Positions 1 through 64,000 of a stretch of DNA of 64,000 nucleotides are shown in pieces. Every line of letters begins with the position of its first letter. The first letter of the stretch is position 1. The position numbers and the translations under genes are program-made. The notes under the pieces were generated by a model. The model did not search any database and was not told the DNA's origin. It saw nothing but the letters and a program-made list of their open reading frames with translations. This stretch comes from Pseudaquidulcibacter saccharophilus (GTDB taxonomy: Bacteria > Pseudomonadota > Alphaproteobacteria > Caulobacterales > Aquidulcibacteraceae), in contig NZ_JAHWUS010000004.1 of NCBI RefSeq assembly GCF_019455445.1, positions 62,001-126,000 of the forward strand. The letters are read 5' to 3'.

Positions 1-1
1 G

Positions 2-1000
2 TATTTGCCACGTCTATGTGAGCATTGCCTTAATCCAGCCTGCGTTGCATCTTGCCCAAGCGGTGCGATTTATAAACGTGAAGAAGACGGCATTGTACTT
101 ATTGACCAAGATAAATGCCGTGGTTGGCGCATGTGCGTTTCTGGTTGCCCATACAAAAAAATCTACTTCAACTGGGAAAGCGGCAAGTCTGAAAAATGCA
201 CATTCTGCTATCCAAGAATTGAAAATGGTGAACCAACTGTTTGTTCGGAAACCTGCGTTGGTCGTATTCGCTACCTTGGTGTTCTACTTTATGATGCAGA
301 TAAGATTGAAGAAGCGGCAGCGACTAAAGACGACAAGGATTTGTATCAAGCGCAATTAGATATGTTCCTTAATCCAAATGACCCTGAGGTGATTAAAGCT
401 GCATTAGCAGAGGGCATACCTCAATCATGGCTCGATGGCGCAAAAAATTCGCCAGTTTATAAAATGGCGATGGAATGGAAAGTGGCATTCCCACTTCATC
501 CTGAATATCGCACCTTGCCAATGGTTTGGTATATTCCGCCATTGTCGCCAATTCAAAACGCAGCATCAACTGGCGATATTGGCATGAATGGAATAATACC
601 TGATGTTAAATCGCTTCGTATTCCTGTGACATATTTAGCGAATTTGCTAACAGCTGGAAATGAAGAGCCAGTAACTCTTGGCCTTGAGCGTATGCTTGCA
701 ATGCGTGCCTTTATGCGTGGTCGCCATGTTGAAGGAGATGCAGATACAAAAATTCTTGAATCGGTCGGCCTAAATGTGCAGATGGTTGAAGATATGTATC
801 GCTATATGGCAATCGCTAATTATGAAGATCGCTATGTAATTCCTACCTCTCATCGCGAATATGTCGAAGATACTTTTGATCTTCGTTCATGTGGCTTTAG
901 CTTTGGCAATGGCTGCTCTGGCGGCAATTCGGATAGCAATCTGTTCGAAAAACCTAAACGCAAAAATCTATTTGGCGGGGCGCACGTACATGGAAAATAA
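2..1000 (+). CDS. narH: Respiratory nitrate reductase beta subunit (3' part)
   Basis: This is the C-terminal two thirds of NarH, the iron-sulfur electron-transfer subunit of the membrane-bound cytoplasm-facing nitrate reductase NarGHI. It passes electrons from NarI haem to the NarG active site. The frame is open to the left edge, so the start lies outside the window. Visible are the cluster motifs CEHCLNPACVASCP and CRGWRMCVSGCP; the Trp in the second is the NarH hallmark for a [3Fe-4S] centre. A third Cys group follows (CTFCYPR, CSETC), then the conserved RIRYLGVLLYDAD. narJ starts 11 bases inside its end, so the genes are translationally coupled. narG is expected just upstream. Assignment is very secure. 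Confidence 0.97.
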   Translation, partial: YLPRLCEHCLNPACVASCPSGAIYKREEDGIVLIDQDKCRGWRMCVSGCPYKKIYFNWESGKSEKCTFCYPRIENGEPTVCSETCVGRIRYLGVLLYDADKIEEAAATKDDKDLYQAQLDMFLNPNDPEVIKAALAEGIPQSWLDGAKNSPVYKMAMEWKVAFPLHPEYRTLPMVWYIPPLSPIQNAASTGDIGMNGIIPDVKSLRIPVTYLANLLTAGNEEPVTLGLERMLAMRAFMRGRHVEGDADTKILESVGLNVQMVEDMYRYMAIANYEDRYVIPTSHREYVEDTFDLRSCGFSFGNGCSGGNSDSNLFEKPKRKNLFGGAHVHGK

Positions 1001-1721
1001 TCTAAATCTTAAAACCCGAAACAGCTTTAAAGCACTTGGAATTTTGCTTTGGTATCCAAATAATGAATGGCTTGAATGTAGTGATGAATTGTTAGCGCTC
1101 ATGAAAAGTGAGAATTGCATTGAAGACAAAGATTTCAATGCAATCAAAGACTTTATTAATAGCATGAAATCAGGCGATTTATTTACCTTCCAAGAAAATT
1201 ATGTGGACACTTTTGATAGAGTGCGCACAATGTCGCTACATTTGTTTGAGCATGTTCATGGTGATAGCCGCGAACGTGGGCAGGCAATGATTGACTTGTC
1301 CGACAGATATCTAGAGCAAGGACTTAAACTTGATTCAAGTGAGTTGCCAGATTATTTGCCAATGTTTTTGGAATATCTCGCAACTCTGCCTGTTGAAACT
1401 GCGTTAGAGGAGCTTGATGAAGTTGCACATATTTTAAAGGCGATTGGTACCAAGCTTAAAGAACGTGGAAATCAATATTTTTGTATTTTTCAGGCTCTCT
1501 TGAAAATGGTTGGTCAGGAAATCGGCGATGTGGTTGTTAAAGCTGATGAAGAAACTTCTTTCGACGAATTAGATAAGGAATGGGAAGAAAAGCAAATTGA
1601 ATTCTTGGGTGCGCAGAATCCAGATAATGGCGTTGACACAAATTCCTGTGGCACATGCCCTTCAAGCGTAAAATCTAATTGCAGCCTTCAAACAAATATC
1701 CCGCAAGGAGTTACCCAATGA
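990..1721 (+). CDS. narJ: Nitrate reductase assembly chaperone NarJ
   Basis: NarJ is the cytoplasmic chaperone (TorD/NarJ family) that holds apo-NarG while the molybdenum cofactor and FeS cluster are inserted and before NarGH docks on NarI. The protein is about 243 residues, all-helical in character, with the family-typical opening (FKALGILLWYPNNEW) and the core TMSLHLFEHVHGDSRERGQAM around residues 75-95. I chose ATG 990, after a GGCGGGG ribosome site, because the longer frame only reads through narH. It overlaps narH by 11 bases, and its stop overlaps the narI start (ATGA). A Cys-containing tail (CGTCPS) lies near the C-terminus. Confidence 0.95.
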   Translation: MENNLNLKTRNSFKALGILLWYPNNEWLECSDELLALMKSENCIEDKDFNAIKDFINSMKSGDLFTFQENYVDTFDRVRTMSLHLFEHVHGDSRERGQAMIDLSDRYLEQGLKLDSSELPDYLPMFLEYLATLPVETALEELDEVAHILKAIGTKLKERGNQYFCIFQALLKMVGQEIGDVVVKADEETSFDELDKEWEEKQIEFLGAQNPDNGVDTNSCGTCPSSVKSNCSLQTNIPQGVTQ

Positions 1722-2407
1722 TTGACTTCATTCACTCATTTTTATTCGGAATATACCCATATATTGCTTTAGTATCATTATTCCTTGGAACACTAATACG
1801 CTATGATCGCGAACAATATTCGTGGCAAGCTTCATCTAGCCAAATCTTGTCTGATAAAGGCTTGGCAATTGGAAATATTTTCTTTCATCTTGGCATAATT
1901 TTTATATTCATGGGGCATTTTGTAGGTCTTTTAACCCCGCATGCGCTTTATGAACATTTCATTAAAGCCGAGCAAAAGCAAATGTTAGCAATTGTTGCGG
2001 GTGGTATTGCAGGTGTTTTTGGCTTTATTGGACTTTCAATTCTTTTGTCCCGACGCCTTGGCAATGCCCGCATTCGTGCAACATCTTCGCCTTTGGATAT
2101 ATTAATTTTATTCCTGTTATGGTTACAAATGATGCTTGGATTAATTACGATTCCATTTTCATTATCGCATCATGACGCTACGCAAATGCTTAATTTATCG
2201 CAATGGGCACAGCATATTTTGACTTTTAGAAGCGGTGCTGCTGATTTTATTAAAGATGCCGATTGGATTTTTAAATGTCATTTGTTCTTGGGTTTAACAA
2301 TCTTGCTTTTATTCCCATTCACCCGCTTAGTCCACATGCTAAGCATACCTGCAAAATACCTTCCTAGACCTTTGCAAATTGTGCGTTCGCGTCAAGCAAG
2401 GAGATAA
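1718..2407 (+). CDS. narI: Nitrate reductase gamma subunit (cytochrome b)
   Basis: NarI is the di-haem b membrane anchor of nitrate reductase. It oxidises quinol on the periplasmic side and feeds electrons to NarH. The 229-residue protein has five hydrophobic segments, with the expected His residues in FFHLG/GHFVGL in the N-terminal half and KCHLFLGL / RLVHMLS in the last helix. The C-terminal motif KYLPRPLQIVRSRQ is typical of the family. ATG 1718 follows a near-perfect AAGGAG site and overlaps the narJ stop codon. Length and order match canonical narGHJI operons. Confidence 0.95.
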   Translation: MIDFIHSFLFGIYPYIALVSLFLGTLIRYDREQYSWQASSSQILSDKGLAIGNIFFHLGIIFIFMGHFVGLLTPHALYEHFIKAEQKQMLAIVAGGIAGVFGFIGLSILLSRRLGNARIRATSSPLDILILFLLWLQMMLGLITIPFSLSHHDATQMLNLSQWAQHILTFRSGAADFIKDADWIFKCHLFLGLTILLLFPFTRLVHMLSIPAKYLPRPLQIVRSRQARR

Positions 2408-2409
2408 GA

Positions 2410-2880
2410 ATGCCAATATTTGTTGATGATTTTGAAATTGAGGACGAAGAAGTCTTTAACGAGATGCAATATCACCCTGCTGCTAATGTTGAAGAAGCAA
2501 TGCTAAAAGCAGGACGTGCATTGGTGATAAGAAAGCTACTTTTGTCTCGCGCCAATGAATTGCAAATTTTACTACCTGACGAAAATGAAAGCCAGATTGT
2601 CAAAGAAGATTTTCTTATTTCACGCGTTTTGGAAGAAGATATTAAAACACCTGATGCCGATGAGGCTTCATGTTTACAATATTATAATTCTAATCAAGGT
2701 ACGTTTAGGGATGCAGCAGGAAATTATGTAGCATTTGAGCATGTGAAGCCTACGATTGCGGCATTCCTCAAAGATGTTTCTTGGCAAACCGCTGTGTCGC
2801 AATATTTGCAAATATTGGTCGGTCAAAGCGAAATAAAAGGTATTGATTTAGAGGGCGCAACCAGCCCATTGGTTAGATAA
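2410..2880 (+). CDS. PpiC/NifM-like protein of the nar operon lacking the parvulin domain
   Basis: This 156-residue protein starts two bases after narI behind an AGGAG site. In many proteobacteria the gene after narI encodes a parvulin-type peptidyl-prolyl isomerase of roughly 250-300 residues. Here the N-terminal helical part (about 1-95) and the C-terminal signature (YVAFEHVKPTIAAFLK, then YLQILVGQSEIKGI and a final SPLVR) are both recognisable. The central parvulin domain that normally lies between them is missing; the join is near FRDAAGNYVAFE, around residues 98-107. The frame is intact, so this looks like a clean in-frame loss rather than decay. It may keep a chaperone role in nitrate reductase maturation without isomerase activity; that part is inference. 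Confidence 0.75.
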   Translation: MPIFVDDFEIEDEEVFNEMQYHPAANVEEAMLKAGRALVIRKLLLSRANELQILLPDENESQIVKEDFLISRVLEEDIKTPDADEASCLQYYNSNQGTFRDAAGNYVAFEHVKPTIAAFLKDVSWQTAVSQYLQILVGQSEIKGIDLEGATSPLVR

Positions 2881-2899
2881 TCAATTTATCGCAAATTAT

Positions 2900-2936
2900 A
2901 ACCCCCGCCAGTTCCGCTGGCGGGGGTTGTTTTATT
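2900..2936 (+). terminator. Rho-independent terminator of the nar operon
   Basis: A perfect 12-bp GC-rich stem (AACCCCCGCCAG, 2900-2911, with CTGGCGGGGGTT, 2917-2928) closes a 5-base loop and is followed by GTTTTATT. It lies 20 bases after the last nar gene. The opposite strand lacks a good T-run. Confidence 0.93.
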
Positions 2937-2956
2937 GTAAATCTGCTCGACAGAAC

Positions 2957-3574
2957 TTAACTTTCCACTTTGAAATTACAATAGATAAATTCCTGAATTG
3001 AAACAGATGGTGTATGATGTTGCTCTATTGTCGATTCAATCAAAGTGAATTTGTTTCCAAGTTCTTGCGCAAGTGTCAGAGCGCTATATCCCACAATATC
3101 AAGCCCGCTACATTTTTTTGGCCCGTCAAGGCTGAAAGTTGCAATTATTACATTGCCATTTGGTGCAATCGAATTTGTTAATTGCGAAATATATTTTTGC
3201 CTTTGTTCTTTTTCCGTAAGGAAATGAAAAACTGCCCTATCATGCCATATCTTATAGTGGTTTTTTGGCAATTCTATTTTCGTAATATCACCAACTAGCC
3301 ATTTATAACAATCAGCAAATTTAACTAGTCGTTTTTTTGTTATATTTAATGCGGTTTGCGAAATATCTAGAATTGAAACATTTGTAAATTCGCGCGCTTC
3401 AAGTTCATCAATTAATTTTGACGCACCAGAACCCACGTCAATAATATTATCGCTTTTTGATTTGGCAATTTTTCCGATTAAATCAAGCGAGATTCTAGGT
3501 GTTTCTTGAAACCAACTTACGCTATCGGATTGTTTGGTGTTATAAACGCCGTCCCAATGAATATGGTCGTCCAT
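2957..3574 (-). CDS. Class I SAM-dependent methyltransferase
   Basis: A soluble protein of about 205 residues with a Rossmann methyltransferase fold. Motif I is IIDVGSGASKLIDEL (about residues 45-60), followed by an acidic residue in VSILDIS. A conserved IWHDRAVFHFLT block is followed by the post-motif ATFSLDGPKKCSGL. This matches a widespread proteobacterial family whose substrate is not established. ATG 3574 is chosen because AAGGG lies about 8 bases upstream; the earlier in-frame start has no ribosome site. It converges on the nar terminator and stands alone, so context gives no substrate. Confidence 0.8.
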   Translation of the reverse strand: MDDHIHWDGVYNTKQSDSVSWFQETPRISLDLIGKIAKSKSDNIIDVGSGASKLIDELEAREFTNVSILDISQTALNITKKRLVKFADCYKWLVGDITKIELPKNHYKIWHDRAVFHFLTEKEQRQKYISQLTNSIAPNGNVIIATFSLDGPKKCSGLDIVGYSALTLAQELGNKFTLIESTIEQHHTPSVSIQEFIYCNFKVES

Positions 3575-3614
3575 GCAAAGCCCTTTCGAAAATAAAATGC
3601 ATAGCACTTATAAC

Positions 3615-3652
3615 AAAAAAATGTCGTGGGAATATGCATAATCCCACGACAT
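3615..3652 (-). terminator. Rho-independent terminator of the porin gene
   Basis: Read on the minus strand, an 11-bp perfect stem (ATGTCGTGGGA with TCCCACGACAT, 3621-3631 and 3642-3652) is followed by a run of seven T. It sits 12 bases beyond the porin stop codon. Confidence 0.9.
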
Positions 3653-3664
3653 TTATATCTTTGA

Positions 3665-4897
3665 TTAGAATTTCAAGCCAATATATGGCATTATTTTTGT
3701 GGTATTTGTGAATAGATTATCGGCTTCATATTTGCCAATTTTAATGCCAGCACTATAATTTTTGCCGAAATTTTGTTCTATTGTGGCATTCCATTCTGTG
3801 CCATATTTTAAACCGCCATTTTGAGCTTCAAAATCATGAAAAACTATCGAGAATTTTGTGCCATCTAACAATTTATTTGGCGATTTGGCCTTATAACTAA
3901 CCCCAATATTGGCATCAACTAAGCCATTGGCGGGTGTAGTTAGGAATTTGTCAACCCAACCATCAAATGCATGATTTGTTCCAAGTGGGAATTGGAAGGC
4001 ACGTGTTCCATTGCCTTCTTTGGCTTCATATTGGGCCTTTACTTGCCAATTTCCGAAACTTATTGAAGGCTCTAGCGAATAATAATTTAAGTCAACGTTT
4101 GCAGTATTATTGGCATAATCTTTTTGATTAGCAAATTCCGCGTTAAACCCAAGTTTGAAAGTTGGGTGTGCTTTGACAATTTCATAACGCGCACCAAATG
4201 TTTGCGTTGATAAGGCAGCAGCATTTGGTAAATCCAACAAATAGTCATAGACACTAATTTTACCAAAGGTTTTCGCGTCATAACTTAAGTTCAGCAAATG
4301 AATTGCTGTATCTTTCCACACACCTTGTGGTGATTTTGTGCCAAATACACGATTTACCTGTGTAGCATAGGCATAATAAATTTCAGTATTTGGAAGGCTG
4401 TTATTTTTGACTGAAAGCGCATCAAATGTTTGATCGTTTTGTCGCCATGCACCCGCACCAACATGGCGTTGATTATTTAGATTTATTGATTGGCGACCAA
4501 GTGTGATTGCGGTTTTAGGTAGTCCAACATAATCAACATAAAGGCGATTTACTAAAGTATCATCAGGGTCTGCAACCGTTGCATAAGTCGTTTTGCCATT
4601 GATGGTATTGTTAAAGTCATTGCCGAAAATATGGGTTACATTTTCAAATTCTACCAAGCCGCTAAAACCATTGAAACGCTTTGTTTGGTAATTAAGGCGG
4701 CTTCTTAGGGTTGTGGCATTTGCGTCATTGGCAATGCCGTCTTGCGATACAAATTCATAGCGCAAACGTGCATCAAAATGCGTTTGACCATTTGTAATTG
4801 CATCAATTAGATTGGTGGCATTATCTGCTGCCATTGCTGGCGCAGCAAAAATTAAACTAGCTACTGTCGCTAGCAAAGAAAGTTTAGTATTTTTCAT
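3665..4897 (-). CDS. Outer-membrane beta-barrel porin, alginate-export/DUF1302-like
   Basis: A 410-residue exported protein. A signal peptide (MKNTKLSLLATVASLIFAAPAMA) is followed by alternating beta-strand sequence with many aromatic girdle residues and a terminal F (...IMPYIGLKF), as expected for BAM recognition. Segments such as RLYVDYVGLPKTAITLGRQ and NDQTFDALSVKNNSLPNTEIYYAYATQVNRVFG resemble the large 'alginate export' barrel family. The substrate is unknown. ATG 4897 starts the signal peptide; the longer frame adds eight unlikely residues. The gene is divergent from nnrS, and an FNR box lies between them, so it may be an anaerobically controlled porin, for example for nitrate or nitrite. 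That role is inference. Confidence 0.75.
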   Translation of the reverse strand: MKNTKLSLLATVASLIFAAPAMAADNATNLIDAITNGQTHFDARLRYEFVSQDGIANDANATTLRSRLNYQTKRFNGFSGLVEFENVTHIFGNDFNNTINGKTTYATVADPDDTLVNRLYVDYVGLPKTAITLGRQSINLNNQRHVGAGAWRQNDQTFDALSVKNNSLPNTEIYYAYATQVNRVFGTKSPQGVWKDTAIHLLNLSYDAKTFGKISVYDYLLDLPNAAALSTQTFGARYEIVKAHPTFKLGFNAEFANQKDYANNTANVDLNYYSLEPSISFGNWQVKAQYEAKEGNGTRAFQFPLGTNHAFDGWVDKFLTTPANGLVDANIGVSYKAKSPNKLLDGTKFSIVFHDFEAQNGGLKYGTEWNATIEQNFGKNYSAGIKIGKYEADNLFTNTTKIMPYIGLKF

Positions 4898-5004
4898 TTC
4901 TTTTTCCCAGTTATACCGCAAATAAAGGCAATACGGACTTCCAATTCGTATTTTAATTCACCCATTGCGACAGGGTAAATATTCTAAAACTTGCATAAGG
5001 GTGG

Positions 5005-5018
5005 TTGATTTAGATCAA
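5005..5018 (+). promoter_or_regulatory. FNR/FixK-type box upstream of nnrS
   Basis: The sequence TTGATTTAGATCAA is a perfect TTGAT-N4-ATCAA dyad. It lies between the divergent porin and nnrS genes. If it acts at -41.5, the nnrS transcript would begin near 5053, about 54 bases before the start codon. It could also serve the porin, where a TAGAAT-like -10 (4981-4986, minus strand) is less well spaced. Confidence 0.85.
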
Positions 5019-5106
5019 GGCAAAGGGGTAAATATCAGTATTTGAAATACATATTTGCAAAGTTTGCTTATTTGTAGAGATTGCTTGTTTAGAGATTATT
5101 TGGGAC

Positions 5107-6255
5107 ATGGAAAAAATATTTAAATCACCTTTATTTAGCGGCGGCTTTCGCCCATTTTTTCTATTGGCCGCGGTCTTTATGTTTATACTAATAAGCTATT
5201 TTGCATTGGGATTCGCAGGATATTTGCCAATAACAAATGTATCTTGGGATTTAATAAATTGGCACCGCCATGAAATGTTGTTTGGCTTCACTGCCGCAGT
5301 TATTGCCGGTTTTTTGCTTACCGCAGTGCCAAATTGGACAGGGCAACAAACCCCCAAAAATGAAATTTTAGCTGCTTTGGCTGGTTTTTGGCTTTTAGGT
5401 CGCCTTGCAATGATGTTTTCTTCATTTTTGCCTAAAATAATTGTCGCGCTAATTGACGTGCCATTTTATCTTTTGGTGGCGGCATCAATATTTCCTGCAC
5501 TCACCAAAACGCAAAATAAACGCAACTATTTCTTTCTTGGGCTTTTAAGTATGCAAACTATTGCCAATGCACTTATGCACTTTGGTTTATACGATATTGG
5601 TATGCGCCTTGGTTTGAATATTATCGTTTTAATAATGCTGGTATTAGGTGGTCGAGTGATTCCATTTTTTACTGAAAATGCCAAAGCTATAAAAATAACG
5701 CGCAACCCAAATATTGAAAAATTTGCAATGATAAGTGCGATAATCGCGGCAATCCTTGATGTTTTGCGCTTTCTTCCGGCATTAAGTGCGTTTGCGCTTT
5801 TGGTTGCCGCAATTGCCAATCTATTACGGTTTTCACAATGGCAGAGTAAAAAAACTTTTGACAATCCATTATTATGGATTTTGCATATTGGCTATTTATG
5901 GTTGGTAGTTGGGCTATTTTTAAAAGCCATAGATTTATTTGGAATTTCGTTACCCAATGCAATTGCCAATCATGCGATAACAAGTGGTGCAATTGGTTCA
6001 TTAACATTGGGGATGATGGCACGCGTAAGCCTTGGACATACTGGGCGACCTTTAGCAGCGGCACCAAAAATGATATTTGCTTTTTGGTTGGTGAATATGG
6101 CAGCATTTGCACGGGTATTTGGGGCATGGGCTTTGCCGAATTTTGCAATTGCGCTTTATTTAGTCTCTGCCTTGATGATGGCGATTGCATTTTTAATTTT
6201 TGTAATTCATTATTTTCCAATCCTAACCACTGAACGCTATGCGGCACGAAGATAA
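5107..6255 (+). CDS. nnrS: NnrS family protein
   Basis: NnrS is a polytopic inner-membrane haem/copper protein tied to nitric-oxide stress during denitrification. This 382-residue protein has about 12 hydrophobic segments. It carries the family features: FSGGFRPFFLLAA at the N-terminus, the WHRHEMLFGFTAAVIAGFLLTAVPNWTG block (about residues 55-83), GGRVIPFFTENA near 185 and MMARVSLGHTGRPL near 300. The His residues in these motifs are the presumed metal ligands. An FNR box about 90 bases upstream fits anaerobic expression. The ModE-like gene follows after nine bases. A decayed second copy of the C-terminus exists at 9253-9411. Confidence 0.93.
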   Translation: MEKIFKSPLFSGGFRPFFLLAAVFMFILISYFALGFAGYLPITNVSWDLINWHRHEMLFGFTAAVIAGFLLTAVPNWTGQQTPKNEILAALAGFWLLGRLAMMFSSFLPKIIVALIDVPFYLLVAASIFPALTKTQNKRNYFFLGLLSMQTIANALMHFGLYDIGMRLGLNIIVLIMLVLGGRVIPFFTENAKAIKITRNPNIEKFAMISAIIAAILDVLRFLPALSAFALLVAAIANLLRFSQWQSKKTFDNPLLWILHIGYLWLVVGLFLKAIDLFGISLPNAIANHAITSGAIGSLTLGMMARVSLGHTGRPLAAAPKMIFAFWLVNMAAFARVFGAWALPNFAIALYLVSALMMAIAFLIFVIHYFPILTTERYAARR

Positions 6256-6264
6256 TGGCAATAT

Positions 6265-6606
6265 ATGGATTATAAGATATACATTCGACTGATGCAGGGT
6301 GAAGAAATCGCCCTTGGTCCTGGCAAGGCCGATTTAATGAGCGCAATTATAGAATGTGGGTCACTTTCTAAAGCAGCAAAATCACTTTCTATAAGTTACA
6401 AACGTGCTTGGTCAATGGTTGATGCGATAAATCGTGGTTTTAAGACGCCTTTGATAATTTTGCAAAAAGGCGGTGCCTCTGGCGGTGGTGCGAAATTATC
6501 GCCAGAAGGGGTTTTTGTGCTGCAACAATATCGTGCCTGCCAAAGTGAAACAAATGCTATTGTAAGTAAGTTTTTTGAGCAAATACAACGTTTAACTGCT
6601 GAATAA
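6265..6606 (+). CDS. ModE-like molybdate regulator, DNA-binding domain only
   Basis: This 113-residue protein matches the N-terminal winged-helix of ModE. It has GPGKADLMSAIIECGSLSKAAKSLSISYKRAWSMVDAIN (about 18-57), then GGASGGGAKLSPEG (about 69-82), the usual ModE wing. It ends where full-length ModE would continue into two molbindin (MOP) domains, so the molybdate-sensing part is absent. Short stand-alone ModE HTH proteins are common in alphaproteobacteria. It lies nine bases after nnrS and directly before a ModE-type operator and modABC, so it is the obvious candidate to bind that operator. Confidence 0.88.
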   Translation: MDYKIYIRLMQGEEIALGPGKADLMSAIIECGSLSKAAKSLSISYKRAWSMVDAINRGFKTPLIILQKGGASGGGAKLSPEGVFVLQQYRACQSETNAIVSKFFEQIQRLTAE

Positions 6607-6617
6607 TTATTGCCGGC

Positions 6618-6631
6618 TTGACCTAAATCAA
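6618..6631 (+). promoter_or_regulatory. FNR/FixK-type box upstream of modA
   Basis: TTGACCTAAATCAA fits TTGA[CT]-N4-[AG]TCAA. Its centre (6624.5) is about 41 bases upstream of a predicted transcript start near 6665, given the -10-like TATAAC at 6653-6658. That is the classic position for an FNR-activated promoter. It suggests molybdate uptake is raised without oxygen, when nitrate reductase needs the cofactor. Confidence 0.8.
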
Positions 6632-6632
6632 T

Positions 6633-6662
6633 TTTCGTTATGTTTGATAGGATATAACGAAA
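6633..6662 (+). promoter_or_regulatory. ModE operator overlapping the modA promoter
   Basis: An inverted repeat reads TTTCGTTATGT (6633-6643), eight bases, then ATATAACGAAA (6652-6662). The core from CGTTAT to AACG (6636-6659) has the same length as the Escherichia coli modA ModE site and nearly the same half-sites. It covers the putative -10 TATAAC, as a repressor site would. The likely ligand is the ModE-like protein encoded just upstream. Confidence 0.82.
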
Positions 6663-6664
6663 TT

Positions 6665-7474
6665 ATGTCAAAAATGAAAATTAATATCATTCTATTTATT
6701 TCTAATATATTTTTAATTTGCTTGCCCCTAAATTCATGGGCGCAGGCTGCTAATGAAATCACTATTTTTGCGGCTTCCTCACTTACTGATGCAGTAAAAG
6801 AAATTGGCAATAATTATCAAAAAAAGACAGGTTATAAAATTGTCTATTCTTTTGCCTCTAGTGCATTGCTTGCAAAACAAATTGAGGCAGGTGCCAAAGC
6901 AGATATAATTATGACCGCCGATAGTGATTGGACGCAATATTTACAATCACGCAATTTAATAAAGCCGCAAAGTCGCTTTGATTTATTGGGTGGGCATTTG
7001 GTATTAATTGCCCCTAAAAACGCAAATGTAAATTTAAAAATTGCAAAAAATTTTCCAATCGCGCAATATTTAGGGGCGCAGGGCAAAATTGCGATTGCTG
7101 ACCCTTCATATGTTCCTGCTGGAAAATATGCACAAACTGCTTTGGTTAAATTTGGGGTGTGGGACAGTTTGCAAAACCAAATAATTCGTACAGAAAATGT
7201 TAGAATGGCATTAAATTATGTCGCGCATGGCGAGGCAAATTTGGGAATAGTCTATAAATCCGATGCTTTTGTTGAGCCAGACATAAAAATAGTTTCTGAA
7301 TTTCCTGATAATTCGCATAAAGCAATAATTTATCCCTTGTCTTTAACAATTAATGCCAGTTCACAAGCGCAAAGTTTTTATGATTATCTTAAATCGCCCT
7401 ATGCTATGGGGGTATTTGGGCGCTATGGCTTTAATGCTGCCGCCGAAGTTTTGACCGAAGAGCGGAAAAAATGA
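6665..7474 (+). CDS. modA: Molybdate ABC transporter, periplasmic binding protein
   Basis: ModA captures molybdate or tungstate in the periplasm and delivers it to ModBC. A signal peptide (about residues 4-28, ending LNSWAQA) precedes the mature ITIFAASSLTDAVKEI motif, whose serines bind the oxyanion. FASSALLAKQIEAGAKADIIMTAD and IADPSYVPAGKYAQ are further family blocks. The annotated ATG 6665 coincides with the transcript start predicted from the FNR box and the TATAAC -10, so the message may be leaderless; ATG 6674 is the alternative. No good ribosome site precedes either. The stop overlaps the modB start. Confidence 0.95.
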   Translation: MSKMKINIILFISNIFLICLPLNSWAQAANEITIFAASSLTDAVKEIGNNYQKKTGYKIVYSFASSALLAKQIEAGAKADIIMTADSDWTQYLQSRNLIKPQSRFDLLGGHLVLIAPKNANVNLKIAKNFPIAQYLGAQGKIAIADPSYVPAGKYAQTALVKFGVWDSLQNQIIRTENVRMALNYVAHGEANLGIVYKSDAFVEPDIKIVSEFPDNSHKAIIYPLSLTINASSQAQSFYDYLKSPYAMGVFGRYGFNAAAEVLTEERKK

Positions 7475-8157
7475 TCTTTGCTCCAGAAGAAATTTCCGCA
7501 ATTATTCTAAGTATTTCAATTGCCCTTAAATCAACTATTATGGCAATAATGCCTGCCATTATTTTTGGATATTTGTTGGCAAGAAAAAAATTTTTTGGCA
7601 AAATTATTCTTGATGCAATGCTGAATTATTCTTTGGTGTTGCCGCCAGTCGTGATTGGTTTAATTTTGTTGCTGATTTTTGGCAATCATGGTCCTATTGG
7701 CAAATATCTTTCAAAATGGGGTATGCCATTGGTTTTTACCGCTAATGGGGCAGCATTTGCATCAGCATTTATGGTTTTTCCATTAATGCTGCGAATTATC
7801 AAGCAAGCCTTTGAAGCAATAAATAAGGATTGGGAGTTTATTGCCGCAAGCCTTGGGGCAAAGCCATTAGATGTGTTTTTTTCTATCACTTTGCCCAATG
7901 CGTATCGTGGTTTGATTGCGGCATTATTAGTGGGTTTTGCGGCATCATTGGGGGAGTTTGGCGCAGTAATTACCTTTGCGGCGAATATAGAAGGCAAGAC
8001 ACAAACCCTTGCCTTGGCGATATATTCGGCAATGCAAAGCCCCAATGGTGAAAGTAGTGCGATACGATTGTCACTTGTGGCTATTGCGATTTCTGTGGCG
8101 GCGTTGGTGGCGTCTGAATTATTGCAAAAATTAGGTCACGAGGTTCAAGATGCTTGA
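7471..8157 (+). CDS. modB: Molybdate ABC transporter permease
   Basis: The inner-membrane permease of the molybdate importer, 228 residues with five or six transmembrane segments. The cytoplasmic EAA loop that contacts ModC is visible as EFIAASLGAKPLDVFFSITLP (about residues 124-144). The motif SLVLPPVVIGLILLLIFG and the SLGEFGAVITFA block are typical of ModB. It overlaps modA by four bases (ATGA) and modC by eight, so the three are co-translated. Confidence 0.95.
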   Translation: MIFAPEEISAIILSISIALKSTIMAIMPAIIFGYLLARKKFFGKIILDAMLNYSLVLPPVVIGLILLLIFGNHGPIGKYLSKWGMPLVFTANGAAFASAFMVFPLMLRIIKQAFEAINKDWEFIAASLGAKPLDVFFSITLPNAYRGLIAALLVGFAASLGEFGAVITFAANIEGKTQTLALAIYSAMQSPNGESSAIRLSLVAIAISVAALVASELLQKLGHEVQDA

Positions 8158-8791
8158 GCTGAAATTTACAAAGAATTTTAAAAACCTTAATTTGCAAATT
8201 GATGCAAAAATTCCTTCAATTGGAATTTGTACATTGCGTGGCTTTTCTGGTTCTGGGAAATCGACAATACTTAAATGTATAAGTGGAAAATTAAATCCTG
8301 ACAGCGGTACAATCAAACTTGAAAACACAACTTCGTTTGACGCTGAAAAAGGGATTAATCATGCACCGTATTTGCGGAATTTCGGTTTTGTGCATCAAGA
8401 TGGCTTATTATTCCCGAATTTAAATGTTTATGAAAATTTGCTGTTTGGTTACAAAAGGCGTGGTGGAAATAAATTCATTGAATTTGATGAAATTGTAGAA
8501 ATTTTGGGTATTTTGCCGCTTCTCAATCGTAATATAAAAAATCTTTCTGGGGGTGAAAAACAAAGAATAGCCTTAGGGCGGGCATTATTATCAAACCCTA
8601 AATTTTTGCTTTTAGATGAACCGCTCGCGGCCTTAGATGAAGCCAATAAAGCGCAGATTCTTGAGCTGATTTTAAAAATCCGCGATAAAGTTAGGATACC
8701 TATGCTTTATGTAACCCACAACCAAAGCGAAGCAGATTTAATCGCCACATCGCAAATGGCGATTGTGAATGGTGCAATGATTGCAGTATAA
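8150..8791 (+). CDS. modC: Molybdate ABC transporter ATPase, short form without TOBE domain
   Basis: The ATP-binding subunit driving molybdate import. Walker A is GFSGSGKST (about residue 34), the signature LSGGEKQRIALGRAL (about 133), Walker B FLLLDEPLAALD and the H-loop YVTHNQSEA. At 213 residues it ends soon after the nucleotide-binding domain. Typical ModC is about 350 residues, with a C-terminal TOBE/molbindin regulatory domain that is absent here. Together with the short ModE-like protein, this leaves the locus with no obvious intracellular molybdate-sensing domain. Confidence 0.93.
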   Translation: MLELKFTKNFKNLNLQIDAKIPSIGICTLRGFSGSGKSTILKCISGKLNPDSGTIKLENTTSFDAEKGINHAPYLRNFGFVHQDGLLFPNLNVYENLLFGYKRRGGNKFIEFDEIVEILGILPLLNRNIKNLSGGEKQRIALGRALLSNPKFLLLDEPLAALDEANKAQILELILKIRDKVRIPMLYVTHNQSEADLIATSQMAIVNGAMIAV

Positions 8792-8878
8792 ACCATAACT
8801 AGAATTCCCTTGAAAATTAGTTTAAAGGGCATTGTATGATTTTTTTTTGCCGCATATGAATGTGATTCATGTTTTTAA

Positions 8879-9242
8879 TCACTGAGGAAGTTTAGAATGT
8901 CTTCGAGTTATTGGTAATAATTTTATATTCCATGAATGTTTTCTATCGCGCGAGCGTTTATGTTTAACAACAAGGATTTTGCCGACTTTGGGATTTGGGG
9001 CGTTGGTTAACGTTACTACTTGAACAGCCAGCAAGATCACTTCATCCAATTCAAGGTTATTATAAATTGCGGTACTTTTGTGCGATCCCGACCTTTCATT
9101 AAGTAATTTTGCAAACGTGTTGTTTCATGCCAAATTACGTTTTGTTGGCCAATTTATTTATACTATCGCCTAAAACTACGCGGTTTAGATAATTTTTTAC
9201 AATTTCATTTAGTTCAGCTTTAGTTGCGTGAGGATAGGCATT
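8879..9242 (-). pseudogene. Decayed coding remnant of unknown family
   Basis: The 717 bases between modC and nrdD hold no intact gene. On the minus strand a 77-codon open stretch (8879-9109) contains LELDEVILLAVQVVTLTNAP and ILVVKHKRSRDRKHSWN. Another coding-like stretch in a different frame lies upstream (about 9110-9242, containing KAELNEIVKNYLNRVVLGD), separated by stops and a frame change. It looks like one broken gene, but I do not recognise the family. Confidence 0.3.
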
Positions 9243-9252
9243 ATTGACACTT

Positions 9253-9411
9253 GAGGCCGCATTTGCACGGGTATTTTGGGTATGGATTTTGTCAAATCAG
9301 TCCTCTTCTATCTATTTATTTGCCGCAACCTTATTAAGTTTCTCATTTATTTTAATGCTTCCAATTTATTTCCTAATTCTTACAAATGAGCGGTTTTCAA
9401 AAAAAGTTTAG
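9253..9411 (+). pseudogene. NnrS C-terminal remnant
   Basis: A 52-codon stretch ending in TAG translates to AAFARVFWVWIL, then a hydrophobic helix, then YFLILTNERF. This lines up with the end of the intact nnrS product (AAFARVFGAWALPNFA... HYFPILTTERY). Nothing upstream continues the reading frame. It is therefore the tail of a second, diverged nnrS whose body has been deleted. The location, just before the nrdD promoter, suggests local duplication followed by loss. Confidence 0.8.
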
Positions 9412-9425
9412 AAATTTTATAGAAA

Positions 9426-9439
9426 TTGATTTATGTCAA
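9426..9439 (+). promoter_or_regulatory. FNR/FixK-type box upstream of nrdD
   Basis: TTGATTTATGTCAA fits TTGAT-N4-[AG]TCAA. Its centre is about 41 bases upstream of a start expected near 9473, judged from TATATA at 9461-9466. This is the activating position and matches the need for an oxygen-sensitive ribonucleotide reductase only under anoxia. Confidence 0.85.
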
Positions 9440-9454
9440 TAATTATTTAGCGAA

Positions 9455-9501
9455 TCACAATATATAGTGGTGATACTAAAACTAAACCCCATATATAGTG
9501 A
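9455..9501 (+). promoter_or_regulatory. Tandem NrdR boxes of nrdD
   Basis: Two 16-base sites, TCACAATATATAGTGG (9455-9470) and ACCCCATATATAGTGA (9486-9501), match the NrdR consensus (ACAC-W-ATATAT-W-GTGT form). They are exactly 31 bases apart, about three helical turns, as in known NrdR operators. The first covers the -10 region. NrdR would repress when dATP is ample. The second box lies between a possible GTG start at 9467 and the ATG at 9509, which supports the ATG as the true start. Confidence 0.85.
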
Positions 9502-9508
9502 GTTCACA

Positions 9509-11440
9509 ATGTTAAAAAACCAAGCAATTGAATTTAAAACTAGCTCAAATTCAACCAAAATTGATTGTAACGAAGCGATTTCTGAATATATTTTTCGGTC
9601 AGATTGGCGTGTCAATGCCAATGCAAATTCAGATTATTCGAACGCTGGCCTCATAAATAATTGCGCAGGTAAAATAATTGCAAATTATTGGCTAGATAAA
9701 ATTTATAATCAAAAAGAAGGTCAAGCACATAGGGAAGGCGATATTCATATCCATGACCTTGATTGCCTAACTGGTTATTGCGCAGGATGGAGTTTAAGAA
9801 TTCTCCTAAATGAGGGGTTTAATGGCGTGCAGGGCAAGGTTGCAAGTTCACCGCCAAAACACTTTCGTGAAGCCTTGGGGCAAATCGCCAACTTTTTGGG
9901 GATTTTGCAATCAGAATGGGCGGGCGCGCAGGCGTTTAGCTCATTTGATACATATCTAGCGCCATATATATTCAAGGATAATTTGAGCTCTCGTGAAGTT
10001 AAGAAAGCGCTTCGGCAATTTATATATAATTTGAACGTTCCCGCTCGATGGGGACAAAGCCCATTTACTAATATTACTTTTGATATTGATGTTCCGCCAG
10101 ATCTTGCCATTCAAGCACCCACAATAAATTATAATCATTTTTTCGGTGAAGACATTTCTGATGAGCTAAAAAATAGAATTAGGCAAAGAGGAATTAATAA
10201 TCCTGAAGACCTAACTTACGCAGATTTCAAACCTGAAATGGAAATGTTGGTTATAGCATTTTATGAAATAATGACACAAGGTGATGCCAATGGCCAACCT
10301 TTTACTTTCCCAATTCCAACCGTTAATATAATGGAGAATTTCAATTGGGGTTCAAAAGTTACGAAGGCTATTTTTGATAATACAGCGAAAATCGGAAGTT
10401 CATATTTTCAAAATTTCATTGGCAGCCAATATTTATCTGATGAAAATGGCACAAGAATAAAAAATCCTAACGCATATGAACCCCATGCAGTTCGTTCCAT
10501 GTGTTGTCGGTTGCAACTTGATTTACGAGAATTATTGAAGCGCGGAAATGGCCTGTTTGGCTCAGCAGAAATGACAGGTTCCATTGGAGTTGTAACCCTC
10601 AATCTTGCAAGGCTTGGTTATAAATTCAAAGGTGACATGAATGGTCTAAAAAACCAAATTATTGAATTAATGCAAATCGCTAAATCCACTTTGGAGAAGA
10701 AGCGCATTTTTATTCAAGAAATGTATGATCAAGGTCTCTATCCATATACAAGGCGATATTTACGAAATTTCAACAACCATTTTTCCACAATTGGGATTAA
10801 TGGAATGAATGAATTATTACGCAATTTTAGCAACGATGAAATCAACGTATCAATGCCTGCAGGAATTAAAATTGCGCAAGACATTTTAGATTTAATGCGT
10901 GATGAACTTAGAAAGTTTCAGGAACAAACTGGGCATCTTTATAACCTTGAAGCAACCCCAGCAGAGGGGACAACATACAGGTTTGCAAAAGAAGACAAAA
11001 AGCGATTTCCCGACATTTTGCAAGCCGGTGAGGCGGCAAATATATATTATACTAATTCAAGCCAGCTTCCTGTAAATCATACAGAAGATCCGTTCGAAGC
11101 CTTGCAGTTGCAAGACAATTTGCAGACTAAATATACTGGTGGAACGGTATTGCATTTATATATGAGTGAGAAAATTTCTTCAGGTGAAGCATGTAAGCAG
11201 CTTGTTAAAACGGTCATCGAAAACTTTAAATTGCCCTACATTACAATAACCCCAGTGTTTTCAGTATGCCCAACCCATGGATACATTAAAGGAGAAAAAG
11301 CACATTGCCCAAAATGTGGCGAAGAGACAAAAGTTTGGACAAGAGTTATGGGGTATCACAGGCCAGTTTCAAGTTTTAATCTTGGCAAAAAAGGTGAGCA
11401 TAATGAGCGTAAGCATTATGTCGAGCCAAATTCAAACTAG
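9509..11440 (+). CDS. nrdD: Anaerobic (class III) ribonucleoside-triphosphate reductase
   Basis: NrdD reduces ribonucleoside triphosphates to deoxy forms using an oxygen-labile glycyl radical. The protein is about 643 residues. Visible are HREGDIHIHDLDCLTGYCAGW (about 75-95), the Cys-bearing MCCRLQLDLREL region, and the C-terminal zinc site (CPTHG... CPKC). The radical-bearing end RVMGYHRPVSSFNLGKKGE has the Gly in the FNLGK context. No ATP-cone is recognisable at the N-terminus, so overall allosteric control may be lacking or different. The activase gene follows directly. FNR and NrdR sites sit in its promoter. Confidence 0.95.
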   Translation: MLKNQAIEFKTSSNSTKIDCNEAISEYIFRSDWRVNANANSDYSNAGLINNCAGKIIANYWLDKIYNQKEGQAHREGDIHIHDLDCLTGYCAGWSLRILLNEGFNGVQGKVASSPPKHFREALGQIANFLGILQSEWAGAQAFSSFDTYLAPYIFKDNLSSREVKKALRQFIYNLNVPARWGQSPFTNITFDIDVPPDLAIQAPTINYNHFFGEDISDELKNRIRQRGINNPEDLTYADFKPEMEMLVIAFYEIMTQGDANGQPFTFPIPTVNIMENFNWGSKVTKAIFDNTAKIGSSYFQNFIGSQYLSDENGTRIKNPNAYEPHAVRSMCCRLQLDLRELLKRGNGLFGSAEMTGSIGVVTLNLARLGYKFKGDMNGLKNQIIELMQIAKSTLEKKRIFIQEMYDQGLYPYTRRYLRNFNNHFSTIGINGMNELLRNFSNDEINVSMPAGIKIAQDILDLMRDELRKFQEQTGHLYNLEATPAEGTTYRFAKEDKKRFPDILQAGEAANIYYTNSSQLPVNHTEDPFEALQLQDNLQTKYTGGTVLHLYMSEKISSGEACKQLVKTVIENFKLPYITITPVFSVCPTHGYIKGEKAHCPKCGEETKVWTRVMGYHRPVSSFNLGKKGEHNERKHYVEPNSN

Positions 11441-11442
11441 GG

Positions 11443-12090
11443 TTGAAAACTTTGGTGCAAAAGTCATTAAAATTACCAATAGCTAGCATTACGCCTATTA
11501 CTTTTCAAGATTTTCCAGATCACATTGCGGCGATTATCTGGTTTATGGGTTGTAATATGCGTTGCTCTTACTGCCATAATCCTGATCTGGTTTTGGGAAA
11601 ATATAGACCTCTTAGATTCGAAGATGTCGTCAGTTTCTTAAATTCACGTTCAAAATTGCTTCAAGGAATAGTTCTCTCAGGTGGTGAATGCACGCTTGCC
11701 AAAGATTTTATTGCCTTTGCTTCCTTGATTAAGGAACTTGGCTTTAAAGTGAAGATAGACACAAATGGGTCTAACCCTCAGGTTGTGAGAGAAGCCATTT
11801 CATTAAACTTGGTCGATTATGTCGCAATCGATTTTAAAGCACCCAATCACAAATTTGAGGCGGTCACCAAATTAAACTCTTTTGATAAGTTTGTCGAAAG
11901 TTTAGATATTTTGATTTCTTCGGATATTGACTTTGAAGTTCGAACAACTGTTGACCCAAATCAATTGCTTGTTTCTGACATCGTGGAAATGCAGAATTTC
12001 CTGAAAGATAGAGCTATTTTTAATCCTCTTATTTTACAAAATTTTATTGGCGGTAACACGCTAAGTGACGTTTTGGGCGGGAGGCGATAA
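11443..12090 (+). CDS. nrdG: Anaerobic ribonucleotide reductase activating protein (radical SAM)
   Basis: A radical-SAM activase of about 215 residues that generates the glycyl radical on NrdD. The cluster motif is CNMRCSYC (CX3CX2C, about residues 38-45), followed by HNPDLVLG, the SAM-binding LSGGECTL, and DTNGS. These fit the NrdG/pyruvate-formate-lyase-activase type with the short CX3CX2C core. It begins two bases after the nrdD stop with TTG 11443. The start is uncertain because GTG 11455 is also possible and neither has a convincing ribosome site. Placement makes NrdD the clear partner. Confidence 0.92.
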   Translation: MKTLVQKSLKLPIASITPITFQDFPDHIAAIIWFMGCNMRCSYCHNPDLVLGKYRPLRFEDVVSFLNSRSKLLQGIVLSGGECTLAKDFIAFASLIKELGFKVKIDTNGSNPQVVREAISLNLVDYVAIDFKAPNHKFEAVTKLNSFDKFVESLDILISSDIDFEVRTTVDPNQLLVSDIVEMQNFLKDRAIFNPLILQNFIGGNTLSDVLGGRR

Positions 12091-12306
12091 AAGAAATAAC
12101 CCAGATAAGCAATAATCTTATGTCTAAGTATCAGAATTTAATTTTTTATTCACCAAATCACATTGAAATTCTCCCAAGTTTGAACTGAATTAATAATGGC
12201 AATAATTCATTATTGAACTATGCTTAGGCGCACTTATGGGCTCACTAACTTTATAAATGAAACTATATCACAATAAAAACAAGTGGTTGCTTAAAGTATA
12301 ATCCGT

Positions 12307-12351
12307 CTCATAACCTGAAGGCCGCAGGTTCAAATCCTGCCCCCGCACCCA
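12307..12351 (+). repeat. tRNA-fMet 3'-end fragment, copy 1 (putative att site)
   Basis: Forty-five bases starting in the anticodon loop (CTCATAA) and continuing through the 3' anticodon strand (CCTGA), variable loop, T-arm (GCAGG-TTCAAAT-CCTGC) and acceptor 3' strand (CCCCGCA) to CCCA. The 5' half of a tRNA is absent. The sequence is shared with copies at 31857, 40221 and 54383. The TAATCCG just before it also resembles the flank of copy 4. It marks the right end of the anaerobic block. The rest of 12091-12528 shows nothing recognisable. Confidence 0.88.
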
Positions 12352-12528
12352 AATATCCACATAATTACAATTACTTAACATAACGCCCCAAATATGGGCT
12401 TATTACGTGCGTAATACATAAATCTGAAATTATGCATTCTTTAATTATTTGCATTAAAAAATCTGTTTGTCCTAGGTCGTTTTCGTATGGTAACCCGATC
12501 CTTTTTGAATAATTTTTACAGTATCAGC

Positions 12529-14244
12529 TTAATTCTCACTCAGCTTTTTTGCGTCATACACAATTTTTCCATCAATAATAGTTAAGACCGACGATACTTT
12601 TGGTAATTCAGGTGGCGCAATGGTTAGTATGTCATCTGACAAAACTGCCAAATCAGCTAATTTACCAACGCTAAGCGTTCCTTTTACAGCTTCTTGATAT
12701 TCTGCAAATGCAGATTGTTTTGTATATGCCAATAATGCTTGTTCACGACTTATGGCTTCTTCTGGATTATCAGGGTGAACGCTTGCCAATAATATTCCAA
12801 TATATGGGTTAAGAGGGCCGTCAGAACCCAAGACTACGGGTATTCCTTTATCAATTAGCGATTTCAAAGGCTGTGCTTTGCTGTCTTGAATATTTTTTGC
12901 TATAATTGCCCCTTTTTCTGCCGATACCTCTGATATATCGAGGTGGGTTGCTTGTTGAGAGACTATAATGCCATTTGCCTTTATGCGGTCTAATAAATCT
13001 GGTGTGATACCATCACCATGTTCAAATCTAACCCTGCGACCTGCCCATATTTTTGGGCCACCAGTCTTGTCCATAGCATCCAAAACTGCAATCGCCCCAG
13101 GTCTGCCAAAAATGTGGAATTGGATTTGATAATTATTCTCTAGTGAATCTTGTAATAATTTCTCAATTTGCTTGCTATTAAATAATATTGGTAAATTGGT
13201 AACTGTATAGGGACCATCATCTTTACCAAATAGGGTTTTTGCATCTTCACGCGGTGTAAGACTGCCTTCAAATACTACGCCATCAATTATCCACTTTGTG
13301 CCATTTGTCCTGATTAAAGGGTTTTTGGATGATGGTGTTACTTGATCAGTATTTAAATCAAAACCATCTTTTGTTGTATGATTCATACGTGTTACACGAA
13401 CCCTAATCGGCGTTTGTGACTTTTCTAATAATTCAATACTACGCGTCACGCTCATGTCGCTTGGCATATCCTGAATGGTTGTTATGCCAAACGATATTGC
13501 CTGATTAAGTTGTATTTTTAAGGCACGGACCGAATCGTCTTCTGATGTTACAGCCGCAAAATGTGTGTTTAATTCAGAAGTAACAGCATATTCACGTAAT
13601 ATTCCGTTTAATTTACCGTTGGCATCACGTTCAAACTTGCCACCAATTGGATCTGGCGTTTTTTCATCAAATCCTAATTTTGCCAGTGCGGCTGAATTTA
13701 AAATAGCGGAATGACCATCAAACATCAAAATAATCAAAGGGTGATTTGGTGCGATTTTATCAAGTGATTGACGATTAATGTTGGTATCATAAAAAATCTT
13801 GGGACCCATCGTGCCAAAAATAAAGGATACTTTATCTTTTAAGGCAGTAGCTTTATTTATTTCTTTCGCAACTTCTTCCCAAGATGGATCGAAAGTTGGC
13901 GTTTCAAGGAAGTATGTTGATTTAGGCCACACAGACAAATGCACATGGGCATCATTAATTCCAGGTATTACTAAGTGTCCTTTTAGGTCATAAGATTTCG
14001 TATTAGACGATGCAAATTTTTTAATATCATTATCAAGTCCAACCGCAGAAATTATATTGCCAGAGATGGCAATTGCAGTCGCATTTTTTACTTCATCACC
14101 GGTGAATATTTTGCCATTGAAGAGGATAATGTCCGGCGTAATTTCATCCGCTTTCGCATTATTACAAATAGCAATAAATGCCATAGTCATAAGGCCGGTA
14201 AATATAAAATTTCGAAAGTGCTTATTGCTAAGTTTTAGAGCCAT
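12529..14244 (-). CDS. Secreted amidohydrolase, YtcJ-like family 3
   Basis: A metal-dependent amidohydrolase of about 571 residues with an N-terminal signal segment (FIFTGLMTMAFIAICNNAKA). The TIM-barrel metal motif is INDAHVHLS (about residue 95). Later metal-site pieces are IQFHIFGRPGA, VRFEHGDG and LGSDGPLNPY (about 475), and the C-terminal beta domain is KLADLAVLSDDIL. Members hydrolyse N-acyl or amide bonds of poorly known substrates. ATG 14244 follows GGGGAA; the longer frame starts at TTG without support. It stands alone next to the first tRNA-end repeat, so it is the leftmost gene of block 2. Confidence 0.88.
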   Translation of the reverse strand: MALKLSNKHFRNFIFTGLMTMAFIAICNNAKADEITPDIILFNGKIFTGDEVKNATAIAISGNIISAVGLDNDIKKFASSNTKSYDLKGHLVIPGINDAHVHLSVWPKSTYFLETPTFDPSWEEVAKEINKATALKDKVSFIFGTMGPKIFYDTNINRQSLDKIAPNHPLIILMFDGHSAILNSAALAKLGFDEKTPDPIGGKFERDANGKLNGILREYAVTSELNTHFAAVTSEDDSVRALKIQLNQAISFGITTIQDMPSDMSVTRSIELLEKSQTPIRVRVTRMNHTTKDGFDLNTDQVTPSSKNPLIRTNGTKWIIDGVVFEGSLTPREDAKTLFGKDDGPYTVTNLPILFNSKQIEKLLQDSLENNYQIQFHIFGRPGAIAVLDAMDKTGGPKIWAGRRVRFEHGDGITPDLLDRIKANGIIVSQQATHLDISEVSAEKGAIIAKNIQDSKAQPLKSLIDKGIPVVLGSDGPLNPYIGILLASVHPDNPEEAISREQALLAYTKQSAFAEYQEAVKGTLSVGKLADLAVLSDDILTIAPPELPKVSSVLTIIDGKIVYDAKKLSEN

Positions 14245-14390
14245 AAAAATTCCCCGCAAGTTGGTGTTGTTTTATATTTAGGTTATATATTTTTTGAATT
14301 ACAAGTGTTTTTTGATATCTGAAATAATTATTCATGGGGCGTATCTTACTACATATCTGTATGTTATCTATGGCCGCCTCATAATTGAAA

Positions 14391-17021
14391 TTAGAATTCA
14401 CCAGCTATACCAATTCGAGCGCCAGAATTTCCAGAACCTGCTGTTGAATAACCAAATGTAACGGCTAAATTAGTTGGCGCATTAATTCGGTGTGCAAATG
14501 ATGCGGAAAATGCGCCTTCGCTTTTATAGCTTCCGAAATTTACGCTATAAGTTGTTTTACCAGGCGCAGAGGGCATTGGGGCGGGTGCCATTGCCATTGC
14601 CATTGCAATGCCTTGGCGCGCTTCATTGCGATTTTCACCCAATACTTTATTCAAATTTGATACATCAGTTTGTAAATTTGAAATTTGATTTGCATAACTT
14701 GCGCTTGCTACTTGCAAACTATTAATCTGGCTTGTGTGTGTTGCAATAGCTTGATTTTGAGTTACGTCCGAAGCCTGTAATGCTGTAATCTGATTTGTAT
14801 GCGCCACAAGCGTTTGACTTTGTGTAACGTTAGATGATTGTAAAGCAGAAATTTGATTAGAATGATTAGTCAAAACCACATCTTGGGCGGCATCTTTTTC
14901 CTGAATGGTTGCTATTTGTGCACTATGTATATTTAGTTGATTGTTCTGATTTGTATCTGATGTTTGTAGTGTGTTTATTGCCGCGCTATTATCAGTACCT
15001 ACGCCTCCTGAAGCATTTGACAATGAATCTATTTGCGTTTGTTGCGTTGTATTAACTGTTTCGAGTGATGCGATACGCGCTTCATGGCTATTTAAATTGC
15101 TAATCACCATGGCGTAATTGGCATTCAAAGCATCTATCTGTGGCTGATAATTAACGCCACCAAATGCACCAATCCCTGCAAGGGCGTTGTTTAATTGTCG
15201 TAGATTAACGGCATCAGTATCTTGAGTGCCGTCAGCAAGGCTAGTTAATTGACGTAAAAATGACCCTTCGCCTATGCCGTTACCACGCCCAATTGAAACC
15301 GCATATTGGCGATCAGTATATGAATTTGCACCCAACGCAATAGAATTAAAAGCCGAAGCTGCCGCATTATCACCGATTGCAATCGCTTTGTCGGAATTGG
15401 TATTGGCAGTAGATCCAATTGCAATAGACGAACTATTATTTGCCTTTGCGCCGGAACCCAATGCCAAAGAGTCAATGTATCCACGTGCATAAGCATTATT
15501 GCCAATTGCAATTCCTTGAATAGATGATGCTTCAGATTGAAAGCCATAAGCAGAGCTGTATTCACCACCAGCAAAACTACCCTGTCCTGTTGCAGTAGAT
15601 CCAATGCCACTTGCAGAAGCCTGCATACCCAATGCCGTTGCGCCCCCTGCACTTGAATTTGATAAGTAACCTAATGAAATAGAGTTTTGCCCCGATGCAT
15701 TGGCTTCTTCACCAAAGGCGCTTGCGCCATTCGCTAATGCATTCGCCTTAGTGCCAATCGCAGTGGTATTATCAAACAGGGTGGTTATGCCGTTTACAAT
15801 ATCAAATAAATAACCTGCATTAGCATAATTCCCTAATGCCACTGAATTAGTTCCTCCTGCATTTGTAAAGTAACCAATGGCATTATTATCTATACCATAT
15901 GCGTGAACCGAAGAACCAATTGCCAAGGAATTGTCTAAATCTGCAACTGAAAATGAACCAATGGAGGTTGAATTTACGCCTAAAGCATTAGAGCTGTAAC
16001 CAAGCGCCAAACTATAATTAAATTGGGCAGTGGCATTACTTCCGAAAACTGTAGCGCCAAGCCCAAATAACGTAGTCGTATTTGTTGGCGCGTCATAAAC
16101 ATAGCTACCTGCCTTTGCGCCAGATCCAATTGCAGTACTATTGTCATAATAGGCTTTAGCATCATTACCAAAAGATATTGCGCCTCTTGAATTTGATAAG
16201 GCATGGTTTCCAAACGCAATTGCATTTATTCCAATTGCGTTTGAAGCACCGATTGCGATTGTAAAATCACCATTCGCGGTTGTTCCGCTGCCAATAGCCA
16301 GTGCAGAATCGCCAGTTGCGTTTGAATAATTTCCAAAAACATTTGACCATGCACTATTGGCATTAGAGTTTGCGCCAAATACATTGGAATTATATCCAAA
16401 TGCCTTAGAGCTTGCCCCAAATACACTTGCAAAATCAGCGTTTGCTATCGATTTATCGCCCATTGCGATTGATGAAGATCCCATTGCTGCTGAGTTTGTG
16501 CCAATGGAAGTTGAAAAACTTCCGTAGGCCCAAGAACCATAGCCAAGCGCAATTGAATCCGCACTCCTAGCTGAGGCCATGCCACCAATTGCAATTGAAT
16601 TCATGCCTGATGCATCTGAAAACGTGCCAAAAGCACTAGAATTCTGGCCAGATGCACTAGAATTTTTACCGGCAGCTATTGAGTATGTGCCGTTTGCAGA
16701 TGAAAACTGCCCTACCGCAGTCGAACCTTCGGCATACGCATGCGATTGTTGGCCAATTGCCGTAGATTTTTCACCTGTCGCTTCTGTACCATCACCGATG
16801 GCCGTTGAACTTAGACCGGTTGCATGTGCCGCAGACCCTAAAGCGGTTGAATTATCACCCGTAGCTTGTGAACCATTTCCGACAGCAGTATCTGAACCAT
16901 GGGTTGCCGTACCACCTGCAATAGCGACTTGTGCATTTGCGGAATTAATATCTGCATTCATTGCAATTAATAATGCGGGAATGGAAATTTTTAATATATG
17001 AAACGCCGATTTTTTAGTCAT
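14391..17021 (-). CDS. YadA-like trimeric autotransporter adhesin
   Basis: An 876-residue surface adhesin. A signal region (about 1-30, ending SANAQ) leads into a long head of 14-residue YadA/Hia left-handed repeats (NSTALGSAAHATGLS, AIGDGTEATGEKST and many more, to about residue 600). A neck (TDAVNLRQLN, about 610) and a coiled-coil stalk made of 21-residue units (about 644-768) follow. The C-terminal YadA anchor (about 800-876: YSVNFGSYKSEGAFSASFAHR... NLAVTFGYSTAG... GIAGEF) forms the trimeric barrel. The start is backed by AAGGATGA upstream. It is divergent from an AraC regulator that could control it. Confidence 0.95.
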   Translation of the reverse strand: MTKKSAFHILKISIPALLIAMNADINSANAQVAIAGGTATHGSDTAVGNGSQATGDNSTALGSAAHATGLSSTAIGDGTEATGEKSTAIGQQSHAYAEGSTAVGQFSSANGTYSIAAGKNSSASGQNSSAFGTFSDASGMNSIAIGGMASARSADSIALGYGSWAYGSFSTSIGTNSAAMGSSSIAMGDKSIANADFASVFGASSKAFGYNSNVFGANSNANSAWSNVFGNYSNATGDSALAIGSGTTANGDFTIAIGASNAIGINAIAFGNHALSNSRGAISFGNDAKAYYDNSTAIGSGAKAGSYVYDAPTNTTTLFGLGATVFGSNATAQFNYSLALGYSSNALGVNSTSIGSFSVADLDNSLAIGSSVHAYGIDNNAIGYFTNAGGTNSVALGNYANAGYLFDIVNGITTLFDNTTAIGTKANALANGASAFGEEANASGQNSISLGYLSNSSAGGATALGMQASASGIGSTATGQGSFAGGEYSSAYGFQSEASSIQGIAIGNNAYARGYIDSLALGSGAKANNSSSIAIGSTANTNSDKAIAIGDNAAASAFNSIALGANSYTDRQYAVSIGRGNGIGEGSFLRQLTSLADGTQDTDAVNLRQLNNALAGIGAFGGVNYQPQIDALNANYAMVISNLNSHEARIASLETVNTTQQTQIDSLSNASGGVGTDNSAAINTLQTSDTNQNNQLNIHSAQIATIQEKDAAQDVVLTNHSNQISALQSSNVTQSQTLVAHTNQITALQASDVTQNQAIATHTSQINSLQVASASYANQISNLQTDVSNLNKVLGENRNEARQGIAMAMAMAPAPMPSAPGKTTYSVNFGSYKSEGAFSASFAHRINAPTNLAVTFGYSTAGSGNSGARIGIAGEF

Positions 17022-17126
17022 TGCTTATGTCATCCTTTAAATTAATGGATGTTGCATAGTAAATGACAGAATCTTGTTCCATTGCCGATTGCGCAATGCT
17101 ATTGCATATTTGTTATTGGGATAAAC

Positions 17127-18113
17127 ATGCAGAAATTAATCTTTTCTTCAGACGAATTACCAGCACACTTCAACCCCACAAAAAGGGCGATTGAATGGTC
17201 GAATGCCCTATTACACGGTGGCTATAATGGTGAAGCAATAATTCCTGATAAAGAAATAAGATTTAATGGTCTTGTTGAATTAAGCGCGCCTTCAGGAACA
17301 ATGATTGCCACAAGCAGCGCCAATTCGCTTATACTTAAACGAAATCACGAACATATCGTCCGCGATATGGATGATAGGATAATGCTTTTCTTCAATACCG
17401 GTAAAAGCGATATGCGCGTTGTGCAATTGGGAAAGGAAACTTTCCTTGGGCCCAATGAAGGAATTTTGCTTACACAAGAATTTCCACAAATTCTTGATGG
17501 TTCAAAATCTGGTGAAGTTGTTTGCCTTATATTGCCCCGCGAGCCATATGATGAATGGATAGATTTTGTCGATGATTTCATCGGCACCAAGGGCAGTATA
17601 AATAATTCGCGTTTTCAGCTTTTAAAAAACTATTGTTGTATGCTTGTATGTGAAGCTAATAATTTTACAGATTGTGAAATCAACGCAATCACAAATCATA
17701 TAAGCAAACTTGCTTCTTTTTGGCTTGGAGCAAAAATTATTAAAACTGAACGATCAGAACAAAGCGCTATATCGGCAAGGCGTCTTGCAATAAATCGGAT
17801 AATTAGGCGCAATCTAAATAATGCTGAATTGGATGTTAAGTTTATTGCTCGTAAACTTCAATTATCGCCCCGAATGGTGCAGCATATTTTGACAAAATCT
17901 GGCACTAATTTTATTTCATTATTGCATTTAATTAGACAAAATAGGGCATTAAAAATGCTTTATGATCCTGCTTATGCCGATATGTCATTGGAAAAAATAA
18001 GCTTTTTTTGCGGGTATAATGATTATTCAAATTTTTACAAAAACTTCATCCAGTTCCACAAAACTAGCCCACAAGTATTGCGTGCCAATGAAGCGCTAAA
18101 AACTCTAAAATAA
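17127..18113 (+). CDS. AraC-family transcriptional regulator
   Basis: A regulator of about 328 residues. The C-terminal hundred residues hold the two AraC HTH motifs: LDVKFIARKLQLSPRMVQHIL (first) and SLEKISFFCGYNDYSNFYKNFIQFHKTSPQ (second, with the conserved G-Y and F-x-x-x-F-x-x-x-x-G/T-x-S-P pattern). The N-terminal part resembles the 'AraC-binding-like' sensory domain of proteobacterial regulators. ATG 17127 is preferred to the upstream frame opening. It is divergent from the adhesin gene, about 105 bases away, so control of adhesion is a reasonable guess. Confidence 0.85.
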   Translation: MQKLIFSSDELPAHFNPTKRAIEWSNALLHGGYNGEAIIPDKEIRFNGLVELSAPSGTMIATSSANSLILKRNHEHIVRDMDDRIMLFFNTGKSDMRVVQLGKETFLGPNEGILLTQEFPQILDGSKSGEVVCLILPREPYDEWIDFVDDFIGTKGSINNSRFQLLKNYCCMLVCEANNFTDCEINAITNHISKLASFWLGAKIIKTERSEQSAISARRLAINRIIRRNLNNAELDVKFIARKLQLSPRMVQHILTKSGTNFISLLHLIRQNRALKMLYDPAYADMSLEKISFFCGYNDYSNFYKNFIQFHKTSPQVLRANEALKTLK

Positions 18114-18299
18114 ATAAAAGACGCCACCACTTTCAAGCATTCGTGACGTGATAGTTACTTTACGTCAAATGTTGAAGTCGGGCTTAAGGCGATGCTGGGA
18201 TATAAACTTACTGGATTTATTTGCATAATATAGACAAAGAGAACCATAGTTAATATGCTTGCTCTTTATGGTAAATATATTCTACAATAAAATGCAATA

Positions 18300-18781
18300 A
18301 TTGATGCTTGGCTTATAAGGCAGGGTCGCGAGGCGAGATCATTTAATCCAGTTGAACGACTTTGCTATATTGGTGAAAGAGGGATGGGGGCGCTTGAGTT
18401 CCAGCCAAACATTTTCAATGTTTATGATAAGGCACAAAATTGGAAATTGAAGAGTTGGTAAAACTTGCCAATGAAGTCTTGCATAGTCGCGAAAGCTTGT
18501 ATTGAAATCTCACAGGGGAAGATGATAGAAAAGAATTAGAAAATATAATACGTGTTGTTACTTCGGCGGGCGGAGTCAGGGCAAAAGCAATTTTAGCGTG
18601 GAATCCACAAACAGGGTAGGTGAATGGAGATTATCACCGGCTTTTGATGTTGCCTATGCTTATAATCCATTAGGACAATGGACAAGCCGTGGCCAATTGG
18701 TTTGAATTTTCAGAAATCGCAGGTATTGCAACCACTGAAGCCAAAGCAATAGATAAATATCTTCGAAAACGGCTTAGCTAA
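18300..18781 (+). pseudogene. hipA: Disrupted hipA (HipA-family Ser/Thr kinase toxin)
   Basis: Pieces in shifting frames match HipA. First comes IDAWLIRQGREARSF and NPVERLCYIGERGMGALEF (18300-18412). After a frameshift, EIEELVKLANEVLHSRESLY then a TGA, and SAGGVRAKAILAWNPQTG then a TAG. After another shift, EWRLSPAFDVAYAYNPLGQW. A final piece is EFSEIAGI to TAA at 18781. The start and the catalytic middle are missing and there are at least three frame changes, so it is dead. No HipB antitoxin is visible. The rest of 18114-18299 shows nothing recognisable. Confidence 0.85.
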
Positions 18782-18816
18782 TTATAACGAGCTTGAATGT
18801 AACTATTTCCAAGCTT

Positions 18817-18843
18817 TGAAAGAGGGCGGCAATTAAGCCGCCC
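18817..18843 (-). terminator. Terminator after czcA
   Basis: A 7-bp GC stem (GGGCGGC / GCCGCCC, 18824-18830 and 18837-18843) with a six-base loop lies eight bases past the czcA stop. On the minus strand it is followed by TCTTTC, a modest T-rich tail. Confidence 0.65.
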
Positions 18844-18850
18844 TAATTAA

Positions 18851-21800
18851 TCATGCCTTTCGCAATGTTTTTGCAACAAATGTTGGTAAAACAATAAGTG
18901 TTAAAATCGTTGCGCTTATCAATCCACCAATTACAACGGTTGCGAGTGGTTTTTGCACTTCTGCCCCGGAACCATGCGCGACTGCCATTGGTATAAAGCC
19001 GACGATTGCCACCAATGCAGTGGTCAAAACTGCACGCAGCCGTGATGATACACCTTCAATCACTGCGGTTTGCGGTTCAAGGCCACTTTCAAGTTTTTGA
19101 CGAATGGATTGCATTAAAACCAAGCCATTTAATGTCGCCACACCCGAAACCGCGATAAAACCAACCGCCGCAGAAATGGAAAACGGCATTCCGCGCAACA
19201 GTAATGTTAAGGCCCCACCAACCAATGCCAATGGAACGCAAGCAAATACCAGACCTGCCTCGGCAATTGATCCAAGTGCCATGAAAAGCAAAAGGAAAAT
19301 TAACAACCCGACCACAGGAATTACGATGCGTAGTCTTGCTTCGGCACGTTGTAAGTTTTCAATCTGTCCTCCCCACTCAAGTCGAACGCCGGCGGGGAGT
19401 TGGACTTTTTCACTTACTTGTTTTTTGGCTTCGGTAACAAAACCGCCCAAATCGCGCCCTCTAATATTGGCTTGCACCACCATGCGGCGGCTCCCATTGT
19501 CACGGCTAATTTGGTTCGGGCTATCAATTAAATGTAACTTTGCAACAGAACCCAAATTTATACTTTGTCCGCTTGGTGTCGGCAATGGCATTGAGGAAAG
19601 AATTTCAGGATTGTTTCGTTCATTTTCACCCAAACGGATTGAAACATTAAAGCGTTTGTCACCCTCAAATATTTGCCCAACGGCGCGCCCCCCGATTGCA
19701 GTTGCAACACTTTCGGTAACTTCTCTTGCAGGAATACCATAAGCAGAAGCCGTCAATCTATCAACATTTACCACTAGGGTTTGTTGTCCTCCAATCTGTT
19801 CAATCCGAAGGTCAGATGCACCGTCAATTGAATTTATAACCTTTGAAATTTCATTTGCGGTTTTGGCAATAGTTGTAAAATCCTCACCATAAACTTTGAT
19901 TGCCAAATCCGCACGAACACCTGATATAAGCTCATTAAACCGGAGTTCGATTGGTTGGCTGATTTCATAGTTCATGCCTAATTGTTTATTTGCAAGGGTT
20001 TCGATTTTTTCAATTAATTCCTCTTTTGATAAATTTGGATTTTGCCATTCTTTTTTAGGTTTTAAAATAATAACACCATCAGATAGATTTATAGGCATTG
20101 GATCGGTTGCCGCTTCTGCGGTACCGGTTTTTGCAAAATAACGGTCAACTTCTGAAAGTTTGCTAATTTCCTTTTCCAAATTTGCTTGCATTAAAACAGA
20201 TTGTTCAAGCGAAATCGAAGGGAGCTTTAGGGCAACCATTGCCAAATCCCCTTCATCAAGTTTTGGAATAAATTCACGCCCGAGCATTGAGAATGAGCCA
20301 TAACCAACAATCAATGCGCCAATTGCAACCAGAAAAATCTGGCGCGGACGTTTTATTGACCATGTAATTGCTGGATCAAGCACCAGACGCATTTTTTTAA
20401 TAATAAAGGTCTCATGTTCTTTATCATGATTTTTATAGCCAATTTTCGGTTCGCGCACAAAAATTGCAATCATTGCCGGAATAAAGGTGAAGGAGAAAAT
20501 AAATGCCCCCAAGAGCGCAAGCATAACAGTCGCTGCCATTGGTTGGAACATTTTTCCTTCAACGCCTTCAAGTGTTAATAAAGGTGCATAAACCAAAAGA
20601 ATGATTAATTGTCCGAATAATGTAGGTTTTACCATTGATTTGGCACTATGACTTGCTGCCTCAATCCTTTCAGATATTGATAAAGCACGCCCAAGTATTT
20701 GTGCCTTTTGTGATAGCGCAAGCAATGTTCCTTCAATAACCACGACAGCACCATCGACCAGGAGCCCGAAATCCAAAGCTCCAAGGCTCATTAAATTGCC
20801 GCTTATTTTGAAATAGTGCATCCCAATCACTGCTGCTAAAAACGATAATGGTATCATTAATGCAGTGATAAGCGCCGCGCGAACATTGCCAAGCGCAAAG
20901 AATAAAACCGCAATTACCAATAATGCACCTTCAAGAAGGTTGCGTTCAACGGTTTTAATGGTCGAATTTACCAATATGCTTCGGTCCATAATTGGGGTCG
21001 CCGTGATATTTGGCGGTAGCGACTTTTCCAAGCTCTCAAGCTGCTTACGTGCATCATGTGCAACGGTCCGACTATTGGCCCCCGTTAGCATTAATGCGGT
21101 TCCAATAACAACTTCATGGCCATTTAATGTTGCGGCACCCATCCGTGGTGCTTGACCAATTGCGACATTGGCAATATCGCCAATTTTTAATATTAGTCCG
21201 TTATTAGATTTAATAGGTGTATCAGCAAGATCGTTAATTGACTGCGCCTTACCATCGGCACGGACAATAATTGCTTCGCCAGATTTTTGGATGTAGCCGG
21301 CACCAGCCTGTGTATTGGCGTTTTCAAGTGCGCTTGCCAAATCGGCGAACCCAATATTATATGCCTGCATCTTTGCAACATCTGGGGCTATGACATATTC
21401 TTTAACATAACCGCCGATGGTATCAACTCCCGCAACATCTTTTGTGGTGCGCATATGGGGTGCGACCAACCAATCTTGTAAAGTCCTAAGATAAGTTGCC
21501 TTTTGTACCGGTGTCGAAAGTAATTCTCCTTCGGGAGTTAAGTAATCATTCTGATTTTGCCATCCTGCTGTGCCTGATTTTATGTCATTGGCACTTTTTG
21601 GGGGGGCGAAATCAAGCGTCCACATAAAAATTTCACCCAATCCGGTTGTTATTGGGGCTAGTTTTGGCTCCGCATCGGGGGGCAAATTTTCTTTGGCTTG
21701 ACTAATTCTTTCATTTATCTGATTTCGCGCAAAGTAAATGTCGGTATTTTCTTTGAACACCGCGATAACTTGCGAGAAACCGTTTCTAGAAAGCGATCTG

Positions 21801-22045
21801 GTGCTTTCAAGCCCGACAATACCCTGTAACGATGTTTCCAAAGGATATGTTACTTGCTTTTCAATTTGCTCCGGTGACAATGATGGCGCATTTGTGGTTA
21901 TTCTTACTTGTTTATTTGTTATATCTGGCGTGGCATCAATAGGTAATTTGGATAATTGAAACAAGCCAAATCCAGCAATCGCTGCGACAAGTATTATTAT
22001 AAAAGCGCGGAATTTAACCGAAAGGTCGATGATTTTATCAAACAT
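18851..22045 (-). CDS. czcA: Heavy-metal efflux RND pump, CzcA family
   Basis: The inner-membrane proton-driven pump of a tripartite metal exporter, 1064 residues with the usual 12 transmembrane helices and two large periplasmic loops. The fourth-helix motif GALDFGLLVDGAVVVIEGTL has the acidic residues that define the divalent-cation (Co/Zn/Cd) subgroup. The N-terminus FRAFIIILVAAIAGFGLFQLSKLPIDATPDITNKQV and the REFIPKLDEGDLAM block are also typical. It is last in the order czcC-czcB-czcA, 12 bases after czcB. The neighbouring P-type ATPase and MerR regulator support zinc, cadmium or cobalt as substrate. Confidence 0.95.
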   Translation of the reverse strand: MFDKIIDLSVKFRAFIIILVAAIAGFGLFQLSKLPIDATPDITNKQVRITTNAPSLSPEQIEKQVTYPLETSLQGIVGLESTRSLSRNGFSQVIAVFKENTDIYFARNQINERISQAKENLPPDAEPKLAPITTGLGEIFMWTLDFAPPKSANDIKSGTAGWQNQNDYLTPEGELLSTPVQKATYLRTLQDWLVAPHMRTTKDVAGVDTIGGYVKEYVIAPDVAKMQAYNIGFADLASALENANTQAGAGYIQKSGEAIIVRADGKAQSINDLADTPIKSNNGLILKIGDIANVAIGQAPRMGAATLNGHEVVIGTALMLTGANSRTVAHDARKQLESLEKSLPPNITATPIMDRSILVNSTIKTVERNLLEGALLVIAVLFFALGNVRAALITALMIPLSFLAAVIGMHYFKISGNLMSLGALDFGLLVDGAVVVIEGTLLALSQKAQILGRALSISERIEAASHSAKSMVKPTLFGQLIILLVYAPLLTLEGVEGKMFQPMAATVMLALLGAFIFSFTFIPAMIAIFVREPKIGYKNHDKEHETFIIKKMRLVLDPAITWSIKRPRQIFLVAIGALIVGYGSFSMLGREFIPKLDEGDLAMVALKLPSISLEQSVLMQANLEKEISKLSEVDRYFAKTGTAEAATDPMPINLSDGVIILKPKKEWQNPNLSKEELIEKIETLANKQLGMNYEISQPIELRFNELISGVRADLAIKVYGEDFTTIAKTANEISKVINSIDGASDLRIEQIGGQQTLVVNVDRLTASAYGIPAREVTESVATAIGGRAVGQIFEGDKRFNVSIRLGENERNNPEILSSMPLPTPSGQSINLGSVAKLHLIDSPNQISRDNGSRRMVVQANIRGRDLGGFVTEAKKQVSEKVQLPAGVRLEWGGQIENLQRAEARLRIVIPVVGLLIFLLLFMALGSIAEAGLVFACVPLALVGGALTLLLRGMPFSISAAVGFIAVSGVATLNGLVLMQSIRQKLESGLEPQTAVIEGVSSRLRAVLTTALVAIVGFIPMAVAHGSGAEVQKPLATVVIGGLISATILTLIVLPTFVAKTLRKA

Positions 22046-22057
22046 GTTTTGCCCTTC

Positions 22058-23248
22058 CTATTCTTCTTCCAATTCGCTTTTTGCGAGTTGGGACTTTAAT
22101 AAAAATGCGTTTTTAATTACGATGATTTCATCGCCTTTAAGACCACTTATGATTTCCGTTTGCCCACTGAAACTATTGCCAATAATCACAGAAACTGCGC
22201 GATAGCCTTTGTCTGTTTTAACAAAGACTTTCTTTGCGTCACCAATGGAATTAATTGCATCGTTTGGTACAATAGGGCGTAGGTTTTGAGCGCCATTTTG
22301 CAATATAATTTGTGCATTAATAACTGTACCAACCGCAAGGTTTGCGCCGTCAATTTTGGCACGAATTATTGCGCTGTTTGCGCCAGCTTCAGCACCCGGT
22401 GCGATTGCCTTTATTGTTGCGTTTAGCTGTTTTCCATCATTTGTTTCAATATTTACGCTTTGCCCAATTGCAACTTTCTCCAATAGGTTCGGGGCAATCT
22501 GAAACACTGCTTCGGTATTATCAACATTGGTAATTTCACCTGCTATTGTGCCTTGCGGCACAAATCCGCCAACTGAAATAGGCATGTTATTTACAATGCC
22601 TGTAATAGGCGTACGGATGATAATTGCGCCATTTGCACTTGGTGCGCCTGCAGCACCTATTTTTGCTCTTGCCGCGCTGGCATATGCTGATTGGGATGCA
22701 ACATTTGCATTTGCACTAACTGAATTTGCAAGCGAATTTTCCAATTCGCGTCGTGAGATTACGCCTTTTGAATAAAGAAATTTATCAGAAGCATACGCAA
22801 CTTTCGCTGCATTAGCGGCCGCACTTGCCATATTTACATTTGCGTTGGCAGCGTGAGCATCGGCAACAATTCCTGCCCCTTCGGCACTAATAATTTCAAA
22901 AAGTGGTGCCCCTTTGTTGACCAATGATCCCGCTGCAACATAGACACGCGAAACACGACCAGAAATTGGCGCACCAACCATTATTTTTGCTTCCGGTGCC
23001 GCCATAATTCGCCCCAAAATGCGGATTTCATTTCCGGTTCCGAAATTAACTTTTGCGGTTTCAATACCGGCTGCTTTTGCGTCATTGTCATTAATTTCAA
23101 CAATGTCACTTGGTTCTTGTCTTTCTTCTGTTTTGTTGTTTTTTTCTGTTGCTGTCTCGGTTTTTGGGTTGCTTTTCGGAAGCATATAACCTGCTCCCAA
23201 AGCAGAAATGACGGCAATAATGCTTATAATATATGATTTATTTTTCAT
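22058..23248 (-). CDS. czcB: Efflux periplasmic adaptor subunit, CzcB family
   Basis: The membrane-fusion protein linking the RND pump to the outer-membrane channel, about 396 residues. An N-terminal anchor (IISIIAVISALGAGYMLPKSN) is followed by the lipoyl/barrel-sandwich halves (VGAPISGRVSRVYVAAGSLVNKGAPLFEI, about 90-118, and IIIRTPITGIVNNMPISVGG), an alpha-hairpin rich in Ala/Asn, and a beta-barrel domain. ATG 23248 has GAGGTG five bases upstream and overlaps the czcC end by 11 bases; the longer frame is not needed. No His-rich N-terminal extension of the Cupriavidus CzcB kind is present. Confidence 0.93.
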   Translation of the reverse strand: MKNKSYIISIIAVISALGAGYMLPKSNPKTETATEKNNKTEERQEPSDIVEINDNDAKAAGIETAKVNFGTGNEIRILGRIMAAPEAKIMVGAPISGRVSRVYVAAGSLVNKGAPLFEIISAEGAGIVADAHAANANVNMASAAANAAKVAYASDKFLYSKGVISRRELENSLANSVSANANVASQSAYASAARAKIGAAGAPSANGAIIIRTPITGIVNNMPISVGGFVPQGTIAGEITNVDNTEAVFQIAPNLLEKVAIGQSVNIETNDGKQLNATIKAIAPGAEAGANSAIIRAKIDGANLAVGTVINAQIILQNGAQNLRPIVPNDAINSIGDAKKVFVKTDKGYRAVSVIIGNSFSGQTEIISGLKGDEIIVIKNAFLLKSQLAKSELEEE

Positions 23249-24488
23249 TTGACACCTCAAATGGAAGGCGGTTTTCAATATAAGAGAGCTCTATTTCGGC
23301 GCGGGAGCGTTCAAACTTCGCAAGGCGTAATTTATCTTTGGTGGCGAATAATTCGTTTCTTGCTGCTTGCACTTCTATAAGGCTGATTTTTCCCGCCTTA
23401 AGTCCGATTTTTGATAAATCGTAAACTTCCTGAAGCGGGGTTATGCTTACATTTAATTGAGCAATCTCACGGGTAGATGAATTTATTTTGGCGATAAGCG
23501 ACAGTCTTTGTGCTTCGATATTCCTAGTAAAACTATCAATTGCTATATCATTGGCATTAGCTTGTGCTTTTCTTTGCGCTAAAATCGCTTGATTTTTATA
23601 GCCTAGCGGCAGGGTCATGCTTAAGCCGCCCACCATGCTAAAGGCGTCATTGGCTGCTAAATGTTTTGCCCCTAAGTACGCGCCAATATTTGGTTTGCTG
23701 TCTATCTTTGCAAGTTCAATTGCAGCCTTGCCACTCTTTTGTTTTGACAAAAGCAATTGATAATTAACGTTTTGGGAAATATCAAAAGTGCCAAAACTTG
23801 GCATTTTTTCCATGAATAATTTTTGCGATTTTATTGTGCCATTATATTGGGCGATTACCGCAAGGTTGTTTTTGGAATTATTGATTGAATTCTGGGTTTG
23901 TAATTTTGCAATTTCTGCTTTTTTCAGATCAGATTGCGCCTGCAATTGCCGAAGTTTTGGCTCGCGTCCACCATCAACTAAAAGAGTGATAAACATCAAA
24001 TCATCTTTAGCGGCGTTAATTTTTTCATCATCAAGATTAGATTGATAATTTGCATTTTCAAATTCAAGCCATAAAAGTGCAAGGTCTTTTATATATTCTT
24101 GCTTTTTGACCGCTATTTCTTGCTTTGAGCTTTGGGCAAGTGATTTTGCATAATTTATATTTGCCTGTTTACGACCAAAAAGTTGCAAATCTTGTGAAAT
24201 TTGCAATGTAGTTTCGGCGGCTTCAAAGCCTTTATAATTTGATGACCCAAAAATATTTTCAACTCCCAGTGAAATAACGGGAGTTGGGCGCATCCCGGCA
24301 ATTCTTACATCTATTTCAATTGCTGTTGCGATAGCGTTTAATTGTGCATTGATTGGCAGGTTTTCAAAATTTTCTACCAACTCTTTGAAACCAATTGTAT
24401 CTTGTGCATGCAATGGTTGTGGTTGCGAGATTGCAAATAGCAATAACGCACAGCTGCCAAAGGCAGCATAATAATTATTATTTGTCAT
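23238..24488 (-). CDS. czcC: Outer-membrane efflux protein, CzcC/TolC family
   Basis: The outer-membrane channel of the metal exporter, 416 residues with a signal peptide (SCALLLFAISQPQPLHA). Two OEP repeats rich in coiled-coil heptads follow, with the AAETTLQISQDLQLFGRKQANI motif characteristic of CzcC near residue 85. It is the first of the three efflux genes and overlaps czcB. A small exported protein gene lies 45 bases upstream. Confidence 0.9.
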   Translation of the reverse strand: MTNNNYYAAFGSCALLLFAISQPQPLHAQDTIGFKELVENFENLPINAQLNAIATAIEIDVRIAGMRPTPVISLGVENIFGSSNYKGFEAAETTLQISQDLQLFGRKQANINYAKSLAQSSKQEIAVKKQEYIKDLALLWLEFENANYQSNLDDEKINAAKDDLMFITLLVDGGREPKLRQLQAQSDLKKAEIAKLQTQNSINNSKNNLAVIAQYNGTIKSQKLFMEKMPSFGTFDISQNVNYQLLLSKQKSGKAAIELAKIDSKPNIGAYLGAKHLAANDAFSMVGGLSMTLPLGYKNQAILAQRKAQANANDIAIDSFTRNIEAQRLSLIAKINSSTREIAQLNVSITPLQEVYDLSKIGLKAGKISLIEVQAARNELFATKDKLRLAKFERSRAEIELSYIENRLPFEVSNEK

Positions 24489-24533
24489 GATTTATCCGTT
24501 AATTGTTTGGTTTAATTATAAAAAAACAAACAA

Positions 24534-24887
24534 TTAAGCGCGCGGGGGACGGTTCAACCGCGATGACAAATTATATGATTGTGGCGCAATATAAATTGGC
24601 TTTATAGTTTCAATACGCAATTGTGGTTTTACATCAATTGAAACGGTTTCATAGAAACTATTGTTAATATGATGGCATGCAGAATGAAAACAAATAGCCC
24701 CAATATGGCCTGTTTTATAAGTAGGTTCATCAGCATGGGGAGTTTCAATTAATTGCACATGGTCAGGTGGTGCATTGAATAATTCTTCTGCATGCACATC
24801 AGCTGTCGAAAGAACCGAAAATAGCAACGACACTGCCATAAAAATGGCAGCCAAAATGTTCATACTATTCTTCGTTTTCATTGTCAT
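24534..24887 (-). CDS. Small exported metal-resistance-associated protein
   Basis: A 117-residue protein with a signal peptide (NILAAIFMAVSLLFSVLSTADVHA). The mature part is short, His/Cys-bearing and ends in a proline/arginine tail (NRPPRA). The cluster CFHSACHH could bind a soft metal ion. Its place directly before czcC resembles the small CzcI/CzcE-like proteins of other metal-efflux loci, but I see no firm sequence match. ATG 24887 is my choice; the neighbouring TTG and ATG are possible and no strong ribosome site is present. Confidence 0.6.
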   Translation of the reverse strand: MTMKTKNSMNILAAIFMAVSLLFSVLSTADVHAEELFNAPPDHVQLIETPHADEPTYKTGHIGAICFHSACHHINNSFYETVSIDVKPQLRIETIKPIYIAPQSYNLSSRLNRPPRA

Positions 24888-24921
24888 CAATTTAGCCTAT
24901 GTGCTCTATATTGCAATTTTG

Positions 24922-26880
24922 TTAATTACTAAAGCGCATTTTTTGAATTCTTACTGCATTAAAAATTGCGATTAATGCGACACCAACATCGGCAAAAACG
25001 GCTTCCCACATTGATGCCATACCGCCAGCGCCCAAAATAAGAACTATTATTTTTATGCCAAATGCAAAGGCGATATTTTGCCATACGACGTTTTTGGTTG
25101 CTTTTGAAATTGCAATTGCCGTGGCGATTTTTGACGGTTGATCGGTTTGTATTATTACATCGGCGGTTTCAATTGCGGCATCGGCACCAAGTCCGCCCAT
25201 TGCAATGCCGACATCTGCAAGTGCAAGGGCGGGGGCGTCGTTTATTCCATCGCCAACAAACGCAATAATCCGCGATTTATCTTGTTTTAACTCTTCAATT
25301 TTTTTGACTTTATCTTCTGGCAATAAATCACCAAACGCATTATTGATTCCAATCCGTGTTGCGACTTCTTTGGTAATTGCGCTTTTATCGCCGCTTAGAA
25401 CAAAAATATCTTTCAAGCCAAGCTTTGTTAAACTGGCAATTGCCGATTTTGCATCTTCCTTTGGTGCATCGGCAACAATTACATAACCTGCAAACTGGTT
25501 ATCAATTGCCATCAAAACAATTGATTGCACAATTTCATCAATTTCTTTTGGGTATTCAACGCCGAATTTTTTAAGAAGTTTGCCATTGCCAACCAAAATT
25601 TCTTTGCCTTTAACTTGACCTTGCAAGCCATGCCCCGAAATTTCGTTAACTTTATTAACTTCAGATACGGTAACTTTCCCTTTTGCATAGTCTACGATTG
25701 CCTTGGCGATTGGGTGGGTTGATTTATGTTCAATGGTGCAAAGAATTGACAAAAACTCGGCTTCATTCATTTGGGTTTTTATTTCACGAACCGCAAAAAC
25801 CCCTTCTGTAAGAGTGCCGGTTTTATCAAGCACAAGGGTATTTAGTTTGACCATTAAATCAAGATAATTACCACCTTTGAATAAAATTCCATTTTTTGAA
25901 CCTGCGCCAATTCCGCCAAAATAACCTAATGGAATTGAAATTACCAAGGCGCACGGGCAAGAAATCACCAAAAACACCAATGCGCGGTAAAGCCAATCAT
26001 TAAACACATAGTCGGCCATAAAAAATTTCGGCGAAATCACCAAAGCAAGCGCCAAAAAGAACACGATTGGCGTATAAATTTTTGCAAATTTACGAATAAA
26101 TAATTCGGTTGGTGCTTTTCGCGTGGCTGCGTTTTCAACTAATTCAATTATTCGCGAAATTGAACTATCGGCAAATTTCTTCGTAACCTTAAGCTCGATT
26201 ACATTATTAAGATTTATCATTCCTGCCAAAAGACTTTCGCCTTTTTTGATTTGTCGAGGCACAGATTCACCAGTTAAAGCGATTGAATTAAAACTTCCAT
26301 TTTCGCTTAATAATTCGCCATCAAGTGGGACTTTTTCACCTGCTAAAACTTGAACAATATCATTAATTGCAACTTCATTTGGGTTTGTTTCTATCACGGC
26401 ATTATCTTGCAAAACCCTTGCAATTTGTGGGCGCACATCAAGCAGCGATTTAATGTCACCCTTTGCTTTATTAATCGCAGCATTTTGGAATAATTCACCG
26501 ATTGCATAAAAAAGCATTACTGCAACGCCTTCGGCATATTGCCCAAGTGCAAACGCGCCGATTGTGGCGACGCTCATTAAGGTGAATTCATTGAAAAAGT
26601 CACGCTTAAGTGCCGCTTCAAACCCTTCGCGCATAACTGGAAAGCCAACCGTAAGATAGGCAATGGAATACCAGATTAAAGAAATATTTTTATTGAAAAT
26701 GGTAAACTTGAAAATATGTTCAAATATTATTCCTAGCAATAGTAGCAAAAAACTAATAGCCGCAAGGGTATAAGGGGTTTTCCCCTGTGAGCTATCATGA
26801 TTGTGGTCGTCATTTATATGGTTTTCACCATCTTGTTTAACGTTACTTTTGCAAATTTCATCATCGCAACAGTTTGCCAT
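24922..26880 (-). CDS. zntA: Zn/Cd/Pb-translocating P1B-type ATPase
   Basis: A 652-residue inner-membrane metal exporter. The metal-binding CPC lies in FLVISCPCALVISIPLGYFGG (about residue 312) and the phosphorylated Asp in LVLDKTGTLTEG (about 351). The HP locus is IEHKSTHPIAKAIV, and the hinge GDGINDAPALALADVGIAMG lies near 570. Instead of a full N-terminal HMA domain there is a short Cys/His-rich leader (NCCDDEICKSN, then DDHNHD). The promoter carries a MerR-type 19-bp spacer, and the merR gene is divergent. Zinc or cadmium export is most likely; the metal is inferred from family and regulator. Confidence 0.93.
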   Translation of the reverse strand: MANCCDDEICKSNVKQDGENHINDDHNHDSSQGKTPYTLAAISFLLLLLGIIFEHIFKFTIFNKNISLIWYSIAYLTVGFPVMREGFEAALKRDFFNEFTLMSVATIGAFALGQYAEGVAVMLFYAIGELFQNAAINKAKGDIKSLLDVRPQIARVLQDNAVIETNPNEVAINDIVQVLAGEKVPLDGELLSENGSFNSIALTGESVPRQIKKGESLLAGMINLNNVIELKVTKKFADSSISRIIELVENAATRKAPTELFIRKFAKIYTPIVFFLALALVISPKFFMADYVFNDWLYRALVFLVISCPCALVISIPLGYFGGIGAGSKNGILFKGGNYLDLMVKLNTLVLDKTGTLTEGVFAVREIKTQMNEAEFLSILCTIEHKSTHPIAKAIVDYAKGKVTVSEVNKVNEISGHGLQGQVKGKEILVGNGKLLKKFGVEYPKEIDEIVQSIVLMAIDNQFAGYVIVADAPKEDAKSAIASLTKLGLKDIFVLSGDKSAITKEVATRIGINNAFGDLLPEDKVKKIEELKQDKSRIIAFVGDGINDAPALALADVGIAMGGLGADAAIETADVIIQTDQPSKIATAIAISKATKNVVWQNIAFAFGIKIIVLILGAGGMASMWEAVFADVGVALIAIFNAVRIQKMRFSN

Positions 26881-26906
26881 TATAATTGCCTTTTAAGTTT
26901 TTTGGC

Positions 26907-26937
26907 TTTATAAACCCTGAAGTGAATATAGGGTCAA
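26907..26937 (-). promoter_or_regulatory. MerR-type promoter/operator of the P1B ATPase gene
   Basis: On the minus strand, -35 TTGACC (26932-26937) and -10 TATAAA (26907-26912) are separated by 19 bases instead of 17. That is the distinctive over-long spacer that MerR regulators untwist. The spacer contains a dyad, ACCCT ... AGGGT (26914-26934). The divergent merR gene starts 16 bases beyond the -35. Confidence 0.88.
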
Positions 26938-26952
26938 TTAAGGATTTGCAGC

Positions 26953-27354
26953 ATGAAAATTGGTGATATTGCATTGGAAACCGGCTTTAGTATTGAGACT
27001 ATTCGGTTTTATGAAAAGCAAAGGTTGGTCAAAAATGTCGGACGGAATGCAAATAACTACCGCGATTACGGTGAAGAACAAATCGCGCAATTGGTTTTTA
27101 TAAAACAATGTCGCAATATTGGACTTGGACTTGAAGAAGTAAAATCCCTTCAATCACATCTTGAAAATCCGCAAAGTGATTGTGGTGAGGTTAATAGATT
27201 GATTGGAAGTGCATTGAAAAAGGTGCGTGAACAATTGAAATTATTACATGAAACTGAGCAACAGCTAAAACATCTGAATAGTCTGTGTGACCATAGCGGT
27301 GCTTCGCATGAATGCGGGATAATGAATGAATTGAGGACTACTAGCAATTTTTAA
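26953..27354 (+). CDS. MerR-family metal-responsive regulator, CadR/PbrR-like
   Basis: A 133-residue regulator with the MerR winged helix (MKIGDIALETGFSIETIRFYEKQRLV) followed by the dimerisation helix. The ligand region has Cys at about residues 77 (SDCGEV) and 112 (LCDHSGASHECG, which contains Cys-His-Cys), as in the Cd/Pb/Zn-sensing CadR/PbrR branch. It is divergent from the P1B ATPase gene and overlaps the convergent transporter gene by four bases. It very likely binds the 19-bp-spacer promoter. Confidence 0.9.
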   Translation: MKIGDIALETGFSIETIRFYEKQRLVKNVGRNANNYRDYGEEQIAQLVFIKQCRNIGLGLEEVKSLQSHLENPQSDCGEVNRLIGSALKKVREQLKLLHETEQQLKHLNSLCDHSGASHECGIMNELRTTSNF

Positions 27355-28412
27355 TGCGAGTGCCGATGGTGCAAATCGGGAAAATGCTTATGTGAATGAA
27401 CTAGGCTTTTATGCCTATGGCGGTGGCTATGGGGTTCATTTGGTGAAATGTCGCCACTATGATCATGCTGATGATGTTCATCATGTATATGTGCGTGTGA
27501 GTGTTCGATTTCATCATGCATATGCTCGTGTGCATGATCTTCTATCAAATGTATAATCACCCCAATTGCCATTAAAACCCCTGCAATGATTAAAGCAATG
27601 CTTAGTTTTTCACCCATGAAAATTAGGGCATAGATAGCGCCAATAAAGGGTGCGGTTGAAAAATAAGCGCCACTTCGAGCCGCGCCTAAATGGCGCAATG
27701 ATAATACAAAAAGCGCAATGCTTAGGCCATAGCCCAAAAAACCAATCACTGCCGTAATTAAAAACACATCGATTTTTGGCATATTAAATTGCGCTTGTGT
27801 TGCAAACAATAAATTAACACAACCGGCAATCGTGCATTTAATGGCGGCGATAAATATAGGATTTGAATAGGAAAGTTTGCGCGTAAGGTTATTATCAATT
27901 CCCCAAAATAGGCACGCAAGTGCAATAAATATTGCCCCTTTATCGAACATAAAATTGCCGCCCGACCAAGAAAGGCATAATGCGCCTAATAAAATGGCAA
28001 TTGCGCCAATAAGTAATTTTGTATCAAGATGCTCTTTGTAAACTATCCATGCAATCAATAAGGTCGCCACTGATTCAAGGTTTAACAAAAGCGATGCATT
28101 AGCGGCACTTGTAAATTTAAGGCCATACATCATCAAGATAGGCGCCAAAATTCCACCAAAAATAGTAACTATCCCAAGCCAGAGCAAATCAGATTTTTCA
28201 AATTTTGGTATTTCTAATTTACCAAATATTCTTTGAATAAAAAGAATTAAGCAAAGCCCAAACCCCGCCCCAAAATACAAGACCCCCGCAATTAGCCATG
28301 GGCTTGTATTGCCAAGCATGGATTTTGCCAATGGCACACTAAGGCCAAATAATAACGCCGATAGTAAAGCCGCACCCGCGCCGCCGATTTGATTAAGAAA
28401 TTTTGAAATCAT
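27351..28412 (-). CDS. EamA/DMT-family transporter with a histidine-rich C-terminal tail
   Basis: A 353-residue inner-membrane protein of ten transmembrane helices, with two EamA repeats (FLNQIGGAGAALLSALLFGLSVPLAK; GAIFIALACLFWGIDNNLTRKLS). After the last helix comes a tail of about 65 residues with roughly 23 histidines (EHMHDEIEHSHAHIHD and so on). His-rich tails are usual in CDF or ZIP metal carriers but not in DMT proteins. Its position in the metal-resistance block suggests the tail binds Zn, Ni or Co. Substrate is not known. Confidence 0.85.
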   Translation of the reverse strand: MISKFLNQIGGAGAALLSALLFGLSVPLAKSMLGNTSPWLIAGVLYFGAGFGLCLILFIQRIFGKLEIPKFEKSDLLWLGIVTIFGGILAPILMMYGLKFTSAANASLLLNLESVATLLIAWIVYKEHLDTKLLIGAIAILLGALCLSWSGGNFMFDKGAIFIALACLFWGIDNNLTRKLSYSNPIFIAAIKCTIAGCVNLLFATQAQFNMPKIDVFLITAVIGFLGYGLSIALFVLSLRHLGAARSGAYFSTAPFIGAIYALIFMGEKLSIALIIAGVLMAIGVIIHLIEDHAHEHMHDEIEHSHAHIHDEHHQHDHSGDISPNEPHSHRHRHKSLVHSHKHFPDLHHRHSH

Positions 28413-28443
28413 GATAGATGCTTAATTTACATGATAAATAAAA

Positions 28444-29109
28444 TCAAACTTTTTCAATAGCACGCCCTTCGGCCTTCCACTCTGGAAAACCGCCCGATAG
28501 GCGCATTGCCCGCAAGCCGTTTTCCGTCAATAGGCGCACCGCATCTAGTGCCAATACACAATATGGCCCACGGCAATAGGCGATTATTTCTTTGTCACCT
28601 TGCAAGTTTTGAATTTGGGCTTCAAGTTCGTTAAGTGGAATATTTATTGCGCCTGAAATATGCCCTGCCGCAAACTCTTGAGGTGGGCGCACATCAATTA
28701 TTGTCACTAAATTGTCTTTTAACCTATCATTCAGTTCATCGCGGGAAATGGCCTGCATAGTCTCTCGATTTTGATAAAAACTGTTCAAAATATTACTTAT
28801 TTCGGCATTATTATGCTCACCAACTTGTGAAAGTGCGGACAATAAATTTACAATCCTTTCGTCATTATTAAGGCTATAAAAAATACGCTTTCCCAAGCGA
28901 TTAGCATCAATAATCCGTGCACGGCGCAAAATTTGTAAATGCCGTGACGTATTCGCGAAACTTAAACCGCAAAGCGAAACCAAATCCTCTACCGCCTTTG
29001 CACCTTGGGCAATATATTCAAGCAATTCAAGGCGGCTTGCGTGACCAATTGATTGGGCAATTTGCGCAAGGTTCTCATAAATTACTTGTTTCTCATTTTG
29101 CATTGACAT
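28444..29109 (-). CDS. ArsR-family regulator fused to a rhodanese domain
   Basis: A 221-residue protein. Residues about 1-100 form an ArsR winged helix (LVSLCGLSFANTSRHLQILRRARIIDANRLGKRIFYSL). Residues about 120-221 form a rhodanese with the catalytic-type Cys loop AYCRGPYCVLA and IDVRPPQEFAAGHISGAINIPL. Such fusions are linked to reactive-sulfur or metal-sulfur regulation. It is divergent from a DsrE protein over a palindrome of the ATTC-N8-GAAT type known for BigR/SqrR-like regulators. Expression of both genes is probably controlled by this protein. Confidence 0.9.
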   Translation of the reverse strand: MSMQNEKQVIYENLAQIAQSIGHASRLELLEYIAQGAKAVEDLVSLCGLSFANTSRHLQILRRARIIDANRLGKRIFYSLNNDERIVNLLSALSQVGEHNNAEISNILNSFYQNRETMQAISRDELNDRLKDNLVTIIDVRPPQEFAAGHISGAINIPLNELEAQIQNLQGDKEIIAYCRGPYCVLALDAVRLLTENGLRAMRLSGGFPEWKAEGRAIEKV

Positions 29110-29127
29110 TTTAAGACTCTTGCTCTA

Positions 29128-29153
29128 ATCATTCAACGATATTATTGAATGAT
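29128..29153. promoter_or_regulatory. ArsR-type operator between the ArsR-rhodanese and dsrE-like genes
   Basis: A perfect inverted repeat, ATCATTCAA (29128-29136), eight bases, TTGAATGAT (29145-29153). It lies between the two divergent genes and is close to both starts. A further TTGAAT (29153-29158) overlaps its right edge. Confidence 0.8.
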
Positions 29154-29184
29154 TGAATATTATCACACTTTACTGGAGAATAAA

Positions 29185-29538
29185 ATGAAAAATCTGTTTA
29201 TTTTAAATGCACAACCTTATGGAACCGAACATTCTTATAATGGGCTACGTCTTGCGGGGGCAATTGCCAAAGACACCACTCAAGAGGTAAAAGTCTTTTT
29301 GATGGGCGATGCTGCATCTTGCGCAAAATCTGGGCAAAAAGTCCCTGATGGTTTTTACAATATTGAATTAATGATAAAACGCCTTGCGCGTGTTAAAGAC
29401 GGCTTGGTCGGTGTTTGCGGCACATGTATGGACGCACGCGGTATTAAAACCGAAGAATTAATCGAAGGCACTCATCGCGGCACACTTGACGAACTTGCAA
29501 ACTGGTCAATTGAGGCGGACAAAGTGTTTGTATTTTGA
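29185..29538 (+). CDS. DsrE/DsrF-like family protein
   Basis: A 117-residue cytoplasmic protein of the DsrE/TusD fold (FILNAQPYGTEHSYNGLRLAGAIAKD; EVKVFLMGDAASCAKSGQKVPDG). A conserved Cys sits in GVCGTCMDARGI, suitable for carrying persulfide sulfur. ATG 29185 has GGAG upstream; the longer frame opening runs through the operator. Divergence from the ArsR-rhodanese gene points to a small sulfur-stress module. Confidence 0.87.
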   Translation: MKNLFILNAQPYGTEHSYNGLRLAGAIAKDTTQEVKVFLMGDAASCAKSGQKVPDGFYNIELMIKRLARVKDGLVGVCGTCMDARGIKTEELIEGTHRGTLDELANWSIEADKVFVF

Positions 29539-29677
29539 GGTTGTTAAATTGAAAGTTGGTAAGTAACATGACCGCAGCTAATTCAATGAACAATTTGAAT
29601 ATAGCTTAAGTTTCTGAATATTATTATAAATTAATCTGCAATTGCATTGCTTAAAAAGAAAATATTGATATTCTTTT

Positions 29678-29806
29678 GCCGCGTTGGGCGGTTGCGCCTA
29701 TTTTGATAAACGGTCGTCATCATTTGACGAAAATGCTATTTGTATAAAAGAAGCATTAAAAAATAGTCCAAAATATAATAGTTCAGACGCACTCGCAAAA
29801 GAGTAG
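29678..29806 (+). pseudogene. Possible remnant of a small lipoprotein gene
   Basis: A 42-codon open stretch with coding-like composition begins with a lipobox-like ALGGC, continues YFDKRSSSFDENAICIKEAL and ends at TAG. There is no start codon with a ribosome site. It is the only coding-like sequence in 29539-29874 and could be chance. Confidence 0.25.
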
Positions 29807-29874
29807 ATGCGCAATTCCTCTAGTATAAGCGCAAATTTATCTTCTGAGAGTTGCGATAAATAGCAGATAATGAA

Positions 29875-30039
29875 TTATTTCTGATGATTTAAATTGAATT
29901 TGTTTAGATGAAGGCGAGAGCATAAGGCAGCAAGTGACATCTCAAATAATGTTAAAAACTCAGGCATTAGCGCGGCCACGAACAAATAAATTAATAAAGC
30001 GAACGCGATATTTGTGGCGAGCATATAGAAAATGGTCAT
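29875..30039 (-). pseudogene. Orphan kdpF-like copy with extended C-terminus
   Basis: The start (MTIFYMLATNIAFALLIYLF, then VAALMPE) lines up with the intact KdpF at 39755-39847. The frame then continues about 27 codons past the normal end into unrelated sequence. No kdpA, B or C follows. The upstream leader ORF and promoter region are also duplicated (to about 30230). This is the front end of a second kdp operon whose transporter genes have been lost. Confidence 0.75.
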
Positions 30040-30131
30040 TTCTCTGCCACCTTCATTTTATCGAGGTAAACCACCGCCGCACCCGTTAGAAAAAAGAATG
30101 CCGCGCATACAAACAAATAGACAAAAGCCAT
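30036..30131 (-). CDS. Second copy of the 31-residue kdp leader protein
   Basis: An intact 31-codon ORF with a GGAGGAG ribosome site, overlapping the kdpF-like ORF by ATGA. It is one hydrophobic helix starting MAFVYLFVCAAFFFLTGAA, with a charged tail (LDKMKVAEK). It is identical to the copy at 39844-39939 at 24 of 31 positions, while many codons differ synonymously. That indicates past selection on the protein. It is now separated from any kdp transporter genes. Confidence 0.65.
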   Translation of the reverse strand: MAFVYLFVCAAFFFLTGAAVVYLDKMKVAEK

Positions 30132-30287
30132 TTGCTCCTCCTGTTGGAAAAGAAGTTTAGAACTTTCGATGTCTATTAGTTGTTAATTTAATGCTGTTGC
30201 GCGTATGGTAAGCGTAAAGATTTGCATGGGAATCTAAAATGCCCATTTTATAGTAATAATTCCACGTAACCCGATTAGATATTGAAA

Positions 30288-31532
30288 CTATATATCCTTT
30301 GACAATGCAATTTTCCAAAAATGGGTGCTTTTGCCTTCGACTCCAAAATCATTGTCATTCACAAGCAAAAGTGTGCATGGTGAGAGCATTATTACACCTT
30401 CTAAATCGGAATCAATTTGTGGAAAGTCATCAGTAGTAAATACAAGGGATTTAGGCAAAATTTGAATATTTGTGTCATCAATTCCATCAATGCTTAATTG
30501 CTCAAGTGTAGGGCGGGTATCAATTTGCAAATGCTTTTCGGCAATTTCAAATTTTTTGCTTAAATTTATTTTGTAAAATTTACTGGTAGCAGATCCGCGC
30601 TCTAAAACTAATAATTTATCACTTTCAATTGTAACTAATTCACTTATTTTAATATCTGACTTTTTAAATTCCGATATTGCATTATCCCTAACAAAACTTT
30701 CTGCGCTGTCTAAGGGGTAAAGGAATTGCGCAACCACTTTACCTGTTTTTAGTTTAAGTTTCCAAATCCTAATGTGTCTTGCCTTCATGTGGGCCGTTTC
30801 ATTTGGATGTGCCAAGGGGCTTTGAAATGCCAAATATAGAAATTTTTCGTCTTTGGAAATTGCAATTGCTTCAAAACCACGATTAAACTGCCGTTTTGCA
30901 GCAATTTCAGGTAGGATTTCATTTATCGGGTAATTCGCGCCCTTAAATAAAATCCCAAGCCCTTTGGGTATCAATCTAACAATTATTTTGCCACTTTCAT
31001 GCAAATGAAGTAGGGAAGGGCTATATTCATCAGCAATCCAAAATGTGCCGTCATTCATTGCGGCAATGCCTTCGCTATCCACACCAGTTGCACTGGATTC
31101 AAATTGATTCCCACTTAAATCCACAGCAGTTTCACCAGGATTAGCGGCACTTGGCAATCCAGAAATACTTTCCCCATTAATGTCTTTTATTGCGAACGTT
31201 CTTAGACAATTTATTGTATCGCCATCTAATTTAAGTTCAGAAATTGCGGGACCAATGTGTGGGGCGGGCATAATTTTAACCCCTTCGACTATTTTCAAAT
31301 CTTCAAATTCTTTTATTCCAAGCCGTTCAATTGCAAATGATACTTTGAAGTTTGGCCCTCTATCACCAATTGCCCAAAAGTGGTTTTTGGGGTCGCCTTC
31401 GCGTTGAGTGAGACCAGACCCAAGGCCGCGCGTGATTTTCATTTCCCCGTTTGGAAGTCCAATTGAAGTCAATTCTTCGTCTTGGTAATTTATTTGGGTG
31501 ACGCTGATTACGTTCGAATTAGATTTTTTCAT
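30288..31532 (-). CDS. Esterase-like activity of phytase family protein
   Basis: A 414-residue protein of the 'phytase-like' beta-propeller family. The diagnostic blocks are FWAIGDRGPNF (about 50), ATGVDSEGIAAMNDGTFWIADEYSPSLLHL (about 147-176), NRGFEAIAIS (about 217), LVLERG (about 308) and a final LVNDNDFGVEG. Members are usually exported and have been linked to phosphoester or lactone hydrolysis, but the true substrate is unknown. This one shows no convincing signal peptide, which is unusual. It is the last gene before repeat copy 2. Confidence 0.8.
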   Translation of the reverse strand: MKKSNSNVISVTQINYQDEELTSIGLPNGEMKITRGLGSGLTQREGDPKNHFWAIGDRGPNFKVSFAIERLGIKEFEDLKIVEGVKIMPAPHIGPAISELKLDGDTINCLRTFAIKDINGESISGLPSAANPGETAVDLSGNQFESSATGVDSEGIAAMNDGTFWIADEYSPSLLHLHESGKIIVRLIPKGLGILFKGANYPINEILPEIAAKRQFNRGFEAIAISKDEKFLYLAFQSPLAHPNETAHMKARHIRIWKLKLKTGKVVAQFLYPLDSAESFVRDNAISEFKKSDIKISELVTIESDKLLVLERGSATSKFYKINLSKKFEIAEKHLQIDTRPTLEQLSIDGIDDTNIQILPKSLVFTTDDFPQIDSDLEGVIMLSPCTLLLVNDNDFGVEGKSTHFWKIALSKDI

Positions 31533-31856
31533 GTTTTAACTAAGATGCAAATTTAAGTGTTTTTGGCTAACTGTTCGCAAATCTAAGCTATCAAACCTAA
31601 TTTTACCATTTGAATTTTTGCCAATTCACCTTTGGAAGTTATTATTCCTGGCACAAATTTTTAGATAGTATTATCTATCAATTTAATAACTTAACAATTT
31701 GTTATCCAAATGTATAGAAAATATTCGTGATTGTATTTTGTAGCAAAAGTTAAAGTTTTTGCAGTTCTCGGCTCATCAAAACTTACATAAATATTTACAC
31801 ATAAAATCAAAAAATGAGAAAATATATATATTAAACAATTAATTATGCAAAATAAA

Positions 31857-31898
31857 ATAACCTGAAGGCCGCAGGTTCAAATCCTGCCCCCGCACCCA
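31857..31898 (+). repeat. tRNA-fMet 3'-end fragment, copy 2 (putative att site)
   Basis: Forty-two bases identical to the common core from ATAACC to CACCCA. Compared with copy 3, nine bases (CAGGCTCAT) are missing between two AT dinucleotides, so the anticodon is deleted here. The roughly 28 bases upstream (AATTAATTATGCAAAATAA and neighbours) are nearly the same as those before copy 3. The rest of 31533-31956 is very AT-rich with no coding potential seen. It forms the left edge of the kdp block. Confidence 0.88.
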
Positions 31899-31956
31899 AA
31901 TCCTCCTTCATTTAATAGACTTTGATAATATGTCACAGCTAGCTATACTGGCTATA

Positions 31957-32643
31957 TTAGCCTTCTCCAAATCTATAACCTATCCCAGGGATAGTTATGA
32001 TGAGGCGTGGCGAAAGGGGGTTGTCGCCCAATTTCTCACGAAGATGCTGGGTATGCACGCGTAAATGATTGCCATGATCATCAAAATTTTTACCCCATAC
32101 TTCTTTCAGCAATTGCGACCTTGTAATTAGTTTCCCAGAATTTTTCACGAGTATTGAAAGCAATTTGTATTCTATTGGCGTTAGACGAACTTCCTGGTTC
32201 TCAATGAAAACCCGACGGGATGCAAAATCTAATGTGAAGTATTCAAATTTAAATATGCTATCAGCTTGAGAGTTTAACTTTTTGCTATGCCGTAAAGCGA
32301 CTTTTATTCTTGCAAATAGCTCACCAGTATTAAATGGTTTGGTTATGTAATCATCTGCACCATTTTCCAATGCTTTGATTTTTTCGACCTCGGCTTCGCG
32401 TGCAGACAATACTACAATTGGTGTGTGCGACCATTCCCTGATTTCTTTTATTAAGTCTTGCCCATCCAAATCAGGAAGGCCAAGATCCAATATAATAATA
32501 TCTGGGTGGTTGGATATTATTTTTTGTATGGCTTCTTTTGCATTTTGTGCGCCGAAAAAAGTCATATTATTGGATGTTATTGCGGATTTAAGATACTTTA
32601 TTATCTGCTTATCATCTTCCACTACTAATATTGATGTTGTCAT
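31957..32643 (-). CDS. kdpE: KdpE potassium-response regulator
   Basis: The OmpR-type response regulator of the Kdp system, 228 residues. The receiver domain has the phospho-Asp in IIILDLGLPDLDGQDL (about residue 52), the Thr/Ser in VVLSAREAE and the Lys in DDYITKPF. The C-terminal winged helix is RLTPIEYKLLSILVKNSGKLITRSQLLKEVWG and ends GIGYRFGEG. It overlaps kdpD by four bases. It activates kdpFABC when potassium is scarce. Confidence 0.95.
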   Translation of the reverse strand: MTTSILVVEDDKQIIKYLKSAITSNNMTFFGAQNAKEAIQKIISNHPDIIILDLGLPDLDGQDLIKEIREWSHTPIVVLSAREAEVEKIKALENGADDYITKPFNTGELFARIKVALRHSKKLNSQADSIFKFEYFTLDFASRRVFIENQEVRLTPIEYKLLSILVKNSGKLITRSQLLKEVWGKNFDDHGNHLRVHTQHLREKLGDNPLSPRLIITIPGIGYRFGEG

Positions 32644-35315
32644 TGCCCATTCTCCTTAACACCTGAAAGTGTGAATGAAAAACATGCGCCCTTGCCATCT
32701 GAAATATTACTTGCTTCAATTATACCGCCATGCGCTTCAATAATGCCTTTGCAGATAGCGAGACCAAGTCCGACACCGGAATTAAGTCGATCATTTTTAT
32801 TTTGTGCGTTGGTTTTAAATTGCTCAAATAAGACTTCTTTTATTTCGTTGTTTATACCGTTTCCATCGTCAATTATTGAAACTTCAACATTATTTCCTTT
32901 ACGACTTATGTTAACTTTAATGGTGCCATCTTCAGAAGTATGGTTTATCGCATTTTCTAAAAGATTATTTATAACTTGTTCTATTAGTCCACCGTCAACA
33001 TATATTGGCGGGGTAATCCCTGATAATGCGGTCAGAATGCGCCGCTTTCCTTTTTGTTTTTCGATTTTTTTAATTGCCGCACCAACGATTTCTTCGATTG
33101 AATATTCTCTTTGATTTAATTTAATGTTTCCTGAAGTCAGTGATGCCATTCTTAATAAATCTGAAACGAATTTTTGCAGGCGCTCAATTTGTTGATATAA
33201 AGAAACAATCTCATTAACAGCTTCTCTAGGCATAGATTTTCTGTGTTTAAGTATATTGCTGGCTATTCCATTCATTATTGTAAGGGGTGTTCTTAAGTCA
33301 TGTGAAAGCGAGGACAAAAGTATATTGCGCAATTTTTCATTTTCTGCATCTACTCTGGTAAGGGCTGCTTCATCGGATCGTTTTGCCCGCGCCAAAGAGC
33401 TTGCAACTAAGCTTGCATAAGTTTCAAAAGATTGAATATCTGTGATGGATATATTGTTTTGTGCTTCGTTTGGGTTAAAACCAATAACACCTATGATTTC
33501 TCCTTCTGTGGAAAGTGGAATATATAATGCAAATGCAGACGGGCTTGTATCGGTGCCAAGTCCTGCGCTCTGATTATTTTTTATGACCCAGTCTATGGTG
33601 CTTTGTTCTTTCAAATTTAGAGGAATGTTTGAGGTGCTTAAGAATTGAAGTTTTTCACCAGTCTTTATTGCTAATATGATTTTATATCTTGTGGCACTTT
33701 CAAGGTGGGCTTGAGTGAATTGTGCCATTGCCTGTATGCCGCGCGCAACAGAAAGCCCTTTAGTTAGGCCATAAAGTATTTGTGCTTCTTGTTCATCTTT
33801 TCTTGATAATTTAACTAGACGCGACAGCTTTGCCGTCATTGAACCAACAAAAAGCGATGTAATAAGCATTAGTAAAAAAGTATATCGAGATGATTGTTCA
33901 TAGAAGTCCAAAGTATAATATGGATGACAAAAGAAAAAATTATACGCCCCAACTCCCACAACGCTTGAAAAAACAGAGGGACCAATCCCAAAGCGTGCCG
34001 CAATGACATAAATTCCGGCTATAAAAAGGACGGTAAAAACATTGGCATCAACAATATCGCGAAACGGCAAACCAATTAGTGTGCAGAATAATATTATGAG
34101 AATTGACCAAAAATAATCATATATTTTGTTTAAGCTATTATGCTCAATTTTGGTTTCTTTTTGTTTGGTAAATTTTTCATTGCTTTGGTTTACAACATTT
34201 ATTTCTATTCCACTCGCATTCTCGACTAATTCAGATGCCAGGCTTGGCAAGAATTTTAAAAATCGACTGCGTTTTTTGTGCCCCACTATAATGCGTGTAA
34301 ACCCATTTTTTTCAGCATATTCCAAAATATCCTTGGCTGCATTATTACCATTAATTCTTACGATTATTGCCCCCATTTTTTCGGCAAGACGTAATAATTT
34401 TTCGGTTCTAATTTTCGCTTTTTCATCAAGGTTTGCGCTTTTGTCAGTTCTAAGATTGAGTGCGTACCACGGTGCCTTGGATGAATTTGCCATGCGTTTT
34501 GTTTTTCGAATTAAGGTTTCGGAAACAGGATCAGGTCCAATTAGTACCAAATATTTTTGACCTAATTGATTTTCGTTTTTACCTAAGGCCGCATTTAATT
34601 CATCACTTTGTGCATCAACTCTTTCAGCAGTCCGGCGTAATGCAAGTTCACGTAACGCAATCAAATTTGATTTCTTGAAGAAGTTTTCAGCCGCACGTTT
34701 ATTTGCGCCTTCTGCAATATATACTTTGCCTTCTGCAAGACGTTTTAACAATTCGTCGCTTGGAATATCTATGAGTGATATTTCATCGGCTGCATCAAAT
34801 ATTTTATCGGGAACAGTTTCACTAACCCAAACACCTGTGAATTTTGCAACCAGATCATTTACACTTTCAAGGTGTTGGACATTAAGTGTTGTATAAACAT
34901 CAATTCCATTTTCAATTAATTCTTCAACATCTTGCCAACGTTTGGGATGCCTGGAGCCGGGCGCATTTGTGTGCGCAAATTCATCAATCAAAATTAAAGA
35001 AGGTTTACGTTTTAACGCGCCGTCAATATCGAATTCCTTGACAATTATCCCTCTGTGATTGGTCTCCAATAGCGGCAAAATCGGAATGCCTTCTATTAGG
35101 TCAAGTGTTTCTTTCCTGCCGTGATGTTCAACCACGCCAATTATAACATCTGTCCCCTCGTCTAAAAGGCGGCGCGCCTCATTCAACATGGCATAGGTTT
35201 TACCTACGCCTGCCGATGCACCGAAAAAAATCTTTAAATGACCGCGCGAACTAACGGCGCGGTCATTATTGATCATTTCAAGTAATTTATCGGGATTAGG
35301 TCTATTATCTTTCAA
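32640..35315 (-). CDS. kdpD: KdpD sensor histidine kinase
   Basis: The 891-residue turgor/potassium sensor. The N-terminal KdpD domain carries Walker A FFGASAGVGKTYAM (about 30-43) and LILIDEFAHTNAPGSRHPKRW. A universal-stress-protein domain (about 250-370) follows, then four transmembrane helices (about 395-500) and a GAF domain. The kinase core has the His in LLSSLSHDLRTPLTIMNG (about 668) and N/G boxes NLLENAINHTSEDGT, IDDGNGI, GVGLGLAICKGI. Length equals the standard family. It overlaps kdpC and kdpE by four bases each. Confidence 0.96.
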   Translation of the reverse strand: MKDNRPNPDKLLEMINNDRAVSSRGHLKIFFGASAGVGKTYAMLNEARRLLDEGTDVIIGVVEHHGRKETLDLIEGIPILPLLETNHRGIIVKEFDIDGALKRKPSLILIDEFAHTNAPGSRHPKRWQDVEELIENGIDVYTTLNVQHLESVNDLVAKFTGVWVSETVPDKIFDAADEISLIDIPSDELLKRLAEGKVYIAEGANKRAAENFFKKSNLIALRELALRRTAERVDAQSDELNAALGKNENQLGQKYLVLIGPDPVSETLIRKTKRMANSSKAPWYALNLRTDKSANLDEKAKIRTEKLLRLAEKMGAIIVRINGNNAAKDILEYAEKNGFTRIIVGHKKRSRFLKFLPSLASELVENASGIEINVVNQSNEKFTKQKETKIEHNSLNKIYDYFWSILIILFCTLIGLPFRDIVDANVFTVLFIAGIYVIAARFGIGPSVFSSVVGVGAYNFFFCHPYYTLDFYEQSSRYTFLLMLITSLFVGSMTAKLSRLVKLSRKDEQEAQILYGLTKGLSVARGIQAMAQFTQAHLESATRYKIILAIKTGEKLQFLSTSNIPLNLKEQSTIDWVIKNNQSAGLGTDTSPSAFALYIPLSTEGEIIGVIGFNPNEAQNNISITDIQSFETYASLVASSLARAKRSDEAALTRVDAENEKLRNILLSSLSHDLRTPLTIMNGIASNILKHRKSMPREAVNEIVSLYQQIERLQKFVSDLLRMASLTSGNIKLNQREYSIEEIVGAAIKKIEKQKGKRRILTALSGITPPIYVDGGLIEQVINNLLENAINHTSEDGTIKVNISRKGNNVEVSIIDDGNGINNEIKEVLFEQFKTNAQNKNDRLNSGVGLGLAICKGIIEAHGGIIEASNISDGKGACFSFTLSGVKENGQ

Positions 35316-35896
35316 TCGATTTTCCCATCAAGCCTTAGATTGACTTTTAGCACGTTTACACGACTTTCGCCCAATAAATTTAAGGTTCGCTTCTTCGTGC
35401 TTTTATCAATAATTGCTTTAACTGATGCCTCATCAATTCCTCGTGCTTTTGCAATTCTTGGGATTTGGTAATAAGCGGCCGACGGCGATATTTCAGGGTC
35501 AAGACCGGAACCAGATGCGGTAACTAAATCTACTGGAATTTTTGCACTTTCATCATTCTTATATTTTTTAAGGTTTTGAATTCTTGCTTTGGCATTTTCC
35601 AAAAGAACCGGATTATTTACCCCCAAATTTGATCCGCTTGATGCCGCAGCATCATATGGGGTTGATGTCGCGGAAAGTCGTCCCCAAAGATATTTTGGCT
35701 CCTCAAAATTTTGCCCAATTAAAGATGAACCTAAAATACTTCCATCCTTAGCCTTTATCAGGCTGCCTATGCTTTGGGGTTTTGCAAACCCTTCGAGAAG
35801 CAAGCTTGTAATCGTTGGATAAATACCGCCTAATATTGCGGTAAATATCAGCATAAGTCCAAAGGATTTAAGTGTAGTTTTTGCTATATTGTTCAT
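35312..35896 (-). CDS. kdpC: KdpC subunit of the potassium-importing ATPase
   Basis: The 194-residue single-span periplasmic subunit that stabilises KdpFABC and raises ATP affinity. An N-terminal helix (SFGLMLIFTAILGGIYPTITSLL) is followed by IGQNFEEPKYLWGRLSATSTPYDAAASSGSNLG and the conserved VTASGSGLDPEISPSAA. It starts nine bases after kdpB and overlaps kdpD. Confidence 0.95.
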   Translation of the reverse strand: MNNIAKTTLKSFGLMLIFTAILGGIYPTITSLLLEGFAKPQSIGSLIKAKDGSILGSSLIGQNFEEPKYLWGRLSATSTPYDAAASSGSNLGVNNPVLLENAKARIQNLKKYKNDESAKIPVDLVTASGSGLDPEISPSAAYYQIPRIAKARGIDEASVKAIIDKSTKKRTLNLLGESRVNVLKVNLRLDGKID

Positions 35897-35905
35897 AGTA
35901 ATCCC

Positions 35906-37993
35906 CTATGCCAAGCCGACACTTGTCAATAAAATATCGATGATTTTGATACCGATAAAAGGCACGATTATTCCGCCAAGGCCATATATGAAGACATTAC
36001 GTCTAAGCATATTGGATGCCGATTCTGCGCGGTATTTCACACCCTTTAGAGCCAATGGTACGAGCGCAATAATTATCAGGGCATTAAAGATAACGGCCGA
36101 TAAAATTGCACTTTGTGGTGATGTTAAACCCATAATATTTAATGAGTTTAGTGCAGGATAGGTTGTAGCAAAGGCAGCAGGGATAATAGCAAAATATTTC
36201 GCCAAATCATTGGAAATTGAAAACGTAGTTAATGCACCACGCGTCATTAATAATTGTTTGCCAATTTCCACAATTTCAATCAGCTTCGTAGGGTCGGAAT
36301 CCAAATCCACCATATTGCCAGCTTCTTTCGCTGCTTGTGTTCCAGAGTTCATTGCAACGGCAACATCTGATTGCGCAAGAGCGGGTGCATCATTGGTGCC
36401 ATCACCAACCATCGCCACCAATTCGCCACCTTCTTGCATCTTGCGAATATATTTTAGTTTGGTTTCAGGGGTAGCCTCGGCGATGAAATCATCAACCCCT
36501 GCTTCTGACGCAATCGCCGCCGCAGTCAAAGGATTATCACCTGTAATCATAACGCTCTTGATGCCCATTTTACGCAAATCAGCAAGACGGGCTTTGATAT
36601 CGGGTTTAACAATATCTTTGAGGTGCACAACGCCCAAAATTGCATCTTCTTCGGCAACGCATAATGGTGTTCCGCCTTGGCGTGCGATTTCTTCAATTTT
36701 TTTGGTAATCGCCTCGGGCACATTGCCTCCTTTTATGGTTACAACTTTTGCAATTGCATCACCCGCGCCCTTCATAATGTGACGGTCATTGATAACAATC
36801 CCACTGATACGCTGTTCCGCGCTGAATGGAATAAAAGTTGCATTGAGGCTTTTTACGTCAATTGGTGATAAATTAAATAGCTTTTGAGCGAGAACAACAA
36901 TGGAGCGACCTTCAGGTGTTTCATCTGCTATACTCGCAAGCCTAGCGGCACTAGCAAGCATTTGATCAGAGACATTGGGTGCCGGGTAAAATGCTGCTGC
37001 TTGTCGATTGCCGAAAGTTATTGTGCCGGTTTTATCAAGCAAAAGTACGTTTACGTCACCTGCTGCCTCAACCGCGCGCCCAGAAGTTGCGATAACATTG
37101 GCTTTAATAAGCCGTTGCATTCCCGAAATGCCGATTGCCGATAATAGTCCACCGATAGTAGTCGGGATTAGGCAAACCATAAGGGCAACCAAAACCGTAA
37201 TTGTAATTACCGAACCCGCCCCTGCTTTTTCGACACTGAAAAGACTAAACGGTAGTAAGGTAATACAAACCAGAAGAAAAACAATTGACAACATAGCCAA
37301 TAAAATTGAAAGCGCGATTTCATTTGGTGTTTTTTGGCGTTTGGCACTTTCTACTAGTCCAATCATTTTATCAAGAAAGCTTTCACCGGGGTCAGATGTA
37401 ACCTTCATTACCACCCAATCGGAAAGCACTCTTGTGCCGCCTGTTAATGCATCACGATCCCCACCAGATTCACGGATAACTGGTGCAGATTCACCTGTTA
37501 CCGCGCTTTCATCAACAGATGCGATGCCTTGAATTACTTGTCCATCGGATGGAACAAAATCGCCGGCTTCGATTAAAACAAGATCACCTTTGCGAAGTGT
37601 ATTGGCGGACACCATTGTGAAGTTTTCAAATTCATCCGGGTGATTAATTTTCTTCGCGCTAACGTCACGTCTTGCCGCCTTTAAAGAGCCAGCTTGCGCT
37701 TTGCCGCGTCCTTCGGCTATTGCTTCTGCAAAATTGGCAAATATAAGGGTGAACCAAAGCCAAAAAGTTACCGCGCCAACAAACCAAATTGGTTCACCGC
37801 CGCCAGCAATAGAGTTCTTATCCAATAACATTGCAATAAAAATCAATGTGGTAACAACAGAGCCAACAAAAACCAAAAACATAACAGGATTACGCAATTG
37901 ATATTGTGGCGCGAGGCGTTTTAATGAAAGCATAATTGCTTCCTTTATGTCTGCCCCATCAAATAAAGAATTGGATTTTATGCCTTCATTCAT
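35906..37993 (-). CDS. kdpB: KdpB catalytic P-type ATPase subunit
   Basis: The 695-residue ATP-hydrolysing subunit of the Kdp pump. The phosphorylation site is [18 protein letters not shown] (about residue 320), the TGES loop [18 protein letters not shown] (about 165) and the hinge [25 protein letters not shown] (about 530). [15 protein letters not shown] and the final helices complete the standard architecture. It lies four bases after kdpA. Confidence 0.97.
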
Positions 37994-37997
37994 GGCA

Positions 37998-39728
37998 TTA
38001 CTCCTTAATCATGTGAAGATGTTCAACAACAGGGCCAAGCGCTAGTGATGGCGCATAAGTTAATACGCCAACCAAAATAATGACCCCAATAAGAATGCCG
38101 ACAAATAATGGTGTATGGGTCGGTAAAGTTCCTGCTGAAATTGGAATATGTTTTTTACCAGCCAATGAACCAGCTAAAGCAAGGGTTGGAATAATAATCC
38201 AATACCGCCCTGCCAACATGCAAACCCCAAGCAATGTGTTATAGAATGGACTGTTCGCGCCAAGACCGGCAAAAGCAGAGCCATTATTATTTGCCGCAGA
38301 GGTAAATGCATACAAAACCTCGCTAAAACCTTGTGCGCCATTATTGAAAATGCCTGCCTGTCCTGCTTTGGTCATGAGAGCGATGGACACACCGATAAGC
38401 ACAAAAAGGCTTGGTACCAAAACCGCCAAAGATGCCATTTTCATCTCATAAGATTGAATCTTTTTACCAAGATATTCCGGTGTTCGACCTACCATAAGGC
38501 CTGCTATAAATACGGTCATAATGACGAAGTGTAACATTCCATAAAGACCAGATCCTACGCCACCGAATACAACTTCGCCGAACATCATCAACACCATAGG
38601 TACAAGCCCGCCAAGCGGTGTAAAGCTGTCGTGCATGGCATTTACCGAACCATTGGATGCGGCGGTGGTAGCACTTGCCCAAAGGGCAGAATTAACAATG
38701 CCAAAGCGTGTTTCTTTGCCTTCCATATTACCACCGGCTTGAAGCGAATTTACGCTTTGATCTATGTTCAACGTGGTAAGGACGTGGTTGCCAGCCTGTT
38801 CTTGAGTGACGCAAAAAATTAATAATGGCGCAAAAATCAAAACCATTGCGGCAATTATAGCAAGACCTTGCTTTTTATCATTAACCATCACGCCATATGT
38901 TTGGCAAAGGGCAACCGGAATAAGTAGAATTGAAACTACTTCAATAAAATTGCTTATTGGGGTTGGGTTTTCAAATGGGTGGGCGGAATTTACATTAAAG
39001 AAACCACCACCATTAGTGCCAAGCATTTTAATTGCTTCTTGAGATGCAACAGGGCCCATTGCAATAGTTTGCTTTGCACCTTCAAGGGTTGTTATTTCAA
39101 GATAATTTTGAAAGTTTTGAATGACGCCGCTTAGACCCAATAAGATTGCAACAATTAGGGAAAGTGGTAGTAAAATGTATAGGTTTGCACGCGTGACATC
39201 TGCCCAAAAATTTCCAATGTCACTGGTTTCAACACCTCTTAACCCGCGAATTAGTGCGATTAATACGCTTAAACCAACTGCCGCTGATACAAAGTTTTGG
39301 GTGCAAAGACCTGCCATTTGGGAAAAATAGCTTAAAGTGCTTTCGCCGCCATAAGATTGCCAGTTTGTATTGGTGATGAAGCTAACTGCGGTATTGAATG
39401 CCAGGTGTGGTGAAAGTCCAGCAAACTTTTGCGGATTAAATGGCAAAAGTCCTTGGAATAATAAGATTAAATATAAAAGCACGAAACCTGCAAATGAAAA
39501 TGCTAAAAGTGTAATTGCATATTCACGCCAATTCATTCCTTTTTCAGGATTAATGCTCAATAAATTGTATATGGATTTTTCGATTGGCTTAAAAATAGGG
39601 CTTAAAACAGTGTTTTTCCCTGAAAAGACGTTCGCCATATAATTGCCAATTGGAATATAAAAAATTGCCAATATTAAAAAATATGCGACGAGTTGTAATA
39701 AGCCGTTCATCGTAAGAAGATGTGCCAT
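37998..39728 (-). CDS. kdpA: KdpA potassium channel-like subunit
   Basis: The 576-residue K+-binding, channel-like subunit with ten helices and four pore loops of the SKT superfamily. Pore motifs include [36 protein letters not shown], and [13 protein letters not shown]-like [13 protein letters not shown] near residue 475. It is the first large gene of the operon, after kdpF. The family's usual length is about 560. Confidence 0.96.
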
Positions 39729-39754
39729 CTTGATACCTCAATTCACGGGAAAGT

Positions 39755-39847
39755 TCATGGGAATAGTTCAGGCTTTAGCAAAGCCACGAACAGATAAATT
39801 AGTAATGCAGCTGCAATGATTGCGGCTATGGCATAAAATATGGTCAT
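39755..39847 (-). CDS. kdpF: KdpF small membrane subunit
   Basis: A 30-residue single-helix peptide (MTIFYAIAAIIAAALLIYLF, then VALLKPELFP) immediately before kdpA, as KdpF is in other bacteria, where it stabilises the complex. It overlaps the upstream 31-codon ORF by ATGA. Too short for most gene finders, but the position, helix and the diverged second copy at 29875-30039 support it. Confidence 0.88.
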   Translation of the reverse strand: MTIFYAIAAIIAAALLIYLFVALLKPELFP

Positions 39848-39939
39848 TTTTCTGTCGCCTTCATTCTGTCAAGATAAACCACTACTGCACCAGTTAATGC
39901 AAAGAAAAACGCGCAGATAAATAAATATACAAAAGCCAT
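39844..39939 (-). CDS. 31-residue membrane leader protein of the kdp operon
   Basis: A 31-codon ORF with a strong AGGAGG site, ending in the ATGA overlap with kdpF. It encodes one hydrophobic helix starting MAFVYLFICAFFFALTGAVV and a charged cytoplasmic-type tail (LDRMKATEK). A diverged but intact copy at 30036-30131 keeps 24 of 31 residues. I do not know a named family. It may be an extra small subunit of KdpFABC or a regulator of KdpD; both are inference. Confidence 0.75.
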   Translation of the reverse strand: MAFVYLFICAFFFALTGAVVVYLDRMKATEK

Positions 39940-40100
39940 TTTGACCTCCTGTCATGAAGGGGTTTAATATTTTCGGTGTATATTGGTTGTTAATTTATTG
40001 CCGTGGCGCGTATGAAAAGCGTAAAGATTTATTGAAATCGGTTATTGGTTTTATTGGTGAAGACAAACTTGCGCGCAATGTAATGTACAAATTGGGGAAT

Positions 40101-40180
40101 TTAGCACACTTTAAAGCCAGAATAGGGAATGGACTCGCGTTGTCTAGCACATAATTTAGCACATAAAAATATTTAGCAGA
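40101..40180 (+). repeat. Direct repeats TTAGCACA next to tRNA-end copy 3
   Basis: Four near-identical octamers lie within 80 bases: TTAGCACA (40101), CTAGCACA (40144), TTAGCACA (40156) and TTAGCAGA (40173). They are just left of the att-like copy 3. Short direct repeats beside a core site are what integrase arm-binding sites look like. The similar ATTTACACATAAAA before copy 2 is weaker. Function is inferred. Confidence 0.5.
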
Positions 40181-40220
40181 TGAAAATACAAATTAAAACA
40201 ATTAATTATGCAAAATAAAA

Positions 40221-40270
40221 TCAGGCTCATAACCTGAAGGCCGCAGGTTCAAATCCTGCCCCCGCACCCA
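40221..40270 (+). repeat. tRNA-fMet 3'-end fragment, copy 3 (putative att site)
   Basis: The most complete copy, 50 bases. It includes the full anticodon arm (TCAGG-CTCATAA-CCTGA), variable loop, T-arm and acceptor 3' strand to CCCA. The D-arm and 5' acceptor strand are absent. About 85 bases downstream (40271-40354) resemble the downstream flank of copy 4 (for example AAACACACAATA, TTATTACTCACAG, AAATCTCACCT). A 34-codon minus-strand ORF (40333-40437, ending SSPIGEI plus three codons) falls in this region; its meaning is unclear. The remaining sequence of 39940-40482 shows nothing else. Confidence 0.9.
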
Positions 40271-40482
40271 AAACACACAATAAGTCATTTATTACTCACA
40301 GCCGAGAAAAATATTCAGCGGCTTTAATAGGCTTAAATATTACAAATCTCACCTATCGGTGATGAAATTGCAATCAGCTTCTTTGGATGACTATCTCTCA
40401 TTTGTAATCCTTGCCAGAACAAGAAAATTATATTCATAAGCTACCTGTTTTGATAGCATAGGCTTTTGTGTGAAATTACGTT

Positions 40483-41316
40483 TCAAATCTTTAAGAAATC
40501 AATTGTATATTTCAAGAAGGATTCAGCCTGTTCCCAGTGGGGGTAATGACCGCAATTTTCAATGATTGCAAGTTTTGAATTTTCAATTAATTCATGAGCA
40601 ATGTTTGCCTGAAAAAGCGGAAAAACTTTATCTTGTTTCCCCCAGATTATTAGACAATCACATTTAATATTACGAGCACATTCACGGAAACTTTCAACAT
40701 TCTTTACGCCAAAAGGTCCAATGCCACTTTTGACACATCGTATAAAGGCTCTTTGATAGCCTTTCATTGAAGAGTATTTAGTGATTGTTTCAAGTAATTC
40801 ATGCGTCACGTTATTTTTATCTGCCATTGAAAGTGACATTGAAAATTTATTTGATGAATATGAAGGTGTTCCAAGTATGTAACCGATTAAAGGTAAAGAA
40901 GGTGCCCTCATAATAATATTACATTCACGACCAAAGCCACCAGGCGCCATAAGGATTATTTTATTCATCCTGTGTTGGTGCTTTTTACTAAGCCTTACTA
41001 AAGTGCTACCGCCAAGAGAGCTTCCAATTAGATGCGCATTTTCGATATTAAGGGTATCCATAAAAGCAATGATTTGTTCACCGAAAAATTCAGAATCATA
41101 ATTTACATTAGGTTTATCTGCTTGACCAAAACCTGGAAAATCAAACGCCAATACACGGAATTTATCTTTTAACCCGTCAATAATTTTCCCCCATATTTCA
41201 ATCGATAAAGCAAGACCATGTAATAAAATTACGGCTTCGCCATTCCCACCGCTGTCATAATAACGCGTAAAATAATTATTATTAAGTTTTATAATTTGGG
41301 TATTAAAATTAAACAT
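40483..41316 (-). CDS. Alpha/beta-fold hydrolase
   Basis: A 277-residue soluble hydrolase. The oxyanion HG motif is VILLHGLALS (about 30), the nucleophile elbow is HLIGSSLGGSTL (Ser at about 99), the acid is probably in LIIWGKQDKVFP (about 220) and the catalytic His in IENCGHYPHWEQA (about 255). This is the C-C bond hydrolase/haloperoxidase-like branch, with unknown substrate. It is divergent from the five-gene operon and starts 83 bases away, so it may belong to the same pathway. Confidence 0.85.
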   Translation of the reverse strand: MFNFNTQIIKLNNNYFTRYYDSGGNGEAVILLHGLALSIEIWGKIIDGLKDKFRVLAFDFPGFGQADKPNVNYDSEFFGEQIIAFMDTLNIENAHLIGSSLGGSTLVRLSKKHQHRMNKIILMAPGGFGRECNIIMRAPSLPLIGYILGTPSYSSNKFSMSLSMADKNNVTHELLETITKYSSMKGYQRAFIRCVKSGIGPFGVKNVESFRECARNIKCDCLIIWGKQDKVFPLFQANIAHELIENSKLAIIENCGHYPHWEQAESFLKYTIDFLKI

Positions 41317-41399
41317 GGCAGAGAATATTAATCTAAAACAACCTTATCTCAATATTAATATTTAAAGTTTATATATTTTATTAAGGGGCTGATGATTTC

Positions 41400-42332
41400 A
41401 TGTTTTTTGATATATTAACTTCACAAAGGTTAAATCTATCTTTTTCACCATCTAAAGACATAAAAGTTCGAATAATTGAATGCCCAGGTGAGTGGTTGCC
41501 CGACAATGAACTTAAAGAACTAGCAAATGAATGTAAAACGATTGCTAGAGAATGCCTTAAGGGTGTTGTTTTGGATTATGGAATCTTTTCCGATGATCCG
41601 GAAAATTTAAAAAATACAATCATAACATTAATCAAAAATAATAAAGATGAACCGATCGCTTTTAATGCAATGCCACTAATTAAAGTGAATATTGGTGGTA
41701 GTCAGACGGAATTATTACATCTTGGCCTTGTTATGGTTCGCCCCGATGTAAGATCATCAGGGTTGTCATGGATACTTTATGGTTTAACATGCATATTATT
41801 ATTTACAAGGCGGCAACTACGACCTTTATGGGTTAGCAGCGTAACCCAAGTTCCTGCTGTTGTTGGTATGGTTGCGCAAACATTTGACAATGTTTGGCCA
41901 GCACAAAAAGGTACAGAGCCAAGTTTTGCCCATCAGTATATTGCAAGACAAATTATGGGCTCATATCGCCATATTTTTGGCGTTGGCGACGATGCCGGCT
42001 ATGAGATTGACAACAGTATAATAACTAACGCTTATACTGGTGGTTCTGATAATCTTAAAAAAACTTTTGCCGATGCACAGAAACACCGTGACGCTGTTTA
42101 TAATGAATTTTGCTTGGAGCGCTTAAATTACGAACGAGGCGATGATGTTCTGCAAATCGGCCAGTTAAATATAAAAAGTGCCGGAGGCTTTATAAGAAAA
42201 TCAACGCCAAAAAACGCAATTCCGCAAATTGTGGTGCAGATTTTACTATTAAGCATTCAGTCGATTGTTGCTCCAATAATTCAATGGATATGTTCTGACA
42301 AACAGCTTGGAAGATTAAGGCCGAACAAATGA
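41400..42332 (+). CDS. GNAT-like acyltransferase, first gene of a five-gene operon
   Basis: A 310-residue protein of uncertain family. The middle (about 100-150) looks like a GNAT core: a beta strand LLHLGLVMVRPDVRSSGLSWILYGL in the place of the acyl-CoA-binding V-x-P-x-x-R-x-x-G loop and helix. The last ~30 residues are hydrophobic (QIVVQILLLSIQSIVAPIIQWI), suggesting membrane association. Its stop codon overlaps the ATG of the next gene. It lies on an operon of four further genes with overlaps of one to eight bases, so the products very likely act together. Confidence 0.6.
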   Translation: MFFDILTSQRLNLSFSPSKDIKVRIIECPGEWLPDNELKELANECKTIARECLKGVVLDYGIFSDDPENLKNTIITLIKNNKDEPIAFNAMPLIKVNIGGSQTELLHLGLVMVRPDVRSSGLSWILYGLTCILLFTRRQLRPLWVSSVTQVPAVVGMVAQTFDNVWPAQKGTEPSFAHQYIARQIMGSYRHIFGVGDDAGYEIDNSIITNAYTGGSDNLKKTFADAQKHRDAVYNEFCLERLNYERGDDVLQIGQLNIKSAGGFIRKSTPKNAIPQIVVQILLLSIQSIVAPIIQWICSDKQLGRLRPNK

Positions 42333-43219
42333 TGGATAATGCTTCAGAAATATTTTCCTATAAAACCATGATTACGCGTAATGCAGGTTTTATTAATGCT
42401 GATGAACAGGGTAAATTGCGTAATGCAAGAGTTTTTATTCCAGGCATAGGCGGAATGGGTGGCGCGGCGTTTATGGCAATGTTACGTGCAGGTATCGGAA
42501 ATTTTATAATTGCAGATCTTGATGGTTTTGAAATTTCCAACCTTAATCGACAATTATTTTGCAATCTTGATACGGTAAATATTCACAAAGCAGTCGCAGC
42601 AAAAGCACAAGCGCTTAAAATAAACCCTGAAGTGAATATAGAAGTTTATCACGGTGACTGGACTGAGAATTTAGAAGAAATAGCTACAAAGTCTGATATT
42701 TTTGTAAATGGAATGGATGATGCCGCTGCTGGCGTCCATTTATATCGCATTGCCAAAAAGCATGGGTTAAAAGTCATTGATGCTTATGCTTCGCCATTGC
42801 CATCTGTAACAATGGTTTGCCCTGAAGACCCGCGCCCGGAGGAGCGCTTAAATTACCCGACAATAGGCATAGATTGGAAAAACATCACACGGGAAATGCG
42901 CAATGAATGTCTAATGCGGGAAATCGAATATGTATTGGTAAATTCAAATTCGCATAAATATGTTGATTTGGAAATTGCCGCGGAAGTAGCTGCGGGTAAG
43001 CGTTCGCGTTTTTCATTTTCAACCATGGTAACTATGGCAGGAACTATGATGGCTGAAGAAGCTATTCGACAAATTTTAGGGCGTGCAGGCGGTGCAGATT
43101 ATCGTGGTTATTTCTTTAATACTCACACCACCAAAACCGAAAGACCGTTATCGCCATTATTAGCAAATATAAAGCTTTATTTCGTAAGAAAGTTTTTAAA
43201 TAAGCTGATAGGTGAGTAA
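42329..43219 (+). CDS. ThiF/MoeB/E1-like adenylyltransferase
   Basis: A 296-residue member of the E1-like superfamily, which adenylates carboxyl ends of peptides or ubiquitin-like proteins. The nucleotide loop is VFIPGIGGMGGAAFMAML (about 31-48). The signature IIADLDGFEISNLNRQLF (about 57-74) has the Asp, Arg and Asn-x-x-Arg-Gln residues that bind ATP. The second half has DIFVNGMDDAAAGVHLY. I see no paired CxxC zinc site and no obvious catalytic Cys at the usual position, so it may adenylate without a thioester step. Neighbours are GNAT and nitroreductase genes, a context noted for some peptide- or amino-acid-modifying E1 proteins. Confidence 0.88.
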   Translation: MMDNASEIFSYKTMITRNAGFINADEQGKLRNARVFIPGIGGMGGAAFMAMLRAGIGNFIIADLDGFEISNLNRQLFCNLDTVNIHKAVAAKAQALKINPEVNIEVYHGDWTENLEEIATKSDIFVNGMDDAAAGVHLYRIAKKHGLKVIDAYASPLPSVTMVCPEDPRPEERLNYPTIGIDWKNITREMRNECLMREIEYVLVNSNSHKYVDLEIAAEVAAGKRSRFSFSTMVTMAGTMMAEEAIRQILGRAGGADYRGYFFNTHTTKTERPLSPLLANIKLYFVRKFLNKLIGE

Positions 43220-44382
43220 TGCTCATAGCGGATGCAATTCTAAACTTTATAACACTGATTGGCGTGGTTGCCGCATTTCTGGCTGGTCTTAAACCAAATA
43301 AGTCAAGCTTAGACAATAAACTTAGTATTCTATACGGAAGTTTAGTTGTGTTTTTCCTCGCTCGGCAAATTTTTTATTTTCATTTGTTGCCCTTTTTGGT
43401 GAATATTATAATGGCATCAGGTGCAATCATGCCATTCTTAATATTATTGATTGCCGAAGAAGTTTTAAGACGACACGCAAAAAAATATATCAAACTTTTT
43501 GTATTAGTCGGCGCAGGAATTTTCTTCGCTGGCGCACTGTTTCTGGGAGCGGTATGGCCAGTTTTTTGGTTGACGCTTTTTGCGGCATATTGCGCACTAA
43601 GCCTTTTGATAATTACGTTATTTTTGATTAAAAACCGCAATAATCAAAATTCACTCTTTGAAACAAAAATGGTGGATAGTTTTACAATCGCAATTGCCGT
43701 TTGCTCATTACTTGTAGTTACTGAATTTAGGGGGTTGTGGCCGAATATACCGATAACTTTGGGGGCAATTGGCATACTAATTTTTGTAAATACCACATAT
43801 GCATTGTCGTCGGAAAAAGGATCGCCACGAGAGCTTTTACAGGATTTGGCAATCATATCTCTAAGCGTGACATTATTAGATATTGCTATTTTAATATTGC
43901 GACCTGGTGTTGGCTTTAATTTGATGATGCAAGTTTGGGCTTTTGCCTTTGCGATAAATATTGTTCTTCTTGGTCTTTATCGAAACATTGAAAATTATCT
44001 TGATGCAAGATTCGGTAAAAACCTCCTCGAAAAAATTAGCGAGATTGGCGATAATTCAAGCCTTAATGAAATTATTTCAGCACATCCTTTAACTTCATCA
44101 GGGAAAATTCTGGGTTTAAAGGAATTGCAATTATACGATGACGAAACAATAAGTGATTTTTTACAAGAGCGTGTGATAAATCGCGAAACCTATACCAAAA
44201 CTAAAACCGCAGAGGCATTATCAAATCTATTAGATGAAACAGGGGCTAATTATCTTCTGCGCCTCAATAGGTCTCCCGCAAAATTTTTGGCAATTGCTAC
44301 TGGGCAAATTGGCTTTGATAAAAAATTGGACACAGAACTGAGAATATTTACCTTAATTGCCGAAAGGGCAGGTAATGATTAA
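43219..44382 (+). CDS. Polytopic membrane protein of unknown family
   Basis: A 387-residue protein. The first 250 residues hold about eight hydrophobic helices (for example LILLIAEEVLRRHAKKYIKL, and LFLGAVWPVFWLTLFAAY). The remainder is a soluble C-terminal domain of about 130 residues (SLNEIISAHPLTSSGKILG; TGANYLLRLNRSPAKFLAIA) that faintly resembles a small sensory domain. I do not recognise a family. It starts on the last base of the ThiF-like gene and overlaps the next by eight, so it is an integral part of the operon, perhaps as a transporter or membrane scaffold. Confidence 0.65.
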   Translation: MLIADAILNFITLIGVVAAFLAGLKPNKSSLDNKLSILYGSLVVFFLARQIFYFHLLPFLVNIIMASGAIMPFLILLIAEEVLRRHAKKYIKLFVLVGAGIFFAGALFLGAVWPVFWLTLFAAYCALSLLIITLFLIKNRNNQNSLFETKMVDSFTIAIAVCSLLVVTEFRGLWPNIPITLGAIGILIFVNTTYALSSEKGSPRELLQDLAIISLSVTLLDIAILILRPGVGFNLMMQVWAFAFAINIVLLGLYRNIENYLDARFGKNLLEKISEIGDNSSLNEIISAHPLTSSGKILGLKELQLYDDETISDFLQERVINRETYTKTKTAEALSNLLDETGANYLLRLNRSPAKFLAIATGQIGFDKKLDTELRIFTLIAERAGND

Positions 44383-45472
44383 ATTAGTTGAAAATGACAA
44401 AGCGGCATTTTTTGAAACCACATTCAATATTTACGATGACACTGATAATTATGTTGCACCAATGAAATCGGATATATTCCGATTTCTGGATGCTGAAAAA
44501 AACCCGTTATTCAGTTGTGGTAACCCTTTTAAGTTTTGGGTGGTTTTTGAAGGCGGAAAACCTGTTGGCCGGATTATTGCCAATATTCACCGCCAATCTA
44601 ATGAATTACACAGTATTAAACGTGCTCAATTTGGTTTTTTTGACTGCAAAAATGATGATAAAATTGCGAAAATTTTGCTTGATGTTGCCGCTGAATTTGC
44701 AAGTGAATATGGCATGACAGAGCTTGTCGGAAATTTTAACCTTACCGCAATGCAACAGGCGGGAATTGTTACCGAAGGATTTGGCGTTAAAACTTATACT
44801 GATATGGTTGTAAACCCGCCATATATTCCAAAGTTGCTTGAAAAAAATGGATTTATACGATTTTTTCCAATGTCTACGTTCACCCTTGATGTCGCCAATG
44901 CCACAATAAATGCCCCAGATTATGAGGAGTTTACCGCCCGTGGTTTTAGCTTTGCTCCAATCTTGCGTAAAGATTTTAAAAAAAGAATGGAAGAAGCTCG
45001 CATCGTCTTAAATGATGGCTTTAGTGAAAACCCAATGTTTGTTCCACTAACACCAGAGGAATTCACATTTCAGGCACAAGAAATGATGTCGATACTTGAC
45101 CCCAGATTATCTGCAATAGTGCATCATGACGGGAAACCTGTTGGTACGATAATTTGTATCCCTGATTTGAATGGTTTTATGAAAGATTCCAAATCAAGAT
45201 ATAATTTTATGACCTTATTCAATTTCATAAAATATCGCTTTAACCGCAAACGGGCAGTTATAATTTTTTATTCAGTGGCAAAAGAATTTCATAAAATGGG
45301 AATTAACCCTGCAATGTTGGGGCATGTTATTAAAGCACTTAAAGTCGGCGGTTATGAAGAATTGGGGATTACCTGGATAGCCGACATAAATAAAGCCAGC
45401 CTTAGACAAATTGAAAAAATCGGCGCAAAAAAATTGCAAGGCCTGCATCTTTTTAAAAAGGAAATCTCATAA
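44375..45472 (+). CDS. GNAT-family acetyltransferase, YghO-like
   Basis: A 365-residue soluble protein resembling the YghO-type GNAT family. The blocks DNYVAPMKSDIFRFLDAEKNPLF (about 19-41), FKFWVVFEGGKPVGRIIANI, QFGFFDCKNDDKIAKILLDVA and TELVGNFNLTAMQQAGIVTEGF are visible. ATG 44375 lies after AAAGGGCAGG and overlaps the previous gene; the longer frame is not needed. The acyl acceptor is unknown. Together with the ThiF-like and nitroreductase genes it suggests building of a small modified metabolite or peptide. Confidence 0.78.
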   Translation: MIKLVENDKAAFFETTFNIYDDTDNYVAPMKSDIFRFLDAEKNPLFSCGNPFKFWVVFEGGKPVGRIIANIHRQSNELHSIKRAQFGFFDCKNDDKIAKILLDVAAEFASEYGMTELVGNFNLTAMQQAGIVTEGFGVKTYTDMVVNPPYIPKLLEKNGFIRFFPMSTFTLDVANATINAPDYEEFTARGFSFAPILRKDFKKRMEEARIVLNDGFSENPMFVPLTPEEFTFQAQEMMSILDPRLSAIVHHDGKPVGTIICIPDLNGFMKDSKSRYNFMTLFNFIKYRFNRKRAVIIFYSVAKEFHKMGINPAMLGHVIKALKVGGYEELGITWIADINKASLRQIEKIGAKKLQGLHLFKKEIS

Positions 45473-46461
45473 TGTTGTTTACACGTGAACAGCAATTAAA
45501 ACTTATTGCTGCGGTTGCAAACGCACCAAGCGTACATAATGTTCAACCAGCACGTTTTCATTTCACGGGTGATAATATTTACCTTTTAGAAGATTTAACT
45601 CGTCGTATTCCATGTGGTGACCCAATGGGGCGTGATACAGGTTTTAGCCTTGGAATTGCCGCCGAAGGATTAAGGATAGAGCTTGCAAATCAAGGCTACT
45701 CGCTTGTTGATAAGGGTGAGTTTGACAGTGATATTGGCTTTGGAAATAACATTAAAACGTGCAGGGCTTTTGAAATCACAAAAGGTGCAGGAAAACATCC
45801 GCTTGCAGAATTTGTAACTAAAAGATATTCACAACGTGGGAATTTTAATAAAGTGCTTCCCCGGGATACTGCCGCCGCAAAATCATTATCTGACGATAAT
45901 ATTATTTCTGTAACCGAAAAAGAAGATTTAAAAGAAATTGGTAAGATTTATGATGCCGCAAGCCTAAGATTTTTTCGGGATGATAATTTTCGCGAAGAAT
46001 TATTATCGTGGATGCGCCTTTCCAAAAAACACCCCAAATGGTCTATTGATGGTCTAAATTATGATGCAATGGCAATGTCCGAATTTGAAGCGAAAGCAGC
46101 GGGCATTGTATTAAGCAAAAAAATATTTCCCTTGATTGATAAAATTGGGCTGGGGGGGCCAATAACAGCCGAAGCAGGCAAAGTTATTGGAAGTGCGGGC
46201 GTAATATTATTACACCGCCCAAAAACCGAAAGCCATTATGAAAGCGGAAGACATTTTTACCTAACCTGGCTTAAAATTGTTGCAAATGGCTTTCAAGCGG
46301 CGGTAATGGCTTCTTTGGCAGATGATATAGAATGTCAGAATCTTTTATGCAATAAATATAATATTGGCAACGAAAGACGAATTATTACCACATTTCGTAT
46401 AGGTCGTTCCGATAATATGGCAATTCGCGCGCGGTTAAAGCCAGAGGATTTGTTATTATAG
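45472..46461 (+). CDS. Nitroreductase-fold flavoprotein, Acg-like
   Basis: A 329-residue protein with the nitroreductase (FMN) fold in the arrangement of the Acg/Rv3131 group. The N-terminus is ANAPSVHNVQPARFHF (about 16-31), followed by RRIPCGDPMGRDTGFSLGIAAEGLRIELA (about 44-72). A second half (VTKRYSQRGNF; LGGPITAEAGKVIGSAGVILLH) mirrors the first, as in single-chain fused dimers. It starts on the last base of the GNAT gene. It ends six bases inside the convergent cytochrome gene. A redox step in the operon's pathway is the likely role. Confidence 0.8.
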   Translation: MLFTREQQLKLIAAVANAPSVHNVQPARFHFTGDNIYLLEDLTRRIPCGDPMGRDTGFSLGIAAEGLRIELANQGYSLVDKGEFDSDIGFGNNIKTCRAFEITKGAGKHPLAEFVTKRYSQRGNFNKVLPRDTAAAKSLSDDNIISVTEKEDLKEIGKIYDAASLRFFRDDNFREELLSWMRLSKKHPKWSIDGLNYDAMAMSEFEAKAAGIVLSKKIFPLIDKIGLGGPITAEAGKVIGSAGVILLHRPKTESHYESGRHFYLTWLKIVANGFQAAVMASLADDIECQNLLCNKYNIGNERRIITTFRIGRSDNMAIRARLKPEDLLL

Positions 46462-48087
46462 TAATTTAAGATATTCGATTAAAGACTTTTGGTCATCAGG
46501 TGTTAATTCTGACCCGTAATCATGCCCCGAATTTGACATTCCGGATTTTGTCGTTTCGTATATTTCAGGTTTTGACCACGGTTTATAGTTTGCGGGATAA
46601 TTTCCGTTCTCATCAATCTTTATCCCAAGTTTGACGAAATCAAGGCTATGCCCACCAGTCATAAATTTTTTTGGTCTTTTTGACGGGTTTAATAACGCAT
46701 CAATAGTGGGAACAGAACCATTATGAAGATATGGCGCACTTTGCCATATGCCTGATAATGGTGTTCCGACATATTCACCGGTATGTTTGGCGATCAAATC
46801 TTTTTTATAAATTGTAGAATTTACTGCATTTGCCGCATTTTGATTAAATACCTGCGCCCGTCTTTTATCGGTTCCGACATCACCAATCCAATTTGGGAAT
46901 TGCACCAATTTTGGATTAGATAAATCATAATTATAATATCCGTGACAGGACGCACATTTTTCACCATAAATTCCTTCACCCTTTTTGGCTGCAACCATAT
47001 TGATTTTTGCAGGGTATTTGGGCGCGTGATAATCTTTTAAAAATGCATAGACATCTTTGGCTTTGTTGTAATTTCTATGGGTTACATTTGGACTTACTCC
47101 CATGCTTGGTACAGAAAAGAAACTTGTAATTATTGCAAGTCTGTCGATGCTTTTTTGGTTTATGTCCTTATATTTCAAAGGAATTTGTCTTTTATCCTTG
47201 CTTGGTGCATAGGCCCCATCATAAAGCATTGAGCTTCGCCAAGCCCTGTCTCCAAGGTCGGGAATTGATGTGAAACCTGTTTCATTGTTGCCACCATCAT
47301 CCATATCCAATTTCATCATAAGTTTAAGTGCGGCAACACCGTTTGTAACCCCAGGTGAACCGCTAGGAAATGGTAAAGCACGTCCACTTTTTGCAAGCAT
47401 TTTCATACGATTTTCTATTTGCGGCAGAATGAAATATTTAATCATAAACATTTCGGTGGCGGTGGTTTCAGGATAAATTTGTTTTATGGTCTTCAGTAAG
47501 CGTTCTTTATCATTAAGGCTGATTATGTATGAATTATAAACCTCTTGTATATAGGCCTCTAAATTAAGTGAAGTATTGGGTGATCCGAGCCATATTTTAT
47601 CTGTATTAGGTGTACCATCTTCATTATATAAAACGCCGCTATGACAAGATGAACAGCCAATATTTGCCATCTGAACCCCTAAAAGATTACCATAAACCAT
47701 GCCATTGGGTAATTGCGATTTTATGGGTTTTGCACCTTTAGGAAAATTTGCAATTTCTTTGTATTTTAGAAAACCAAATTGTTGGAAAATATTATCAATT
47801 TCAGATTTATTTGTTTTGATATTGGGGTTAATATGCTGTTCATTAATGATAAGCGATGCAGTAGTTATTTTCCACGGAATAGCATGTGTCTTCAAAGCTC
47901 CTAAACTTAACCCGCCCCAAGCGTCGCCTGAAAAATAAAAAGCGCCACGCTCTTTGGGTGATAAATTTGGCAAATCTGAAGCGACTAAATCCGAATTTGC
48001 ACCATTTTCAAATTTCTTGAAAATAAAAATACCAAACACAACAATAATAAAAATTATTACAAAAATTGATAAATTTCGTTTTTTCAT
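46456..48087 (-). CDS. Membrane-anchored two-haem c-type cytochrome
   Basis: A 543-residue protein with an N-terminal anchor (LSIFVIIFIIVVFGIFIF) and a periplasmic body. There are two CxxCH haem sites, CSSCH at residues 145-149 and CASCH near 380 (GEGIYGEKCASCHGYY). The segment TGEYVGTPLSGIWQSAPYLHNGSVPTIDALL near the end is typical of the di-haem cytochrome c peroxidase / 'cytochrome c family' group, where its Met or His can ligate haem. Enzymatic role is unknown. It converges on the nitroreductase gene. Confidence 0.82.
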   Translation of the reverse strand: MKKRNLSIFVIIFIIVVFGIFIFKKFENGANSDLVASDLPNLSPKERGAFYFSGDAWGGLSLGALKTHAIPWKITTASLIINEQHINPNIKTNKSEIDNIFQQFGFLKYKEIANFPKGAKPIKSQLPNGMVYGNLLGVQMANIGCSSCHSGVLYNEDGTPNTDKIWLGSPNTSLNLEAYIQEVYNSYIISLNDKERLLKTIKQIYPETTATEMFMIKYFILPQIENRMKMLAKSGRALPFPSGSPGVTNGVAALKLMMKLDMDDGGNNETGFTSIPDLGDRAWRSSMLYDGAYAPSKDKRQIPLKYKDINQKSIDRLAIITSFFSVPSMGVSPNVTHRNYNKAKDVYAFLKDYHAPKYPAKINMVAAKKGEGIYGEKCASCHGYYNYDLSNPKLVQFPNWIGDVGTDKRRAQVFNQNAANAVNSTIYKKDLIAKHTGEYVGTPLSGIWQSAPYLHNGSVPTIDALLNPSKRPKKFMTGGHSLDFVKLGIKIDENGNYPANYKPWSKPEIYETTKSGMSNSGHDYGSELTPDDQKSLIEYLKLL

Positions 48088-48364
48088 TAATCATTCCTGT
48101 AAAACTGGTATAATTTTGTTGTTTTACAACAATTGACTAATCAAAATATTAACAACCTAAGTTTGCGTTGATTTAGCAGATTTGATATCTTAAAAGGAAA
48201 AATCAGAATTAAACACATGACATAAAATTCCAAAACTTCTTCACGATGTATGAAGCAATTTTATTGTATTATTTATTTCGCAATAATGAAAAGTTAATGT
48301 CAAATAATTGTTATAACGACTAACTAAACAGCCCCAATTATTACATTTTTTTTAGGGGCAAAAA

Positions 48365-51361
48365 ATGAGTTATCGTTATTCTGCATTGTGTTTAAGTACT
48401 GCTTTAATTGCGCTTTTTGCAGCTTCACCTACTATTAGTTATGCTCAAAATGTTACTTCAGGTAATATTCAAGGGCGGGTAATAAATACTGCGACAGGCG
48501 AATATATTGCCAATGCAGAAGTTAGAATTGAAGGCACAAATATTTCTGCTTATTCTGGTGACGGCGGTGTTTTCTTTTTAAATGGTGTTCCTGCCGGTAC
48601 GGCAAATCTTACTGTAAGATATGCAGGCTTGCAGGAATGGAAATCACCGGTTGAAGTTGGAATAAATCAGACCGCGACATTAAACATTGAATTAAAACCA
48701 ATGTCATATACTTCATTGGGCAGCAGTGACCCCAACACCGTAATTGTTACCGCCGCACGTGGTGGACAAGCAAAAGCATTGATGGAGCGCCGCGCATCTT
48801 TAAATGCAAAAAGCGTGGTTGCCGCCGATAATTACGGAATTTTGACCATGGGCGATGTGGGCGAATTTATGAAAAATATGCCCGGTCTATCTCTTGATTA
48901 TACAGAAGTTGATGCAACTTCGGTTCGTATTGGTGGCCTTGACCCGAAATATTCAACATTCACAACAGATGGCGCGCGCATGGCGACAGCTACATCAAAT
49001 AATAATAGTGGGCGTCAGAACTCATTTGAGCAAATGTCGATTACAGGTATTGATTCAATTGAGTTAAATAACACTTTAACCGCCAGTATGGATGCCGACT
49101 CACCGGGGGGCAGCATCAATATGCGCAGCCAATATGCCTTCCAACGTAAAAGCCGTTTATTGCGTTTCCAAATTGGCGGTGTGGGAACATCTGATTCCCG
49201 CCGTAATCCAATTTATTTTCCTGATGATAAAAAACATTCAACCATTTATCCATCTGCACAATTTGGTTATGGTGATGTATTTCTTGATGGTCGTTTGGGT
49301 ATTGCATTTAACGCAAGTTATAATGCAAACTATGTCCAACAAGACAGAATACAAACAGATTGGTCTTATCTTCCTGATGGTCGTGTTATGCCTTATCAGG
49401 TAATGTGGCGCCCGGGTCCGAAGCTAACCCATCGTAAAGCCGCTAACCTTGCCGTTGATTACAAGATTACAGACAAGCTCGCATTATCATTACGTGGCAC
49501 ATATTCTTTTTATGATGTGGAATATTTCAACCAATATACTTATTTAATTTTTGGTACGACAACGAAATCTTATGCAACGGCTGATTCAACGCCAACTCAT
49601 ATTGTCGTAAATGCAAATGGAACTAATACCCGCCTTCATACCCAATATTCACACCGTTATGCGGCAACTCCCGTGTATCTTTTTGCGCCAAAACTTGAAT
49701 ATAGAGGTGACACTATCGAAGCCGTTTTGCGCGGTAGTTATTCAACATCTCAATTCAACTTCCGCGATAATAGCAAGGGGTTTTTCCAACGTACTGATAG
49801 TTATCTAACAAATATCGGTTTTACACTTGACCGTGCATCAGAAGATTCAAACGCATGGACACTTAATCAAACCGCTGGCCGTCCTTGGGGTGATGCAACA
49901 AGCTTCAACCGTGACAGTGATATTGGTAATAATATCCGCACCTCAGAATCCGATGCAAAAGGCAAGATGTATGGTTTAAACCTTGATTTGAAGAAGAGGC
50001 TTAATGTCAATTCGGTTCAAGTAACAATGCTTGCCGGTCTCGGTGGGCGGACAAATGAATGGCAAACCAACGAAGGTTCTTATCAACAATTCCAATATGT
50101 TGGGCCAAATAATGATCTGACACAAAAAGACCCAGCGGCAATGATTCCTGCAACAAACTATTATGATTTTGTTATTAAAGGTTTCGATGCTGGTAATCTT
50201 AATTTACAAAATTGGCGTGCCGACAGCAATTATGCGATGTACGATATATATGCTGCACATCCTGAATATTTTGTTGCGGACACTGTGGGCAATTTAAAGC
50301 GTAAATTAGACAATAACAAAAAGATCGAAGAAGAAATTTATGCCGCTTATGGAGAGACGCAGGCAGAGATTGGCAAGGCACGATTTGACCTTGGTTTGCG
50401 ATATGAAAAAACAAAAACAGCATCAAGAATAGCGGATATCCGCCCGGCAAAAGAGGTTACTGCTGCAGGATATTCATTAAGCACTGTAGAAGGGCTTTTG
50501 TATCAATATCATAATGGCACTTATTCCACGCGTCGTGGCGAGTATGATGATTGGTTTTTAAGTGGTGGGATGAAATATGATTTCAGCAAAAAGCTGGTCG
50601 GTCAAATTGCATTTAGCCAGTCTATCTTGCGCCCTGACTATGGAAACTTGGGTGGGGTTGTGTCCGTGAACGATGATACGATGATTGTTACGGTTCCCAA
50701 CCCTGAACTTAAGCCAGAACATTCAACCAAATATTATGTAAGCTTACAATATTATCTTGAGCCATCTGGTATTATTGGGCTTTCTGCATATAAGCTTGAC
50801 ATGAAGGACATGCAGGTAACGGGTATTACCGTTAATCCAGAAGATGTTGGTTATAGTTCATCTGACTATCCAGGTTATATATTCCGTAGTGCGCAAAATC
50901 TTGCAGGGACCAGCACAAATAATGGAGTGGTCTTTGAATATGATCAACAAATGACCTTTCTTCCTGGATGGTTAAAAGGAATTGGGTTGCGCGGTTCTAT
51001 TACACAGGTTGACCCCGATGGTGAACGTGTGAGTATGCCAAAAACCTCTACTAATTGGGGGCTGAAGTATAATCGCGGGCCATTTAACTTCCAGCTTACT
51101 GGCAATTGGCAGTCAAAATATCGTACAAGTTCGCTTAGTAATACGCCAACTACCGCAAATAACGGCATTTTATACCATGCCGACCGTGAATTATGGAACA
51201 TAAGTGCCAGCTACAAATTCAAAAATAACTTTGAATTTATGGTCGCAGGTCGCAACATCTTTAATGCCCCTGATATTATTTATTCAAACATTCCAAGCCG
51301 TGTACAGCAATATAGCATATATGGATCTATGTGGAATGTTGGTATCAAAGGAACTTTTTAA
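48365..51361 (+). CDS. TonB-dependent receptor with carboxypeptidase-like N-terminal domain
   Basis: A 998-residue outer-membrane importer. A signal peptide (ALIALFAASPTISYA) leads to a CarboxypepD_reg-like beta-sandwich (GNIQGRVINTATGEYIANAEVRIEG, about 30-115) and a plug domain (NTVIVTAARGGQAKAL; DVGEFMKNMPGLSLDY; ADSPGGSINM). A 22-strand-type barrel follows, ending in ...WNVGIKGTF with terminal Phe. PhoD follows 13 bases later, so the cargo may be a phosphorylated organic compound. No TonB-box can be assigned with certainty. The 277-base region upstream holds no other gene. Confidence 0.92.
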   Translation: MSYRYSALCLSTALIALFAASPTISYAQNVTSGNIQGRVINTATGEYIANAEVRIEGTNISAYSGDGGVFFLNGVPAGTANLTVRYAGLQEWKSPVEVGINQTATLNIELKPMSYTSLGSSDPNTVIVTAARGGQAKALMERRASLNAKSVVAADNYGILTMGDVGEFMKNMPGLSLDYTEVDATSVRIGGLDPKYSTFTTDGARMATATSNNNSGRQNSFEQMSITGIDSIELNNTLTASMDADSPGGSINMRSQYAFQRKSRLLRFQIGGVGTSDSRRNPIYFPDDKKHSTIYPSAQFGYGDVFLDGRLGIAFNASYNANYVQQDRIQTDWSYLPDGRVMPYQVMWRPGPKLTHRKAANLAVDYKITDKLALSLRGTYSFYDVEYFNQYTYLIFGTTTKSYATADSTPTHIVVNANGTNTRLHTQYSHRYAATPVYLFAPKLEYRGDTIEAVLRGSYSTSQFNFRDNSKGFFQRTDSYLTNIGFTLDRASEDSNAWTLNQTAGRPWGDATSFNRDSDIGNNIRTSESDAKGKMYGLNLDLKKRLNVNSVQVTMLAGLGGRTNEWQTNEGSYQQFQYVGPNNDLTQKDPAAMIPATNYYDFVIKGFDAGNLNLQNWRADSNYAMYDIYAAHPEYFVADTVGNLKRKLDNNKKIEEEIYAAYGETQAEIGKARFDLGLRYEKTKTASRIADIRPAKEVTAAGYSLSTVEGLLYQYHNGTYSTRRGEYDDWFLSGGMKYDFSKKLVGQIAFSQSILRPDYGNLGGVVSVNDDTMIVTVPNPELKPEHSTKYYVSLQYYLEPSGIIGLSAYKLDMKDMQVTGITVNPEDVGYSSSDYPGYIFRSAQNLAGTSTNNGVVFEYDQQMTFLPGWLKGIGLRGSITQVDPDGERVSMPKTSTNWGLKYNRGPFNFQLTGNWQSKYRTSSLSNTPTTANNGILYHADRELWNISASYKFKNNFEFMVAGRNIFNAPDIIYSNIPSRVQQYSIYGSMWNVGIKGTF

Positions 51362-51374
51362 AAAAGGAATTGCC

Positions 51375-53000
51375 ATGATTACGAATATTGATCGTCGTAG
51401 TTTGATTTTGGGCGGAAGCATTGGGCTTATGTCGCTCTTACTTCCTGCTGGGCGAACGCTTGCGCAAGATTTACTTACTGCGAAAGGTTTTACGCATAAT
51501 GTGGCAAGTGGTGAGCCATCTGAAGATTCGGTATTATTGTGGACACGCTATGTTTCCGCACAAAATGATATTGTCGAACTCGAAGTTGAGGTGGCTTCAG
51601 ATAAGGATTTCACAAAAAAAATTGCTGGCGGCAGTATACAAACCGGTTCATGGCGTGATTGGACGGCAAAAATAACGATTGATGGGTTAAAACCAGGAAG
51701 TGTATATTGGTATCGTTTTATTGCTCCTGATGGCAGTAAATCGCCAATCGGCAGAACCAAAACGCTTCCGGTAGGCAATGTTAAGCGCTTTGGGTTGGCA
51801 GTGTTTTCATGTTCAAATTTTCCGGTAGGGTGGTTTAATGCTTACGCCCATGCGGCGGCGCGTGATGACCTTGACTTATGGATGCATGTTGGCGATTATT
51901 TTTATGAATATGGCAATTCGTCCAATCATGACAACATCGTTGCGGGAAGGGTGGTAGCACCCGATCATGAAATTATCGCACTTGCAGACTATCGTTTGCG
52001 TTACGCTTGTTATCGTGCAGATGCAGATTTGCAAGCTTTGCACCAAATGGCGCCTATGACCGCATTTTGGGATGACCATGAATCCGCCAATGACAGTTGG
52101 GAAGGTGGTGCGCAAAACCATCAACCTGACAAGGAAGGTGATTGGAGCATTCGCCGCGCTGCCGCGATGCAGGCCTATCGTGAATGGATGCCGGTTTCTG
52201 AAGAGCCATGGAAGGCATATCAAATCGGTAATTTGGCAACTTTATATCGCACCGAATCCCGTCTTTTGGGACGTACCAAACAGGCTGATATTGGTGCGGC
52301 ATATCGTGCAACAAATATTGATGCCGCGCTTGATACATTTCGTGATGGAGAGTGGCAGAACCCATCGGCAACAATGCTTGGTTCAACTCAAGAAAGTTGG
52401 CTGTATCATGGGTTTAAAAACAATTCACGTTCAACAATTTGGCAATTAGTTGGTATGGGAACGATAATGGGGCGAACAATAATGCCCAATGATGCTATTG
52501 GTTGGCTAAAAGCTGATGCCAGTGAACGTAATATAGCTAATTTTAAAAATAATGTTCTTGCCGCCAAACACGGTCTTCCAATGTGGATGGACAGATGGGA
52601 TGGTTATCCTGCGGCGCGTTCACGCCTATTAAAGGCGGCGCAAGATGCCGATGCAAACTTGGTAATGCTATCTGGCGATAGCCATAACGCTTGGGCGTAT
52701 GAATTAGCTGAAGATAAACGTCCCGCAGGTGTAGAATTTGCCGGACATAGTGTAAGTTCAAACGGCATTGAGGGCAGCATGGGCGCAGATCCAAAAATTG
52801 TTGCAAATGGTTTTGTTACTACTAACCATGAGATGAAATGGGCAAATACCCATCAACGTGGTTATATGATGATTGAAATCACCCCACAAAATGTTACGGG
52901 AGAATGGCTGTTTATGCAGACAGTAAAAACTAAAACAACCACGCTTGCAGGTACGCATCGTATGAAGGTCGAGCGCGGTCGTAATATTTTTAGTGTATGA
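51375..53000 (+). CDS. phoD: PhoD-like alkaline phosphatase/phosphodiesterase
   Basis: A 541-residue exported metallo-phosphoesterase that releases phosphate from mono- or diesters. The N-terminus carries a twin-arginine signal (NIDRRSLILGGSIGLMSLLLP). Then comes the PhoD N-domain (FTHNVASGEPSEDSVLLWTRY) and the catalytic domain with FGLAVFSCSNFPVGWFNAY, DLDLWMHVGDYFYEYGN, MTAFWDDHESANDSWEGG and VMLSGDSHNAWAYEL, which supply the Fe/Ca ligands. ATG 51375 follows AAGGA and begins the Tat peptide. It is probably co-transcribed with the TonB receptor. The end overlaps the convergent gene by 11 bases. Confidence 0.93.
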   Translation: MITNIDRRSLILGGSIGLMSLLLPAGRTLAQDLLTAKGFTHNVASGEPSEDSVLLWTRYVSAQNDIVELEVEVASDKDFTKKIAGGSIQTGSWRDWTAKITIDGLKPGSVYWYRFIAPDGSKSPIGRTKTLPVGNVKRFGLAVFSCSNFPVGWFNAYAHAAARDDLDLWMHVGDYFYEYGNSSNHDNIVAGRVVAPDHEIIALADYRLRYACYRADADLQALHQMAPMTAFWDDHESANDSWEGGAQNHQPDKEGDWSIRRAAAMQAYREWMPVSEEPWKAYQIGNLATLYRTESRLLGRTKQADIGAAYRATNIDAALDTFRDGEWQNPSATMLGSTQESWLYHGFKNNSRSTIWQLVGMGTIMGRTIMPNDAIGWLKADASERNIANFKNNVLAAKHGLPMWMDRWDGYPAARSRLLKAAQDADANLVMLSGDSHNAWAYELAEDKRPAGVEFAGHSVSSNGIEGSMGADPKIVANGFVTTNHEMKWANTHQRGYMMIEITPQNVTGEWLFMQTVKTKTTTLAGTHRMKVERGRNIFSV

Positions 53001-54162
53001 TTTTGTTTAATTCCTCAATGCCTGTCGGGCTGAACGGCTGCTGATTATTTCCTGTCCAACGCATTAGAGTTAGGTCAGCAGTTTGTTGATCTTTACTGCC
53101 CGAATTTACCGCCAGATAAAATAATCCATTACCAACAGGTTGCATGCCGACATCGGCTTTTTGGTTCCAGCCCGAGGTGCCACTTTTAGGCTCATAAAGA
53201 CCGTCTTTTGCAAGCGGTATTAAAAGTCCTTTTTCCCACTTTTTGCCATTTTTATCGGGAACACCGACTAGGTCAGAGATTAACGGTTGGCTTTTTGCGT
53301 CTATTGCAAATAATGTGTAATTTGGGAAATTTGGTTTCTTACCTTTATAGACGCCCATAAACCAACGTTTTGAATTATCATCATAAGCAAGGTTTTGCAC
53401 ACCATATGTGGTGTTTCCAGTATAGACAAAATATTTGCCATTGACCTTATTTGGCCCATTATGATGTGGCGCGGTCTCGATAAGTGGGCTTAGATATTTT
53501 TTCCAATCTTTTACATCGTACTGTAATAATACTTGGTGGTCATTATCGCTGCGACTAATATCGCTATATATGCCATAAGCAACTGTAAGATAATGTTTTC
53601 CGTCAATATGTCCCATTTTTGGGCCAAACGAAACGCCATCAATACCGGAACATCCATAATGATGATCTTTTGATTGCATTTGTCCATCTTTTAAGCCATC
53701 ATCATTTGTACCGTTTATTCCGTCATGATTTAAATCAGCAATATAATCTTCCGCCACTTCTTTTAGATATACGGTGCGCAAAATTCCTGTTTCAGCGGCT
53801 TTTATGCCAACGGCATTGATTTTATCAACATCAATAACTGCAATATAAAAAGCATTATCTTTTTTATATTCAAGCGAGCCGTAAACCAAACCGTCATCTG
53901 GATTAAAATCCAAATCACCAAGATGCCCATTCCAGCCAGTTAATGTACCAATCAATTTTCCATCAAAATCATATTTTGCAAGAAGGTTGGTGAATGAATA
54001 ATAAATATAGCCGCCCTTTGTATCGACGGCAATTCCCTGCACATGCCCAGAATCCCATGTGCCGCCATTTTGCTTAACCGGAAGATTATGGATGCTTTGT
54101 GCGTTTGCGATTTGTGTGGATATAGATAATGCAAAGAATAATATAAATAAGAAGCGGACCAT
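52990..54162 (-). CDS. Secreted propeller-like protein with a calcium-loop motif
   Basis: A 390-residue exported protein: signal peptide (FLFILFFALSISTQIANA), then repeats of the type GIAVDTKGGYIYYSFTNLLAKYDFDGKLIG that suggest a beta-propeller. An EF-hand-like loop DLNHDGINGTNDDG (about 150) could bind calcium. No catalytic residues are assignable. It converges on phoD, overlapping by 11 bases, and may join the same phosphate-scavenging theme. The function is unknown. Confidence 0.65.
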   Translation of the reverse strand: MVRFLFILFFALSISTQIANAQSIHNLPVKQNGGTWDSGHVQGIAVDTKGGYIYYSFTNLLAKYDFDGKLIGTLTGWNGHLGDLDFNPDDGLVYGSLEYKKDNAFYIAVIDVDKINAVGIKAAETGILRTVYLKEVAEDYIADLNHDGINGTNDDGLKDGQMQSKDHHYGCSGIDGVSFGPKMGHIDGKHYLTVAYGIYSDISRSDNDHQVLLQYDVKDWKKYLSPLIETAPHHNGPNKVNGKYFVYTGNTTYGVQNLAYDDNSKRWFMGVYKGKKPNFPNYTLFAIDAKSQPLISDLVGVPDKNGKKWEKGLLIPLAKDGLYEPKSGTSGWNQKADVGMQPVGNGLFYLAVNSGSKDQQTADLTLMRWTGNNQQPFSPTGIEELNKIIH

Positions 54163-54382
54163 TTTAATTTCAAATATATCATTTAATCAGTGAGATTAAT
54201 GTAATTCAAAAATACAAAATATTGATGACAATTTTTTGGTTTGGACAAAATGATAAAGAAAACCAACGTTCTCTATAAATTTATATATTTATGTCGCGAT
54301 TGGAAGCATAAATTATTTATTTCATTATAAGTTACATGAAAATCTATACATAAAACAAATGATTGAGAGAAAAGTAATCCGG

Positions 54383-54427
54383 CTCATAACCTGAAGGCCG
54401 CAGGTTCAAATCCTGCCCCCGCACCCA
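54383..54427 (+). repeat. tRNA-fMet 3'-end fragment, copy 4 (putative att site)
   Basis: Forty-five bases identical to copy 1, from the anticodon loop CTCATAA to CACCCA, preceded by TAATCCGG. The downstream 85 bases resemble those after copy 3 and run into the last codons of the lacI-type gene (stop at 54500-54502). No gene lies in the remaining part of 54163-54499. Confidence 0.9.
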
Positions 54428-54499
54428 AAACACACAATATAATCAATTTATTACTCACAGTCTCAAGCAATACTTGGGGCTTTATAGAGGCTTAAATTA

Positions 54500-55528
54500 T
54501 TAAATCTCACCTCTTGGAGATAAAGAAGAGCTTTCTCTTTCAATGATTGAATATGGCAGTACATGGCGTAGTTGAACGTCATCATTATCATTTTTATCAC
54601 GCATGTTAGATAAGATGTTAATTGCGCGTCTTGCCATTTCCAAATATGGTTGCCGAACAGTTGTTAGTGGTGGCCAAATCGCAGTTGCAAGATATACGTC
54701 ATCAAAGCCAACAATTGTAATATCTTCCGGTATTCTTAGACCTCTTTTGTGGGCCGCAGAGCATGTTGCGGCCGCTGTTTCATCATTACATGCAAAAATT
54801 GCCGTTGGTAAATCCTTTATTTTCAATAATTCTTCAGATACTTTTAGGCCAGTTTTGAATAAAAAATCGCCTTGCACAATATATTCATCGCGTGGACGTG
54901 GTAGATTGTGCATTTCAAAAGCTTCATAGAAGCCCTGGCGGCGTAATAATGATGCGGAGTGATCTGGGTGTCCTGAAATATGCGCAATCTTACGATGCCC
55001 CATATTTATTAAATACTCTGTAATTTCTCTTGCTGCCTGCCGCTCATCCATTGCAATAGATACAAAGTCACTATCAAGATTTGTAGGCGATATTAGGGCG
55101 CAATTTACATTATTTTCTCTTAAGAAATCTCTTAAAGGGCCAAAGTCACATTGTGTAGGAAGTAATATTATATTTGAAATATTTGAATTTTTTATATATC
55201 TTGAAAGGTGAGATTTCCAATCATCTTTGAGGTGGCTAAATAATTCGACTGATAAATAACAACCAGCTTCCATTGCGGCGTGAAGCATGGCGCTTTGAAA
55301 TCTAGTTTGATAGCCGCTGTCAGGGTCTTCTAGCAATAAACCGATGCCTGATTTATTTCCCAGTCTTAATTGTCGCGCTTGTTGATTAGGCTTGAAATCC
55401 ATCTCGCGCATAATTTCTAAAATTAACTCGCGGGTAGATAATTTTACTTTTGAATCGCCATTGATTACACGTGACACAGTCTTTGTAGAAACTTCAGCTC
55501 TTTTTGCTATATCATAAATCGTAGTCAT
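54500..55528 (-). CDS. LacI-family transcriptional regulator
   Basis: A 342-residue repressor. The N-terminal HTH and hinge are TTIYDIAKRAEVSTKTVSRVINGDSKVKLSTRELIL. The periplasmic-binding-protein-like sensor contains IGLLLEDPDSGYQTRF, FVSIAMDERQAAREITEYL, RKIAHISGHPDHSASLLRRQGF and the dimer block DITIVGFDDVYLATAIWPPLTTVRQPYLEMARRA. It is divergent from a TonB receptor / halogenase / glucosidase operon and very probably controls it in response to a sugar. Its last few codons lie in sequence shared with the flank of repeat copy 3. Confidence 0.93.
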   Translation of the reverse strand: MTTIYDIAKRAEVSTKTVSRVINGDSKVKLSTRELILEIMREMDFKPNQQARQLRLGNKSGIGLLLEDPDSGYQTRFQSAMLHAAMEAGCYLSVELFSHLKDDWKSHLSRYIKNSNISNIILLPTQCDFGPLRDFLRENNVNCALISPTNLDSDFVSIAMDERQAAREITEYLINMGHRKIAHISGHPDHSASLLRRQGFYEAFEMHNLPRPRDEYIVQGDFLFKTGLKVSEELLKIKDLPTAIFACNDETAAATCSAAHKRGLRIPEDITIVGFDDVYLATAIWPPLTTVRQPYLEMARRAINILSNMRDKNDNDDVQLRHVLPYSIIERESSSLSPRGEI

Positions 55529-55603
55529 GAATTTGATTTACCAGTATCTAATTAGATATTTAATAGCCACTACACGGCTAAAGTCATATGTCAAGGACAT
55601 AAA

Positions 55604-55654
55604 AATGACATCGATAGACATTTCGCTTGACAAGATGTTTTTTATGTAACATAT
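55604..55654 (+). promoter_or_regulatory. Putative LacI operator and promoter of the TonB receptor operon
   Basis: An imperfect dyad AATGACATCGATAGACATT (55604-55622) directly precedes TTGACA (55626-55631). A CATATA lies 17 bases further on (55649-55654), a plausible -35/-10 pair. The dyad is in the right place for the divergent LacI regulator. The other bases of 55529-55838 hold a small hairpin (CAGCA-gta-TGCTG) in the leader and no gene. Confidence 0.45.
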
Positions 55655-55838
55655 ATGTTTTTAACAAATATAAAGAAAATGGGAGGAAACAAAGACCGGC
55701 ATTCAGCAGTATGCTGAAACTGGCGAAGTTTCCATAATAAAAATTAATTGTCTATCGGACATTTTGTGTTCGGAGCGTTGTTTTTTTGTATTTGTACAAC
55801 TGCGTTTGTGCGGTTCAAATATAAAGCAGGGGAGATAA

Positions 55839-58800
55839 ATGAATAAATTATCTAAAAATAAAATCACAAACTTAAAGCTCTTTGCATTAATGGCTTCTGT
55901 GTCAACAATTGCTATTGCCGGTGTTGCATCCGCGCAAGAAGTGAGCGTTGGTGAGCAATCTGAAACTGTGGTAGTAAAGGGCGTACGTGGTTCGCAACTA
56001 CGTTCAGTTTCTGCAAAAAAAATGGCGATTGCGCAAGTTGAAGCAATTTCTGCTGAAGATATTGGCAAACTTCCAGACGTTACTATTGCCGATTCTCTAC
56101 AACGTGTACCGGGTGTTCAAATTCGTCGTGATGCCGGTGAGGGTTCCACCGTAAATTTACGCGGCTTGGCGCAAACTGTAACCTTATTTAATGGCGAGCA
56201 ATATCTTTCTGCGGGAAGTATTGGTCAGGCACAGGCAAACTTCCTTGATGTTCCTTCGCAATTAATGAATGGCGTTTTGGTATATAAATCAACAGATCCT
56301 CGTACCCCTTTGGCAGGTATATCTGGAACAATCGATTTGAAAACGCGCAGACCGTTTCAATTTGCAGAAGGTTTTGTCTTAACTGGTGGTGCTGATGGTA
56401 CTAAAGGTAAGTATTCGGACGGCAATGATTTTTCAGTGAATGGTCTTGCAAATTGGCGCAATGACAAAGTTGGCGTTATGTTATCTGGCGCATACAGTGA
56501 TAACACCTTGGGCGACAATTATTCCGGTTATGGCGGTGGCGTTTATTCAGAAAATGACTGGGGCGCTGGTAAATCTACAAATTACATATCGCCGCACGGG
56601 TTTGAGGTTTACAATCGACAGATTCAACGTAAGCGCCTCGGTATCTCAGGTGCATTTGAGGCAAAGTTGGGGGAAGGTTTTACCCTAGTTGCTGAAGGCT
56701 TCTATACTAAATTAGAAGAGCATAATCGTGCGGTTGGATTAAACATTTCTAATCGTTGGGATGGTGCAGTATTTTCAAGTTGGCTAAACCCTACGGCATC
56801 AACACCAACTGGATTGTCGGATTCGGGTGGTACGCCTTGGGTAAATGTTTCTCAGTACGATATAAATGCTCAATGGCTGAACTCGTTTACAGTTAATCGC
56901 ACAAATAATTCAGAAGCGAAAAATTTCAATTTAGAATTAAAATATGACAAAGGCGGAAATTTTACGGCAGAAACCCGCTTCATCAAAGCTAAGGCAAATC
57001 GCCTTAGTATGAATGGTCAGGTGCAGGGTGATTTGTCTAATTGGCAAATCGATCCAAACGATCCTAATCGATTTACATTGTTCCGCAATGCCGCCGATAG
57101 AACGCGCGGTCCGTTCTATCCTTCTTCTATCGCTGCAAATTTCGCAGGACAATATTCTAATTCGATTGTTGGCTCTCTTGGTGGTCGTTACATCAATCCA
57201 AATCCATTTGGTATGGGGTCTAATGCACAGCTTCATGTGGATTTTAGCGGAAGCTCTCCAGTATTTTCAGGGTGGGATAAAGTTCTAACCACGGCTGGCG
57301 GTCTGGGTGCAGGAAAGACTACTGCTGATTATATGGCCAACCTAGATTCTTATCGTGTTGCTGCTTTCTCATCTGAAGGTAATAATGATGCAAGCACTGA
57401 TATGGATATTGCAAAAGCAGATGGCCATTATCATTTCGATAACCCATTATTTGGCTTTATCAAAAAAATAGATGGTGGTGTGCGTTATTCTAATCGTGAC
57501 ACTTCAATCGCCCAATTCCACTTATTTTCAAACTTTTATGCAGGCACTGGAATCCAAGTATCTGGCGATGCGGTTCCTGCTAATGGGTGTTTGGCGCAAT
57601 GGAAGGCAATTGATGTAACCATGAACCAATCACAATGCTCCGCAGGTGAAATGGTTCCAGATCCAGTAACTGGCGCGCTTGTATTCCAAGGATATACAGT
57701 CAATCAGCCAACCCCATTGAACAAATATAATGATGTTAAATTCATTACAGGACTTGGCGGCGGTGTGGCGTCTGGAATTCCAGGATTCTGGGCCGTTGAT
57801 CCAAAGAACTTTGACGATATTGTCGCTTTCCAAGAAAAAGTATTTGGTAAATCAACTCGTGTAATTATCCCTGGCCAGTCGTATGATGTACGTTTGTCTG
57901 AAAAATCTGCATACGCAGCAGCAGAGTTTGAAAAAGGAAATGTGAGCGGTAATTTCGGCGTTCATATAATTCAAACGACATTAACTGCGCGTCAGAATTT
58001 AACGGGTGCAACATTAGCATATGGTGACACAAACGCTGATATTGGTGATTATGTCGATTCAAATACTTACACAGATGTTTTACCGTCTTTAAACGTGAAT
58101 ATAGATTTACGTGATAATATGAAGCTTAGATTTGCTGCTAGCAAAACTATGCAGCCACTTGATCTAGGTAATTATGGCGGCGGCGTAACTATTAACACAG
58201 TTGATGATCCGTTGAATAATCGTCGTATTGTTTCGGGGGCTTCTGCTTCTGGCAACATTCACCTAGACCCATGGAGATCAAGTGATTTTGACGCTTCTTG
58301 GGAATGGTATCTTGGCAAAGCAACAATGGTTCATGCGGCCGCATTTTATATCGATATTGCGAGTTTTGTAACCGGTGGGCAGATATTGTCAGCGCCTGGG
58401 CAATTTAAAAACTCTGATGGAAGCCCGGCTGCCTCTGTTCCAATTTTCCTTCCGGTTCAAGGCGAAGGTGGTAAAGTTTCTGGTTTAGAGCTAGGTACTC
58501 GTATTGCTTTCAAGGATCTAAATGTTCCCAATTACTTGAGCAATTTCGGTATAGATACTAATTATACCTATTCGCCTTCATCGCAGCTTGATAGGGGTTT
58601 AGATGGCAAAAAATTGCCGTTTAACGATAACTCCAAGCATCAATATAACTTGGTTGGTTGGTATCAAACCGATAAAATACAATTGCGTTTAGCGTATAAT
58701 TACCGTTCAGAACGATTAAACAATGTCGTAACAATGGTTGGTAACAGTCGTGTTCCAATCTATGCTGATGCTACAAACTTCGTAGATTTTAACGCAACAT

Positions 58801-58958
58801 ATAATGTGAATGATAAAGTATCGATTTATTTGAACGCATCTAACGTTACTGGTGAAATTGAAACTTATAATTATAAGTTCTCAAACTCTAGCAAACAATT
58901 TGCATTCCAAAATGAATTTGAGCGAAGATTGACACTCGGCGTTAGAGCTAAATGGTAA
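55839..58958 (+). CDS. TonB-dependent receptor, carbohydrate-locus type
   Basis: A 1039-residue outer-membrane importer. A signal peptide (LFALMASVSTIAIAGVASA) precedes the plug: ETVVVKGVRGSQLRSVSAKK, EDIGKLPDVTIADSLQRVPGVQIRRDAGEGSTVNLRGLAQ, then the barrel ending ...RRLTLGVRAKW. The AKK-x-A ... VPGVQI-R style plug is that of Caulobacter/Xanthomonas receptors in sugar utilisation loci. Downstream are two halogenase-family genes and a GH3 glycosidase, so an oligosaccharide or glycoside substrate is likely. Confidence 0.93.
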   Translation: MNKLSKNKITNLKLFALMASVSTIAIAGVASAQEVSVGEQSETVVVKGVRGSQLRSVSAKKMAIAQVEAISAEDIGKLPDVTIADSLQRVPGVQIRRDAGEGSTVNLRGLAQTVTLFNGEQYLSAGSIGQAQANFLDVPSQLMNGVLVYKSTDPRTPLAGISGTIDLKTRRPFQFAEGFVLTGGADGTKGKYSDGNDFSVNGLANWRNDKVGVMLSGAYSDNTLGDNYSGYGGGVYSENDWGAGKSTNYISPHGFEVYNRQIQRKRLGISGAFEAKLGEGFTLVAEGFYTKLEEHNRAVGLNISNRWDGAVFSSWLNPTASTPTGLSDSGGTPWVNVSQYDINAQWLNSFTVNRTNNSEAKNFNLELKYDKGGNFTAETRFIKAKANRLSMNGQVQGDLSNWQIDPNDPNRFTLFRNAADRTRGPFYPSSIAANFAGQYSNSIVGSLGGRYINPNPFGMGSNAQLHVDFSGSSPVFSGWDKVLTTAGGLGAGKTTADYMANLDSYRVAAFSSEGNNDASTDMDIAKADGHYHFDNPLFGFIKKIDGGVRYSNRDTSIAQFHLFSNFYAGTGIQVSGDAVPANGCLAQWKAIDVTMNQSQCSAGEMVPDPVTGALVFQGYTVNQPTPLNKYNDVKFITGLGGGVASGIPGFWAVDPKNFDDIVAFQEKVFGKSTRVIIPGQSYDVRLSEKSAYAAAEFEKGNVSGNFGVHIIQTTLTARQNLTGATLAYGDTNADIGDYVDSNTYTDVLPSLNVNIDLRDNMKLRFAASKTMQPLDLGNYGGGVTINTVDDPLNNRRIVSGASASGNIHLDPWRSSDFDASWEWYLGKATMVHAAAFYIDIASFVTGGQILSAPGQFKNSDGSPAASVPIFLPVQGEGGKVSGLELGTRIAFKDLNVPNYLSNFGIDTNYTYSPSSQLDRGLDGKKLPFNDNSKHQYNLVGWYQTDKIQLRLAYNYRSERLNNVVTMVGNSRVPIYADATNFVDFNATYNVNDKVSIYLNASNVTGEIETYNYKFSNSSKQFAFQNEFERRLTLGVRAKW

Positions 58959-59018
58959 AAGGTTGAAATTGCCTGCAGCTTAAAAACTCTTCCCCAGTGA
59001 GTGATGTGGGCAATTTTT

Positions 59019-59062
59019 CTTAAGGGGTGGTGATGGTTTGTTCCCCATTGTCACCCCTTAAG
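59019..59062 (+). terminator. Hairpin between the TonB receptor and halogenase genes
   Basis: An 11-bp perfect stem (CTTAAGGGGTG, 59019-59029, with CACCCCTTAAG, 59052-59062) has additional inner pairing (GATGG / CCATT). No T-run follows, so it is more likely a partial terminator or an mRNA-stabilising element that lets the receptor be made in excess of downstream enzymes. Confidence 0.55.
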
Positions 59063-59118
59063 GCATAATAAATTTATAGATAAAATGTAGCGATTAATAT
59101 TCTAAACTGGAAATTCTT

Positions 59119-60624
59119 ATGCCAAAAATAAAAAAAATCATCATTGTAGGTGGTGGGACGGCAGGGTTTATGACTGCAAGCAGTCTAATAAATTCTTACG
59201 GAAATTCTGGCATAAACATAACCTTGATTGAATCTAGCAAAATTAAAACAATTGGGGTCGGCGAAGCGACAATACCTACTATTAGGTCTTTTTATCACCA
59301 ATTAGGAATTAGTGACCAAGAAGTCATTGCAAAAACAGGCGCAACAGCAAAGCTTGGCATTCAATTTAATGGATGGAAAAATAAAGATTCCAGCTTTGTG
59401 CATCCTTTTGGCGGTTTTGGCCATGATTTCAATAATATCGGGTTTTGGCATTATTTGAATGCTTATGAGCCAGAAATATTAGATGGAGGTCTAGACAATT
59501 TAGCGCTTGGATCAGCATTGGCAAAAGCAGGAAAATTTGCTCTTCCTGATCCAATAAAAGATACTACTCCAATCTATGCCAGATTTGATTGGGCATTACA
59601 TATTGATGCAATGCTATTTGCAAATTTTCTGAAAGACTATTCTCTTGCCAAGGGCTTAAATTACATCGATGCCAAAATTGAGAAAGTTGAAATAAATGAG
59701 AATAATGGTTTCATAAAATCATTATTGCTTGATGACGGCAAAGTAGTTGAAGCAGACCTATTTATTGATTGCTCTGGCTTTGAAGCAATTTTGATAGGAA
59801 AGACACTTGGCAATAAATTTGAATCTTATGAAAAACATCTGCTGACAAATGCCGCCTGGGCGATGCCAAGCAAGCGGATTGAAAACCCAATCGCCTTAAC
59901 TAAGGTTACCGCCCACTCAGCAGGTTGGCAATGGCAAATCCCTCTTAATCACCGGACTGGAAATGGACACGTTTTTGCCCGTGATTTTATGAACGATGAA
60001 TTAGCTTTACAGATTTTAGAAACAAATCTTCCTAGTGAAAAGCGTGAAGATGCGCGTCTTATAAAATTCACACCTGGGCGAAGAAATCCGTGGGATAAGA
60101 ATTGTATTGCAATTGGCCTGAGTAGCGGTTTTCTTGAGCCATTAGAATCGACTGCGATTGCGTTGATACAAAATGGTATTGAACGTATTAAAATGTTCTT
60201 CCCCTTTGATGGAATAGATGAAAAAGTTATCAAAGAACATAATCGTATTGCGCAAAAAGAATTTGAAAGAGTGCGTGATTTTATCATTCTCCATTATAAA
60301 CTTAATCAGCGTGGTGATTCTGAGTTTTGGCGATATGTTGCGCAAATGGATATCCCAGATACTCTTAGTGAAAAAATAGAATTATATAAAAGACGTGGTC
60401 ATTTTGTACGATATTCGTGGGAAATGTTTCATCACATTTCTTGGCTTGCAATGTATTCAGGCTTTGGGGTTTTACCACAAAACCACGAGTTAATGGTTGA
60501 AAATATGGGGCAAAGTAATTTTAGAAATGCGCTTAATCAGATTAATTTAGATATAGAAAGAATTGTGGCGCGTGCGCCATTACATTCACAATTTATCAAT
60601 CATTGTAACAAGGTGGCGAGTTAG
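59119..60624 (+). CDS. Flavin-dependent tryptophan-halogenase family protein, copy 1
   Basis: A 501-residue FAD enzyme. The FAD loop is IIVGGGTAGFMTAS (about 7-20), followed by GVGEATIPTIRSFYHQLGI. The Lys in ATAKLGIQFNGW (about 77) sits at the place of the PrnA catalytic Lys79. The diagnostic GWQWQIPL and SGFLEPLESTAIALIQNGIE (Glu of the active site) are present. The halogenase machinery therefore looks intact. In Caulobacter- and Sphingomonas-type genomes such genes recur beside TonB receptors, and their true substrates are mostly unknown. Confidence 0.9.
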   Translation: MPKIKKIIIVGGGTAGFMTASSLINSYGNSGINITLIESSKIKTIGVGEATIPTIRSFYHQLGISDQEVIAKTGATAKLGIQFNGWKNKDSSFVHPFGGFGHDFNNIGFWHYLNAYEPEILDGGLDNLALGSALAKAGKFALPDPIKDTTPIYARFDWALHIDAMLFANFLKDYSLAKGLNYIDAKIEKVEINENNGFIKSLLLDDGKVVEADLFIDCSGFEAILIGKTLGNKFESYEKHLLTNAAWAMPSKRIENPIALTKVTAHSAGWQWQIPLNHRTGNGHVFARDFMNDELALQILETNLPSEKREDARLIKFTPGRRNPWDKNCIAIGLSSGFLEPLESTAIALIQNGIERIKMFFPFDGIDEKVIKEHNRIAQKEFERVRDFIILHYKLNQRGDSEFWRYVAQMDIPDTLSEKIELYKRRGHFVRYSWEMFHHISWLAMYSGFGVLPQNHELMVENMGQSNFRNALNQINLDIERIVARAPLHSQFINHCNKVAS

Positions 60625-60628
60625 TTTT

Positions 60629-62134
60629 ATGCAAAATAACGAAATAAAAAAAATTATCATCGCCGGTGGTGGTACTGCTGGATGGCTGGCCGCAGCATTA
60701 TTTTCCACCCACATACCAAAAGAACGTCTTGAAATTGTCCTGATTGAATCAGATGAAATTGGTACGATTGGTGTCGGCGAATCTACTATTCCGCCATTTC
60801 TTGGTCTTTTAAGAAATCTTGGAATTAATGAACAAGATTTTATTAAAAAGTGTCATGCAAGTTTTAAGTTGGGCATCAAGTTTGATGATTGGCATAAAAT
60901 TGGTGAAAGCTATTTCCACCCATTTGGGCAAATTGGTGCAAATATTGGAAATACTGATTTCTATAACGCATGGTTATATGCAACGCAAAACGGGCTTGAT
61001 ATTCCTCTTCAAGATTTTTCACCCTCGAGCGTCATGGCACGCGAAAATCGATTTATGTTACCGATTATGGCGCAAGGAAGCCCAATAAACAACGCTGCAT
61101 TCGCGCTGCATCTTGATGCAAAATTGGCGGCAAAATATTTACGAACACACTCTGAATCACAAGGCGTGAAGCGAATAGAGGGTTTGATTGAACGCGTTGA
61201 AAAGCACGAAAACGGATTTATAAAATCTTTAACAACCAAGCGCGGCGAAGTATTGGATGCCGATTTTTTTGTAGATTGTACAGGGTTTCGTGCGCTTTTA
61301 ATCGGAGATAGCTTGGGGGTCGGTTACATTTCATGGGAAAATGAATTGCTCTGTAACCGTGCGATTGCCGTACAGACTGAAAATACTGACATTCCTGATG
61401 CTTATACAACTTCAGCAGCGCAAGATTTTGGGTGGCGCTGGAGAATACCTCTACAATCACGTTCTGGTAATGGTTATGTTTTTTCATCTCAATTTATATC
61501 TGATGATGAAGCAACGGCAAAATTATTATCTCAGGTTCAAGGAAAACCAATAACTGATCCTATGGTGGTGCCGTTCCAGTCGGGAATGAGAAAAGAGATT
61601 TGGTCAAAGAATGTATTGTCTTTGGGGTTGGCGTCAGGATTTATTGAACCGCTTGAATCAACTGCAATACATTTAGTTTATCGCACTTTGGATTTTTTCT
61701 TCAGATATTTTCCAGACAAAAATTGCGATGCCGTTTTGGCGAACGATTTTAACCGACGTATTGCCAACGACTATATTGAAATTAAGGATTTCATTGTTGC
61801 ACACTATTGTCTCACAGAGCGTGAAGACACGGAATTTTGGCGATGGTGCAAAAACCAACCCATTACACAAGACCTACGTAATAAAATCGAGGTTTTCAAG
61901 AAATCATCCGCACTAAGAGAGACTGGCCCAGAGGAGTTATTCCGCGCGCCATCTTGGTATTCGATATTTGAAGGCATGGGTGTAAGGCCAAAGCGTTATA
62001 ATTTTTTAGCTGACGCTTTGGAATTAGAGGAATTAGTTCAATTTTTGGGGAAAATAAAACCTGAATTGGACAATTATGTTAGAAAATTGCCGACTTTAAA
62101 GCAGTTCATAAATGAAAACTGTAAGGCACAATAA
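60629..62134 (+). CDS. Flavin-dependent tryptophan-halogenase family protein, copy 2
   Basis: A 501-residue paralogue starting four bases after copy 1. The same marks are present: IIIAGGGTAGWLAAALF, GVGESTIPPFLGLLRNLGI, the Lys in CHASFKLGIKFDDW, GWRWRIPL and SGFIEPLESTAIHLVYRTLD. ATG 60629 is chosen because AAGGTGG precedes it; the longer frame is inside copy 1. Sequence differs substantially from copy 1 outside the motifs, so it is an old duplication or a pair with distinct roles. Confidence 0.9.
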   Translation: MQNNEIKKIIIAGGGTAGWLAAALFSTHIPKERLEIVLIESDEIGTIGVGESTIPPFLGLLRNLGINEQDFIKKCHASFKLGIKFDDWHKIGESYFHPFGQIGANIGNTDFYNAWLYATQNGLDIPLQDFSPSSVMARENRFMLPIMAQGSPINNAAFALHLDAKLAAKYLRTHSESQGVKRIEGLIERVEKHENGFIKSLTTKRGEVLDADFFVDCTGFRALLIGDSLGVGYISWENELLCNRAIAVQTENTDIPDAYTTSAAQDFGWRWRIPLQSRSGNGYVFSSQFISDDEATAKLLSQVQGKPITDPMVVPFQSGMRKEIWSKNVLSLGLASGFIEPLESTAIHLVYRTLDFFFRYFPDKNCDAVLANDFNRRIANDYIEIKDFIVAHYCLTEREDTEFWRWCKNQPITQDLRNKIEVFKKSSALRETGPEELFRAPSWYSIFEGMGVRPKRYNFLADALELEELVQFLGKIKPELDNYVRKLPTLKQFINENCKAQ

Positions 62135-62147
62135 AAGGGAGCGTAAC

Positions 62148-64000
62148 TTGAAAAATTCATACCTAGGCAAGTCGCTAGCGGGATGCGCGGCGATGATTGT
62201 TGTTGCTGTTTCTAATCATGCAGTGGCTCAATCAATGAGTGAAAATTATGCAAATGATTTAGTAAAAAAAATGACGCGTGAAGAAAAACTTCAAATGTTG
62301 ATGGGGTATTTTTCGACAACTGCTGCTTGGCTAAAAAGTACGGCACCAAAGAATGGAATGCCTAACTCTGCTGGTTATATTGAAGGCATATCTCGCCTTG
62401 GAATACCGGCACAATCACAAACAGATGCTGGTATTGGCGTTGCCACGCAAAGATCGCCTAATCCAAGGGAAAGAACGGCATTGCCATCTGGTATAGCGAT
62501 TGCCGCAACTTTTAACGATGAAATCGCATATAAAGGTGGCGCAATGATTGGAAACGAAGCCTGGTTATCAGGCTTTAATGTCATGCTTGCTGGTGGCGCA
62601 AATTTATTACGCGAACCTCGAAATGGTCGTAACTTTGAATATACCGGAGAAGATCCACTTCTTTCAGGTGCTATTACAGGAAATACTATTAAAGGCATTC
62701 AGTCTAATCATATTATATCCACATTAAAACATTTTGCTTTTAATGATCAGGAAACTAACCGCTTCACAATTGACGTACAAATTGGTGAGCAGGCAGCACG
62801 TCAATCTGATTTATTGGCATTTGAAATTGCCAATGAAATTGGGAAGCCTGGTTCCGTAATGTGTGCATATAATCGTGTTAATGGTGATTATGCTTGTGAG
62901 AATGATTGGCTATTAAATAAAGTCTTGAAAAATGAATGGGGCTTTAAAGGATATGTTATGTCAGATTGGGGGGCAACCCATTCTACAATCCCGGCAGCTA
63001 ATCGAGGTCTTGATCAACAATCAGGTTATCCTTTTGATAAATCGCCATATTTTGCAGGCGCCCTAGATGAGGCAGTTAACAATAATCACGTTAGTGAAGC
63101 GCGATTGGATGATATGGTAGGCCGCATATTGTTTGCTATGCATGAAAATGGCTTGTTTGAAAAACCATTAAATGGTGACCAATCGGCAAAGATAGATTTT
63201 GTTGCAAATGGAAAAATTACCCAAGAAGCAGCCGAAGAGTCTATTGTTCTTTTGAAAAATGATCGAAATATTTTGCCAATTTCTAAAACAGCCAAGAAAA
63301 TTATTATAATTGGTGGACATGCTGACAAGGGTGTTCTGTCTGGCGGTGGTTCTTCCCAAGTTTATCCTGTTGGGGGAATGGCAATACCAAATGAAGGACC
63401 GGCTGAATTCCCTGGCCCAATGGTGTTTTATCCGTCTTCTCCATTAAAAGAACTACAAAAGCTTACCACCGCCGAAATAACTTATTATGACGGTGCAGAT
63501 ATTAACAAAGCCGCAGAACTTTCAAGTAAAGCTGATTTAGCAATTGTATTTGCAAACCAATGGACTGGTGAAAGTGTTGATGTCGTTAATTTAAATCTTC
63601 AAAACAATGCTGATGAACTAATAGGAAAAGTTGCTTCTGCAAACTCAAATACTGTCGTGGTTTTGCAAACTGGTGGGCCGGTGGTTATGCCTTGGCTTGA
63701 TAAAGTTGGCGCAGTTATTGAGGCGTGGTACCCTGGAACATCAGGTGGAAAAGCAATTGCCCGGGTTCTCGTTGGTGAAGTAAATCCATCGGGTGCCCTT
63801 CCGGCAAGTTTTGTAACCTCAATAAATCAAATCCCAAGACCAAAGCTTGGGGGTGATGAGGTTGGCATTGCCGTAAATAATCCAAGTCAATTAAAGGGTC
63901 GGGTGAGCGTTGACTATAATATTGAAGGTGCGGCAGTCGGTTATAAATGGCTCGATAAAACCAATCAAACTCCGCTATTTCCATTTGGCTATGGATTGTC
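62148..64000 (+). CDS. Glycoside hydrolase family 3 beta-glucosidase (partial, runs off the end)
   Basis: An exported GH3 enzyme, about 617 codons visible. It starts at TTG 62148 behind GGGAG; a signal peptide follows (SLAGCAAMIVVAVSNHAVAQ). The (beta/alpha)8 domain has DAGIGVA, RNGRNFEYTGEDPLLSG, LKHFAFNDQETNR and the nucleophile Asp273 in GYVMSDWGATHS. The second domain has EESIVLLKNDRNILPIS and WYPGTSGGKAIARVLVGEVNPSGALPAS. It probably cleaves beta-linked glucosides imported by the upstream receptor. The frame is open at the window edge. Confidence 0.95.
   Translation, partial: MKNSYLGKSLAGCAAMIVVAVSNHAVAQSMSENYANDLVKKMTREEKLQMLMGYFSTTAAWLKSTAPKNGMPNSAGYIEGISRLGIPAQSQTDAGIGVATQRSPNPRERTALPSGIAIAATFNDEIAYKGGAMIGNEAWLSGFNVMLAGGANLLREPRNGRNFEYTGEDPLLSGAITGNTIKGIQSNHIISTLKHFAFNDQETNRFTIDVQIGEQAARQSDLLAFEIANEIGKPGSVMCAYNRVNGDYACENDWLLNKVLKNEWGFKGYVMSDWGATHSTIPAANRGLDQQSGYPFDKSPYFAGALDEAVNNNHVSEARLDDMVGRILFAMHENGLFEKPLNGDQSAKIDFVANGKITQEAAEESIVLLKNDRNILPISKTAKKIIIIGGHADKGVLSGGGSSQVYPVGGMAIPNEGPAEFPGPMVFYPSSPLKELQKLTTAEITYYDGADINKAAELSSKADLAIVFANQWTGESVDVVNLNLQNNADELIGKVASANSNTVVVLQTGGPVVMPWLDKVGAVIEAWYPGTSGGKAIARVLVGEVNPSGALPASFVTSINQIPRPKLGGDEVGIAVNNPSQLKGRVSVDYNIEGAAVGYKWLDKTNQTPLFPFGYGL

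Follow-up and report, generated by a model that had tools for sequence, protein, structure and literature searches.

Several described bacterial pathways join an acyltransferase to a ThiF (E1-like) protein and a flavin-dependent oxidase. Like the operon described here, TyzACB, which makes C12:0-tyrazolone in Mycobacterium tuberculosis, has separate genes for the acyltransferase, the ThiF cyclase and the oxidase (PMC10404671). There, tyzA lies on the opposite strand, unlike our orf1, and the passages covered name no second GNAT; a membrane-transporter gene, mmpL9, flanks the cluster, which parallels our nine-helix membrane protein in position, but no role in the pathway is ascribed to it. OxzAB of Pseudoalteromonas rubra (tyrazolones and phenazolones) differs from the separate genes studied here in that OxzB is a single ThiF-oxidase fusion. 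TrzAS of Actinomycetota (tryptazolones) shares the acyltransferase, ThiF and oxidase, the latter two fused; c-di-GMP genes adjoin, and no membrane partner is reported in the available text (PMC12856293). In the NasY/stieleriacine, kyonggic acid and thalassotalic acid clusters, the gene for an N-acyl amino acid synthase is accompanied by a ThiF and a nitroreductase gene, in an operon-like arrangement in two of the producers; as far as the accessible sections of PMC12479983 describe them, the isolated products are open-chain N-acyl dehydrotyrosines, and no membrane partner or second GNAT is reported. The role of bacterial acyl oxazolones is called a major unresolved question in the Discussion of PMC12856293. 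What the version studied here contributes is a membrane partner that is constant, together with strains in nature that are without single steps.

The window, the whole 64,000-nucleotide stretch of Pseudaquidulcibacter saccharophilus DNA that was analysed, carries five plus-strand open reading frames that overlap successively by 4, 1, 8 and 1 bases (Table 1). An overlapping five-gene operon had been predicted here, adjoined by a divergent alpha/beta hydrolase gene; all five reading frames are real and correctly placed, and the hydrolase gene is present. The second GNAT starts at an ATG at 44375, its mechanical ORF opening at a TTG at 44357. The products had also been expected in a fixed ratio, which gene overlap does not demonstrate. 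Scans of promoter-like sites (31 against 33.0 expected) and terminator-like sites (10 against 6.9 expected) were uninformative. A spurious-looking ORF had suggested a tRNA near 40202-40288; this was rejected, since ARAGORN finds none in the window.

Table 1. Genes of the operon and its neighbours (positions in the window)
Feature	Position	Strand	Length (aa)	Remarks
orf1	41400..42332	+	310	GNAT-fold acyltransferase by its model, family unnamed; probable N-acyl amino acid synthase
ThiF/E1-like adenylyltransferase	42329..43219	+	296	PF00899; probable cyclase, by homology
Membrane protein, 9 helices and cytoplasmic C-terminal domain	43219..44382	+	387	constant orf1 partner
Second GNAT-type acyltransferase	44375..45472	+	365	PF00583
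Acg/nitroreductase-fold flavin-dependent oxidase	45472..46461	+	329	probable desaturase, by homology
RoxA-like di-heme c-type cytochrome	46456..48087	-	543	PF21419 1.7e-18; convergent, frequent neighbour
Alpha/beta hydrolase	40483..41316	-		PF00561 2.5e-30; inconstant neighbour

We think it reasonably probable that orf1, ThiF and the oxidase of this operon together build an N-acyl amino acid and convert it to a ring (oxazolone), the product being proposed from the genes. In this scenario, orf1 would N-acylate an amino acid with a fatty acyl group. ThiF, judged by its homologues, would adenylate the carboxylate and close a 5(4H)-oxazolone, and the flavin oxidase, likewise by homology, would take two hydrogens with O2 to give an alkylidene oxazolone. 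Opening of the ring, or the absence of ThiF, would instead yield an N-acyl dehydroamino acid. The membrane protein may export, dock or sense the product, and the second GNAT and the di-heme cytochrome could be tailoring partners in subsets of loci. The original prediction of a biosynthetic unit for an amino acid conjugate or signalling lipid fits. Its further statement, that it knew no characterised pathway of this composition, does not extend to the core, because acyltransferase, ThiF and nitroreductase-fold oxidase together are those of N-acyl oxazolone synthesis (PMC10404671, PMC12856293); no such homology was found for the three remaining genes (orf1, membrane protein, second GNAT). The E1-like enzyme of the known pathway needs no peptide. 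When candidate RiPP precursors were looked for, just small mechanical ORFs were found upstream of the operon (39700-41420), and its interior has no intergenic space for one.

Co-conservation in other genomes, set beforehand as a check, is directly supported. Among the 80 loci kept out of 207 orf1 relatives, 45 have orf1, ThiF, membrane protein, GNAT and flavin oxidase in this order on one strand, and two more have the same set with one gene split. Given that this order recurs in 45 of 80 loci and on plasmids (ten records have orf1, ThiF, membrane protein and oxidase), the arrangement is beyond chance. The locus counts use length and position filters, and later work uses a rebuilt ThiF profile; the rebuilt sets, with the window's own copies, hold 76 distinct sequences out of 86 for orf1, 54 of 64 for ThiF and 41 of 43 for the cytochrome. 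In L066, which counts as a full locus, the membrane-protein and oxidase frames are broken; the frames of other loci were judged by length only. The 80 loci were collected via orf1, so ThiF sets without it cannot appear among them. Upstream genes differ among the three annotated plasmid loci, where orf1 is labelled hypothetical, and a downstream block is common to Shinella and Ensifer. Phage records held no orf1 at E 0.001, and a plasmid search with the oxidase gave two further records, weak matches without the operon's orf1.

The predicted ThiF, GNAT and Acg-type oxidoreductase assignments are borne out by matches to PF00899 (E 2.5e-39), PF00583 (E 4.8e-9, residues 239-350 of the second GNAT) and NF047509 (E 6.7e-32; 111 bits against a model cut-off of 199). 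By hhalign, the window ThiF aligns with 15 ThiF rows from loci L128-L142 at E 9.1e-34 and 24% identity by profile; these loci, which we ourselves call OxzB-like, stand in for OxzB, TyzB and TrzS in the comparison. The likeness to OxzAB thus means that the ThiF and oxidase of the window are homologous to profiles built from L128-L142, where L128 also has the two fused. The window ThiF further matches NF005901, the Rv1355c (TrzS) family model, at E 1.3e-11, below the cut-off. In a midpoint-rooted tree with a random sample of 24 window-type rows (21 distinct), window-type and OxzB-like rows fall on one side of a split (100/99) and 13 housekeeping-type ThiF/MoeB rows of the same order on the other, the latter a single outgroup family whose MoeB label is our own. 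This kinship is observed directly, and its sequence marks the window ThiF as a remote yet clear homologue of OxzB-type ThiF proteins, the cyclase type of N-acyl oxazolone pathways. The ATP-site residues are kept (GxGGxG, R74, K87, D130/D131). Asp217 of TrzAS is needed for cyclisation (PMC12856293); its probable counterpart in the window ThiF is the conserved Asp. The E1-like enzyme had been predicted to lack CxxC pairs, and indeed it has three cysteines and no CxxC; the motif is absent from all 54 distinct window-type sequences (the window's included). Burroughs and Aravind have reportedly worked on E1 enzymes.

The oxidase aligns with five OxzB-like oxidases at E 2.5e-20 and 17% identity by profile (hhalign), with NF005901 (Rv1355c/TrzS) at E 9.7e-12 and with the Acg structure 2ymv at E 2.4e-12 in a profile match. 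On these alignments it is a remote yet clear homologue of OxzB-type oxidases, the desaturase type of N-acyl oxazolone pathways. An oxidase of the FDO-A type beside ThiF would mark an oxazolone pathway; the window oxidase lies in the same operon as ThiF but stands apart in its scores, with 111 bits for the Acg/Rv3131 model and only 44 and 42 for the fusion models, whereas Acg and fusion models score about equally on OxzB-like oxidases; Acg-type FDO-B enzymes are said to play no part in oxazolone synthesis (PMC10404671). Given the remoteness of both proteins from their OxzB-like relatives, another carboxylate may be the substrate. Every ThiF-bearing locus of the 80 with a long enough contig has the oxidase (split in L042), and two loci, L089 and L097, have the oxidase with no ThiF at the locus, the only region examined, which fits a desaturation step able to work by itself. 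Only 6 of the 15 OxzB-like loci have an oxidase within the fetched stretch, so such ThiF genes are not always paired with one.

The Acg likeness of the oxidase, and ThiF matches to E1-E2 defence models (best E 3.2e-11), would also suit a stress or detoxification operon unrelated to oxazolones, with proteins or xenobiotics as the substrates modified by its ThiF and nitroreductase-fold proteins. We regard this as the least probable of the explanations, since the E1-E2 matches leave some of the adenylation domain uncovered, no defence model matches orf1 or the membrane protein, and the ten proteins scanned (40483-54162) include no E2, protease or ubiquitin-like domain. Ubiquitin-like conjugation was rejected on the last ground.

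For orf1, no Pfam or NCBIfam family was matched and a PDB search gave nothing significant; in alignment A6 (66 rows: the window and 65 of the 80 loci, those more than 92% alike being excluded), 10 rows match PF00583 weakly (best E 0.0049). Its AlphaFold2 model (pLDDT 86.8) finds GNAT folds in Foldseek (NatD, E 3.2e-5), and its structural matches include GCN5 (Z 11.1) and the AHL synthases RpaI (10.0), LasI (10.0) and BjaI (9.8), the latter about 1 Z below the top match and so near-tied; FeeM is not among the best 50 matches listed. Going by this model, a direct line of support, orf1 has the GNAT fold, and it is probably an N-acyl amino acid synthase. An AHL-synthase-like fold is reported for TyzA and OxzA (PMC10404671, section 5), and the TyzACB acyltransferase resembles the orf1 model in combining that fold with a divergent sequence, a likeness drawn from description. 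Ten of the 15 OxzB-like loci have a TIGR03694 exosortase-associated synthase, unrelated to orf1 in sequence: these ten, the synthases covered by the comparison, gave an hhalign probability of 0.53% (E 0.11) and a best blastp E of 0.037, and the TIGR03694 model matches none of the 66 orf1 rows. A TIGR03694-type synthase need not, however, be a trait of every oxazolone pathway, TyzA and TrzA included. When the 15 loci were searched with profiles of orf1, membrane protein and second GNAT, there was no match. orf1 would define a new acyltransferase family.

This dissimilarity to OxzB-associated synthases, together with marginal NodA matches (two rows of the 66, E 0.025 at best) and a second GNAT in 46 of 80 loci (and, split, in L094), leaves some room for an orf1 product other than an N-acyl alpha-amino acid, with the acyl group on, for instance, an amine, a sugar or a phospholipid head group. 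ThiF would then pass an adenylated carboxylate to the second GNAT or a nucleophile with no cyclisation. We consider this unlikely, given that both ThiF and the oxidase cluster with enzymes of oxazolone synthesis and that 10 of 80 loci bear ThiF but no second GNAT, which is therefore not required for ThiF to be useful. A NodA search of the L066 genome gave no match of any kind and is uninformative. Distant relatives of the second GNAT occur in 39 other genomes among the 289 alphaproteobacteria searched; a PDB search with it gave nothing significant.

The membrane protein is present in 78 of 80 loci, the contigs of the other two ending first, and across 385 genomes and the plasmid collection it was seen solely alongside orf1. 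The best reading is that it is a dedicated partner of orf1 for export, docking or sensing. Its alternating K/R-rich loops directly support an N-out/C-in topology with nine helices, and the model (pLDDT 92.5) has a C-terminal domain that looks GAF-like by eye. The window protein matches no Pfam or NCBIfam family, and nothing significant in the PDB. An export pathway had been proposed from the presence of a multi-helix membrane protein; the protein is there, but it was the sole basis, and sensing, docking or membrane-bound catalysis fit equally.

Orf1 could instead make an acylated signal for which the membrane protein is the receptor with a cytoplasmic output, ThiF and oxidase tuning the signal. 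The strict association with orf1, kept where other genes are gone, the topology with its C-terminal domain inside, and fast variation (14-31% identity to the window protein against 44-56% for orf1) would agree with this, as would helices 1-7, which resemble receptor/rhodopsin bundles (Z 15.8, rmsd 4.7, 209 aligned). We nevertheless judge it quite unlikely, because Z values near 14 are common for helical models, the best Foldseek match has E 0.042, and no output domain was identified. Catalysis, for instance as a membrane-bound acyltransferase on the orf1 product, is very doubtful. The protein has five invariant columns, among them R49, E80, H86 and K92 (alignment A7, made from the 66 listed rows excluding L099 and the broken L066), and the lowest Pfam E among 65 rows is for Acyl_transf_3 (0.0015, 2 rows), but 2 of 65 rows at such E is within chance for membrane proteins, and the other weak, scattered matches, to TnaB permease (4e-5, 1 row) and 7TMR-DISM (0.0068, 2 rows), point elsewhere.

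Returning to a dedicated orf1 partner, some loci hold only orf1 and the membrane protein. Ten such rows nest within fuller clades of the orf1 tree, an observation that forces at least 4 changes, and L086 retains GNAT and oxidase fragments; most simply, the other genes were lost repeatedly. We offer only tentatively, and with more doubt than belief, the idea that the pair is a new, self-contained two-gene unit for a lipid signal or its export, with ThiF and oxidase an optional modifier shed several times. The orf1/membrane-protein set is undescribed in the part of the open literature covered. Carriers include the culturable genera Sphingomonas, Ensifer, Shinella and Mesorhizobium (record titles), and function is testable by comparing strains of three kinds: those that carry just the pair, those whose locus has the oxidase and lacks ThiF, and those with every gene of the set.

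The convergent cytochrome, named here for RoxA (4b2n), is probably periplasmic. It has CxxCH at 145 and 378, and two such motifs occur in all 41 distinct relatives. It follows the oxidase on the opposite strand in 34 of 80 loci, all ThiF-bearing, and abuts it except in L033 (417 bases away) and L102 (2641). A homologue of the hydrolase lies directly behind the cytochrome gene in L026 (45% identity), as it does at six of the 80 loci (L030, L032, L033, L043, L058 and L068).

The five ORFs lie on one strand with junction overlaps of 4, 1, 8 and 1 bases, as in the original prediction, and its ThiF, GNAT and Acg-type oxidoreductase identities were all matched by Pfam/NCBIfam. No family in these databases recognised orf1 or the third protein, a membrane protein. 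We infer that the operon probably runs the N-acyl oxazolone pathway in an expanded form. Compared with the OxzB-like loci, which we named after OxzB of that pathway, it differs in having an unlike acyltransferase and a constant membrane partner.

Coordinates of the operon and other features in the window
Feature	Start	End	Strand	Remark
YadA-type adhesin-like gene	14391	17021	-	
Small ORF	40202	40288	-	
orf1 (GNAT-fold)	41400	42332	+	
ThiF	42329	43219	+	
Membrane protein	43219	44382	+	
Second GNAT	44375	45472	+	
Flavin-dependent oxidase	45472	46461	+	
RoxA-like di-heme cytochrome c gene	46456	48087	-	convergent on oxidase gene, 6-base overlap
Tryptophan-halogenase ORF	59119	60624	+	
Tryptophan-halogenase ORF	60563	62134	+	

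The OxzB-like set comprises the 15 loci (L128-L142) found with the PRK14851 model in 398 Pseudomonadota genomes at E 1e-60. Profile comparison of window-type with OxzB-like proteins gave E 9.1e-34 for ThiF and 2.5e-20 for the oxidase, and in the ThiF tree each type forms its own clade, the two grouping together to the exclusion of housekeeping-type rows. In window-type ThiF the nucleotide loop is conserved, as are the R, K and D residues, and CxxC zinc pairs are absent, as the original prediction noted. The Acg model fits the window oxidase better than the fusion models do; OxzB-like oxidases fit both alike. Within the fetched stretches, six of the 15 OxzB-like loci have the oxidase (fused to ThiF in L128; beside it in L129, L130, L131, L133 and L138) and nine have none. 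Ten of the 15 have a TIGR03694 acyltransferase, of the exosortase-associated type, near ThiF. The set suggests that OxzB-like loci are linked to PEP-CTERM systems and that cyclase-only variants exist. Window-type orf1, membrane-protein and GNAT profiles had no match in the 15 loci, and the orf1 profile was unrelated to their ten TIGR03694 synthases.

The orf1 model (pLDDT 86.8) has a GNAT fold. Foldseek placed NatD best (E 3.2e-5), and VIA-align gave GCN5 a Z of 11.1 (rmsd 3.2, 160 aligned), in near ties with the AHL synthases RpaI (10.0), LasI (10.0) and BjaI (9.8). Likeness of fold by itself does not determine the substrate. One study reports 41 homologues of TyzA and describes a common scaffold for OxzA and TyzA despite low identity (PMC10404671), which is a precedent for divergent acyltransferases in oxazolone chemistry.

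The membrane-protein model (pLDDT 92.5) has nine helices. Mean K+R content per loop over 65 rows alternates between a high series (2.7, 3.6, 2.5, 2.0 and 3.1) and a low one (0.06, 0.4, 0.6, 1.3 and 0.5); this alternation predicts an N-terminus outside and a C-terminal domain in the cytoplasm. Its weak family matches disagree among themselves, and receptor-like structural matches scored no better than helical bundles usually do, none being significant in Foldseek. In M. tuberculosis, mmpL9 flanks the tyz genes, and tyzC and mmpL9 mutants are reported to have a phenotype in common (PMC10404671). This may be a parallel case of a transport partner; no homology is implied.

Scanning the collection with orf1 found 207 relatives, of which the best 80 were retained. 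The scan favours close relatives and, with orf1 as its query, is blind to sets lacking that gene. ThiF, membrane protein, GNAT and oxidase accompany orf1 in 45 of the 80 loci, with a single gene order and all on one strand in every case; ten lack only GNAT, two have orf1, membrane protein and oxidase, and 18 have orf1 and the membrane protein alone (pair-only). The membrane protein is present in 78. One gene is split into two ORFs in each of L042 and L094, and contig ends cut L092, L055 and L063. By title, nearly all of these best 80 are Alphaproteobacteria (exceptions: L046 and L055, unplaced Proteobacteria; L099, a Thermoanaerobaculia MAG), and within the sampled loci the expanded version is centred on this class.

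Ten plasmid records have window-type ThiF, and the same ten carry orf1 and homologues of the membrane protein and oxidase; the oxidase search matched two further records, both without orf1. Four of these records were inspected, and the Rhizobium, Shinella and Ensifer examples keep the five-gene order, as read from annotation or, for L016, by tblastn and profile. Their upstream genes differ, and a downstream block is common to Shinella and Ensifer. Among 150 searched relatives of the window, ThiF was found in 11, its own genome counted, and in none of four from its own genus. All ten others have orf1, ThiF and oxidase (orf1 broken in L018, ThiF in L027); three, of one genus, lack GNAT and keep the membrane protein.

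The orf1 and membrane-protein profiles match the same three of 385 alphaproteobacterial genomes, the window's included. Every one of 18 pair-only genome handles (17 distinct; G246 and G885 yield identical places) has ThiF matches, the best 31-39% over 106-149 residues; operon-type ThiF in the 150-relative search mostly gave 55-69% over about 285 residues, and 50% in one. Oxidase matches occur in six of the 18, five at 26-30% and one a truncated remnant at L086 (53% over 161 residues). On these matches, the ThiF and oxidase of the operon are absent from those genomes and have not relocated within them. In the orf1 tree, built from 66 rows with a midpoint root, ten pair-only rows are nested within fuller clades, and well-supported branches force at least four changes. 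The simplest reading is loss, with remnants retained at L086, although regain or transfer may have occurred. The second GNAT has a widespread family, with members in 40 of 289 genomes and 21-29% identity outside the window's own.

A di-heme cytochrome c gene lies 3' of the oxidase on the opposite strand in 34 of the 80 loci, all with ThiF, abutting it in 32 (417 bases off in L033, 2641 in L102); of the first 14 loci, 11 have it as well. Its match to 4b2n spans residues 383-475 (E 7.8e-9). An alpha/beta hydrolase gene neighbours that of the cytochrome in L026 and in six of the 80 loci; in the window it lies upstream. We infer that both proteins may process the operon product.

A motif search found a large gene, annotated in L015 and L017 as acyl-[ACP]--phospholipid O-acyltransferase, in 17 loci with or without ThiF and oxidase (L015-L017, L049, L050, L051, L054, L059, L066, L071, L076, L082, L086, L087, L088, L090 and L101); it is convergent and downstream in the inspected L015, L017, L071, L076, L086 and L088. 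Elsewhere in the window, the small ORF encodes a peptide that we take to resemble a common spurious translation, and a tRNA sought there was not found. The adhesin-like protein is a trimeric autotransporter type with YadA head repeats, and the two halogenase ORFs (PF04820) overlap behind a TonB-dependent receptor.
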